A stretch of DNA of 33,952 nucleotides. It comes from Thermodesulfovibrionia bacterium (GTDB taxonomy: Bacteria; Nitrospirota; Thermodesulfovibrionia; UBA6902; BMS3Bbin08). Under the pieces are notes generated by a model. The model ran no database searches and was not told the DNA's origin. It saw only the letters and a list, made by a program, of their open reading frames with translations. Positions 1 to 33,952 of the stretch are shown here, one piece after another (the first letter of the stretch is position 1; each line of letters starts with the position of its first letter). The translations under genes and the position numbers were made by a program. The DNA is taken from contig JAUXYI010000044.1 of assembly GCA_030694425.1 (NCBI GenBank), positions 1 to 33,952 of the forward strand. Direction: 5' to 3'.

Positions 1-200
1 AATGCCTTTGCAAATTTATTTGTCTTTGTTGAGCCAGAGAGGTCCGCATCAAGGACTACGATATCCTGGCGTTCTTTTCCGAGTTCAAGCAACGTTTCCC
101 CATACGCATCCCTTGTTGCTTTTGGTTTCTTTTCTGTGCCCTCTATTCTGTTGTCTGTTGTCTGTGCTCTGTGTTCTGTATTCTGTATTCGCTCACCCAT
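1..200 (-). CDS. Transketolase C-terminal subunit, 5' part only
   Basis: Partial gene running off the left edge. Read on the minus strand from an ATG at 200-198 it gives about 66 residues ending in the pattern [16 protein letters not shown], then [15 protein letters not shown], the typical beginning of the C-terminal (pyrimidine-binding) half of split transketolases. Its partner is the N-terminal subunit immediately upstream, and its ATG overlaps that gene's TGA by 8 bases (coupled translation); AAGGAG sits about 7 bases before the ATG. The first ~25 residues ([20 protein letters not shown]) come from an ACAGA-type low-complexity repeat and are not part of the family fold; they form a hydrophilic tail before the conserved part starts. 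Role: together the two subunits make one TPP-dependent transketolase of the non-oxidative pentose phosphate pathway. Confidence 0.88.
134..193 (-). repeat. ACAGA-type low-complexity repeat inside tktC 5' end
   Basis: Short imperfect units of the type ACAGAATACAGAACACAGA are repeated on the minus strand between the overlapping start of the transketolase C subunit and its first conserved codons. The reading frame stays open, so it is translated as a Q/T/N/R-rich linker. The same wording (ACAGAATACAG / CTGTGTTCTGT) flanks the palindrome in oppA near 14.5 kb. Confidence 0.7.
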
Positions 201-1035
201 GGAGCAGCTCCTTCATTGCCTTATCAAGTTCTTCCTGTGTTGGCGCTATCCCATGATACTCAACTCTACCTTCAAAAAATGATACGCCTTTTCCTTTTAC
301 GGTATGCGCAATAATCATAGTTGGCTTATTTTTTATGCTTTCTGCCTTATCCAATGCATTTAATATTTCTTCCATTCTGTGCCCATTAACCTCAAGCACA
401 TGCCATCCAAATGCAGCCCATTTATCATGTATCGGAGCGATTCTCATTACTTCTTCAACAGGACCGTCAATCTGAAGACCGTTATTATCAATAAACGCAC
501 ATACATTATCAAGGTTATAATGGGCTGCGGTCATTGCAGCCTCCCATACCTGTCCCTCCTGAGTTTCGCCATCGCCAAGGATGCAGTAAACCCTTGCAGG
601 ATTTTTGTCGAGTTTTAGTCCAAGCGCTATACCATTTGCTATTGAAAGCCCCTGACCTAATGAGCCTGTTGAAATCTCCACTCCAGGAAGGCTTTCATTG
701 CAGGGATGTCCCTGAAGCGGACTGTTGATTTTCCTGAGGGTGTTCAGCATGTCATGGGAGAAATATCCTGCCTGCGCAAGGATTGCATAAAGGAGAGGGG
801 CTGCATGTCCTTTTGACAGAATAAACCTGTCCCTCTCTTTCCATGATGGATTGGCAGGATTAAAGTTCATTTTAGAGAAATATATCGCTGCTGCTATGTC
901 TGCGGCAGACAAGGAGCCGCCGGTATGGCCTGAACCAGCTGTGGTTAGCATCTTCAGAACATTTATTCGCACATCTCTTGCAATGTTTTCAAGCGTCCGG
1001 ATATCTCTAATCTTATTGCTTTGTACAGGATTCAT
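193..1035 (-). CDS. Transketolase, N-terminal (TPP pyrophosphate-binding) subunit
   Basis: 280 residues, the normal length for the stand-alone N-terminal half of transketolase. Visible landmarks are GSGHTGG at 35-40 with the substrate/TPP histidine, SKGH at 74-77, the GSLGQG turn at 124-129, and the TPP/Mg motif GDGETQEG at 154-161 ending in NN at 184-185. The start is an ATG with GAGGAAA upstream. It lies downstream of glyQ-glyS on the same strand (about 120 bases after glyS) and overlaps the C-terminal subunit by 8 bases, so the two halves are made together. It would work in the cytoplasm interconverting sugar phosphates with thiamine diphosphate. A split transketolase is common in archaea and in many anaerobic bacteria. 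Confidence 0.95.
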
Positions 1036-1155
1036 TAAAGTTTTTCCTCATGTATTAATCTTGCTTATTACTATCTAATTCAGCAAACATATCTAAGAAT
1101 TATAAAACATAAGGTAGTTAGAAGCAAAGAGTTATTTTAATCAAGCAATGAAAAT

Positions 1156-3210
1156 TTAACTCTTAGATTCAGCCGTATTAACTACTTTTGAAAAATCTCC
1201 GAGTGAATCAAACAGTTTTTTAACGGATGAAAGCAAGGCGAGCCTGTTCGCCTTTACTTCGGGGTTCTTATCCATAACAAGTACATTGTTAAAAAATAAA
1301 TTTATAGGGTCTGTCAGCTCAAAAAGGACATTAAAATTAGTTTTTATCAGTTTTTTTTCTGCCCCGAGCACAGCGTCATAAAGTTCTTTTTCCGATGGCT
1401 CGGTTAATATATCTTTTTTCACTTCGCCTGTTTTTATATTAGAGAGAATATTATATACTCTCTTTGCTGCTGTAAGAAGTTCAGGAAATGCAGGGGTTTC
1501 TGTCATTGCTGTAAGGATTTTAATCCTGTTCTTAATATCTTTTATAGTTTGATTTTCTAATGTAAGCACAGCATTAATAAGGTCGTATCTGTAACCTTCT
1601 TCCGAGAGTATGCCTTCAAATCTCTGTTCAAAAAACTTGAGTATCTTAGTCTTCATCTGATTTGTTGTTGAAGGATGGCTTTCAATGCCTTCCAATGCCT
1701 TATCTATCATAGTGTTTATGGAGAAGGGATAATCCTTGTTTTGCAATATATTGATTATTCCCATTGCCTGACGTCTCAGGGCAAATGGGTCTTCAGAGCC
1801 AGTAGGGATTAAGCCGAGAAAGAAAAAGGAAGCAATATTATCAATCTTATCCGCAAGTGAGACTATAGCGCTGATTTCGCCTGAAGGAAGTGAGTCTCTT
1901 GGAAATCTTGGCATGTAATGTTCGTAAATAGCTGAAGCCGCTTCTTTGTCTTCCCCTGAGTTTTTGGCATAAATCATACCCATGTAGCCCTGCAATTCAG
2001 GGAATTCCCTTACAATCCCTGTCACCAAGTCTGCCTTTGAAAGCATGGATGCCCTGAGGAGTTTTTCTTTATTCTGAAAATTGAGTGTGTCAGCAAAAAA
2101 AGAGCAGAGGAGGGCAATCCTTTTAACCTTTTCATAGAGGCTTCCGAGTTTCTCCTGAAAAGTTACTTCCTTTAATTTTTCAATATAATCCCATAAGGGC
2201 TTTTTCTGGTCTTCGTTGCAGTAAAATCCTGCATCCTCAAGTCTTGCCCTAAGAACCCGTTCAGCGCCTTTTTTTACTATGTCGTTGTTTTCTGCTTTTG
2301 TATTGCTTATTAGAATAAAATGCGGCAATAGATTGCCGTCTTTATCCTCAACAGAAAAATATTTCTGGTGGCTTTTCATAACCGTTATTAGGAGTTCTGA
2401 CGGCAGGGAAAGATATTTGGCGTCAAAATTTCCTAAAATCACTGTCGGGTATTCAACAAGAAATGTAACGGTATCCATAAGTTCATTATCCTCATGGACT
2501 TTGCAATTCGCAGTTGATTCTATTTTTTTTATTTCCTCTAAAATTATTTTTTTTCTCTCATTTGCATCAGCTATTACAAAGTTGTTTAATAAAAGCGATG
2601 GATAGGCAAAAGGGTCTTTTATCTGCAGAGCTCCCTGTGACATGAAGCGGTGCCCATTTGTTAAATTGCTGCTTTTTAATCCGTCAAGTTCAAAGGTAAT
2701 TACATCTGGACCAAAAAGTGCGGTAATCCATCGTATAGGACGTGCAAAACGCAGTGTGCCGCTGCCCCAGCGCATTGATTTTGGAAATTGCAATGAGGCA
2801 ATAAATTTTGGCAGTAAATCCGATAGGACATCTTTAGTTTCACGCCCTTTTTCTTCAATGTTTGCCGCTATATATTCGCCGCGTTCTGTTTTAACAACCC
2901 TGAGACTTCTTATATCAGTATTCTGAGATTTTGCAAACCCCTCAGCAGCCTTTGTGAAATCTCCTTTTTCATCAACGGCAATTTTTTTAGGGGGACCGAT
3001 TACCTCTTTTTTTCTGTCCTTTTGTTTTTCTGAGACATATTCAATGAGTATTGCCATCCTTCTCGGCGTTGCAAATTCGCGGATTTCCCCGAAATCAATA
3101 GATGCATCATCAAGGAGTGTCATTAGTCCATTTTTTAAGGATTCTATCCCCTGCGGAATAAATCTCGCTGGAATTTCTTCTGTGCCTATTTCAAGAAGGA
3201 AAGGTTTCAT
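1156..3210 (-). CDS. glyS: Glycyl-tRNA synthetase beta subunit
   Basis: 684 residues, close to the 689 of E. coli GlyS. The start (MKPFLLEIGTEEIPARFIP), the TNGHRF segment, the ARLEDAGFYCNEDQ block and the HD-like helical region followed by a C-terminal anticodon-binding DALR-like part are all as in bacterial GlyS. With GlyQ it forms the alpha2beta2 enzyme that charges tRNA-Gly; the beta subunit mainly binds tRNA. It follows glyQ with a 62-base gap almost entirely filled by a dispersed palindromic repeat, and no clear Shine-Dalgarno precedes its ATG, so the repeat may have displaced the original ribosome site. No truncation or missing block seen. Confidence 0.97.
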   Translation of the reverse strand: MKPFLLEIGTEEIPARFIPQGIESLKNGLMTLLDDASIDFGEIREFATPRRMAILIEYVSEKQKDRKKEVIGPPKKIAVDEKGDFTKAAEGFAKSQNTDIRSLRVVKTERGEYIAANIEEKGRETKDVLSDLLPKFIASLQFPKSMRWGSGTLRFARPIRWITALFGPDVITFELDGLKSSNLTNGHRFMSQGALQIKDPFAYPSLLLNNFVIADANERKKIILEEIKKIESTANCKVHEDNELMDTVTFLVEYPTVILGNFDAKYLSLPSELLITVMKSHQKYFSVEDKDGNLLPHFILISNTKAENNDIVKKGAERVLRARLEDAGFYCNEDQKKPLWDYIEKLKEVTFQEKLGSLYEKVKRIALLCSFFADTLNFQNKEKLLRASMLSKADLVTGIVREFPELQGYMGMIYAKNSGEDKEAASAIYEHYMPRFPRDSLPSGEISAIVSLADKIDNIASFFFLGLIPTGSEDPFALRRQAMGIINILQNKDYPFSINTMIDKALEGIESHPSTTNQMKTKILKFFEQRFEGILSEEGYRYDLINAVLTLENQTIKDIKNRIKILTAMTETPAFPELLTAAKRVYNILSNIKTGEVKKDILTEPSEKELYDAVLGAEKKLIKTNFNVLFELTDPINLFFNNVLVMDKNPEVKANRLALLSSVKKLFDSLGDFSKVVNTAESKS

Positions 3211-3292
3211 ATGTCAAATTCAAAATTTAAAATGCAAAAATCATCCCGACTATTCGGGATACATTTTTATTTTTAATCTTTAATTTTTAAAA
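3211..3292. repeat. Dispersed palindrome family B, copy 1 (glyQ/glyS junction)
   Basis: AT-rich arms (TTAAAATGCAAAAAT type) surround the core ATCCCGACTATTCGGGAT at 3243-3260, an imperfect palindrome. Three further copies occur at about 4.6, 19.06 and 28.72 kb. This one fills the space between glyQ and glyS and covers the last codons of glyQ. Confidence 0.85.
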
Positions 3293-4148
3293 GGGGGAAT
3301 CCCATGGATTCCCTCAATTTCAGATACCCCTCTGCACACAGCTTTGCAAGGTTTCGTACTTTTGCAATGTATGTCGTTCTTTCAGTTACGCTGAGCGCCC
3401 CGCGTGCGTCTAAGACATTAAATGTATGTGAGCATTTCAGACAGAAATCATAGGCAGGCAAAATGAGTTCCCTTGCTATGAGTTTTTTGCATTCTTTTTC
3501 ATACATCTCAAAGAGATTGAAAAGCATATCTATGTCTGCTTCATCAAAATTGTACTTAGAAAACTGCACCTCAGTTTCATGATGTATGTCGCCGTAACTT
3601 ATTCCCGCAGCCCATTTAAGGTCAAAGATATTGTCTACCTCCTGGAGGTACATTGCAATACGTTCAAGACCATATGTGAGCTCAACTGATACAGGTTTTA
3701 ATTCAATGCCTCCTACTTGCTGAAAATACGTGAACTGGGTTATTTCCATCCCATCAAGCCAGACTTCCCACCCAAGCCCCCATGCACCAAGAGTTGGAGA
3801 CTCCCAGTCATCTTCAACAAACCTTATGTCATGTTTTGCGAGAGCGATGTTCAAATTTGAGAGACTGCTTAAATACATTTCCTGTGTTTCAGAAGGGGAG
3901 GGCTTAAGGATTACCTGATACTGGTAATAATGCTGGAGTCTGTTTGGGTTTTCACCGTATCTCCCGTCAGTGGGGCGTCTTGAAGGTTCAACGTATGCAG
4001 CTTTCCATGGCTCGGGGCCAAGGACTCTAAAAAACGTAGCTGGATTAAAAGTTCCAGCGCCCACTTCAATATCGTAAGGCTGGTGTATTACACAACCCTG
4101 CCCGGACCAGAAATCATGAAGTTTTAAGATTAAATTCTGTAAATACAA
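3273..4148 (-). CDS. glyQ: Glycyl-tRNA synthetase alpha subunit
   Basis: 291 residues of class II synthetase alpha chain: [20 protein letters not shown] at 18-37, then [20 protein letters not shown] (motif 2 region) near 55-74, and [20 protein letters not shown] further on. It supplies the catalytic site of the alpha2beta2 glycyl-tRNA synthetase. An in-frame TAA lies two codons before, so the first usable codon is TTG at 4148-4146; no ATG or good Shine-Dalgarno is nearby, but the protein starts exactly where homologues do ([14 protein letters not shown]). It heads the glyQ-glyS-transketolase strand and has a good sigma-70-like promoter at 4231-4203. Confidence 0.96.
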
Positions 4149-4202
4149 TTTTTATTCTGAATAAAGGAGAGATTAATATTAAAATTCCTTTCTTAGAGCT
4201 AA

Positions 4203-4231
4203 ATATTAAAATAAGCAGAGAACTTTGTCAA
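4203..4231 (-). promoter_or_regulatory. Sigma-70-like promoter for glyQ
   Basis: On the minus strand TTGACA (4231-4226), 17 bases, TAATAT (4208-4203). Predicted start near 4196, leaving a leader of about 48 bases before the TTG codon. The leader contains AAAGGA and TCTCCTTT, which could pair. Confidence 0.75.
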
Positions 4232-4278
4232 ACAAAAAAGAGAATAAGGATGAATAAAAATTGAGGGCTGGAGCAGTT

Positions 4279-4321
4279 ATGATTAAAATCATAGACTAAA
4301 TTGCAGGAAAAATTTTATGAT
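4279..4321 (+). promoter_or_regulatory. FNR/CRP-family box and -10 upstream of nfu-like gene
   Basis: ATGAT-TAAA-ATCAT at 4279-4292 contains the FNR-family core TGAT-N4-ATCA. A -10-like TATGAT at 4316-4321 lies with its centre 33 bases from the box centre, the class II activator geometry. The identical flank TTATGATT..ATCATAGAC recurs before the DUF1858 gene. Which CRP/FNR paralogue binds cannot be told from sequence. Confidence 0.65.
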
Positions 4322-4353
4322 AGATTCAAACAATCATAGTAAAAGGAGGGAGT

Positions 4354-4581
4354 ATGCTAAAAGAAAAAGTCGCAGAGGTTCTGGACAAAATAAGACCGTT
4401 TCTTCAGCGGGATGGCGGTGATGTGCAGCTCATCGATGTTCAGGAAAACGGCGTTGTAAAGGTGAAATTAGTGGGTGCATGTTCAGGATGTCCCATGTCC
4501 ACAATGACTCTTAAAAATGGTATTGAAGCTACGCTTAAAAAAGAGGTTCCTGAAGTTACATCGGTAGAATCGGTAGGGTAA
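4354..4581 (+). CDS. NifU C-terminal-domain (Nfu-like) iron-sulfur carrier
   Basis: 75 residues, consisting only of the NifU C-terminal domain. [10 protein letters not shown] at 20-29 and the ligand pair in GACSGCPMS (C43, C46) are the family signature. Such proteins hold a transient [4Fe-4S] cluster between two monomers and pass it to client proteins. AAAGGAGGG precedes the ATG at ideal distance. It is transcribed away from glyQ and has an FNR-type box and -10 upstream, so its expression is probably tied to oxygen, NO or redox state. The next gene, a haem membrane protein, is 94 bases on across a dispersed repeat. Confidence 0.93.
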
Positions 4582-4582
4582 T

Positions 4583-4664
4583 GAAAATTTAAAAATAAAA
4601 TATCAAAAATTATCCCGACTATTCGGGATGCATTTTACATTTTAATTTTTACATTTTCTTTTTA
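4583..4664. repeat. Dispersed palindrome family B, copy 2
   Basis: Core ATCCCGACTATTCGGGAT at 4612-4629 with the same AT-rich arms as copy 1. It fills the gap between the Nfu-like gene and the CcoN-like gene and may attenuate read-through. Confidence 0.85.
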
Positions 4665-4675
4665 GTGGAGGGATT

Positions 4676-5080
4676 ATGGAACGGATAATAGTATGGTATC
4701 TCAGGATGAGTGTTACTTATTTTGTTCTGGGCGTGGTATTCGGTGTAGTGATGCTTTTACAGCCGGGCGAAACAGGCTATTATTTGCCTGTACATGTCCA
4801 TTTAAATCTTCTTGGCTTCATGCCAATGATGATTTATGGAGTAGGATACCATATACTGCCGAGGTTTAGCGGAAGGAATATTTACAGCCCTCTGTTAATG
4901 AGAATTCAGTTCTGGCTTGGAAATGCAGGTCTTATAGGGATGGCAATAAGCTGGCCTTTTGTGAGAGGCGCTACAAATGTTTCTTTGTTTGACGCAGTAC
5001 TTATAGCATCGGCATTTTTTTCTCTTGTCTCAATAGTTTTTTTTGCAATTAACATCCTTAAGACAATTAAATCTATATAA
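4676..5080 (+). CDS. Small haem-copper-oxidase-subunit-I-like membrane protein
   Basis: 134 residues with four predicted membrane helices (about 8-28, 38-60, 76-96, 104-128). The second helix region carries LPVHVHLNLLG and YGVGYHILPRFSG, with histidines 40, 42 and 59, the style seen in single-module relatives of cytochrome oxidase subunit I (CcoN/NnrS-like). A full oxidase has twelve helices, so this is a short stand-alone module and is unlikely to be a working oxidase; a haem or NO-related membrane role is an inference. GGAGGG precedes the ATG. Probably cotranscribed with the FNR-box-controlled Nfu-like gene. Confidence 0.8.
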   Translation: MERIIVWYLRMSVTYFVLGVVFGVVMLLQPGETGYYLPVHVHLNLLGFMPMMIYGVGYHILPRFSGRNIYSPLLMRIQFWLGNAGLIGMAISWPFVRGATNVSLFDAVLIASAFFSLVSIVFFAINILKTIKSI

Positions 5081-5125
5081 GTATTCTCATACTTTTACTT
5101 GCATTAAAATTTTCCTTTTATTTTT

Positions 5126-5167
5126 ATGATTCACATCATAGACGGTCTTATAAAATAGTTTTAAACT
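5126..5167 (+). promoter_or_regulatory. FNR/CRP-family box and -10 upstream of DUF1858 gene
   Basis: ATGAT-TCAC-ATCAT at 5126-5139, followed by AGAC as in the 4279 copy. TAAACT at 5162-5167 fits TAnnnT and is 32 bases centre-to-centre from the box. Confidence 0.65.
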
Positions 5168-5214
5168 AAATCAGAATAGAAATAAAAAAAATTTTAACAA
5201 AGGGAGGCAACACA

Positions 5215-5454
5215 ATGGAAACAAAGGTTGAGATAACCAAAGATTCTGTGATAGGAGATGTTATTAAGGCAATTCCTGGAGCGGAAGAGGTTATCAGGAA
5301 GTATTTTGGTTCAGGCTGCTTTACATGTCCTGGAATTAACATGGAGTCTATCTCTTTCGGGGCCGCTATGCATAATATCGACCCTGAGAAAATAGTAGAG
5401 GAAATTAAAAAACTTAAGGCCGGTTCTGATTCACGGGACATAATTATTGGTTAA
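5215..5454 (+). CDS. DUF1858 redox-disulfide domain protein
   Basis: 79 residues. The sequence ITKDSVIGDVIKAIPGAEEV and GSGCFTCPG (C35-x2-C38) match the hybrid-cluster-protein-associated redox disulfide domain (DUF1858). The family is often fused to or beside hybrid cluster protein and other anaerobic redox enzymes; a thiol-disulfide role is assumed but unproven. GGGAGG is placed well before the ATG. The upstream FNR-type box matches the one of the Nfu-like gene, suggesting a common redox-responsive regulon. Confidence 0.9.
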   Translation: METKVEITKDSVIGDVIKAIPGAEEVIRKYFGSGCFTCPGINMESISFGAAMHNIDPEKIVEEIKKLKAGSDSRDIIIG

Positions 5455-5680
5455 TTAACCAAGGATATTATTGCTGTATGCATTGATTTGCAGTTATTTA
5501 AAATCCTTTTTCTGCTGCTAACTTATTGCTGTTATTATTCTTTTGCTCTGTTTATTTCGTCTACAAATAAGTGTTTCAATAAAATCCGCGATTCCATCTT
5601 AAATACAAAAAATCCCAATTTATAAGTTAAAGATATACTATATGTGCTCTCAGTGATTTTTAAAAATATTGTAAAATATC

Positions 5681-5720
5681 TTGACAAGTATAATTTTTTG
5701 TATTATATTGGTAATTACCA
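5681..5720 (+). promoter_or_regulatory. Strong sigma-70-like promoter with overlapping palindrome
   Basis: TTGACA (5681-5686), 17 bases, TATATT (5704-5709). The perfect palindrome TGGTAATTACCA at 5709-5720 covers the expected start site and could be an operator. It drives the PilZ/sigma-54 activator gene, leaving a leader of about 90 bases. The rest of the 350-base gap from 5455 holds nothing else recognisable. Confidence 0.75.
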
Positions 5721-5805
5721 GTCACTATTAACTATGCGATTTTATTTGTAAAATTGCGTAATAAAGCAAGTCATATTAAGATTAGCAATTAATTTGGGGG
5801 TAATT

Positions 5806-7272
5806 ATGCCAAGGTTAGATGCAAGATGTAAGGTGGATTTGCCGGTTAATATAATTTATGGTAATGGCGGTACAAATAAAGAAGAGAAAAAGGCTCGGTT
5901 TTTAGAAGTCAGTCTTAGCGGTGCATACATTGATTATAAATACCCCGATCCTGATAAAAAGATAATTGGTCTCAGGTATGAGCTGCCTAAATATGGCGAG
6001 TTTGAAATCCTTGGCAAAGTTATACGCGGAGAAAAGGCAGGGATGGCTACCCAGTTTTACAATATAAACAGAGATGCTAAGCTCAAGCTCTGGGATTATA
6101 TAAAAGAAAATATAGTCGAAGGAACTATATGTCCTTACTGCGGTAAGGATAATGGCCGCAAGGTAAAGAAGTGTGTTGTATGCGGGTGGAACTTAGATTT
6201 TAATTCTCCCGGCTATTTGGTTGAACATGAAAAAGAATCATTTATTAACCGGCTTACCACAAGATGCAAAACGTTTTCCCTTGAAGATATTTTCAAGGTT
6301 CTTAATTTCGTAGATGTGGAAATTTTAGGCATTGGAAAGTGCTGGGATATTAACGAGGAGTTTGTAGGATCGAGCAGACCGATGCTGGAAATCTTTTCGA
6401 TGATCAGGAGAGTGGCGCCTACCGAACTCCCTGTGCTTATTACAGGAGAGAGCGGTACAGGCAAAGAGTTAACGGCTATGGCAATTCATGAAAGGAGTTT
6501 GCGGAAAGAAGGTCCTTTTATCCCGATTAACTGCGCTGCGATTCCTGAGAATCTTCTGGAGACAGAGCTTTTTGGTTATGAAAAGGGGGCTTTTACTGGT
6601 GCGTCTAACAATAAAATGGGTAAATTTGAGTACGCAGAAGGCGGAACAATTTTTCTTGATGAAATTGGCGAACTCCCTATAGGGTTGCAGTCGAAGATTT
6701 TAAGGTTCTTTGAGGATAAGATTGTGGAGAGAATCGGGTCTAAAGGAGGCAAGAAACTAGATGTAAGGATTATAGCTGCAACAAGTGTAGACCTGAAATC
6801 AGCTATTGTAAAAGGTGTATTTAGAAAAGACCTTTTTTATAGATTGGATGCCTTTAGAATAAATCTTCCAGCCCTCAGGGAAAGGGGAGATGATAAGGTA
6901 ATTCTTGCGAGATACTTTCTTAATAAGTTCTGTCGTGAAATGAATGTAAGCAAAACTTTTGCGAAAGAGGCAATTGATGCAATAAAAAATTACGACTGGC
7001 CCGGAAATGTAAGAGAAATGATAAACAAGATAAGGAGCGCTATTGTTATGTGCTCTGATACAACTATTACACCCTCAGATTTAGATTTACGCATACCGAC
7101 AATAGATAATGCGGCGGCAGTTTCATCACTAAGGGATGTCCGGAATACTCTGGAAAAACAAAAATTGATTGAGGCATTAAATATTTGCAGTAATAATATT
7201 TCAAAAACCGCAAAGGTTCTTGGCATCAGCAGGCCATCTGTTTACAGTCTAAAAAAGAAATATAATATATAA
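5806..7272 (+). CDS. PilZ + zinc ribbon + sigma-54 AAA+ activator
   Basis: 488 residues from ATG 5806, preceded by GGGGGT; a TTG 12 bases earlier is less likely. Domain order: PilZ-like (1-105) with RLDAR near the start and EVSLSGAYI at 34-42, fitting the c-di-GMP-binding R..R / [DN]xSxxG pattern apart from E for D; a four-Cys zinc ribbon (C109, C112, C123, C126); the AAA+ sigma-54 domain with GESGTGKE 214-221, GAFTGA 261-266, Walker B TIFLDEIG 281-288, arginine finger region RKDLFYRL 340-347 and WPGNVRE 398-404; and a Fis-type helix-turn-helix 451-487. An intact GAFTGA loop means it can remodel sigma-54 holoenzyme. No receiver domain, so the input is probably c-di-GMP or the zinc ribbon. A clear sigma-54 promoter lies just downstream (7504). 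Confidence 0.93.
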   Translation: MPRLDARCKVDLPVNIIYGNGGTNKEEKKARFLEVSLSGAYIDYKYPDPDKKIIGLRYELPKYGEFEILGKVIRGEKAGMATQFYNINRDAKLKLWDYIKENIVEGTICPYCGKDNGRKVKKCVVCGWNLDFNSPGYLVEHEKESFINRLTTRCKTFSLEDIFKVLNFVDVEILGIGKCWDINEEFVGSSRPMLEIFSMIRRVAPTELPVLITGESGTGKELTAMAIHERSLRKEGPFIPINCAAIPENLLETELFGYEKGAFTGASNNKMGKFEYAEGGTIFLDEIGELPIGLQSKILRFFEDKIVERIGSKGGKKLDVRIIAATSVDLKSAIVKGVFRKDLFYRLDAFRINLPALRERGDDKVILARYFLNKFCREMNVSKTFAKEAIDAIKNYDWPGNVREMINKIRSAIVMCSDTTITPSDLDLRIPTIDNAAAVSSLRDVRNTLEKQKLIEALNICSNNISKTAKVLGISRPSVYSLKKKYNI

Positions 7273-7332
7273 AAAATAAGTTGTTTTATATAATACCACT
7301 CGCGCTTGTTTTTATAATTCATAAGAATAATA

Positions 7333-7453
7333 AGATTTATCCATTTGTAGCAAAATATAAATTGCAGCAGGACACATGATAGATAAATCTCGTTTTTAGC
7401 TGTGTAAACTTTGGCAGGATGTATGTAATATAAATTTACAAAAAATTTATATT
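7333..7453. promoter_or_regulatory. Possible upstream activator sites for the sigma-54 promoter
   Basis: Two inverted repeats lie upstream of the -24/-12 element: a perfect 11-bp-arm dyad AATATAAATTT / AAATTTATATT at 7427-7453, centred about 90 bases before the predicted start, and a wider pair AGATTTATC (7333) / GATAAATCT (7382). Distance fits enhancer-type sites; binding by the neighbouring activator is inference. The first dyad could alternatively be a terminator-like hairpin. Confidence 0.4.
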
Positions 7454-7503
7454 TTGATTTTTACTGCTCAGCTAACCACCTGAAAATTAAAGATTTTTAA
7501 TTT

Positions 7504-7530
7504 TGGCATGATATTTGCATAATTATTGTG
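7504..7530 (+). promoter_or_regulatory. Sigma-54 (-24/-12) promoter
   Basis: TGGCATGATATTTGCAT closely matches TGGCACG-N4-TTGCW with GG (7505-7506) and GC (7517-7518) exactly ten bases apart. Predicted start near 7530, only 12 bases before the ATG of the small downstream gene and overlapping its Shine-Dalgarno. Confidence 0.85.
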
Positions 7531-7541
7531 AGGGAGTAAAA

Positions 7542-7733
7542 ATGAGTTTTGATGACGAACAGATTATCATCTCTATCCTTGAAGAATCGCCTATTTATTC
7601 TGCATTGCAGAAGAATGAAAGACATATTGTTATAGAGGAGTTGAAGAAGGCATATTCTAACTTTTTGGAAGTGAAGCATAAAAATAACAATGAAGTTGAA
7701 GATAAAGATGATTGGTTCAGGAAACGTTTATAG
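7542..7733 (+). CDS. Small acidic/charged protein of unknown function, sigma-54 controlled
   Basis: 63 residues from ATG 7542 (GAGGGAG upstream); a longer frame starting at 7515 would begin before the predicted transcript. It starts MSFDDEQIIISILEESPIY, is helical in pattern and rich in charged residues with an Asn/Lys/Asp-rich tail ending DDWFRKRL. No signal peptide, membrane helix or Cys. I do not recognise the family. It stands alone between the PilZ/sigma-54 activator and the amidase gene and has one of the best sigma-54 promoters possible, so it is a plausible dedicated target of that activator. Confidence 0.75.
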   Translation: MSFDDEQIIISILEESPIYSALQKNERHIVIEELKKAYSNFLEVKHKNNNEVEDKDDWFRKRL

Positions 7734-7877
7734 TAACCTGTATTCCCTCATTAAACTATTTTACTAAAATAATTCAGGATGTTAATTTACACTCTTTAAT
7801 GCCATTAATTAAAAGTGAAGACATCAATTATAATTTTGTGGGATGAGGTGTGACTGTATAGAGACTACACAAACATA

Positions 7878-7906
7878 TTGACATTTCTACCTTTTTATTT
7901 TAAAAA
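7878..7906 (+). promoter_or_regulatory. Promoter giving a leaderless transcript for the amidase
   Basis: TTGACA at 7878-7883, 17 bases, TAAAAA at 7901-7906. The start would fall on or next to the A of the ATG at 7913. There is no Shine-Dalgarno before that ATG. Confidence 0.55.
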
Positions 7907-7912
7907 TAATGT

Positions 7913-9067
7913 ATGAAAAGGGCTCTTTTTGCGTCTTTGCTTGTGGTTCTTTTATGGGGCTTTAGTGAGGAAGCAAAAGGGGTTACAGTAAAAGGCATTA
8001 GAAATTCCTCAAGCGAAAAGTATGCAAGAGTCGTTATTGATTTAGATGGCCCCGTAAAATTTACTCAAGCCCGTCTTTCAAATCCTGACCGCCTCTCTTT
8101 TGATTTGGAGGACTGTATACTGTCTAAAAAGATAGCCCTTCCATTGCTTGCCAAAAATAGCATTCTAAAAGATATAAATGCCAACCAGATTGATCAAAAA
8201 ATAGTAAGGGTTATTCTTAACCTCAGGGAAATTGAGAACTACAAAGTCTTTATTTTGAAAGAACCTTACAGGTTTGTTATAGATGTTTTTGGTAAAAAAG
8301 AACCCAGACCCCTTTCGGATAAAGAAAAACAAGTTAAAGAATTTACTGAAATTAAAAGGGTGGTTATTGACCCGGGGCACGGCGGTGATGACCCCGGAGC
8401 AATCGGGCCCCGCCGGGTATATGAAAAAGATGTTGTGCTGGCTATTGCAAAAAAACTCGGTGAAATACTCAAAGAAAAATATAACATGGAGGTTATCTTT
8501 ACACGGGATAAGGATATATTTATTCCTCTGGAGGATAGGACCGCCATTGCAAATTCTAAGAAGGCTGATTTATTTATATCTATACACGCCAATGCAAGCC
8601 GCAGAAGAAATGCAAGAGGCATAGAGACATATTTTCTTAACTGGACAACTGATGAAGAGTCAAACAGGGTTGCCGCCAGAGAGAATGCCATTTCTTATGA
8701 AAAGATGAAAGAGATCCAGAAAGGCGATCTACAGATGATTTTACAGGACAAGGCAAGGGACTATAAAAATGATGAGTCAAGAGATCTCGCCGGCGGCATT
8801 CAAGCCTCATTGATTAACAATTTGAAGCAAGATTACAAAGGAATATTTGATCTTGGCGTTAAGTGGGCATTGTTCTATGTGCTTGTAGGAGCTGAGATGC
8901 CGTCTGTGCTTATTGAGACGTCTTTTATCAGCAACCGTGAAGAAGAAAAAAGGCTGTCTGATAATAAATATAAAGAAAAGATAGCTGAGGCTATAGCTGG
9001 CGGAATTAACAACTATTTTGAGTCAAAGAAAAAGATTGTGAAGAGAATAACAAGTGATAAAATTTAG
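7913..9067 (+). CDS. AMIN-domain N-acetylmuramoyl-L-alanine amidase
   Basis: 384 residues. A signal peptide (MKRALFASLLVVLLWGF) is followed by an AMIN domain (about 24-127) that targets the enzyme to peptidoglycan, and an Amidase_3 domain (about 148-372). Zinc ligands and catalytic residues are visible: VVIDPGHGG (H156), E171 in YEKDVV, SIHANAS (H225) and LIETSFISN (E335). It would cleave the amide bond between MurNAc and the stem peptide in the periplasm during cell separation. It overlaps the following EcfT-like gene by 14 bases. The ATG lacks a ribosome site; a promoter spaced for leaderless expression lies directly upstream. Confidence 0.95.
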   Translation: MKRALFASLLVVLLWGFSEEAKGVTVKGIRNSSSEKYARVVIDLDGPVKFTQARLSNPDRLSFDLEDCILSKKIALPLLAKNSILKDINANQIDQKIVRVILNLREIENYKVFILKEPYRFVIDVFGKKEPRPLSDKEKQVKEFTEIKRVVIDPGHGGDDPGAIGPRRVYEKDVVLAIAKKLGEILKEKYNMEVIFTRDKDIFIPLEDRTAIANSKKADLFISIHANASRRRNARGIETYFLNWTTDEESNRVAARENAISYEKMKEIQKGDLQMILQDKARDYKNDESRDLAGGIQASLINNLKQDYKGIFDLGVKWALFYVLVGAEMPSVLIETSFISNREEEKRLSDNKYKEKIAEAIAGGINNYFESKKKIVKRITSDKI

Positions 9068-9650
9068 CCCGGCGGCTAAGATATTTCTTTACATATTACT
9101 TATAATAACAGTCTTTTTGACGAATTCCTTTAAAGTCTATCTGGGAATTCTTATTCTTGTCTCTTTCTTTGCATTTAGTCTTCCGGTGTCAGTCCTTACT
9201 CGGGGGTTGGTGCCGATAACATTATTTATTTTATTTATATTTATTAGTAATGCCTTATTTCAAACAGGCAGGGTTGTTTATGAAATTTTTGGGTTCACGC
9301 TGACCGAAGATGGCATTAAAAACGGGGGACATCTTGCATTAAGACTTTTTATCCTGATATTCGGTGCAAAAATACTTACTGCTATAACTACTACTGATGA
9401 TTTGGTCAGGGGAATGACTTCGCTCCTGGGCCCAATTGGAAGATGGAGTCCTGTAAAAGATTTTGTGTCTACAATGTCGCTCAGCATCCGATTTCTGCCT
9501 ATAATTTATGATGAAGCACAGACATTTTATAGGGATACGTTTAAAAATTCTACAGAAAAAACATTTTTAGATAAGATAAGACTTTCTGCCTCTCTTCTTT
9601 CTACACTCTTTGAAAGGAGTGTAAAAAGGGCAAGGGATTTGTCAGATTAA
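9054..9650 (+). CDS. EcfT-like transmembrane protein
   Basis: 198 residues, four to five hydrophobic segments in the first 125 residues, then the cytoplasmic signature LRLFILIFGAKILTATT-like at about 95-112 and SLSIRFLPIIYDE near 148-160, as in the transmembrane coupling protein of energy-coupling-factor (ECF) vitamin/metal transporters (EcfT/CbiQ). It overlaps the amidase gene by 14 bases. No EcfA ATPase or S component is adjacent, and it is shorter than usual (about 260), so it may serve a shared module encoded elsewhere or have another role. Confidence 0.8.
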   Translation: MIKFSPAAKIFLYILLIITVFLTNSFKVYLGILILVSFFAFSLPVSVLTRGLVPITLFILFIFISNALFQTGRVVYEIFGFTLTEDGIKNGGHLALRLFILIFGAKILTAITTTDDLVRGMTSLLGPIGRWSPVKDFVSTMSLSIRFLPIIYDEAQTFYRDTFKNSTEKTFLDKIRLSASLLSTLFERSVKRARDLSD

Positions 9651-9691
9651 AATTAATTAGAAAACCATGAGTAAGAGCACATTGCTTTTTT

Positions 9692-9769
9692 CGTCATTCC
9701 CGCAGTCCTTAAGCGGGAATCCAGTATTTTCTTTGGTTTTCATGGATTCCTGCTTTCGCAGGAATGACT
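9692..9769. repeat. Dispersed palindrome family A, copy 1
   Basis: CGTCATTCCCGC at the left and GCAGGAATGACTG at the right form inverted ends, with a second inner hairpin (CCGC..GCGG) and the typical GGAATCCAG / TGGATTCC middle. Other copies at 11480-11550, 17063-17132 and 33915-33952. The ribosome site of the next gene begins immediately after it. Confidence 0.9.
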
Positions 9770-9784
9770 GCTTAGGAGAACAAT

Positions 9785-11371
9785 TTGAATTTTGATTTTT
9801 TAATTAAGGGTGGATTAATTTTTGACGGCACAGAAAGCAATGCCAAATCCAGATATGGAGATATAGGCGTTAAAGGTGACCGTATTGAGGCGATTGGGAA
9901 CCTCTCAGGAGCCAGCGCCGAGAAGACTATTGATGCTAAGGGCATTTGCGTTTGTCCGGGTTTTATTGATACCCACGCTCATTCTGAATTTACACTGCTG
10001 TCAGACGGCAGGGCAGAAGGAAAGATTTGTCAGGGTATTACAACCGAAATAAACGGGAATTGCGGTTTATCCGCAGCGCCTCTTTATGGGGCAGCCTTTG
10101 AACAAAGAGAAAAAGACCTTGAAGATTTAAATATAAAAGAGAGGTGGAACAGTTTTTCAGAATATTTTGCAATTTTGAATAAAAAGAAATTTGCTTCTAA
10201 TTTTATGACCCTTGTAGGTCATGGGAATCTCAGGGCCTCAGTTGTTGGATATGCTGCCAGAGAGCTTATCCATGAGGAAAAAGAAAACATGAGCAAACTT
10301 CTCAAAGATGCCATAGATTCAGGCGCAAAAGGAATGTCCACAGGTCTTGTATATCCCCCGGGTGTTTATTCAGATACTTCAGAGATTATAGAGCTTGCTA
10401 AAGAGGCAGTGAAGTATAAAGGCGGAATATACACGACCCATATGAGAAGCGAAGGGAACGGATTGTTAGAGGCAATAGATGAAGTTATAAAAATTGGACT
10501 TAACTCTAAGATGCATGTTCACATATCTCACTTGAAAACAAGCGGCGAAAAAAACTGGGGGAAAATCAATGAAGTCTTTAAAAAAATTCATGATGCACAA
10601 CAGAAAGGTTTGAATTTAACATGTGACAGGTATCCGTATATTGCGGCAAGCACAGACCTTGACGCTGTTTTGCCTTCGTGGGTATATGAGGGCGGACACG
10701 AGGAGGAATTAAAAAGATTGAAAGATATACATATCAGAGAAAAGATAAAAAAGGAGATATTGCGTGAGCATCCTGAGAAGGATTACTGGGATAATATTAC
10801 AATATCATCGGTGAATTTAAACAAGAATAAATGGATGGAGAGTAAAAGGCTTTCTGATATAAGCAGGAATTCAGGAAAAACGCCGATAGAATTTTTCTTT
10901 GAGATTCTTGCAGAAGAAAACCTGAGAGTAGGGGCAATATTTTTTTCCATGAATGAAGATAATCTTAAGTCCATATTAAAACTGCCTTTTGCCATGTTCG
11001 GCTCTGATAGTTCTGCGAGGAGCTTTGACGGTATTACGGCTCAAGGCAAACCCCACCCAAGAGGATTTGGCAGTTTTCCAAGAATACTGGGCAAGTATGT
11101 AAGAGAAGAGAAGGTTTTTTCGCTTCGGGAAGCAGTCTATAAAATGACCGGATTACCTGCGACAACCTTTAAAATAAAACAGCGTGGTATCATTGCTAAA
11201 GGTTTTTTTGCTGATATTACAATCTTTGACCCTGATAATATAAAGGACAAATCTACCTTTGATAACCCATTTAAAAAACCAGAAGGTATCCATTATGTAT
11301 TTATTAATGGAATACCAGTAGTGTTGGAAGGCAGACAGACAGGGGCATTGCCGGGAAGGATACTCGTCTAA
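9785..11371 (+). CDS. N-acyl-D-amino-acid deacylase (D-aminoacylase)-like amidohydrolase
   Basis: 528 residues. TTG start at 9785, chosen because TTAGGAGAAC stands at the right distance. An N-terminal beta segment (IKGGLIFDGT) and CPGFIDTHAHSEF (H64, H66) begin the amidohydrolase barrel; NGNCGLSAAP carries C93, characteristic of D-aminoacylases. Later motifs are THMRSEG, HISHLKTSG, the metal-site GSDSSARSFDG and HPRGFGSFPRILG, ending with a typical GRILV tail. The enzyme would hydrolyse N-acyl-D-amino acids in the cytoplasm, or related D-amino-acid conjugates from cell-wall turnover. Followed by a repeat-rich gap and then a glutamine amidotransferase on the same strand. Confidence 0.9.
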   Translation: MNFDFLIKGGLIFDGTESNAKSRYGDIGVKGDRIEAIGNLSGASAEKTIDAKGICVCPGFIDTHAHSEFTLLSDGRAEGKICQGITTEINGNCGLSAAPLYGAAFEQREKDLEDLNIKERWNSFSEYFAILNKKKFASNFMTLVGHGNLRASVVGYAARELIHEEKENMSKLLKDAIDSGAKGMSTGLVYPPGVYSDTSEIIELAKEAVKYKGGIYTTHMRSEGNGLLEAIDEVIKIGLNSKMHVHISHLKTSGEKNWGKINEVFKKIHDAQQKGLNLTCDRYPYIAASTDLDAVLPSWVYEGGHEEELKRLKDIHIREKIKKEILREHPEKDYWDNITISSVNLNKNKWMESKRLSDISRNSGKTPIEFFFEILAEENLRVGAIFFSMNEDNLKSILKLPFAMFGSDSSARSFDGITAQGKPHPRGFGSFPRILGKYVREEKVFSLREAVYKMTGLPATTFKIKQRGIIAKGFFADITIFDPDNIKDKSTFDNPFKKPEGIHYVFINGIPVVLEGRQTGALPGRILV

Positions 11372-11550
11372 ATATTTTTAATTTCATATTTGGAATTGAA
11401 ATTTCAAATTTAAAATTTATAGTCTTTAATTTACAATTATTGATAGCTGTAATAAAATGTCCTATGTGCAGATGGACTTGTCATTCCGGGCTTGACCCGG
11501 AATCCAGAGATAAGAACTGGATTCCCGCTTACGAACTGCGGGAATGACGA
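11372..11550. repeat. Repeat-filled gap: AT-rich arms and palindrome family A, copy 2
   Basis: 11385-11440 is AT-rich and resembles the arms of family B (AATTTCAAATTTAAAATTT) without the GC core. 11480-11550 is a family A copy: TCATTCCGGGCTTGACCCGG, then ATCCAG...CTGGATTCCCGC, ending in GCGGGAATGACGA. Nothing coding is seen. Confidence 0.8.
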
Positions 11551-11585
11551 AAAAGCGGACATTATTTTGCAGTGATAAATTAGTT

Positions 11586-12278
11586 ATGAATAAGCCTATT
11601 ATTGGGATAACTGGAGATATTGTTAATGATGTATGTTCTGTTAAGATTTTCTATGCAAATTCCATAGAAAAGGCTGGCGCATGTCCAATATTTCTTCCAC
11701 CCTTGTATTCTAAGAACCTGATAAAAATTATTGCAAGAGCAATTGACGCACTTTTAATTTCAGGCGGCGGTGATATTCCGCCGAAGTTCTACGGTAATGG
11801 GGGATTAAATCTCATTTCAGATAAAAGATTTTATTTCGAAAAAAAGCTCCTCAAAGAAATAATGACTCTAAATAAGCCGGTCCTTGGGATTTGTTATGGG
11901 ATGCAGTTTCTAAATGTTTTTCAAGGCGGAACTTTATACCAGGATTTAGCCATGCAACTACCTGATTCAATTAATCATAAATCAGAACATAAGATTAAAA
12001 TTTACAACAAGAGCAAATTGTATTATATTTTAAGCAATGATAATATCAGGGTAAACAGTTCACATCACCAGGGATTAAATAAAATTGGGAAAGGATTGAT
12101 GGTATCGGCTTATTCACAAGACAATGTTATTGAGGCAATTGAGCTTAAGGGTTATCCTTATTGCCTGGGAGTTCAATGGCATCCTGAAAGATTTTCAAGC
12201 GTATACTCTAAGAAGCTATTTAAATCTTTCGTTAACGCTGTTAAGAATAAGAAAGGAATATTAAAAAATGAAAGCTGA
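11586..12278 (+). CDS. Class I glutamine amidotransferase-like (peptidase C26 / gamma-Glu-GABA hydrolase family)
   Basis: 230 residues from ATG 11586. An ATG at 11544 is in frame but sits in the end of a dispersed repeat and adds 14 residues outside the family. The triad is visible: nucleophile C103 in LGICYGMQ, H199 and E201 in GVQWHPERF; SGGGDIPP at 59-66 and NSSHHQG at 157-163 are typical of PuuD-like hydrolases. It would release glutamate from gamma-glutamyl amides. No good Shine-Dalgarno. Overlaps the next gene's start by 11 bases. Confidence 0.88.
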   Translation: MNKPIIGITGDIVNDVCSVKIFYANSIEKAGACPIFLPPLYSKNLIKIIARAIDALLISGGGDIPPKFYGNGGLNLISDKRFYFEKKLLKEIMTLNKPVLGICYGMQFLNVFQGGTLYQDLAMQLPDSINHKSEHKIKIYNKSKLYYILSNDNIRVNSSHHQGLNKIGKGLMVSAYSQDNVIEAIELKGYPYCLGVQWHPERFSSVYSKKLFKSFVNAVKNKKGILKNES

Positions 12279-13338
12279 ACGTTTGTATACAACCATTTCG
12301 CTTGCCATAATACTGGGACTTTTTTATCTGTTTTATAAAGTGTTAAGTCCGTTTCTTATTACAATTGCATGGGCAATGGTTCTGAGCATTACATTCTACC
12401 CGGTTTACAGGATTTTTCTTAAATTTACAAAACGTCCATGGGCTGCATCACTTGTTACGATTCTAATAATTTTGATTATTATCATCGGACCTTTTACCTA
12501 TATTATAGGTGCGCTTGTGAATGAGATTACAGATATATACGTTTCAATCGAAAATAAAGGTTTTGATGCAATTACAAGACTCCAGGAGCACCCCGCTTTT
12601 TCAAAACTGATAAAAAAGATAATTACGTACACTGGGGGCAGGGACATAAATCTCAACGAGGCAGCCATCAATAGTTTACAGGGAATCGGGAAGTATATTG
12701 CCGAGCATATCTCGGAACTCTTCAAAAATGTTTTTGTTTTTGCCATGAATTTTGTGATTATGTTTTTGACAATTTTTTATTTTCTCAGGGATGGCGAAAA
12801 ACTCGCTGAATACCTGAAAAGACTTCTTCCGTTTTCTGTCGAACAGAAAAAAGAACTTGGGATTAAAGTTAAGGAGATGGTTATAGCAGCTATATACGGC
12901 GGCGTAGTTGTAGGCATCACACAGGGGATTCTCGGCGGTATGGCATTTTTTGTATTGGGACTTCCATCTCCTGTATTCTGGGGAGTTGCAATGGCTTTTT
13001 TGTCTTTTGTTCCTCTATTTGGAACATTTATTGTCTGGGGACCTGCAACTTTAATTTTAATTTTAGGCGGAAGCTATGCGAAGGGCATAGGGCTTTTACT
13101 CTTTGGATTTTTAGTAATCAGCGCGGTTGATAATATATTAAAACCCCTAATCATAGGGGGTAAGACAAAATTGCACACGCTGCTTATATTTTTTAGCGTG
13201 CTCGGAGGAATTAATTTCTTCGGGTTTATAGGATTTATACTGGGACCCATAATTGCGGTCTTGTGTCTATCTTTACTCGAAATATACACGTTTGTACCGT
13301 CTGATTTTCATACAAGGGACCTGGATTCAGTGCCATAA
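12268..13338 (+). CDS. AI-2E family transporter (PerM/YdiK type)
   Basis: 356 residues with seven to eight membrane helices: two at 8-75, a soluble stretch about 85-155 with amphipathic helices, then helices to the end. FVPLFGTFIVWGP, the DNILKPLIIGG segment and GFIGFILGPIIAVL are the hallmarks of the family once called UPF0118. The family includes exporters of autoinducer-2 and putative ion antiporters, so the substrate is open. The ATG overlaps the amidotransferase stop. Confidence 0.92.
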   Translation: MKAERLYTTISLAIILGLFYLFYKVLSPFLITIAWAMVLSITFYPVYRIFLKFTKRPWAASLVTILIILIIIIGPFTYIIGALVNEITDIYVSIENKGFDAITRLQEHPAFSKLIKKIITYTGGRDINLNEAAINSLQGIGKYIAEHISELFKNVFVFAMNFVIMFLTIFYFLRDGEKLAEYLKRLLPFSVEQKKELGIKVKEMVIAAIYGGVVVGITQGILGGMAFFVLGLPSPVFWGVAMAFLSFVPLFGTFIVWGPATLILILGGSYAKGIGLLLFGFLVISAVDNILKPLIIGGKTKLHTLLIFFSVLGGINFFGFIGFILGPIIAVLCLSLLEIYTFVPSDFHTRDLDSVP

Positions 13339-13374
13339 AATAAAATTTACAATGAATACCGCAAGGAGGAATGT

Positions 13375-14496
13375 ATGCTTACCCATAGTGAATTAAAGGA
13401 ACTGGCGGCTATCAGGCCTAATGAAAAATTATTTATCAGTCTTTATTTAAATGTCAATCCGCTTACAAACCCGAAAGGGGATTATATTATCCATTTTAAA
13501 AACATGGCAAAGGAGCTATTGGATAAGATAGGCAGGGATACCGAAAAGAAGGTTAAAAATGCTATTGATAAGATTGAATCACATCTCAAGGGAAACAAGA
13601 GAGAGCTTAAGAAAGGCATTGCCCTTATCTGTTCAAGTGATTTAGAAATCTGGAAGAATTATAACCTGTCCCTTCCAGTAAAAAATGAGATCATAGTAGA
13701 CAACACCCCTTATCTACAGCCTTTGGTTTTTCTCCTGAATAATTACCCGAGATGCGTTGTTCTGCTTGTTGATAGGGAATTAGCGAAAATTTTTATTGTC
13801 CATTTAGGTGAAATAAAGGAATATACGGAATTGTTTACTCCTGATATTCCCGGTAAACATAAAAAAGGCGATTGGTTTTCACTGAGTCAGAAAAGGTTTG
13901 AAAGGCATATTGATTATCATGTTGGCATCCACATAAAAGAAGTTGTAAAAGCACTTGAAGATTTTCTTCATAAAGAGTCTATGAACAATATAATCATAGG
14001 CGGTTCTGAAGATGCGGTAACAAAAGTAAAAAATATACTGCCGCAGGCAATCATTAGGAAGGTTATTTCAACCTTTAATGCCGAGACCTTCTTGGGGGAG
14101 AAAGAAGTGCTTAATAAGACATTAAAGGTATTAGAGGAGCTTGAAGGCGAGAAGCAGAAGAATATGGCAGAAGAACTTATTACAAAGGCAATGAAGAATA
14201 ATATGGCTGTTATTGGCATTGAGGATGTTCTTGGCAACCTTCAGGAAGGAAAAGTCATGAAACTTGTTTTTTTAAAAGACCTGACTGCCGTAGGTTTCAA
14301 ATGTTCCAACTGTAGTTTTTTAACTGTACAGACAATCAAATCCTGCCCCTATTGCGGAGGAAAATTTGAAGGAGTCCATTATCTGATTGATTATACTGCG
14401 CAGAAAGCAGTTGAGCAGGGCGCGCTTATTGAAATAATCACTAAAAGCGATGAACTTGTTAAAGCAGGAGGCATCGGAGCGTTTTTAAGGTTTTGA
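13375..14496 (+). CDS. Bacterial archaeal-type eRF1-like protein (baeRF/VLRF1 group)
   Basis: 373 residues. The central part (LFISLYLNVNP at 20-30; VVLLVDRELAKIFIVHLGEI at about 124-143; then the RFERHIDYH helix) resembles eRF1 domain 2, and the C-terminal third resembles the L7Ae/pelota-like domain 3. A four-Cys zinc ribbon is present (C310, C313, C324, C327). Homologues in bacteria lack the NIKS tRNA-mimic part; some act in ribosome rescue, others are uncharacterised. No GGQ tripeptide is seen, so classical peptide release is doubtful. AAGGAGG precedes the ATG. Its TGA overlaps the first possible codon of the peptide-binding lipoprotein gene. Confidence 0.75.
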   Translation: MLTHSELKELAAIRPNEKLFISLYLNVNPLTNPKGDYIIHFKNMAKELLDKIGRDTEKKVKNAIDKIESHLKGNKRELKKGIALICSSDLEIWKNYNLSLPVKNEIIVDNTPYLQPLVFLLNNYPRCVVLLVDRELAKIFIVHLGEIKEYTELFTPDIPGKHKKGDWFSLSQKRFERHIDYHVGIHIKEVVKALEDFLHKESMNNIIIGGSEDAVTKVKNILPQAIIRKVISTFNAETFLGEKEVLNKTLKVLEELEGEKQKNMAEELITKAMKNNMAVIGIEDVLGNLQEGKVMKLVFLKDLTAVGFKCSNCSFLTVQTIKSCPYCGGKFEGVHYLIDYTAQKAVEQGALIEIITKSDELVKAGGIGAFLRF

Positions 14497-16124
14497 GAAA
14501 AAGAACAGAATACAGGTTATCACCCCCGCCCTTACCCTCCCCCCTCGAGGGGGAGGGATGGGTGGGGGGGCTGTGTTCTGTGCTTTTGTTTTTATTTACA
14601 GTCCTTCTCATGCTTTCATGTACCAACAAGACCGAAAAACTTCAAGACCATCTTTATCTAAGACTCAGTTCAAATCCGACCACGCTTGACCCTGCTCTTA
14701 TCGCAGATGTTACAGGAGGCGTAATAGGGGCAAAAATTTTTAACGGTCTTGTCAGGCTTGATGAAAAACTCAGTGTCGTGCCTGATATAGCAAAAAACTG
14801 GAAGATGTCAGAAGATGGCAAATCTTATACTTTTTATCTCAAAGAAAAAATCCTGTTTTCAAATGGGAAAGAGGTTGCCGCACAGGATTTTAAATACTCG
14901 TTTGAAAGGTTATTAGCTCCTGCTACTCGTTCTCCTAATACATGGGTTCTGGAAAAAATAAAGGGAGCTAAAGATTTTATGAAAGGGAAGACAAAAGATG
15001 TAAGCGGAATAAAGATTGAAGATAAATATACTATTACTATTATCCTTGAAGAGCCTTTCACGCCGTTTCTAAATCTTTTATGCATGACAGCAGCATATGT
15101 AATTCCTAAAGAAGATGTTGAGAAGTGGGGCGCTGATTTTTCAACACATCCTTCAGGAACAGGTCCTTTTGTGCTTAAAGAATGGAGGCATAACCAATAT
15201 CTTAAACTTGAGGCAAGGAATGATTATTTTGAGGGTAAAGCTAAAATAAAAGGCATAATATATAAAATTATCCCTGAGGATTTAACCACAGTTGCTGAAT
15301 TTGAATCAGGCAACATTGATGTGATAAGCATACCCGCCTCTGAATTTAAGAGATATAGAGAAAGTTCTCAATGGAAAGACTTGATTTCAAGCTCTCCGGG
15401 AATAAATACATATTATCTTGGTCTTAACTCTGAGAGACCTCCTTTTAATAATCCCCTTTTAAGAAAGGCTGTTAGTTATGCTATTGATAGAAGAAAGATA
15501 TTAAATACTATCTACGAGGGCAGGGGAATCTCTGCTTCAGGTCCGGTGCCGCCTGTTTTAAGAAACTGGCCTGCACCTGAAGTATGTGAATACAACCCTG
15601 AAAAGGCAAAGTCTCTGCTCAAAGAAGCTGGTTATACAGATGAACTTAATATTAAAATCTACCTTACATCAGACCAGGAGGTATTAGACATCCTTGAAGT
15701 TATTCAAGGATATTTGATGAATGTAGGGATTAAGGCTCAACTAAGACAGCTTGAATGGAGCGCCTATAAAAACGCTGTTAATTCAGGAGAGCCTGATGCC
15801 TTCTGGCTTAGCTGGTGGGCTGATTACTCTGACCCTGAGAATTTTCTCTTCCCGCTTTTCCATTCTTCAAATTTCGGCGCCGGAGGGAACAGGACGAGGT
15901 TTAAGAATTCAGATGTTGATGCGATGATAGAAAAAGGGCAGAGGGCTTTGGATAAAAAACTGAGAGATGAATATTATCAGAAGGCAGAGGAATATATTGT
16001 CACTGATGCGCCATGGGTTTTCTTCTGGCACAGAACTGAATATACATTGAGACAGAAATGGGTGAAGAACTACAAGATTTATCCAATTTATAGTATTGAT
16101 AAGGGGATGGAGATAGGGTTGTGA
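14493..16124 (+). CDS. Oligopeptide/dipeptide ABC transporter substrate-binding lipoprotein
   Basis: Up to 543 residues. After a hydrophobic stretch (VLLFLFTVLLMLSC) comes a lipidation cysteine (C43 in the longest form), then the SBP_bac_5 fold: DHLYLRLSSNPTTLDPAL, WKMSEDGKSYTFYL, HPSGTGPFVLKEW and LRKAVSYAIDRRKI. It binds peptides outside the membrane for the OppBC permease. The start is ambiguous because a REP-like palindrome sits in the signal region: TTG 14493 would translate it; GTG 14562 uses the palindrome's own GGGGGAGGG as ribosome site; GTG 14580 begins right at the hydrophobic core. The permease genes come 1.2 kb later, after a toxin-antitoxin and a repeat. Confidence 0.9.
   Translation: MRKRTEYRLSPPPLPSPLEGEGWVGGLCSVLLFLFTVLLMLSCTNKTEKLQDHLYLRLSSNPTTLDPALIADVTGGVIGAKIFNGLVRLDEKLSVVPDIAKNWKMSEDGKSYTFYLKEKILFSNGKEVAAQDFKYSFERLLAPATRSPNTWVLEKIKGAKDFMKGKTKDVSGIKIEDKYTITIILEEPFTPFLNLLCMTAAYVIPKEDVEKWGADFSTHPSGTGPFVLKEWRHNQYLKLEARNDYFEGKAKIKGIIYKIIPEDLTTVAEFESGNIDVISIPASEFKRYRESSQWKDLISSSPGINTYYLGLNSERPPFNNPLLRKAVSYAIDRRKILNTIYEGRGISASGPVPPVLRNWPAPEVCEYNPEKAKSLLKEAGYTDELNIKIYLTSDQEVLDILEVIQGYLMNVGIKAQLRQLEWSAYKNAVNSGEPDAFWLSWWADYSDPENFLFPLFHSSNFGAGGNRTRFKNSDVDAMIEKGQRALDKKLRDEYYQKAEEYIVTDAPWVFFWHRTEYTLRQKWVKNYKIYPIYSIDKGMEIGL
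14499..14584. repeat. REP-like palindrome with ACAGA-type flanks, inside oppA 5' end
   Basis: ACAGAATACAG on the left and CTGTGTTCTGT on the right flank the GC-rich palindrome CCCTCCCCCCTCGAGG/GGGAGGG, plus a CACCC..GGGTGGG outer arm. It falls between the previous stop codon and the signal-sequence core of the lipoprotein, and remains open in the lipoprotein frame (SPPPLPSPLEGEG). Confidence 0.8.
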
Positions 16125-16160
16125 AAACATTTTATAAAAGAAATAAGGTCTAATATTTGA

Positions 16161-16166
16161 TATAAT
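16161..16166 (+). promoter_or_regulatory. -10 box placed for leaderless mntA transcript
   Basis: TATAAT ends seven bases before the A of the mntA ATG (16173). No clear -35 at 17 bases, and no Shine-Dalgarno. Confidence 0.5.
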
Positions 16167-16172
16167 TTACAC

Positions 16173-16613
16173 ATGAAGGCATTTACTGAAAAAAGATTTT
16201 TGCCAACACATGAACTTGAACCTGAAGCAAAGAACAAGGTACTTGCTCAGATAAGGGAATATTTGTTGCCAACGGAGAATATCGTCTTTTCTTATGTGCA
16301 TGGCTCTTTTGTTAAATATAAGCAATTCAGGGATATAGATATAGCCATTTTTGTAAATGATAAAAAAGGTTTTTATTTTGAATCTGACCTTTCTGCTGAA
16401 TTGACATACATAACTAAATTTGATGTTGAAGTCAGGATAATTAATGAGGCTCCTGTAGCCTTTCAGATGGCTGTGTTGCGGGATGGGATATTGTTATTTA
16501 GTAAAGCTGAAGACATGAGGACAAGTTTTATAGAAGATGTTGGGAAAAGATACATAGAATATGCGCATTTCAGAAATATCTTTTTAGGATGCGATGGTGT
16601 TAGACAAAGATAG
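16173..16613 (+). CDS. MntA-like nucleotidyltransferase antitoxin
   Basis: 146 residues. The minimal nucleotidyltransferase motif is present: GSFVKYKQFRDIDIAIF at 44-60, with G44-S45 and the metal-binding D54 and D56, and a third carboxylate likely in FDVEVRII (about 83-90). MntA-type antitoxins inactivate the HEPN RNase HepT by transferring AMP to its active-site tyrosine. It overlaps hepT by 20 bases, the usual operon layout. The pair lies between the peptide-binding lipoprotein gene and its permease genes, so it looks like a later insertion. Confidence 0.9.
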   Translation: MKAFTEKRFLPTHELEPEAKNKVLAQIREYLLPTENIVFSYVHGSFVKYKQFRDIDIAIFVNDKKGFYFESDLSAELTYITKFDVEVRIINEAPVAFQMAVLRDGILLFSKAEDMRTSFIEDVGKRYIEYAHFRNIFLGCDGVRQR

Positions 16614-17027
16614 AATTACAAAAAATAAATCTGATATCTTAAATGTGAAATCTCAGATAGAGAATATTATTGCTGTGGACAATAAGGAAACATTTCTTTC
16701 AGATAAAAGAAACGCCCTTTCTCTAAAATATCTCCTGGTTGAAGCTGTTGAAGCTATCTCAGACGTGTCCAACACATCCTTGCAAAGACAAAAGGCTTGG
16801 CGTGTGATGGCTACGTTGATTGTATTGTGAAGGCAGGAGACAATGGGATAATAACATCTGGATTATCAAACAAACTCAGAAGACTTGCGGATTTAAGAAA
16901 TAGCCTTATTCACAGATACTGGATAATAAATGATGAAGAGCTTTTTACCATAAGCAAAGAGAATATCGGAGATCTCGAAGATTTTGCGAATCAGATAGAT
17001 GCTTTTGTTGCCGAGCATAGAAATTAG
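16594..17027 (+). pseudogene. HepT-like HEPN toxin gene, frameshifted
   Basis: Two frames together spell one HepT (DUF86) protein. The first (16594 to about 16770) covers MVLDKDRITKNKSDIL to VEAVEAISDVSN; the second, in the -1 frame (to TAG 17025), covers ILAKTKGLACDGYVDCIV and the RNase/AMPylation motif RNSLIHRY (Rx4HxY). Loss of one base near 16771-16775 explains the break. As written, only the first 78 residues would be made, without the catalytic motif. Either a silenced toxin or an assembly/sequencing slip; intact mntA next door would then guard nothing. Confidence 0.85.
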
Positions 17028-17165
17028 GGGATGTGGAGCCTGTCTAAAAAGTCCTTTTTTTCGTCATTCCTGCGGAAGCAGGAATCCAGAACCTATTGAA
17101 ATTACTGGATTCCCGTTTTCACGGGAATGACAACTCGTTAGTTTTTAGACAGGCTCTGTGTCCCC
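17027..17165. mobile_element. MITE-like element with nested palindrome family A copy
   Basis: Imperfect terminal inverted repeats of about 24 bases, GGGGATGTGGAGCCTGTCTA at left and the complement of GGGGACACAGAGCCTGTCTA at right, enclose a family A palindrome (17063-17132). It begins at the last base of the hepT stop codon. No coding capacity. The rest of the gap to 17302 holds no gene. Confidence 0.75.
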
Positions 17166-17302
17166 AATTCTCTTCCTCATCAAAGGCGTAACCTGTCAAG
17201 TCCTAATTTTTCCGTAAAAAAATGTCTTGGTGGCAGCTTTTGCGCTTTCAATTTCGATATTAAAGAATGTAAAATTTCAATTATTAACTCGGAGGTATCT
17301 CA

Positions 17303-18235
17303 ATTAAAAAATACCTTTTAAAAAGACTTATCCTCTTAATTCCGCTCTTATTGAGCATCACATTTATTACCTTTGCGCTGATAAAGGCGCTTCCGGGCGA
17401 CCCTGTTTTAAGCCTTGTTGGGGAAAGGGCAAACCCTGAGACAATAGAGCGCATTAAAAAACAGATAGGCTCTGACAAAGATTTTTTATCTCAATTTCTG
17501 GGGTACGTAGGTCTTCTGCTGAAAGGAGAACTTGGCCGTTCACATTATACTCAGAGAGACGTGGCAAAAGACATTATGGAAAAGTTTCCAAATACAATTG
17601 AACTTGCCTTTGGAGCTATGGTTATCGCTGTTCCTTTTGGAATCATGCTCGGTTTTATTTCTGCTATCTACAGAGGACGGTTTTTTGACAGGCTTGCGTC
17701 AATCATAGCAGTTGGCGGCATCAGCCTCCCGGTGTTCTGGATAGGACTGATATTGATGTATTTTTTTTCGCTTTATCTTAAGTGGCTGCCGCCTTCCGGC
17801 ACAGGCGACATAAGGTTTATAATCCTTCCGGCAATCACTCTTTCTCTGCCTGCCGCAGCTTCTATTGCAAGGGTTGCAAGGACAACAATGCTTGACATCG
17901 TGGAACAGCCATTTATAAAAACTGCAAAGGCAAAAGGATTAAAGAATAGGGATATTCTATTCAAACATATACTTAAGAATGCCTTAATCCCCCTTATAAC
18001 ACTAATAGGGCTTGATTTTGGAAGTTATCTTAACGGAGCTGTTCTTACTGAGACGATTTTTGGGTGGGACGGAATTGGCAGGTTTATGATGGAAGGAATT
18101 ATTAAAAGAGATTATCCGGTTGTTATGGGATGCTTGTTAGTCGGGACTTCAGCTTTTGTATTAATAAATATCGCAGTTGATATGATTTATCATTATCTTG
18201 ACCCGAGAGTGAGAATTAATGAAAGCGCTAAATAA
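17303..18235 (+). CDS. Oligopeptide/dipeptide ABC permease, OppB/DppB type
   Basis: 310 residues if started at ATT 17303: GGAGG lies at 17291-17295, seven bases before, and the resulting KKYLLKRLILLIPLLLSIT is the standard first helix of DppB-like permeases. A TTG at 17351 also begins an open frame but would cut that helix. Six membrane helices; the coupling EAA-type loop (KTAKAKGLKNRDILFKHILK) near 200-220. AUU initiation is rare in bacteria. The 3' end overlaps oppC by 17 bases. It pairs with OppC and, by family logic, with the OppDF ATPases at 26.7-28.7 kb and the lipoprotein at 14.5 kb. Confidence 0.93.
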   Translation: MKKYLLKRLILLIPLLLSITFITFALIKALPGDPVLSLVGERANPETIERIKKQIGSDKDFLSQFLGYVGLLLKGELGRSHYTQRDVAKDIMEKFPNTIELAFGAMVIAVPFGIMLGFISAIYRGRFFDRLASIIAVGGISLPVFWIGLILMYFFSLYLKWLPPSGTGDIRFIILPAITLSLPAAASIARVARTTMLDIVEQPFIKTAKAKGLKNRDILFKHILKNALIPLITLIGLDFGSYLNGAVLTETIFGWDGIGRFMMEGIIKRDYPVVMGCLLVGTSAFVLINIAVDMIYHYLDPRVRINESAK

Positions 18236-19031
18236 AATAGCTATAGGGATTTTAGTAGTCATTGTACTGGCATCAGTATTTGCGCCGTTAATTACAAAAT
18301 ACGATCCTGTAAAAATAGACCTTGACAGTATTAAAATTTCACCAAACTCAAAACATCTTTTTGGCACTGACAATAAAGGCAGAGATATATTCAGCCGTGT
18401 TCTTTACGGCGGAAGGTTTTCTATAAGTATTGCTTTTATTGCCGCCATATTTTCCCTGAGCATAGGACTTGCAGTAGGTCTTTTATCAGGTTATTACGGA
18501 AAGAAGATTGACATGGTAATCATGATGTTTGTTGACCTTGTTCTTTCATTCCCGTCACTGCTTCTTGCTATCGGGATATCAGTAATCTTTCCCTCCGGAA
18601 TTTTTACGGTTGTGATAGCTATTACAGCTGTTGGCTGGGCATCATTTGCAAGGCTTATCAGAGGGCATGTGCTTAGTTTAAAGGAACAGCCTTTTATTGA
18701 GGCTGCAAGGTCAATAGGATGTTCTGATATCAGGATAATCCTTGTTCACTTGCTGCCCAATTGTCTCCCACTCAGCTTTGTTTTTCTCGGGCTTAAATTG
18801 GGAGGGTATTTACTTACGGAGTCTGCGCTTAGCTTTCTTGGACTTGGTGTGCAGCCGCCGATGCCTACATGGGGTTCAATAATAAGTCTTAACAGGATTT
18901 ATATATCGTCTGCTCCATGGACAATTGTTTTTGCAGGGCTTGCAATAGTGCTAACAGTAATGTGCTTTAATATTATTGGAGATGCATTAAGAGATAGGCT
19001 GGATTATGCATCCCCTGGGTGTAGGGTTTGA
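18219..19031 (+). CDS. Oligopeptide/dipeptide ABC permease, OppC/DppC type
   Basis: 270 residues, six membrane helices, HLFGTDNKGRDIFSRVLYGG at about 46-65 (the OppC signature) and the EAA loop IEAARSIGCSDIRIILVHLL near 163-182 that contacts the ATPases. ESALSFLGLGVQPP is also standard. Overlaps oppB. Together they form the peptide channel in the inner membrane. The three C-terminal residues after ASPGCRV end close to a dispersed repeat. Confidence 0.95.
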   Translation: MKALNKIAIGILVVIVLASVFAPLITKYDPVKIDLDSIKISPNSKHLFGTDNKGRDIFSRVLYGGRFSISIAFIAAIFSLSIGLAVGLLSGYYGKKIDMVIMMFVDLVLSFPSLLLAIGISVIFPSGIFTVVIAITAVGWASFARLIRGHVLSLKEQPFIEAARSIGCSDIRIILVHLLPNCLPLSFVFLGLKLGGYLLTESALSFLGLGVQPPMPTWGSIISLNRIYISSAPWTIVFAGLAIVLTVMCFNIIGDALRDRLDYASPGCRV

Positions 19032-19039
19032 CGTTCTAT

Positions 19040-19155
19040 GAATTCAAAAATCAAATATCATCCCGAATAGTCGGGACAAAATTGTGGAAGAAAAGATTCT
19101 TAAGTTAAAAAATTTCCTTAATTTTGCATTTTGAATTTTACATTTTAAATTTTAT
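19040..19155. repeat. Dispersed palindrome family B, copy 3 (reverse orientation)
   Basis: ATCCCGAATAGTCGGGA at 19060-19076 is the reverse complement of the core in the other copies, followed by AT-rich arms (TTTTGCATTTTGAATTTTAC). It lies between the convergent oppC and the DksA-like gene and could serve both as transcription end. Confidence 0.8.
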
Positions 19156-19161
19156 GTAGCG

Positions 19162-19707
19162 TTATCCGCCTTCTGTTATTTTTTCTTCTTCTTCCTGCCT
19201 TGTCTTACATTCTATACATAGAGTAGTAACAGGCCTTGCCTCAAGTCGTTTTATGCCTATTCTATTACCGCATTCTTCACATATTCCAAAAGTTCCATTA
19301 TCAATTTTTTCGACTGCTTCGTCAATCTTTTTCAGGAGCAGCCTTTCCCTGTCTCTGAGTCTGAGCATAAAATTTCTGTCGGTCTCAGCTGTTGCCTGGT
19401 CTCCCATATCAGGGAAATTAATTTCTCCTGGAAGACTATTTAATGCGCCCTCTGCTTCCTTGAGGAGTGTTTCCCTTTGCGTAAGAAGCCTTTTCTTTAT
19501 CCCCATTATTACTTTTTCTCTCGGTGTTAGGTCTGTTTTTTTGTTTTTTGAAGCAGCAGATTTCGGGGTCTTACGAGCAGGCTTTTTTACCTGAATTTTT
19601 TGCTTTTTTGCAACTGCTTTTTTGGGTTTTGCGATTTTTTTCTTTGTCGCTGGTTTTTTTGCCTGCTTTGTCTTTGATTTTACTGTCTTATCTTTTTTCT
19701 TTGCCAT
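19162..19707 (-). CDS. DksA/TraR-type zinc-finger protein with Lys/Ala-rich histone-like tail
   Basis: 181 residues from ATG 19707 (GAGGAG upstream). Residues 1-60 are low-complexity and very basic (KKPATKKKIAKPKK), like the tail of histone H1-like proteins. Residues 62-175 are a DksA-like coiled coil (KKRLLTQRETLLKEAEGAL) with DMGDQATAETDR at 100-111 and the zinc finger C143, C146, C164, C167 (CEEC...CIEC). DksA proteins enter the secondary channel of RNA polymerase and act with ppGpp; here the coiled-coil tip acidic residues are not exactly those of E. coli DksA. The basic tail suggests nucleic-acid binding. Transcribed convergently toward oppC. Confidence 0.9.
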   Translation of the reverse strand: MAKKKDKTVKSKTKQAKKPATKKKIAKPKKAVAKKQKIQVKKPARKTPKSAASKNKKTDLTPREKVIMGIKKRLLTQRETLLKEAEGALNSLPGEINFPDMGDQATAETDRNFMLRLRDRERLLLKKIDEAVEKIDNGTFGICEECGNRIGIKRLEARPVTTLCIECKTRQEEEEKITEGG

Positions 19708-19861
19708 ATAACTCCTCAATAAAAATTAATGGCTTATAACATAACAAATATCTAATGTCCAAGTCAATTGGTCAAATTACATTTGTTAAATTAACATTAA
19801 ATTAAGCAGGGGCGCTGCTGATGTCTTTAACCAATGACCGAGTAGAAAAATGAAATTATAG

Positions 19862-19867
19862 TATAAT
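19862..19867 (+). promoter_or_regulatory. -10 box placed for leaderless DUF401-gene transcript
   Basis: TATAAT ends seven bases before the A of the ATG at 19874. No Shine-Dalgarno is present, and no convincing -35. Confidence 0.5.
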
Positions 19868-19873
19868 TATCAA

Positions 19874-21067
19874 ATGTTTGATATCCTCAAAATCATTTTA
19901 ATATTTATTCTCATTGTCTTCCTCTTGAAGAGGCAATGGAATCTCGGTCTTGTAATGGCTATTTCTTCTGTTATTCTTGCTGCGTTTTATTTTCTTAAAC
20001 CCCCTGATTTCCTCAATGTCATTTTAAAAGCCCTTGCTGATAAAACAACAATCTCCCTGATTGCGGCGCTCACTCTTATAAGGATATTCGAGAACATAAT
20101 GAGGAAAAACGGAATAATGCAGGAGATGATGGATTCATTCAGGGGCATGGTTATAGACAGGAGGGTGTTAATGGCGTCAATGCCTGCATTAATAGGTCTT
20201 CTGCCGTCAATGGGCGGTGCGCTTTTTTCAGCTCCGATGGTTGAAGAGGCATCAAAAGGAATCAATATGTCGTCAGAAAAAAAGGCTTTTATAAATTACT
20301 GGTTCAGACATCCCTGGGAGTTTATACTCCCGCTTTATCCCGGACTGGTGCTTGCTTCAGCTATAACAGCGCACTCACTCAGGGATCTGATACTCGTTAA
20401 TTTCCCATATGCGCTGTGCCTCGTAGCAGGAGGAACTATCTGGGGGCTGAGCGGAATAGGAAAGCAAAGGGAGGGGTTTAAAAAAATATCAGGCCGCGGA
20501 TTATTAAGTTTTTTGCCTTTGATTTTGATTCTTATTATGGTAATAGTGTTTCATCTTGATTTATCAATAAGCATAGGTTCGGTAACCATAGGCCTGCTCA
20601 TAATCTTACGGTATTCCCTTAGAAAAGTTTATCAGACTTTAAAAGAAGGATTATCACTGGATATTATAGCAATTATCCTCGGGGTTATGGCTTTTAAGGC
20701 GGTCCTGAGTTCTTCAGGGGCAGTAACAAATATAAGCACATTTTTCTCAAGAGAAAATATTCCGATCCTGCCGGTGCTCTTCATCATACCTTTTATTGCA
20801 GGGCTTCTTACAGGACTTACTTTTGGTTTTGTCGGCAGTACATTCCCTATTATTTTAGGACTTGAAAACGCACAGAATATCAGCGCTGTTTCATTTGCAT
20901 TTGCATCGGGTTATGCTGGCGTGCTTCTTTCACCTGTACATTTATGCCTTGTGCTTACAAGAGAATATTTCAAAGCTAATATGACAGGCATATATTATAA
21001 AATTATAAAGGCGGTTATGTTGATTTTATCAGTTGCAGTGGCTGAATATTTAATTTTTAGTCCTTGA
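19874..21067 (+). CDS. DUF401 family integral membrane protein
   Basis: 397 residues, about ten hydrophobic segments. LLPSMGGALFSAPMVEEA (about 108-126) and the NYWFRHPWEFILPLYPG segment (about 141-157) are typical of DUF401 (COG1906), a family of uncharacterised transporters of the ion-transporter superfamily. The repeat halves (GLLPSMGG..., GLTFGFVGSTFPI near 317-329) suggest two inverted hairpin-type units. Substrate unknown. The start lacks a ribosome site but has a -10 box seven bases before the ATG. xerC follows on the same strand after 90 bases. Confidence 0.85.
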   Translation: MFDILKIILIFILIVFLLKRQWNLGLVMAISSVILAAFYFLKPPDFLNVILKALADKTTISLIAALTLIRIFENIMRKNGIMQEMMDSFRGMVIDRRVLMASMPALIGLLPSMGGALFSAPMVEEASKGINMSSEKKAFINYWFRHPWEFILPLYPGLVLASAITAHSLRDLILVNFPYALCLVAGGTIWGLSGIGKQREGFKKISGRGLLSFLPLILILIMVIVFHLDLSISIGSVTIGLLIILRYSLRKVYQTLKEGLSLDIIAIILGVMAFKAVLSSSGAVTNISTFFSRENIPILPVLFIIPFIAGLLTGLTFGFVGSTFPIILGLENAQNISAVSFAFASGYAGVLLSPVHLCLVLTREYFKANMTGIYYKIIKAVMLILSVAVAEYLIFSP

Positions 21068-21151
21068 TTTTTGGAGCCGTGTAATTCTTGCACTATACAT
21101 TTATGGAGCACGTCCTGTTAGAAGTGCTTCCATTAATGCTATTACAATTAT

Positions 21152-21157
21152 TATAAT
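21152..21157 (+). promoter_or_regulatory. -10 box just before xerC start
   Basis: TATAAT four bases before ATG 21161 and 12 before ATG 21170. A start about seven bases after the box would fall at 21164-21165, favouring translation from the second ATG with a leader of about five bases and no Shine-Dalgarno. Confidence 0.45.
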
Positions 21158-21160
21158 ACT

Positions 21161-22048
21161 ATGCAAAACATGAATAAATACATTGAGCAGTTTAGGGATT
21201 CATTAAAAGCAGAACACGATGCATCTCCGCATACGTTAAAGGCGTACGCCGAAGACTTAAAAGAATTTTCTGCTTTTACAGAGAAAAAGCCGCAGGATAT
21301 TGACAACCTTGACATAAGGGGCTTTCTCGCATCTTTGCATCACAGAAAACTCAAAAAATCTTCCATATCAAGAAAACTTGCAACTATAAGAAGTTTTTTC
21401 AAATATCTTCATAAAGAAGGTTATGTGAAAAAAAATCCTGCAAAACTTGTGTCAAGCCCGAAGATTCCAAAATCACTGCCTCGGTTCCTGACTATTGATG
21501 AGACTTTTGCTCTTATGGAGGCTCCAAAAGGCGATACATTTCAGGCCACAAGGGATAAAGCTATACTTGAATTGCTTTATTCTTCAGGCTTAAGGGTATC
21601 TGAATTAACCATGCTCAATATAAATGATTTTGATATAAAGGAATCGCTTATACGCGTAAAAGGCAAAGGCAAAAAAGAGCGGATAATACCAATAGGGTCA
21701 AAGGCTATGGAGGCTATTAAAAACTATCTTTCGGAGAGGATCTCGCTGAAGAAAAAGTCTCAGGCGCTATTTCTGAATAATCGCGGCGGAAGGTTGACAC
21801 AGAGGAGTATTAGGCGTATATTAATAAAATATGCGAGGATGATTGCTCTCAAAGGTTCCCTTAGCCCTCATGTCTTAAGGCATACTTTTGCAACACATTT
21901 ACTTCATGGTGGAGCAGACTTGAGGTCAATTCAGGAACTTCTCGGGCATTCATCGCTTTCAACTACTCAGAAATATACCCATGTGGATATTTCTCATCTT
22001 ATGGAGGTTTACGATAAAGCACATCCAATGGCTAAAAGGAGTAATTAA
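21161..22048 (+). CDS. xerC: Tyrosine recombinase XerC/XerD-like
   Basis: 295 residues from ATG 21161 or 292 from ATG 21170 (MNKYIEQFRDSL), the latter better placed relative to the -10 box. An N-terminal SAM-like core-binding domain (to about 85) is followed by the catalytic domain with R142 (SSGLRVSEL), K164/K166 in RVKGKGKKER, H234-x-x-R237 (HVLRHTFATHLL), H260 (LLGHSS) and nucleophile Y269 (TTQKYTHV), numbering from the second ATG. It resolves chromosome dimers at dif. The position upstream of hslVU is the same as in many Gram-positive and deltaproteobacterial genomes. Confidence 0.93.
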   Translation: MQNMNKYIEQFRDSLKAEHDASPHTLKAYAEDLKEFSAFTEKKPQDIDNLDIRGFLASLHHRKLKKSSISRKLATIRSFFKYLHKEGYVKKNPAKLVSSPKIPKSLPRFLTIDETFALMEAPKGDTFQATRDKAILELLYSSGLRVSELTMLNINDFDIKESLIRVKGKGKKERIIPIGSKAMEAIKNYLSERISLKKKSQALFLNNRGGRLTQRSIRRILIKYARMIALKGSLSPHVLRHTFATHLLHGGADLRSIQELLGHSSLSTTQKYTHVDISHLMEVYDKAHPMAKRSN

Positions 22049-22087
22049 GAGTTTAGAGTTATGAGTTGATTTAAAATGGAGGTAATA

Positions 22088-22618
22088 ATGTTTCATGGAA
22101 CTACGATACTATGTGTAAGAAAAAATAATAAGGTGGCTATCGCTGGCGATGGACAGGTCACCATGGGGAATACAATTCTTAAGCACAATGCAAATAAAAT
22201 CAGGAAAACGTATAACAACAGCGTTGTTGCGGGATTCTCAGGCGCAACAGCTGATGCGCTGACACTTTTTGAAAAATTTGAGACAAAGATTGAAGTGCAC
22301 AGAGGCAATATAACAAAAGCTTCAATAGAACTTGCGAAAGACTGGAGAACCGATAAAATTTTAAGACGGCTTGAGGCGCTTCTCATAGTTGCTGACAAAG
22401 AGCATTCATTTATCATATCAGGCACGGGCGATGTGCTTGAGCCTGAAGACGGTATAGCTGCCATTGGCTCAGGAGGGCCGTATGCGCAGGCAGCAGCCAA
22501 GGCATTGATAGAGCATACTGATTTAGAGCCAAGAAAAATAGTTGAAGAGGCCATGAAAATTACTTCAAAAATATGTATATATACTAATGAGCATATAGTT
22601 ATTGAGGAACTTTTATAG
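22088..22618 (+). CDS. hslV: ATP-dependent protease proteolytic subunit HslV
   Basis: 176 residues from ATG 22088, with ATGGAGGTAATA giving a Shine-Dalgarno just before; an earlier in-frame ATG at 22076 would be inside that ribosome site. The first residues MFHG are removed to expose the catalytic threonine in TTILCVRKN (Thr5). [25 protein letters not shown] and the [14 protein letters not shown] stretch are family marks. Twelve subunits make the two-ring chamber capped by HslU. Between xerC and hslU on the same strand. Confidence 0.97.
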
Positions 22619-22698
22619 TATAATTTTGCACTTGATATTATAGAATACTTTCCTGAGTATAAAGAAAAGAATCATAATTTATTGAAATGGAGCTAATT

Positions 22699-24063
22699 AT
22701 GGATAATCTTACACCTAAAAAAATTGTTGAAGAACTTGATAAATATATAATCGGACAGCATAAAGCAAAAAAGGCGGTGGCAATTGCAATGAGAAACCGC
22801 TGGAGAAGGCAGCAACTAACCGGCGACCTGAAGGACGAAGTACTCCCTAAAAACATAATCATGATTGGTCCTACAGGTGTTGGAAAGACCGAGATTGCAA
22901 AGAGGCTTGCGAAATTAGCCCAGGCGCCGTTCATAAAAGTAGAGGCGTCAAAATTTACAGAGGTAGGTTATGTGGGCAGGGACGTCGAATCCATGGTCAG
23001 GGATTTAGCCAGCCTGGCAGTAAATATAGTAAAATCTGAACACATGGAAAAGGTTCAAGAGAAAGCACAGACACTTGCCGAAGAAAGGATTCTGGACCTT
23101 TTATTACCGTCTTTGAAACCTAATCGCAGCAGGGCGCCCGCTGCCGAGGCGCCTGTAACAACTGAAGAAAAAGAAAATTACAATGAAACACGTGAAAAAC
23201 TTCGGACACAGTTAAAAGAAGGCAAGCTTGATAACAGATATATTGACCTTGAGGTGAGGGAAAGAGTCGTACCTTTCGGGGTTGTTTCAAATATTGGCAT
23301 GGAAGAACTTGAGATTAACCTGAAGGAAATGATTGGAAATTTTATGCCAGAGAGACCGAAAAGAAAAAAAGTAAAGGTCCCTGAAGCTATGAGGATACTT
23401 GTCCAGGAAGAGGCAAACAAACTTATTGATATGGACAAGGTAGTAAAAGAAGCAATTGAAAGAACAGAGCAAAACGGAATAATCTTTGTAGACGAAATAG
23501 ATAAGATTGTAAGTAAAGGGGCAAGTTATGGCCCGGATGTTTCAAGGGAAGGGGTTCAGAGAGACCTGCTTCCGATAGTAGAAGGGTCAACAGTTTCAAC
23601 AAAACACGGGCCAATAAAAACCGACCACATCCTTTTTATAGCTGCAGGCGCTTTTCATGCAGTAAAGCCTTCTGACCTCATACCTGAGTTACAGGGAAGA
23701 TTCCCCATAAGGGTTGAACTTGATGCTCTTGGCAAAAATGAATTCTTAAGAATATTACAGGAACCTAAAAATGCGCTTATAAAGCAGTATATTGCCCTTA
23801 TTGGAACTGAGGGAGTAAAGATAAAATTCACAGGTGATTCAATAGAGGAGATTGCCTCTATCGCAGCAGAGGTAAACGAGAAAACTGAAAATATAGGGGC
23901 AAGAAGACTTCATACTGTTCTTGAAAAACTTCTTGAGGATATTTCATTTGAAGCCCCTGACACTGACAGGAAAAACGGTGAATTAGTTATAGACGCAAAA
24001 TATGTTAAAGAAAAACTGAGTGATATAGTTAAAGATGAAGATTTAAGCAGGTATATTTTGTAA
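22699..24063 (+). CDS. hslU: ATP-dependent protease ATPase subunit HslU
   Basis: 454 residues from ATG 22699 (GGAG seven bases before; an ATG at 22687 contains that ribosome site). Starts [17 protein letters not shown]; Walker [10 protein letters not shown] at about 55-63, the pore loop GYVGRD near 88-93, an I domain (about 110-240), Walker [11 protein letters not shown], the sensor region and the invariant C-terminal tail DLSRYIL that docks into HslV. Unfolds substrates for HslV. Convergent with the PEP-CTERM gene, only ten bases apart. Confidence 0.97.
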
Positions 24064-24073
24064 CCCCCTGTTT

Positions 24074-24577
24074 TTATTTATTCCTTCTTAAATACCTTCT
24101 GCATGCTAAGACTGCTCCACCAGTTACAAAGAGGATAGAGCTTATTGGCTCGGGGACAACAGGCGAGGCAACTGTAAAAGTAGTTTTACTCATGCCTCCG
24201 CCACTACCCGGATTTCTCCAAGTTGTTTGCACTGTCCATACACCAACTTGCTTCTGTAAATCCCAGTTATTTGGAGAATTCCAAAAATTCAGCCTATCTT
24301 CATGTGAATCGTATATACTTTCCCATTCAAATGAAATAAAGGGGCATATTTCATGTCTCCACTTCCACCATACTGTTAATGGTTTTTCTATATTTAAATC
24401 ATTAAAGTTAAACTGCAAAAAAGAATAAGGAGTTTCATTCCAACCAAAAATATTTTTTGGTTCTGTGTTTCCTTCATTTGTCATATAAAGACCTAATGAA
24501 GGTTCAAATTTTGAATAAGCATTGCTTGTTATTATCATGGTAAAAAATAATAATAAAATTATTAATTTTGTATTCAT
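24074..24577 (-). CDS. PEP-CTERM sorting-domain protein
   Basis: 167 residues. A signal peptide (MNTKLIILLLFFTMIITSNA) is followed by a soluble Trp/Asn-rich stretch and the C-terminal sorting signal at 141-167: VPEP, a hydrophobic helix (ISSILFVTGGAVLA) and the basic end CRRYLRRNK. Exosortase would process it at the membrane, which implies an exosortase and exopolysaccharide locus elsewhere. The middle part is not recognised. AGGAG lies before the ATG. Upstream is a symmetric CRP/FNR-type box with a correctly spaced -10. Confidence 0.9.
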   Translation of the reverse strand: MNTKLIILLLFFTMIITSNAYSKFEPSLGLYMTNEGNTEPKNIFGWNETPYSFLQFNFNDLNIEKPLTVWWKWRHEICPFISFEWESIYDSHEDRLNFWNSPNNWDLQKQVGVWTVQTTWRNPGSGGGMSKTTFTVASPVVPEPISSILFVTGGAVLACRRYLRRNK

Positions 24578-24591
24578 GTTCTCCTAATTAC

Positions 24592-24634
24592 AGAATAGAT
24601 GAAATTTTCTTATAAAAAAGTGATTTTTATCACA
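24592..24634 (-). promoter_or_regulatory. CRP/FNR-type box and -10 for the PEP-CTERM gene
   Basis: GTGATTTTTATCAC (24620-24633) holds TGAT-N4-ATCA and also reads as GTGA-N6-TCAC. On the minus strand TATTCT (24597-24592) fits TAnnnT, 32 bases centre-to-centre from the box, as at 5126. Leader about 11 bases including the ribosome site. Confidence 0.55.
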
Positions 24635-24793
24635 TTTTTAATGTTAGATTTGGAATGGGTTGACATTCAGCATTTTTGTGATACATAACACATTGAAATA
24701 ATTTTGGAGCATCTGCGGATATAATAACGATTGGTAATTTCGTAAGGGCAACACCACTCCTGAAAGAATTTTAAAGGCTGTCAAATGAGGGCG

Positions 24794-24815
24794 ACTATAT
24801 AGTAAACTATATAGT
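24794..24815. promoter_or_regulatory. Tandem palindromic operator before XRE remnant
   Basis: Two copies of the perfect palindrome ACTATATAGT separated by AA, ending 21 bases before the ATG of the XRE-type regulator remnant. This is the arrangement expected of an autoregulatory operator overlapping a promoter. The 259-base gap from 24578 otherwise holds only the CRP/FNR box. Confidence 0.6.
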
Positions 24816-24836
24816 TGAGTAAATTTCTAACTAAGC

Positions 24837-24986
24837 ATGAAAAACTGGACACCAAAAGATATTAAATCCCTGAGAAAGAAAAATAAACTCTCTCAATCTG
24901 CTTTTGGGAATCTTTTAGGTGTGTCAGGTAATTATATCTATCTTTTAGGAAAGGAGGTAACGAGGCATGGCAAAAGGAATTTGTAA
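24837..24986 (+). pseudogene. Truncated XRE-family helix-turn-helix regulator
   Basis: 49 codons: MKNWTPKDIKSLRKKNKLSQ, then SAFGNLLGVSGNYIYLLGK, a clear XRE helix-turn-helix, after which the frame leaves the family (EVTRHGKRNL) and stops. Full-length relatives continue for 20 or more residues. Such regulators commonly precede a MAKGIYKR-type integrase, as here. A tandem operator lies just upstream, so the promoter may still be bound by relatives. Confidence 0.7.
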
Positions 24987-25197
24987 GTTGGGTTCTGCTG
25001 GTGAAAGGGAAAATATTAGAAAATCCTTAAAGGTTGAAGAAGTTTTTATGGGAGAGCTAAATGATGAAAGGGGCAGAGAGTTATTATGGAAAAAATTGCC
25101 AACAGACCAAGGTGAATATTTAAATGTAGAACGCAATTCCAATCAAAGAAAGGAGATAAAAAAGAAACATGGCAAAAGGCATCTACAAAAGAAATAA
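24967..25197 (+). CDS. Chimeric small open frame with good ribosome site
   Basis: 76 codons, GAAAGGAGG before the ATG. The first residues, MAKGICKLG, echo the integrase beginning MAKGIYKRN found again at 25169, and the rest (ENIRKSLKVEEVFMGELNDE) is unrecognised and very polar. It probably arose when one integrase start was fused to unrelated sequence during decay of the element. Overlaps the ends of the XRE and integrase remnants. It may be translated but I assign no function. Confidence 0.3.
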   Translation: MAKGICKLGSAGERENIRKSLKVEEVFMGELNDERGRELLWKKLPTDQGEYLNVERNSNQRKEIKKKHGKRHLQKK

Positions 25198-25309
25198 AAT
25201 CTGGTGGATACGCTATGCAGGTCTTGATGGTAAGACTGTCTATGAGTCCTCATGTTTAAAAATCTATTGCAACCCATTGAAAATAATCAAAGCCGATGGA
25301 GGGACTTGA
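25169..25309 (+). pseudogene. Integrase (tyrosine recombinase) with in-frame internal deletion
   Basis: 46 residues remain. The first ~33 (MAKGIYKRNKIWWIRYAGLD, then GKTVYESS) are the N-terminal arm-binding part of a phage-type integrase; the catalytic domain is missing; and the frame continues without a break through CNPLKIIKADGGT to a TGA that lies inside the tRNA-derived repeat. An integrase ending inside its own attachment site is typical of tRNA-targeted elements, so the last residues are plausibly the true C-terminus. AAAGGAG precedes the ATG. It cannot catalyse recombination. Confidence 0.75.
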
Positions 25310-25333
25310 ACCCTCGACCTACTGATTACGAAT
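25275..25333 (-). repeat. Attachment-site copy: tRNA-Thr 3' half duplicate
   Basis: 59 bases identical, except one (25320), to 26481-26539. On the minus strand it holds the tRNA from the anticodon loop (ATTCGTAATCAGT) through the T arm and acceptor end and 17 bases beyond. After 25333 the match ends abruptly. Confidence 0.9.
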
Positions 25334-25541
25334 GACAGGCAGGGAAGACTTAAAACTTCCTTATTTTTCTTTTTCTTTCTATTTATTACCAGTTGCGGAT
25401 TATCAGAAAATTAGCATTTCCCCCTTTTTTCTTATTTTACCCTCTGTTTACTATACAAAAACTATACAATTTCAGGCAAGGGCATTTTGAAATAGGTTTT
25501 CTTTGTCAGCACAGCAAGATTACTCAAAAGTTTTTAAAGCT

Positions 25542-25561
25542 CCTGCCTACCGTCAGGCAGG
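25542..25561. repeat. Short hairpin CCTGCCT / AGGCAGG
   Basis: Seven-base arms around ACCGTC. It is the only structure seen in the 300-base gap 25334-25634 apart from the relE promoter; the element also carries GGCAGG just after the att copy at 25336. Confidence 0.5.
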
Positions 25562-25595
25562 TCGGATGGCTATAAGAGATAAGGTTATTTCATGG

Positions 25596-25624
25596 TTGAC
25601 ATAAACGATTAATTATATTATCAT
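25596..25624 (+). promoter_or_regulatory. Promoter of the RelE-type toxin-antitoxin pair
   Basis: TTGACA (25596-25601), 17 bases, TATCAT (25619-25624). The predicted start is about four bases before the toxin ATG at 25635, and no Shine-Dalgarno exists, so the toxin would be read from an almost leaderless transcript. Confidence 0.7.
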
Positions 25625-25634
25625 TTCATTAATC

Positions 25635-25919
25635 ATGGATGTTTTATATAAATCTGCATTCAGGAAGTTTGTAAAAAAGCAGGCGAGATGCTTTCAGCTT
25701 GCCATTGAGGATGAAACAGAAAGGATAAAAAAAGATCCACGGATTGGAGAGGAAAAGAAAGGAGACCTTTCAGGATTCCGTGTTCACAAATTTAAATTCA
25801 GAGGACAGGAGTATTTGATAGCATATAGCGCGGAAAGCAATTGCCTGATTATGTATATGATAAACACCCATGAGAATTTTTACCGTAGCCTTAAACGATA
25901 TATAAGGGAGGTGGGATAG
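25635..25919 (+). CDS. RelE/ParE-type toxin
   Basis: 94 residues of RelE-like fold: KSAFRKFVKKQ at 6-16, a helix with DETERIKKDP, then the beta strands GDLSGFRVHKFKFRGQEYLI (43-62) and AYSAESNCLIMYMINTHENF. Such toxins cleave mRNA on the ribosome or block gyrase; the group here is closer to RelE/HigB. Toxin first, antitoxin two bases after the stop, as in HigBA-like order. Lies between the two tRNA-derived repeats, so it is cargo of the integrative element. Confidence 0.85.
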   Translation: MDVLYKSAFRKFVKKQARCFQLAIEDETERIKKDPRIGEEKKGDLSGFRVHKFKFRGQEYLIAYSAESNCLIMYMINTHENFYRSLKRYIREVG

Positions 25920-25921
25920 TC

Positions 25922-26221
25922 ATGATAACAGCGGAGAAGGTTTATAAAGAAATAATAGAATTGCCTTTAAAGGAGAGGGAGAAGCTTTTTGTGGTAATAG
26001 CAAGACGTGGTTTTGAGAAAGACCTTTACACGCATGAAGATGTCTTTAGTGATATAAGACAGTCTCCTTTTACCATCAAGGAAGCTGCAGAGTATTTTGA
26101 GGTTGCAGAGATAACAGTTAGAAGATGGGTAAAAGATGGCAGTTTGAAATCAAAGAGATTGGGCAGGAACATTGTGTTTGATGTAGATGTTCTTAAGGAA
26201 TTTAAGAAGAAGCGGGCATAA
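25922..26221 (+). CDS. Excisionase/MerR-like helix-turn-helix antitoxin
   Basis: 99 residues. The N-terminal half (MITAEKVYKEIIELPLKERE) is the kind of helical segment seen in antitoxins neutralising RelE toxins; the C-terminal half (about 50-97: FTIKEAAEYFEVAEITVRRW, then VKDGSLKSKRLG) is an excisionase-type winged helix (HTH_17) that likely autoregulates the pair. Starts two bases after the toxin stop; GGGAGGTGGG lies over the toxin's last codons. Confidence 0.85.
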   Translation: MITAEKVYKEIIELPLKEREKLFVVIARRGFEKDLYTHEDVFSDIRQSPFTIKEAAEYFEVAEITVRRWVKDGSLKSKRLGRNIVFDVDVLKEFKKKRA

Positions 26222-26284
26222 GCCCTAAACCGTTACTGGTTCAGGGTAAGATAACAACAGAAAAAGTTAGCATTTGTCTCTTGA

Positions 26285-26467
26285 TGTGAGGCTGGAAGTG
26301 AAATTATAAGAGAAAAGATTGAACCTGATTATGCAGAGGCTCATTATAATCTCGGTCTTGCCTACCTATTTTTAAACGACAGACGCTCTGCCTTAGAGCA
26401 GTATAAAATACTTAAAGACCTTGACCCTGAGCTGGCTAATAAGTTGTTTAATCTGATTTATAAATAG
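26285..26467 (+). pseudogene. Fragment of a TPR-repeat protein
   Basis: Open frame without a start codon: IEPDYAEAHYNLGLAYLFLN and SALEQYKILKDLDPELANKL are a tetratricopeptide repeat and the end of a second, closing with LFNLIYK and TAG. It is the tail of a longer TPR protein whose front is absent. It sits immediately before the tRNA-side attachment copy. Confidence 0.75.
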
Positions 26468-26480
26468 GGAGGCTGTAAAT

Positions 26481-26539
26481 CATTGAAAATAATCAAAGCC
26501 GATGGAGGGACTTGAACCCTCGACCAACTGATTACGAAT
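26481..26539 (-). repeat. Attachment-site copy overlapping the intact tRNA-Thr
   Basis: Partner of 25275-25333. Extends 17 bases outside the tRNA 3' end and into the anticodon loop. The intact tRNA continues beyond it to 26568. Confidence 0.9.
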
Positions 26540-26568
26540 CAGTTGCTCTGCCGCTGAGCTACATCGGC
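26498..26568 (-). tRNA. tRNA-Thr (anticodon CGT)
   Basis: On the minus strand: acceptor GCCGATG paired with CATCGGC, D arm AGCTCAGCGGCAGAGC, anticodon stem ACTGA/TCAGT with loop TTCGTAA (anticodon CGT, reads ACG), T arm GAGGGTTCAAGTCCCTC. The discriminator would be T at 26497; CCA is not encoded. It is the target of the integrative element to its left. Confidence 0.97.
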
Positions 26569-26570
26569 TG

Positions 26571-26615
26571 TTCAAGATACATGATACAAGATACAGGAGA
26601 GAAGATACAAGATTC
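26571..26615. repeat. ATACAAG-type low-complexity stretch
   Basis: Repeated GATACA(A)GAT words between the tRNA 5' end and the opp ATPase gene. Same style as the ACAGA-type repeats elsewhere in the window. The rest of the gap to 26716 shows no clear promoter. Confidence 0.6.
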
Positions 26616-26716
26616 AGAACCTTGACAAAGAGTACTTGATAACATAAACTTAATCCCTATATAAATCTATATTTATTAACATGAATCAAAATAACGCCGC
26701 AGCCATGCTATAACCA

Positions 26717-27736
26717 ATGCATCAAACCCTTCTCTCTGTAGAAAATTTAAATATTTCTTTTAATCATGTCTCTGATAAGCCGCTGAAAATAGTAGATGAT
26801 ATTAGTTTTACTATAAGCCAGGAGGATGTTGTTGGGCTTGTGGGTGAGAGCGGATGCGGCAAAACCCTTACTGCCCTTTCAATAATGAAACTTTTGCCCT
26901 CCAATGCGATTTGCTCAGGCAAGGTGCTTTTTAAAGGAGAAAACCTCCTTGCTTTAGAAGATAGGAAATTAAGGAATATCAGGGGTCAGGAGATGTCCAT
27001 GATTTTTCAGGAGCCTATGACATCTCTTAATCCTGTGTTTACAGTAGGGTATCAGATTGCAGAGGTACTGATGACCCATAAAAATATGAATAAAAAAACT
27101 GCGTTAGAAGAAACTATCAGGCTACTTAGAGATGTTAAAATCCCAGCGCCTGAATTAAGGGCTAAGGAATATCCTCATCAGATGAGCGGTGGGATGAGAC
27201 AGAGGATCATGATTGCAATGGCAATAGCATGCAGTCCTTCTCTTCTGATTGCAGATGAACCAACAACAGCGCTTGACGTTACAATACAGGCGCAGATACT
27301 TGAATTGCTCGGCAGCCTCAAAGAAAAAAACAAGATGTCAATTCTTTTAATTACGCATGACCTCGGTATTGTTGCGGAATGGGTGCACAGGGTTAAGGTG
27401 ATGTACGCAGGCAGGATTGTTGAGGAGGCTGATGTCAGGGAAATATTTACTAATCCGAGGCATCCTTACACAATAGGTCTTTTTGAATCTCTTCCGGGAA
27501 AGAAAGGTGAGGCGCTGACGCCTATCCCAGGTCAGGTTCCAAAGATGAATGAACTGCCAGCAGGATGTAAATTTTCGCCAAGGTGCCGCTATGTAATTAA
27601 AGAATGTCATGAGAAAGAACCCGCGCTTATTTCTATAAATCCCCCCATCTCCCCTTTACTAAAGGTCATGACTCGTAGAGGGGGTGAGGGGGGATTTAAG
27701 CATCTCAGTCGCTGTATAAGGGCAATGGAGATATGA
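26717..27736 (+). CDS. Oligopeptide ABC transporter ATP-binding protein, OppD/DppD type
   Basis: 339 residues. Walker A GESGCGKT 43-50, Q-loop IFQEPMTS, signature MSGGMRQR 156-163, Walker B LLIADEP, H-loop H214. The C-terminal oligopeptide-ATPase domain has cysteines C284-x5-C290-x6-C297 and C333, the ligands of the [4Fe-4S] cluster described in DppD-type proteins. Between the third and fourth Cys is a 20-residue insert (NPPISPLLKVMTRRGGEGGF) encoded by a palindromic repeat. No Shine-Dalgarno seen. Overlaps oppF by four bases. Energises the OppBC permease at 17.3-19.0 kb, from which it is separated by about 7.7 kb. Confidence 0.95.
   Translation: MHQTLLSVENLNISFNHVSDKPLKIVDDISFTISQEDVVGLVGESGCGKTLTALSIMKLLPSNAICSGKVLFKGENLLALEDRKLRNIRGQEMSMIFQEPMTSLNPVFTVGYQIAEVLMTHKNMNKKTALEETIRLLRDVKIPAPELRAKEYPHQMSGGMRQRIMIAMAIACSPSLLIADEPTTALDVTIQAQILELLGSLKEKNKMSILLITHDLGIVAEWVHRVKVMYAGRIVEEADVREIFTNPRHPYTIGLFESLPGKKGEALTPIPGQVPKMNELPAGCKFSPRCRYVIKECHEKEPALISINPPISPLLKVMTRRGGEGGFKHLSRCIRAMEI
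27638..27697. repeat. 60-base REP-like palindrome inserted in frame in oppD
   Basis: AATCCCCCCATCTCCCCTTT on the left mirrors GAGGGGGTGAGGGGGGATTT on the right. Exactly 60 bases, so it adds 20 codons and leaves the frame intact. Confidence 0.85.
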
Positions 27737-28680
27737 AAGAGCTGCTTAAGGTCCACGGCGTTAAAAAATATTTTAAGGTAAAAGGGAATAATTTATTAAA
27801 GGCTGTTGATGATGTAAGTTTTTCAGTGAATAAAGCTCAAATCTTTGGACTTGTTGGAGAAAGCGGCTGCGGCAAATCAACGCTTGCAAGATTAATCCTC
27901 AGGCTGATGGAACCTACCGGAGGGGAGATTTTCTTTGACAATATAGATGTTATAAATGCGCAGGGGAAAGCCCTCTCCGAGATTAGAAGAAGCCTTCAGA
28001 TTGTTTTTCAGGACCCGTTGGCTGCCCTTAATCCAAGGAGGAGTGTTATAGACGCTGTTGGCGAGGCTCTTCTGATAAATAAAATCGCAAGAAAGAAAGA
28101 ACTCAAAGACAGGGTAGTTTATCTGCTTCAAAGGGTAGGGCTGGATGCGGATGCTCTATATAAATATCCGCATGAATTCAGCGGAGGACAGAGACAGAGG
28201 ATATGCATAGCAAGAGCCCTATCTGTGAATCCCAAACTTATAGTTGCAGATGAGCCTTTGTCGGCGCTTGATGTATCAATTCAGGCACAGATATTAAACC
28301 TTCTTGAGGAGCTGCAGAGAAGCTCCAATCTTGCGTATATTTTTATAACCCACAACCTTCACGTAATAGAGCATTTCAGTGATGTTGTTGCAGTGATGTA
28401 TCTTGGAAAGATAGTAGAGATGTCCGGGACAGAAGAGCTTTTCCAAAAACCGTTTCATCCTTACACAGAAGCGCTCTTATCAGCCATGCCAGAGCCGGAG
28501 ATTGACAAGAAAAGCAGAAGGATTATCCTTGAAGGCGATGTCCCGAGCCCTGTATATATCCCTGCAGGGTGTCCTTTCCATCCAAGGTGTCATAAAAGAT
28601 TTGAGCCCTGTGATACAATAGTTCCAGCTTATAGGGAAGCGGAGAAAGACAGATGGGTTTCGTGTCATCTGTGGAGCTGA
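27733..28680 (+). CDS. Oligopeptide ABC transporter ATP-binding protein, OppF/DppF type
   Basis: 315 residues. Walker A GESGCGKST 42-50, VFQDPLAALNPR, signature FSGGQRQR, Walker B LIVADEPLSALD, then H-loop THNLHVI. The C-terminal cluster cysteines are spaced C-x5-C-x6-C-x17-C (AGCPFHPRC, FEPC, WVSC) without any insert, a useful comparison for its partner. ATGA overlap with oppD. Followed by a family B repeat and then pdxJ. Confidence 0.96.
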   Translation: MKELLKVHGVKKYFKVKGNNLLKAVDDVSFSVNKAQIFGLVGESGCGKSTLARLILRLMEPTGGEIFFDNIDVINAQGKALSEIRRSLQIVFQDPLAALNPRRSVIDAVGEALLINKIARKKELKDRVVYLLQRVGLDADALYKYPHEFSGGQRQRICIARALSVNPKLIVADEPLSALDVSIQAQILNLLEELQRSSNLAYIFITHNLHVIEHFSDVVAVMYLGKIVEMSGTEELFQKPFHPYTEALLSAMPEPEIDKKSRRIILEGDVPSPVYIPAGCPFHPRCHKRFEPCDTIVPAYREAEKDRWVSCHLWS

Positions 28681-28689
28681 TAAATATAG

Positions 28690-28769
28690 ATTAAAAATCA
28701 AAAATTAAAATGCAAAATGTATCCCGACTATTCGGGATGATTTTTGCTCTTTGATTTTTAAATTTTTAG
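28690..28769. repeat. Dispersed palindrome family B, copy 4
   Basis: Core ATCCCGACTATTCGGGAT at 28721-28738 with TTAAAATGCAAAATG / TTTTTGCTCTTTGATTTT arms. It fills most of the gap between oppF and pdxJ. Confidence 0.85.
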
Positions 28770-28781
28770 GAGGAGGTTTAT

Positions 28782-29489
28782 ATGCTTCTTGGTGTTAATG
28801 TTGACCATGTAGCGACTGTAAGACAGGCAAGGGGAGGGATTGAGCCTGACCCGGTTGCAGCAGCAGCTCTGGCAATTAAAGGCGGCGCTGATGGGATTAC
28901 TGTGCACCTGAGAGAAGACAGAAGACACATACAGGATAAGGATTTAAAATTATTAAGACGTAGCGTATCAGTAGAGCTTAACCTTGAAATGGCTGCAGTT
29001 AAAGAGATGATAGGCATAGCTTTAAAGGTCAGGCCTGATATGGTTACGCTTGTGCCCGAAAAAAGGGCAGAGCTCACAACAGAAGGCGGAATTAATCTGC
29101 AAAAGAATAAAAATCAGATAGAGAAGGCAGTGAAAATAATTCAGAGTAAAGGCATACCCGTAAGCCTCTTTATAAACCCTTCAATTAAAGATATTGAAAT
29201 CTCAAAAGAGATAGGCGCCATGATGGTTGAGATACACACAGGATTTTATGCAGATTCTAAAGGGAAAAAACAAACAGCAGAATTTAAAAAGGTTGAAAAA
29301 GCGGTAAAAATAGCACTTAATCTTGGCCTTTTTGTTAATGCAGGACATGGGCTGAATTATTCAAATATAAAAAAGATTGTTTCTATTAATGGATTAAGAG
29401 GGTTTTATATTGGTCACAGTATTATCTCAAGGGCTATTTTTGCAGGGATAGAGAATGCTGTGAGGGAGATGAAGAAGTTGGTGGGATGA
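28782..29489 (+). CDS. pdxJ: Pyridoxine 5'-phosphate synthase
   Basis: 235 residues. LGVNVDHVATVRQARGG at 3-19 and ITVHLREDRRHIQDKD with the catalytic and phosphate-binding residues identify PdxJ; VTLVPEKRAELTTEGG and VNAGHGLNYSN follow. It condenses 1-deoxyxylulose-5-phosphate with 3-amino-2-oxopropyl phosphate in the DXP-dependent vitamin B6 route, which implies PdxA elsewhere. GGAGGAGG before the ATG. Overlaps acpS by four bases, the usual pdxJ-acpS pair. Confidence 0.97.
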   Translation: MLLGVNVDHVATVRQARGGIEPDPVAAAALAIKGGADGITVHLREDRRHIQDKDLKLLRRSVSVELNLEMAAVKEMIGIALKVRPDMVTLVPEKRAELTTEGGINLQKNKNQIEKAVKIIQSKGIPVSLFINPSIKDIEISKEIGAMMVEIHTGFYADSKGKKQTAEFKKVEKAVKIALNLGLFVNAGHGLNYSNIKKIVSINGLRGFYIGHSIISRAIFAGIENAVREMKKLVG

Positions 29490-29857
29490 TATACGGCATT
29501 GGCATAGACCTTATAAAAATTGAACGCATGAAAGAAGCTGCGGATAAATGGGGAAGGAAATTTCTTGAGAGGATATTTACAGAGAGCGAGATTAAATATT
29601 GCTATGAACGAAAAGAGCCTTATCTTTCCCTTGCTGTGAGGTTTGCTGCAAAAGAGGCTTTGATAAAGGCAATAGGTTCAGAAGCATTTGTTCCTTTAAC
29701 AGACATTGAAATTATGAATTTTGAAAACGGGAAACCATTGATTAAAGCCAAAGGCAAGCTTGAAGAATTTTTTAGAGAAAAATCAATAAAACACTGTCAT
29801 CTGTCACTCAGTCATGAGAAAGAATTCGGCATAGCGTGTGTGGTGCTGGAGAGGTGA
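29486..29857 (+). CDS. acpS: Holo-[acyl-carrier-protein] synthase
   Basis: 123 residues. The Mg-binding D8 in GIGIDLIKIERM and E57 in RFAAKEALIKA are the 4'-phosphopantetheinyl-transferase signature. It transfers phosphopantetheine from CoA to acyl carrier protein. ATGA overlap with pdxJ. In many genomes nnr comes next; here only its first ~25 codons survive. Confidence 0.97.
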   Translation: MIYGIGIDLIKIERMKEAADKWGRKFLERIFTESEIKYCYERKEPYLSLAVRFAAKEALIKAIGSEAFVPLTDIEIMNFENGKPLIKAKGKLEEFFREKSIKHCHLSLSHEKEFGIACVVLER

Positions 29858-29968
29858 TTAAAAGTCGCGAGGTAATCCATTTCTTCGGGGTTGAGCCCTA
29901 TTAATTCTTCACATTCTGGTAAATCATTTAGGTTTTTTGTAATGTATAACTTTTTTATGATTTAAATC

Positions 29969-30115
29969 ATGAGGTCGTCCCTTGAAAAATATGGTATTGC
30001 CGGGACTATTCTTATGGAGAGGGCAGGGCTTGCAAAGGTATTAAAGCATAAGCTCACTGACGAGTGCCTGTCAATGACTCGTTCAAGTCCGCATTTTGTT
30101 AGCCCTTTTCTATAA
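29969..30115 (+). pseudogene. Truncated nnr (NAD(P)H-hydrate epimerase/dehydratase) at cassette-array edge
   Basis: The frame from ATG 29969 reads LEKYGIAGTILMERAGLAKV, the conserved N-terminal helix of Nnr/YjeF (usually ...YGIPGxxLMExAGxA), then enters the first attC-like site at 30046 and runs through it to a TAA at 30113. About 25 genuine codons remain of roughly 500. The place, directly after acpS, is where nnr normally stands. The 111-base gap before it (29858-29968) includes an antisense open frame (see findings) and a TGAT-N4-ATCA palindrome at 29957. Confidence 0.7.
30046..30105 (-). other. attC-like site 1 (end of cassette A)
   Basis: On the minus strand it begins GGGCTAACAAAATGCGGAC, with arms TGAACGAGT / ACTCGTCA, the left arm carrying one extra A, and ends GAGCTTATGC. 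The outer box is CTTATGC where GTTRRRY is the rule. 60 bases. Confidence 0.75.
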
Positions 30116-30150
30116 TTTTCTTAAGACACGAATATCAAATATAATTCATA

Positions 30151-30897
30151 CTATTTGTCAGGCAATGTCTGGCAGAAAGAGAGAACATCAAGCTGGTCTT
30201 TTAGAGTGAGAAAAAACAGAGAAATCATTTGAGCCCCGGGATGCCCCCAGCGGATTTTGTGTAAAGACTCCCATGGGTTTTTATTAGCTACTGTTCCGAT
30301 ATATTCTGGGTTTTTCTCGTCTTTGAAATTTATCTCCTTCCCGTCTTCACCATGGCATTTTATACATGTGCTCAAGTATATTCTGCCACCGCTTGCTGGA
30401 TCACCTATGCCCTTTCTAGTATCGCGATTAATATACAAGTCTACATCTACCTGCCCGTAAGCCACAAAAATTGCCAGTGCTTCTAATTCTTTGTCAAGTA
30501 TCATGCTGCCAAAAGCATGCGTATTATCTTTGAGTACCTTTATAATCTGCTCTGGCTTTTGGTTAGCATAAGACCTGATGCCAGTTATCCCTGTATAATG
30601 ACTGCCTGTTGAGTAAGCACCTGCCTTACCCTTATAATCCCATCCATGGCACTCCTTGCAACGCCATGTAGCCGCACCCTTCTTTTGACCAACTGCAGGA
30701 TAAGAGGGATGGGTTTTATCTATTTTTACCCCGAGCTCCTCAAACCAATTGTCATACAAAACTCCACCACGGACAAGTTGGGCAAATTCTCTACCTGTAA
30801 GTTTTCCAATTTCTTCAGCAGTAGATGATGAAACTGTAACTAACAACGCAAATACTGCCAGAATAAACAAGCAACATGCTATCTTTGTTTTTTTCAT
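30151..30897 (-). CDS. Periplasmic di-haem c-type cytochrome (cassette A)
   Basis: 248 residues. Signal peptide about 1-27 (CCLFILAVFALLVTVSSSTA). Two haem c sites: CKECH 80-84 and CIKCH 178-182, each at the head of a cytochrome c-like domain; possible distal Met at 132 (FGSMILDKE) and in GAQMISLFF near the end. The N-terminal domain (EFAQLVRGGVLYDNWFEELG and later WRCKECHGWDYKG) is like cytochromes found beside periplasmic oxidoreductases. It would carry electrons outside the membrane. AAGGAGG precedes the ATG. It fills one integron-type cassette, ending 46 bases before attC-like site 1. Confidence 0.93.
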   Translation of the reverse strand: MKKTKIACCLFILAVFALLVTVSSSTAEEIGKLTGREFAQLVRGGVLYDNWFEELGVKIDKTHPSYPAVGQKKGAATWRCKECHGWDYKGKAGAYSTGSHYTGITGIRSYANQKPEQIIKVLKDNTHAFGSMILDKELEALAIFVAYGQVDVDLYINRDTRKGIGDPASGGRIYLSTCIKCHGEDGKEINFKDEKNPEYIGTVANKNPWESLHKIRWGHPGAQMISLFFLTLKDQLDVLSFCQTLPDK

Positions 30898-30968
30898 TTA
30901 CATCCTCCTTTATTGAAATTTGAAACATAGTTTAGCACATCACACAGAGGTATGATAGTAATTATATT

Positions 30969-31096
30969 GGGCTAAGCTGACTGACGAGTGCCACTGAATA
31001 ATCTCAACATGCCTTAAACCGATTTGCATACCTAATAACAATGCTACCTAAAAAAAGCGTCCTGTGGCACTCGTTCATGTGCACGCAATGTTATGC
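30969..31096 (-). other. attC-like site 2 (end of cassette B)
   Basis: On the minus strand it begins GCATAACATTGCGTGCACA, long arms TGAACGAGTGCCAC / GTGGCACTCGTCA (extra A in the left arm) around a loop of about 70 bases, and ends CAGCTTAGCCC. As in site 1 the last box is CTT instead of GTT. 128 bases. Its first box contains the stop codon of the gene upstream. Confidence 0.8.
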
Positions 31097-31315
31097 AATT
31101 TTTTTCTGTTTTTTAATAATCTCAGTTAATGATCTTAATGCTTGATTTACAGAGTCATGATCAGGGAAAAATTTGGTAACATCAGGCTCAATAACTACAA
31201 CATTTGTTCCTTGTGCGTACCTCTTTGCATATTTTCCTTGAATGCCTTTGCTGAAATCATATTCTTCAAGCATGTCTCTATCTTTTAGCATTCTTTTCAT
31301 ATTGTTTCCTTTCAT
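31091..31315 (-). CDS. Small antitoxin-like protein (cassette B)
   Basis: 74 residues. RDMLEEYDFSKGIQGKYAKR and TNVVVIEPDVTKFFPDHDSV, then NQALRSL, are typical of a widespread family of small proteins found as antitoxin partners (YDFSKG..GKY...VVV.DPDV..FPD..SVN.ALR). No toxin gene is intact next to it. The TAA stop lies inside the first box of attC-like site 2 (GCATAAC), as in many cassettes. Possible starts at 31315 or five codons later. A transposase gene has been inserted upstream in the same cassette. Confidence 0.75.
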   Translation of the reverse strand: MKGNNMKRMLKDRDMLEEYDFSKGIQGKYAKRYAQGTNVVVIEPDVTKFFPDHDSVNQALRSLTEIIKKQKKIA

Positions 31316-31372
31316 TTTTTGTTGCTTTTCTTGTTCTCTAGTAGTAGAAATAGTAGAAATAGCATAGAAATA

Positions 31373-32403
31373 GGGTCGGGTCTACACATTACACAGCATT
31401 AACCTGCTGCAAATATATTTCATCTTTCTTCTCAGCTTTTTATCTTTATCCAATACTATATTAAACCGGCGACTTGTCTGTGATACAGATGATTCACCTA
31501 TATTAAAATGGTCTCCAATTTCCTTTAGAGTCCTCCCGCTATATTTATGGCATAAATAAATAGAAGCTTTCTTCGATAACGCCTCATCCCCTTTAAATAT
31601 TCCTTCCACTTCTCCTATGATTTCCTTTATTGATGCCTTCGTTAGTTCCGTTAAAGCAGGTAAATTACGGTCAGTCTCCTTTCCGCTTAGATATTTGTCT
31701 TTTATCTCATTAATAAAATCAATCCCTCCCAAAATAGTTGAAGCTACTGTATCTTTTAGTGGACTGTCATATTCTTTATCTACTAAGGCATTTACAAACT
31801 CGCTGTATCTTTTCTGTGCTATGGTTGTTTTACCTCCAAAATAATTAAGAATAAAGTCCGCTATAAGCCACTTAGGTATTTTCTTGCCGACATAGTATTG
31901 ATAACTTGACCAAAGATATTGCTCAGGCTTGCTCACAATACCAGCTCTGACAGGATTTAGATGGATATATCGGGAAAGCTCCCCTGCATATTCATCAGCA
32001 TCAACAAGTATTGCCTTATATCTTCCTTGAAAAAGATGTCCTGCCCTTTGCCTCCTGGTATTAAAGTAGGTTGTATATGCACCATTTATATGCCTCATGA
32101 TCTGAGAGAGGTTTCCCATAGGTGTCTCTAATAAAAGGTGATAATGATTGCTCATAAGGCAATAAACATGTATTACTGCTCCATATCGTTGGGTTGCTGT
32201 CTCCAGATATGTAAGAAATTTCTTAAAATCCTGTTCGCTTTTGAATATATCTTTTCGTTCATTACCCCGTGATGTAATATGATAAAACGCACCAGCGTAT
32301 TCTATCCTTAATTGTCGCGCCATGGTCAGGTCTTAAGTATAAAATCGGTGTTTCTATTTTTACATTAATTTACATTGTTTGTCAAGAGTGTAGACCTGAC
32401 CCC
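31373..32403 (-). mobile_element. REP-associated tyrosine transposase element inside cassette B
   Basis: The ends are 15-base inverted repeats: GTGTAGACCTGACCC at 32388-32402 and, complementary, GTGTAGACCCGACCC at 31387-31373 (one mismatch). About 1.03 kb with one gene. No target duplication is obvious. Without it cassette B would be about 480 bases, an ordinary size. Confidence 0.8.
31382..32323 (-). CDS. REP-associated tyrosine transposase (Y1_Tnp, RAYT type)
   Basis: 313 residues. The N-terminal Y1/IS200-like domain starts RQLRIEYAGAFYHITSRGNE; the metal-binding HUH pair is H60 and H62 in CLMSNHYHLLLE; the segment DEYAGELSRYIHLNPVRAGI (about 110-129) holds the candidate nucleophile tyrosines Y112 and Y119. 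The C-terminal part (YLCHKYSGRTLKEIGDHFN, then IGESSVSQT) is a DnaA/Trp-repressor-like helix-turn-helix. Such enzymes process hairpin DNA of REP type. The stop codon lies inside the element's left inverted repeat. Looks intact. Confidence 0.93.
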   Translation of the reverse strand: MARQLRIEYAGAFYHITSRGNERKDIFKSEQDFKKFLTYLETATQRYGAVIHVYCLMSNHYHLLLETPMGNLSQIMRHINGAYTTYFNTRRQRAGHLFQGRYKAILVDADEYAGELSRYIHLNPVRAGIVSKPEQYLWSSYQYYVGKKIPKWLIADFILNYFGGKTTIAQKRYSEFVNALVDKEYDSPLKDTVASTILGGIDFINEIKDKYLSGKETDRNLPALTELTKASIKEIIGEVEGIFKGDEALSKKASIYLCHKYSGRTLKEIGDHFNIGESSVSQTSRRFNIVLDKDKKLRRKMKYICSRLMLCNV

Positions 32404-32475
32404 TTTGACCCTCTCAAATATCAGGGTGGGTATATATTTTATCGTGGATTGTATTATGGTTTCTGTAATTTGCAT
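32404..32475 (-). pseudogene. 5' stub of the original cassette B gene
   Basis: ATG at 32475, eleven bases after the cassette start, opens MQITETIIQSTIKYIPTLIF and is cut by the transposase element after 24 codons. The short distance from cassette boundary to ATG is typical of cassette genes. Product not recognised. Confidence 0.4.
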
Positions 32476-32480
32476 TTTGT

Positions 32481-32610
32481 GCATAACGTCATGATGAGGG
32501 ATGCGGAATGAAAAGCATAAAAGTTATTAAATCAGAAAAAATATATGCTACCCAAATAACCTTAAAAAGGTCACAGCTATTCCGCATTCCTCTCGATCAA
32601 ATGGTTATAT
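32481..32610 (-). other. attC-like site 3 (end of cassette C)
   Basis: On the minus strand: ATATAAC box, arms GAGGAATGCGGAAT / ATTCCGCATCCCTC (one G-T type mismatch), a loop of about 70 bases, and the canonical end GACGTTATGC (GTTRRRY-like). 130 bases. Starts two bases after the stop codon of the HEPN-like gene. Confidence 0.85.
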
Positions 32611-32612
32611 TC

Positions 32613-33164
32613 TCAATAAACATTTTCTTTAATGTCTTTGGTTGAATTATAAGCAGTCTCTGAAAATCTAATGGCCTGTTCTAAGTGTCGATCATAATAA
32701 TCCTTTAAATTATCGGGGTACTGAGTATTACCTAACCCTCTGAGTTTTTTAATTAAATATTCATAGTAATAATAAGATGCTTCAATTCCCTTATCGAAAT
32801 CTGGATGGTGTGTTACACTTGGGTCCTTTTGATGATGTGAAATGAGGTTATTCCTATACGTTATCATATACTCCCAATAATCTTTCCAATCAGTTTCGTT
32901 TGATTTGACGCGTGCCAGCAGTTTAGCTCGAAAAGAAACATGATCATCGACAAGATTCTTCCAATGTGTCGGCTCGCTGTCAGTACCAAATATTTTGCAC
33001 CACTCTAGAATTACAAAGTCGAAGAAATTGTTTTGAATCATAATCCAATAATTTTGTGTAAATGTCCCTTGATATTTAGAAAGGGATTCATAATTTGCGG
33101 CATTGCGAATAACATAAACAAGTCTAAATATATGTTCTTTTAATTGTTGCTCTGTAATTGCCAT
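32613..33164 (-). CDS. HEPN-like protein (cassette C), function unknown
   Basis: 183 residues, all helical in pattern. WKDYWEYMITYRNNLISHHQ contains R-x5-H, the type of motif found in HEPN RNases and AbiU2-like abortive-infection proteins; upstream, NFFDFVILEWCKIFG is the usual preceding helix. If it is a HEPN nuclease, it could be a defence or toxin protein; this is an inference from one motif and the fold pattern. AAGGAGAGG precedes the ATG; the cassette boundary is only 19 bases upstream and the attC begins right after the stop, an ideal cassette. Confidence 0.8.
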   Translation of the reverse strand: MAITEQQLKEHIFRLVYVIRNAANYESLSKYQGTFTQNYWIMIQNNFFDFVILEWCKIFGTDSEPTHWKNLVDDHVSFRAKLLARVKSNETDWKDYWEYMITYRNNLISHHQKDPSVTHHPDFDKGIEASYYYYEYLIKKLRGLGNTQYPDNLKDYYDRHLEQAIRFSETAYNSTKDIKENVY

Positions 33165-33177
33165 GTCCTCTCCTTAA

Positions 33178-33232
33178 ATATAACGCAAAATTGAGGGGTG
33201 CGATTAGCATCCCCTCCAATGACTTGTTAGTC
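33178..33232 (-). other. attC-like site 4 (end of cassette D)
   Basis: On the minus strand: GACTAACAAGTCATT, arms GAGGGGATGC / GCACCCCTC with an extra A in the left arm, loop TAATC, then AATTTTGCGTTATAT. A compact 55-base site with both boxes canonical in the central AAC/GTT. Best-formed site of the array. Confidence 0.85.
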
Positions 33233-33243
33233 AAATTATAAAT

Positions 33244-33483
33244 ATGTTTTTAATTAATTGGATAGTTAAACGCTTCCCATATATTTTTGTCAGCGATGAG
33301 TCCATTGAATTTCTTGCGGCTATTTCGGTTATTGATAATGCAGCACCTCCCCAAATAATGGAGGAATTGTTATTTGATAAATTAACAGGTTTCCAACAGA
33401 AAGTTGTCATGAAATTTTATTTATCTAAGTATGAATTTATAGATAGCATCAAGCCAAGCAAGACCATAAAGATTGAAAAGTAA
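33244..33483 (+). CDS. Opposite-strand open frame in cassette D, doubtful
   Basis: 79 codons beginning MFLINWIVKRFPYIFVSDES and containing AAPPQIMEELLFDKL, which reads like protein rather than noise. No ribosome site; its 3' end overlaps the end of the minus-strand SAP-like gene. If real, the cassette would hold two convergent genes. It occupies the otherwise empty 33233-33420. Family not recognised. Confidence 0.3.
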   Translation: MFLINWIVKRFPYIFVSDESIEFLAAISVIDNAAPPQIMEELLFDKLTGFQQKVVMKFYLSKYEFIDSIKPSKTIKIEK

Positions 33484-33705
33484 TAGGAATATGAGTGAAA
33501 TAACTGCAACAATTAAAGCAATTTTGGGGTAATTAATATTTGATGATTCTCTATTTAAAACATGGTAATTCTTTATCCGTGATAAGAGTATATTTTTATC
33601 TTCATAGCCTGAAGATGTGCCTATGCCAGTTATATCAATATTTCGTGAGATACAATACTCTTTCAACTCTGAAATGGACATTTTATTAAAGTCAGGTTTT
33701 CTCAT
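33421..33705 (-). CDS. SAP-like domain small membrane protein (cassette D)
   Basis: 94 residues from ATG 33705, two bases after the cassette boundary TTAGTC; the frame is open further upstream (to 33786) but that part would lie in the preceding attC. MSISELKEYCISRNIDITGI with KNILLSRI (about 8-40) resembles a SAP-type helix-extended loop-helix DNA-binding motif, followed by a membrane helix (about 58-80: YPKIALIVAVISLIFLLLFN). A membrane-anchored SAP-like protein would be unusual. No other similarity seen. Confidence 0.6.
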   Translation of the reverse strand: MRKPDFNKMSISELKEYCISRNIDITGIGTSSGYEDKNILLSRIKNYHVLNRESSNINYPKIALIVAVISLIFLLLFNLYGLAWLDAIYKFILR

Positions 33706-33707
33706 AT

Positions 33708-33774
33708 GACTAACAATTAATCTACCAAGCACCCCTTTCCGAGAATGCTTGAATAAAACTATAGCACGTTGCAA
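33708..33774 (-). other. Possible attC-like site 5 (start of cassette D)
   Basis: Its end GTTAGTC (33714-33708) is the boundary of cassette D and matches that cassette's own attC. Arms CAAGCA / TGCTTG and a possible first box TTGCAAC at 33774. The pairing is weaker than in sites 1-4 and the left limit is uncertain. Confidence 0.45.
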
Positions 33775-33798
33775 AACATCTATCAATAGAGGTAAGTA

Positions 33799-33952
33799 GG
33801 GTCAAGTCTTTACTTTTACTATGCGGTAGTTCCTGCAAGAAACAAGACCTGAACTTCCCATTTTGTTTTTTCAGTTTAACCTGAATCTTGCGTGAAACAA
33901 CATAATTTTACCTTTCTGGATTCCCGCTTACTGACTGCGGGAATGACGACCA
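33799..33952. repeat. Repeat-rich right edge: RAYT-end-like words and palindrome family A half copy
   Basis: GGGTCAAGTCTTTAC at 33799-33813 resembles the ends of the transposase element (GGGTCGGGTCTACAC), with ACAAGACCTGAAC about 30 bases later as a partial inverse. 33915-33952 is the right half of family A (CTGGATTCCCGCTTA...GCGGGAATGACG). No gene seen. Confidence 0.6.

What the first reader, a model, noticed from the sequence alone, without database searches (positions are those of the whole stretch)
29969..30105. nnr gene truncated exactly at the array edge
After acpS the first ~25 codons of an Nnr/YjeF homologue are intact, then the sequence becomes attC-like site 1 and the frame ends inside it. 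This shows the array (or a deletion bringing it here) destroyed the usual pdxJ-acpS-nnr order. If no second nnr exists the cell lacks NAD(P)HX repair.
Basis: partly seen in the sequence, partly recalled or inferred. Interest (0 to 1): 0.5.

Follow-up and report, generated by a model that had tools for sequence, protein, structure and literature searches.

The report
Leftover scrap of a relocated gene
A 49-base scrap of a metabolite-repair gene sits between a core gene and an integron cassette array; the gene itself was not lost but sits, whole, elsewhere in the same genome, so this is an ordinary rearrangement scar.

Summary
The Nnr-like scrap is real, but smaller than described, and it does not mean that the cell lost the gene. 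Only 49 bases (29984-30032) are nnr. They match codons 19-34, not the first ~25, and are 48 of 49 identical to an intact 576-codon nnr on another contig of the same genome (G000:C30:26555-28282, both domains above curated cut-offs). NAD(P)HX repair is predicted present. The scrap ends a shrunken, collinear remnant of an older acpS-rseC(reverse)-nnr junction: acpS, an rseC C-terminal piece, an FNR/CRP-like palindrome, nnr codons 19-34, then attC site 1. In relatives, nnr follows acpS in 27 of 48 genomes with both genes, 5 with rseC between. Here nnr and six downstream neighbours lie as an inverted block between an MqnD-like gene and ppx, which are neighbours in 5 of 11 relatives. Best reading: the block was copied or moved there, and the old copy was eaten away by deletions. 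The attC array is real but reads on the minus strand; its distal end faces the scrap, and the junction shows no integrase signature. The far side of the array is unread because the contig ends in a dispersed repeat.

The parts
29486..29857 (+). acpS, intact
   Evidence: TIGR00516 95.5 bits over cut-off 59.8, PF01648 67 bits over 25; 89% identical to G001
29858..29952 (-). remnant of the C terminus of rseC (RseC/MucC), read on the minus strand
   Evidence: tblastn 53-62% over 32 residues to three relatives at the same place and orientation (E 1.4e-9, 6e-9, 5e-7); an intact homologue, L048:7370-7870, hits PF04246
29957..29970 (.). 14-bp palindrome ATGATTTAAATCAT, FNR/CRP-like (label recalled)
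   Evidence: same TATGA-N6-TCATG form upstream of nnr in all 4 tested relatives with the rseC-nnr order (-123, -124, -125, -324), one of them with one mismatch to the scanned half-sites
29984..30032 (+). nnr scrap, codons 19-34 of the intact gene
   Evidence: 48 of 49 bases identical to C30 nnr; best of 14 relatives 43 of 49
   Evidence: no Pfam match
30046..30104 (-). attC site 1, terminal (distal) site of the array
   Evidence: boxes GCATAAG/GTTAGCC; shares TAAGCTnACTGACGAGTGCC with site 2; 6-bp stem
30151..30897 (-). cassette gene: c-type cytochrome with two matched stretches
   Evidence: PF13442 37.8 bits and PF00034 34.7 bits, both over cut-off
30970..31096 (-). attC site 2
   Evidence: 11-bp stem; GGCTAAG pairs with GTTAGCC of site 1 and GTTATGC with GCATAAC of site 3
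31091..31315 (-). small cassette ORF, 74 aa, no family above cut-off; its stop overlaps the site 2 box
31382..32323 (-). REP-associated Y1 transposase between 15-nt inverted repeats 31373-31387 and 32388-32402
   Evidence: NF047646 87.9 bits over cut-off 80; inverted repeat
32481..32610 (-). attC site 3
   Evidence: 14-bp stem, boxes GCATAAC/GTTATAT
32613..33164 (-). cassette gene: HEPN/AbiU2-like
   Evidence: PF18734 30.2 bits over 26.8
33178..33232 (-). attC site 4
   Evidence: 9-bp stem, boxes ATATAAC/GTTAGTC
33421..33705 (-). cassette gene: SAP-domain protein; its ATG is 2 bases from box GACTAAC (33708-33714)
   Evidence: PF02037 24.7 bits over 23.9 for the longer frame 33424-33786
33873..33952 (+). 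dispersed repeat in which the contig ends
   Evidence: 42 matches in the genome, 11 of them 53 bases or longer, this one included; copies lie upstream of C30 nnr and C99 mutS

Best explanation
The scrap is a neutral leftover of the original nnr at its ancestral place after acpS. In an ancestor the order was acpS - rseC(reverse) - nnr - pgeF - CBS - tsaE - nadK - udg - HIT. The nnr-to-HIT block came to lie, inverted, between an MqnD-like gene and ppx (now contig C30), where it still encodes a full Nnr. The old junction then shrank by several deletions to a 175-base remnant, and the last deletion (or the same event) joined nnr codon 34 to a point 13 bases before the distal attC site of a cassette array. 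SHOWN: the identity, the collinear remnant order, the intact second locus, the block context, the array anatomy. INFERRED: that duplication came first and deletion after, and that the deletions were random and not made by the integron integrase or the transposase. Nothing suggests that the scrap has a function.
For: 48 of 49 bases to the own C30 nnr against at most 43 of 49 in 14 relatives; C30 nnr has 576 codons, no stop, PF03853 163.8 and PF01256 190 bits, TIGR00197 157.1 over 88.6 and TIGR00196 226.1 over 129.85. rseC C-terminal piece and palindrome in the ancestral order between acpS and the scrap. acpS-nnr linked in 27 of 48 relatives, rseC between in 5; 29 of 42 named loci examined. C30 order nnr-pgeF-CBS-tsaE-nadK matches G001, G003 and G030, continuing to udg in G003 and G030 and to HIT in G003. 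MqnD-like gene directly upstream of ppx in 5 of 11 relatives but split from it by the block here. C14 and C30 are alike in tetranucleotides (r 0.990; to G001 0.897 and 0.907) and G+C (37.8 and 38.3%).
Against: The duplication itself is inferred: a plain cut-and-paste move would leave no second copy of codons 19-34, and no other piece of the block was found in the array region. Both edges of the 49 bases are sharp, which would also fit a short templated patch. No genome of the same genus was among those searched, so the steps cannot be ordered. The genome is a 101-contig draft and no reads were available to check the joins. The rseC-nnr order is absent in the two same-family genomes with both acpS and nnr (G001, G003).
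Confidence: 0.8

Rival explanations
1. The cassette array was inserted into nnr by the integron integrase (attC x genomic site) and so truncated it; the remaining 3' part lies on the far side.
For: The array does abut the scrap; four attC sites with matching boxes.
Against: 13 non-nnr bases lie between scrap and site; the terminal box on the minus strand reads CTTATGC, without the G of the usual G|TT (rule recalled); the only other nnr in the genome is whole, not a 3' part; rseC and the nnr 5' end are also deleted, which an insertion does not explain.
Confidence: 0.06
2. The 49 bases are a templated patch (filler DNA) copied from the C30 nnr during break repair, not a remnant of the old gene.
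For: Sharp edges on both sides and 48 of 49 identity.
Against: It sits exactly where relatives have nnr, in the right orientation, after an rseC piece and the promoter-like palindrome in the ancestral order.
Confidence: 0.08
3. Assembly or binning artefact: C14 or C30 is chimaeric or from another organism.
For: Draft of 101 contigs, contamination estimate 3.35%; contig C14 ends in a repeat.
Against: Composition of C14 and C30 agrees, they share dispersed repeats at 94-97%, and scrap and gene agree at 98%. The one base difference and the ordered remnant are not what a k-mer misjoin makes (inference).
Confidence: 0.06

Closest known systems
Nnr, bifunctional NAD(P)H-hydrate epimerase/dehydratase (YjeF_N + Carb_kinase)
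   Same: The 16 codons are identical in protein sequence to residues 19-34 of the genome's own Nnr
   Different: The scrap lacks everything else: no domain, no start, no catalytic part
[quoted passage not shown] IntegronFinder 2.0, PMC9024848, passages read)
   Same: At least four attC sites with matching boxes and no integron integrase over cut-off in the genome
   Different: The contig ends just after the array, so an integrase may simply be unassembled; a covariance-model attC search was not run
Pseudogene remnant left at the old site after gene relocation (general phenomenon, recalled)
   Same: Collinear shrunken remnant at the ancestral place, whole copy elsewhere
   Different: Very small (49 bases) and next to a cassette array

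Membership tests
nnr pseudogene remnant | DNA-level identity to a whole copy in the same genome | tested here: met
   48 of 49 bases to C30
nnr pseudogene remnant | Lies at the ancestral position (after acpS, same strand) | tested here: met
   27 of 48 relatives have nnr there; rseC remnant and palindrome in order
nnr pseudogene remnant | No longer encodes the enzyme | tested here: met
   48 codons, no Pfam match at E up to 1
functional nnr (C30 copy) | Both domains over curated cut-offs in one open frame | tested here: met
functional nnr (C30 copy) | Enzyme activity | not testable with these tools
   Needs an assay; motifs GTGDVLTG, NGGDGL and DIPSG are present by string search (that they matter is recalled)
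CALIN / integron cassette array | Two or more attC sites with stem and GTT-type boxes, boxes of neighbouring sites complementary | tested here: met
   Four sites; box pairs 6/7, 7/7, 7/7, 7/7; stems of 6 to 14 bp
CALIN / integron cassette array | No integron integrase nearby | tested here: inconclusive
   TIGR02249: 9 matches in the genome, none over cut-off 265 bits; the array runs to the contig end
cassette insertion into nnr by IntI | Junction at G|TT with nnr continuing on the other side | tested here: not met
   13 non-nnr bases, CTTATGC at the terminal box, no separate 3' part in the genome as assembled

The most novel reading that the evidence does not exclude
The integron took part in moving a core housekeeping block: recombination between the array's distal attC and a chromosomal site excised the nnr-HIT block, which re-entered between the MqnD-like gene and ppx, leaving the 49-base scar beside the terminal attC. 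This would make a cassette array a mover of native operons and not only of cassettes.
Probability: 0.04. Interest if true: 0.6.

Novelty: new member of a known kind. Interest (0 to 1): 0.22.

Why it matters
It corrects a tempting but wrong inference (loss of NAD(P)HX repair) and shows how a relocation can be read from a very small scar. It also bounds one array in time: its distal end sits on a remnant that is far closer to the own gene (48 of 49 bases) than to the nearest relative's (39 of 49). Otherwise it is ordinary genome rearrangement; acpS and nnr are not linked in 21 of 48 relatives (cases at draft contig ends included).

Tried and rejected
Considered and dropped: (a) that nnr is missing: refuted. 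(b) That the piece is the intact N terminus: the match starts at codon 19. (c) That the 12 bases before the core (R-S-S-L) are nnr too: the best relative reaches 7 of 12, the own gene 4 of 12, taken as near chance for the best of 15. (d) Remains of pgeF, CBS, tsaE, nadK, udg or HIT in the array region: tblastn gave only two weak HIT matches (E 0.37 and 0.77), taken as chance. (e) A repeat shared by both edges of the C30 block: best 17 bases, E 0.085. (f) The far side of the array: C99, which carries mutS (the second gene after HIT in G003), has the repeat copy most like the contig end (99%), but its left flank differs and the repeat has 42 matches, so no join is claimed. (g) Integron integrase: the C32, C9 and C61 matches are Xer-like or partial; the C32 protein scores 204 bits on XerA-type NF040815 (cut-off 220) and 184 on TIGR02249 (cut-off 265). 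(h) More arrays: two attC-arm patterns matched without mismatch only on C14; with mismatches they gave 3 and 4 other places, against 0 and 1 control matches. A looser pattern in the window was at chance (8 found, 7.4 expected), so the claim for attC rests on stems and paired boxes, not on that scan. One search counted the core one base out of register; one search replaces it. PADLOC gave nothing in four cassette proteins apart from one 13.9-bit match. The name MqnD is recalled; NCBIfam gave no match at 1e-10. Paper searches: integron and CALIN; NADHX; relocation remnants; Nitrospirota with integron and attC: 1 paper; only passages of PMC9024848 were read, the rest was seen as listings.

Full report
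WHAT IS THERE. The window is a whole contig (C14, 33,952 bases) of a 2.42-Mb draft genome in 101 contigs, 96.42% complete and 3.35% contaminated by the tool's figures. Its relatives are Nitrospirota: same-family G003 has the contig length and AcpS coordinates of Bacterium BMS3Bbin08 BDTR01000037.1, and the best named loci are mostly Nitrospirae/Thermodesulfovibrionales MAGs. pdxJ (28782-29489) and acpS (29486-29857) are intact. ORF 29969-30115 follows. Only 49 of its bases, 29984-30032, are nnr: 48 of 49 identical to codons 19-34 of the genome's own nnr, the one difference being synonymous (GAG/GAA). The flanks fall to 4 of 12 and 9 of 19. In 14 relatives the same 49 bases match at 32 to 43 (nearest relative by AcpS in the family, G001, 39).

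NNR IS NOT LOST. The genome has a complete nnr at C30:26555-28282 (minus): 576 codons, no stop, YjeF_N and Carb_kinase domains over cut-off, TIGR00196 and TIGR00197 over cut-off. It is followed by pgeF (Cu-oxidase_4), a CBS protein (name recalled), tsaE, nadK, family-4 uracil-DNA glycosylase and a HIT-type protein, the same run as in G003, where acpS stands before nnr; G030 agrees to udg and G001 to nadK. C14 and C30 match in composition (tetranucleotide r 0.990). Activity was not tested.

THE SCRAP IS PART OF A COLLINEAR REMNANT. Right after acpS, on the minus strand, a 32-residue stretch (29858-29952) matches the C terminus of a reverse gene that lies between acpS and nnr in three relatives (53-62%, E 1.4e-9 to 5e-7); that gene is RseC/MucC (PF04246). 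Five of the 27 linked relatives have rseC between acpS and nnr (G019, G024, G029, G030, G031). Next comes a palindrome, TATGATTTAAATCATG. The same TATGA-N6-TCATG form lies 123, 124, 125 and 324 bases before nnr in the four rseC-nnr relatives tested, and not in the nine other upstream regions tested, though four of these have other one-mismatch hits; the window has 5 exact and 22 exact or near matches in 33,952 bases, so the box counts only because of its place. Then come nnr codons 19-34, then 13 unrelated bases, then attC site 1. What is about 800-1000 bases in the rseC-bearing relatives is 175 here. Deletions in at least three places are the simplest reading.

WHERE THE GENE WENT. In 5 of 11 relatives the gene directly before ppx is a close relative (64-78%) of the MqnD-like gene of C30. 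In this genome the nnr-HIT block, inverted, an AbrB/PIN-like pair (names recalled) and a dispersed repeat lie between these two. So the block is what moved. A repeat of about 330 bases lies before nnr and is 80% identical to one before mutS on C99; an 83-base part of it is where contig C14 ends. Recombination between such repeats could have made the move; this is inference.

THE ARRAY. Four attC sites are supported by stems of 6, 11, 14 and 9 base pairs and by cassette boxes: each site's right box is the complement of the next site's left box at 6/7, 7/7, 7/7 and 7/7 (the last with a box at 33708-33714, the edge of a possible fifth site). All the cassette genes read on the minus strand. The cytochrome, HEPN and SAP genes stop 46, 2 and 188 bases before a site, and the 74-codon ORF stops within the box of site 2; the SAP gene starts 2 bases after a box. 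In three of four sites the odd base of the stem is on the + strand's right arm, which fits the minus reading (rule recalled). So the array most likely reads leftwards and site 1 is its distal end. An attI and integrase, if any, would lie beyond 33952. No integrase passed TIGR02249's cut-off in the genome. The insertion of a cassette should leave G|TT at the terminal box and nnr on both sides (rule recalled); the box reads CTTATGC and there is no separate 3' part. Hence a deletion up to the array is likelier than insertion into nnr.

HOW COMMON. Among 60 relatives searched, 48 gave both acpS and nnr; nnr is downstream on the same strand within 2.2 kb in 27 and not in 21, some of the 21 because a contig ends or because only a weaker AcpS-like protein was matched. 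Of the 80 named loci, 42 were examined and 29 of these show nnr downstream within the held flank. The linkage is thus old and often broken. The break here is one of several; only the scrap is special.

LIMITS. No reads, no same-genus genome, a draft assembly. The order duplication-then-deletion is inferred from the doubled 49 bases.

Noticed in passing
window 30046-33714: The cassette array most likely reads on the minus strand, with cassette genes for a c-type cytochrome, an AbiU2-like HEPN protein and a SAP-domain protein; site 1 is the distal end.
   Followed up: partly
window 31373-32402: A REP-associated Y1 transposase gene between 15-nt inverted repeats (GGGTCGGGTCTACAC / GTGTAGACCTGACCC) seems to have landed inside a cassette.
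   Followed up: no
window 33873-33952; C30 28553-28630; C99 6710-6789: A dispersed repeat, up to about 330 bases, lies directly upstream of nnr and mutS; it may carry a promoter or be a breakpoint hotspot.
   Followed up: partly
L041 6553-8283 (C30 nnr): The intact Nnr has in-frame low-complexity inserts (for example PPIPPLLKGGAGG and LTLPPRGGGQGWGG) that look like translated dispersed repeats; the stretch around residues 45-85 also hits other contigs of the genome.
   Followed up: no
L041 8730-9524 (C30 ppx): The ppx frame is 264 codons against open frames of about 310-360 in most relatives and looks cut at its 3' end.
   Followed up: no
window 28692-28765: An intergenic repeat of about 70 bases upstream of pdxJ recurs at 94% between CBS and pgeF and between HIT and udg on C30.
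   Followed up: no

What the first reader, a model, noticed from the sequence alone, without database searches (positions are those of the whole stretch)
30151..30897. Di-haem cytochrome c as a cassette cargo
Cassette A carries a complete exported cytochrome with two CxxCH sites. Respiratory electron carriers are an unusual cargo for integron cassettes, which mostly hold small unknown, toxin-antitoxin or resistance genes. It suggests shuffling of periplasmic electron-transfer parts.
Basis: partly seen in the sequence, partly recalled or inferred. Interest (0 to 1): 0.6.

Follow-up and report, generated by a model that had tools for sequence, protein, structure and literature searches.

The report
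Di-haem cytochrome in integron cassette
A Nitrospirota bacterium carries an intact exported two-haem cytochrome gene inside a real integron gene cassette, a rare kind of cargo, but both recombination sites around it have lost their cutting sequence and no other genome examined carries it as a cassette, so it looks like one captured and now probably stuck gene rather than a shuffling system.

Summary
ORF 30151-30897(-) is an intact 248-aa exported class I di-haem cytochrome c (CKECH, CIKCH) that keeps all 38 near-invariant residues of its family. The cassette is real: an attC covariance model built only from five sites outside the window, three of them beside integron integrases, finds exactly four sites here, all on the gene strand. 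Two bound the cytochrome in a 924-bp cassette (30052-30975). The array has at least three cassettes and sits downstream of acpS, where relatives have nnrD. The cargo is unusual: none of 74 cassettes from relatives' arrays encodes a cytochrome (95% upper limit about 4%). The shuffling idea is not supported: single case, no partner oxidoreductase conserved next to homologues, no complete IntI in the assembly, and both bounding sites lack the G^TT cleavage triplet present in 93 of 102 family sites. Best reading: a resident-type Nitrospirota cytochrome captured as a cassette and now probably immobilised in an integrase-less array. It is a rare cargo in a known system. Interest is moderate.

The parts
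30151..30897 (-). Exported di-haem class I cytochrome c, 248 aa; haem motifs CKECH (80-84) and CIKCH (178-182); inferred distal ligands His127 and Met224
   Evidence: ORF; Pfam; all 38 near-invariant family residues kept; AF2 mean pLDDT 87
30052..30975 (-). Cassette A (924 bp): cytochrome gene plus its 3' attC; R'' GGGCTAA near its end matches TTAGCCC at its start
   Evidence: Spacing of the two site copies 924; sequence read directly; attC model hits
30041..30104 (-). attC S1, 3' of the cytochrome; last site of the array; short loop; R' reads CTTTAAT or CTTATGC instead of GTTRRRY
   Evidence: R1 27.0 bits, E=2e-5 unfiltered; 21-nt exact match to an attC beside IntI in G034; R' defect
30965..31096 (-). 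attC S2, 5' of cassette A and 3' end of cassette B; full-length member of the order's attC family; G^TT of R' missing, consistent with a 6-bp slippage deletion (TTAGCGTTAGCC to TTAGCC)
   Evidence: R1 103.1 bits, E=3.5e-26; 76% identity over 111 nt to the G034 IntI-linked attC
30976..32486 (-). Cassette B: 74-aa ORF (31091-31315) with an inserted REP-associated tyrosine transposase element
   Evidence: attC S2 and S3; ORF; transposase NF047646 above cut-off
31373..32402 (-). Inserted Y1/REP-associated tyrosine transposase element with 15-bp terminal inverted repeats; transposase 31382-32323
   Evidence: Inverted repeat I4; Pfam Y1_Tnp; NCBIfam
32482..32610 (-). attC S3 with canonical R'' and G^TT R'
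   Evidence: R1 32.5 bits; DNA fold z=-3.32
32487..33183 (-). Cassette C: HEPN/AbiU2-like ORF 32613-33164; cassette start TTATAT matches its R'' ATATAAC
   Evidence: Pfam PF18734 above cut-off; attC S3 and S4
33179..33232 (-). attC S4 with canonical R'' and G^TT R'
   Evidence: R1 22.8 bits; DNA fold z=-4.26
29966..30043 (+). Fragment of nnrD abutting the distal end of the array; an intact nnrD lies on contig C30
   Evidence: tblastn hits; near-identical DNA to the C30 copy; relatives have nnrD after acpS

Best explanation
An ordinary chromosomal type of Nitrospirota di-haem cytochrome c gene was captured as a gene cassette by an integron of the kind resident in this order. It lies as the last detected cassette of an array inserted between acpS and the former nnrD position. 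SHOWN: the gene, its two bounding attC sites, the other cassettes, the gene-to-attC orientation, the family's attC being IntI-linked in relatives, and absence of a complete IntI from this assembly. INFERRED: capture by IntI-mediated attC recombination; later loss of mobility because both bounding sites lost the G^TT cleavage triplet and no integrase remains; expression from a weak promoter in the 88-nt leader rather than from the integron promoter Pc; and function as a Sec-exported, periplasmic electron carrier (haem 1 probably His/His through His127, haem 2 His/Met through Met224) between a periplasmic or membrane oxidoreductase and the respiratory chain. The partner is unknown.
For: Independent attC model finds only the four array sites in 34 kb, all on the gene strand. 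The attC family occurs in 40 of 61 related genomes, and 28 of 61 have IntI above cut-off; sites of the family lie next to IntI in G034, G001 and G017. Each cassette's start matches its own R''. The longest ORF is sense to the attC in 68 of 74 relatives' cassettes, as here. The acpS neighbourhood in relatives has nnrD or other genes and never the cytochrome. The gene falls inside the order's own clade with a short end branch of 0.19 against a median of 0.29 and keeps all near-invariant residues. No IntI above cut-off in the genome. R' triplet lost in S1 and S2 but present in S3, S4 and 93 of 102 family sites.
Against: S1 is short, scores only 27 bits and does not fold better than shuffles; its identity rests on sequence match. 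S1 and S2 lack G^TT, so excision cannot be assumed now. The contig ends at 33952, so an integrase beyond the contig cannot be excluded in this 96%-complete, 101-contig MAG. A 54-aa stretch 63% identical to an IntI C-terminus exists on C61. Expression and haem ligation are not measured.
Confidence: 0.82

Rival explanations
1. The cytochrome is a resident chromosomal gene of the acpS region, and the attC-like repeats around it are chance palindromes or unrelated repeats.
For: S1 and S2 lack the G^TT core; a REP-type transposase sits nearby.
Against: Model built outside the window finds S2 at E=3.5e-26 and all four sites on one strand; sites of the family lie beside IntI in relatives; no relative has the cytochrome by acpS; homologues lie elsewhere.
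Confidence: 0.04
2. The cassette is fully mobile and part of active exchange of periplasmic electron-transfer genes among Nitrospirota integrons.
For: Integrons and this attC family are widespread in the order; the cargo is intact.
Against: 0 of 74 cassettes from relatives encode cytochromes; no homologue locus is flanked by attC; both bounding sites lack G^TT; no complete IntI in the assembly.
Confidence: 0.1
3. The cassette is silent cargo: an intact-looking but unexpressed gene at the end of an array, on its way to decay.
For: Distal position, no Pc in sight, no promoter-like hit in the leader on the gene strand, altered attC sites, while chromosomal homologues such as L098 and L102 carry a TTGACA/TATAGT-like promoter upstream.
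Against: All near-invariant residues kept and no lengthened branch; a GGAGG ribosome site and an extended -10-like TGCTAAACT lie in the leader (sequence).
Confidence: 0.3

Closest known systems
Sedentary chromosomal integron arrays and CALIN elements (clusters of attC sites lacking integrase; IntegronFinder, PMC9024848)
   Same: At least two attC sites, gene then attC in one orientation, no complete integrase in the assembly, imperfect palindromes with extra bases on the L'' side, cassettes with self-matching R boxes
   Different: Cargo is a respiratory-type cytochrome; the two sites around it lack G^TT; the missing integrase may be an assembly effect
Chromosomal di-haem cytochrome c homologues in Nitrospirota and Pseudomonadota (L015-L116)
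   Same: About 40-72% identity, same two CxxCH motifs, same conserved His and Met residues, no fixed operon partner
   Different: None of the 107 examined loci has flanking attC sites; this copy is inside a cassette
Cassette proteins with signal peptides in environmental surveys (PMC10963911)
   Same: Exported product carried as a cassette
   Different: Those are mostly of unknown function; this one is a recognisable electron carrier
TsdA thiosulfate dehydrogenase and QcrC di-haem cytochromes (PDB 4wqd, 6adq_C)
   Same: Two class I cytochrome c domains; best Foldseek matches
   Different: TM-scores only 0.23-0.28, 15-17% identity, different domain arrangement; membership not claimed

Membership tests
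Integron gene cassette (attC-bounded) | attC site at the 3' end of the gene with R''/L''/L'/R' architecture | tested here: met
   R1 hit S1 27.0 bits and S2 103.1 bits on the gene strand; R'' boxes GGGCTAAC and GCATAAC present
Integron gene cassette (attC-bounded) | Conserved G^TT cleavage triplet in R' of both bounding sites | tested here: not met
   S2 ends AGCTTAGCCCAATAT and S1 AGCTTATGCTTTAAT; 93 of 102 family sites have GTT there; membership is therefore claimed by origin, not as a currently mobile cassette
Integron gene cassette (attC-bounded) | Site family linked to an integron integrase | tested here: met
   Same attC family beside IntI in G034, G001 and G017; not beside an IntI in this genome
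Integron gene cassette (attC-bounded) | IntI-dependent excision and integration | not testable with these tools
   Needs a recombination assay
CALIN | Two or more attC sites without a nearby integrase | tested here: met
   Four sites, no IntI above cut-off in the genome; the contig ends 720 bp after S4, so the integrase could lie beyond
Class I di-haem cytochrome c | Two CxxCH motifs in two cytochrome c domains with Sec signal | tested here: met
Thiosulfate dehydrogenase TsdA | TsdA-like overall fold and active-site haem with Cys ligand | tested here: not met
   TM-score about 0.24 at 15% identity; Cys is conserved only within the CxxCH motifs in the alignment
cbb3 oxidase subunit CcoP | NCBIfam TIGR00782 above cut-off | tested here: not met
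   22.8 bits against a cut-off of 179.95

The most novel reading that the evidence does not exclude
Nitrospirota integrons recruit respiratory electron carriers as cassettes and then fix them by inactivating the G^TT core of the bounding attC sites, a route from mobile cassette to resident gene.
Probability: 0.12. Interest if true: 0.65.

Novelty: new member of a known kind. Interest (0 to 1): 0.4.

Why it matters
Integron cassettes with a recognisable metabolic role are rare, and a full-text search found no paper reporting a c-type cytochrome as a cassette (an absence in an open-access library only). It shows that a complete periplasmic electron carrier can be packed into a 924-bp cassette. 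The work also yields an attC family shared across this Nitrospirota order that can be used to survey its cassettes, and a concrete example of a cassette whose two bounding sites have both lost their cleavage triplet.

Tried and rejected
Rejected: conserved operon after acpS; chance palindromes; reversed gene orientation, first suggested by the G^TT on the + strand of S1 and S2 but overturned by the orientation of the same sites beside IntI in G034 and by the extra bases on the - strand L'' arm; a second cytochrome copy in the genome. A degraded 35-aa remnant of the same cytochrome in G002 is in an ordinary chromosomal setting, with no hit to the attC model.

Full report
The window is an entire contig (C14, 33,952 bp) of a 2.42-Mb, 101-contig, 96%-complete genome. 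Its acpS is closest (89% identity) to a genome of the same family, and the named records behind its relatives are titled Nitrospirae, Nitrospiraceae or Thermodesulfovibrionia bacterium, so it is a Nitrospirota MAG and the contig is not obviously foreign.

The gene. ORF 30151-30897(-) encodes 248 aa with a hydrophobic N-terminus and two CxxCH motifs. Pfam assigns Cytochrome_CBB3 (2.4e-9) and Cytochrom_C (4.8e-8), both above cut-off. It matches no NCBIfam equivalog above cut-off. It keeps all 38 residues conserved in at least 93% of 90 homologues, including both haem motifs, His127, His213 and Met224. AlphaFold2 gives a confident model with mean pLDDT 87. Foldseek finds only weak similarity to TsdA and to QcrC-type di-haem subunits (TM 0.23-0.28), so no enzyme function is claimed. 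A periplasmic electron carrier with bis-His and His/Met haems is an inference from the conserved residues.

The cassette boundaries. By eye the flanks look like attC sites, and the + strand even carries G^TT, which first suggested that the gene lies backwards in its cassette. BLAST of the sites against fetched loci changed this. The S2 site is 76% identical over 111 nt to an attC lying just after the integrase and first cassette of G034 (IntI E=2.6e-135), where the orientation relative to IntI is known, and similar sites lie beside IntI in G001 and G017. In that orientation the attC is 3' of the gene, on the - strand, as is normal.

To test this without circularity I built a covariance model from five such sites, none from the window. 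Searched over the whole window without filters it reports four sites, all on the - strand, at 103.1, 32.5, 27.0 and 22.8 bits; the next match has 14.2 bits and E=0.06. The array thus holds cassette A (cytochrome, 924 bp, equal to the spacing of the two site copies), cassette B (74-aa ORF, interrupted by a REP-associated tyrosine transposase element with 15-bp terminal repeats) and cassette C (HEPN/AbiU2-like ORF). The first bases of A, B and C (TTAGCC, TTATGC, TTATAT) match R'' boxes in the array (GGGCTAAC, GCATAAC, ATATAAC), as expected of cassettes that once were circles (sequence).

How common is this. In 61 related genomes the attC family occurs in 40 and an IntI above the curated cut-off in 28, so integrons are normal in this order. 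From the fetched array regions I delimited 76 cassettes, 74 with an ORF. In 68 of 74 the longest ORF is in the sense orientation. None encodes a c-type cytochrome: the only CxxCH occurrences are an HNH-like protein and a short antisense ORF. Pfam matches among the 74 are led by PIN and HTH domains, methylases and toxin-antitoxin parts. With 0 of 74 the 95% upper limit is about 4%. A hydrophobic N-terminus is found in 25 of 74, so export alone is not unusual; published figures run from 11-14% with signal peptides to an estimated third with signal peptides or transmembrane domains (PMC10963911).

Homologues. A scan of 84,980 species genomes found 416 relatives, the best 80 kept, and 23 of 61 genomes in the relatives set (own included) carry a homologue. 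Contexts vary: 19 of 67 have no same-strand neighbour within 300 bp, and no neighbour family occurs in more than 8 of 67 loci. None of 107 homologue loci is bracketed by attC-like sites. The specific model gives no hit at E<=1 in the first 26 genome-contig loci and the 27 whole-genome loci and none at E<=0.1 in the other 54; a generic finder gives no more hits than shuffled sequence. In six relatives with a readable acpS downstream region the cytochrome is absent; nnrD or other genes stand there. In the tree the window protein lies inside the order's clade with a short end branch. The origin is therefore most simply within the order, and the gene is not accelerated.

State of the sites. In 93 of 102 family sites the R' region holds GTT; S3 and S4 have it, but S1 and S2, which bound the cytochrome, do not. 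S2 reads AGTCAGCTTAGCCCAATAT; with the cassette's own R'' GGGCTAAC one expects AGTCAGCTTAGCG^TTAGCCCAATAT, so a 6-bp slippage deletion between the two TTAGC copies explains it (inference). S1 reads AGTGAGCTTATGCTTTAAT, has a short loop and does not fold better than shuffles. No IntI above cut-off is in the assembly; only a 54-aa stretch 63% identical to an IntI C-terminus is found, on contig C61. Cassette A is therefore probably immobile today.

Insertion locus. The distal end of the array abuts a short nnrD fragment (29966-30043) nearly identical in DNA to the 5' part of an intact nnrD on contig C30. Relatives G001, G003, G013 and G038 have nnrD downstream of acpS. The array thus lies at the former acpS-nnrD junction; how nnrD moved is not resolved.

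Verdict. The wider claim of shuffling electron-transfer parts rests on one case and is not supported. It is a rare cargo in a well-known system.

Noticed in passing
29966-30043: Short nnrD fragment next to the array, nearly identical in DNA to the 5' part of an intact nnrD on contig C30; relatives have nnrD downstream of acpS, so the array marks a rearrangement point.
   Followed up: partly
31373-32402: REP-associated tyrosine transposase element with 15-bp terminal inverted repeats inserted inside cassette B.
   Followed up: partly
32613-33164: HEPN/AbiU2-like ORF as the cargo of cassette C; another AbiU2-like cassette ORF was found in this genome's C51 array (L233:1679-2143).
   Followed up: no
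33880-33952: Contig ends in a repeat that also lies upstream of nnrD on contig C30, a likely cause of the assembly break.
   Followed up: partly
25635-26221: ParE-like toxin gene followed by a helix-turn-helix ORF (possible toxin-antitoxin pair) outside the array.
   Followed up: no
L171:3328-3432: Degraded 35-aa remnant of the same cytochrome (77% identity, two stops) in a genome of the same family, in an ordinary chromosomal setting.
   Followed up: partly
G000 contigs C51, C25, C22, C23, C45, C64, C69: Further sites of the same attC family across this genome (14 in all with the two in the window), including a small array on C51.
   Followed up: partly
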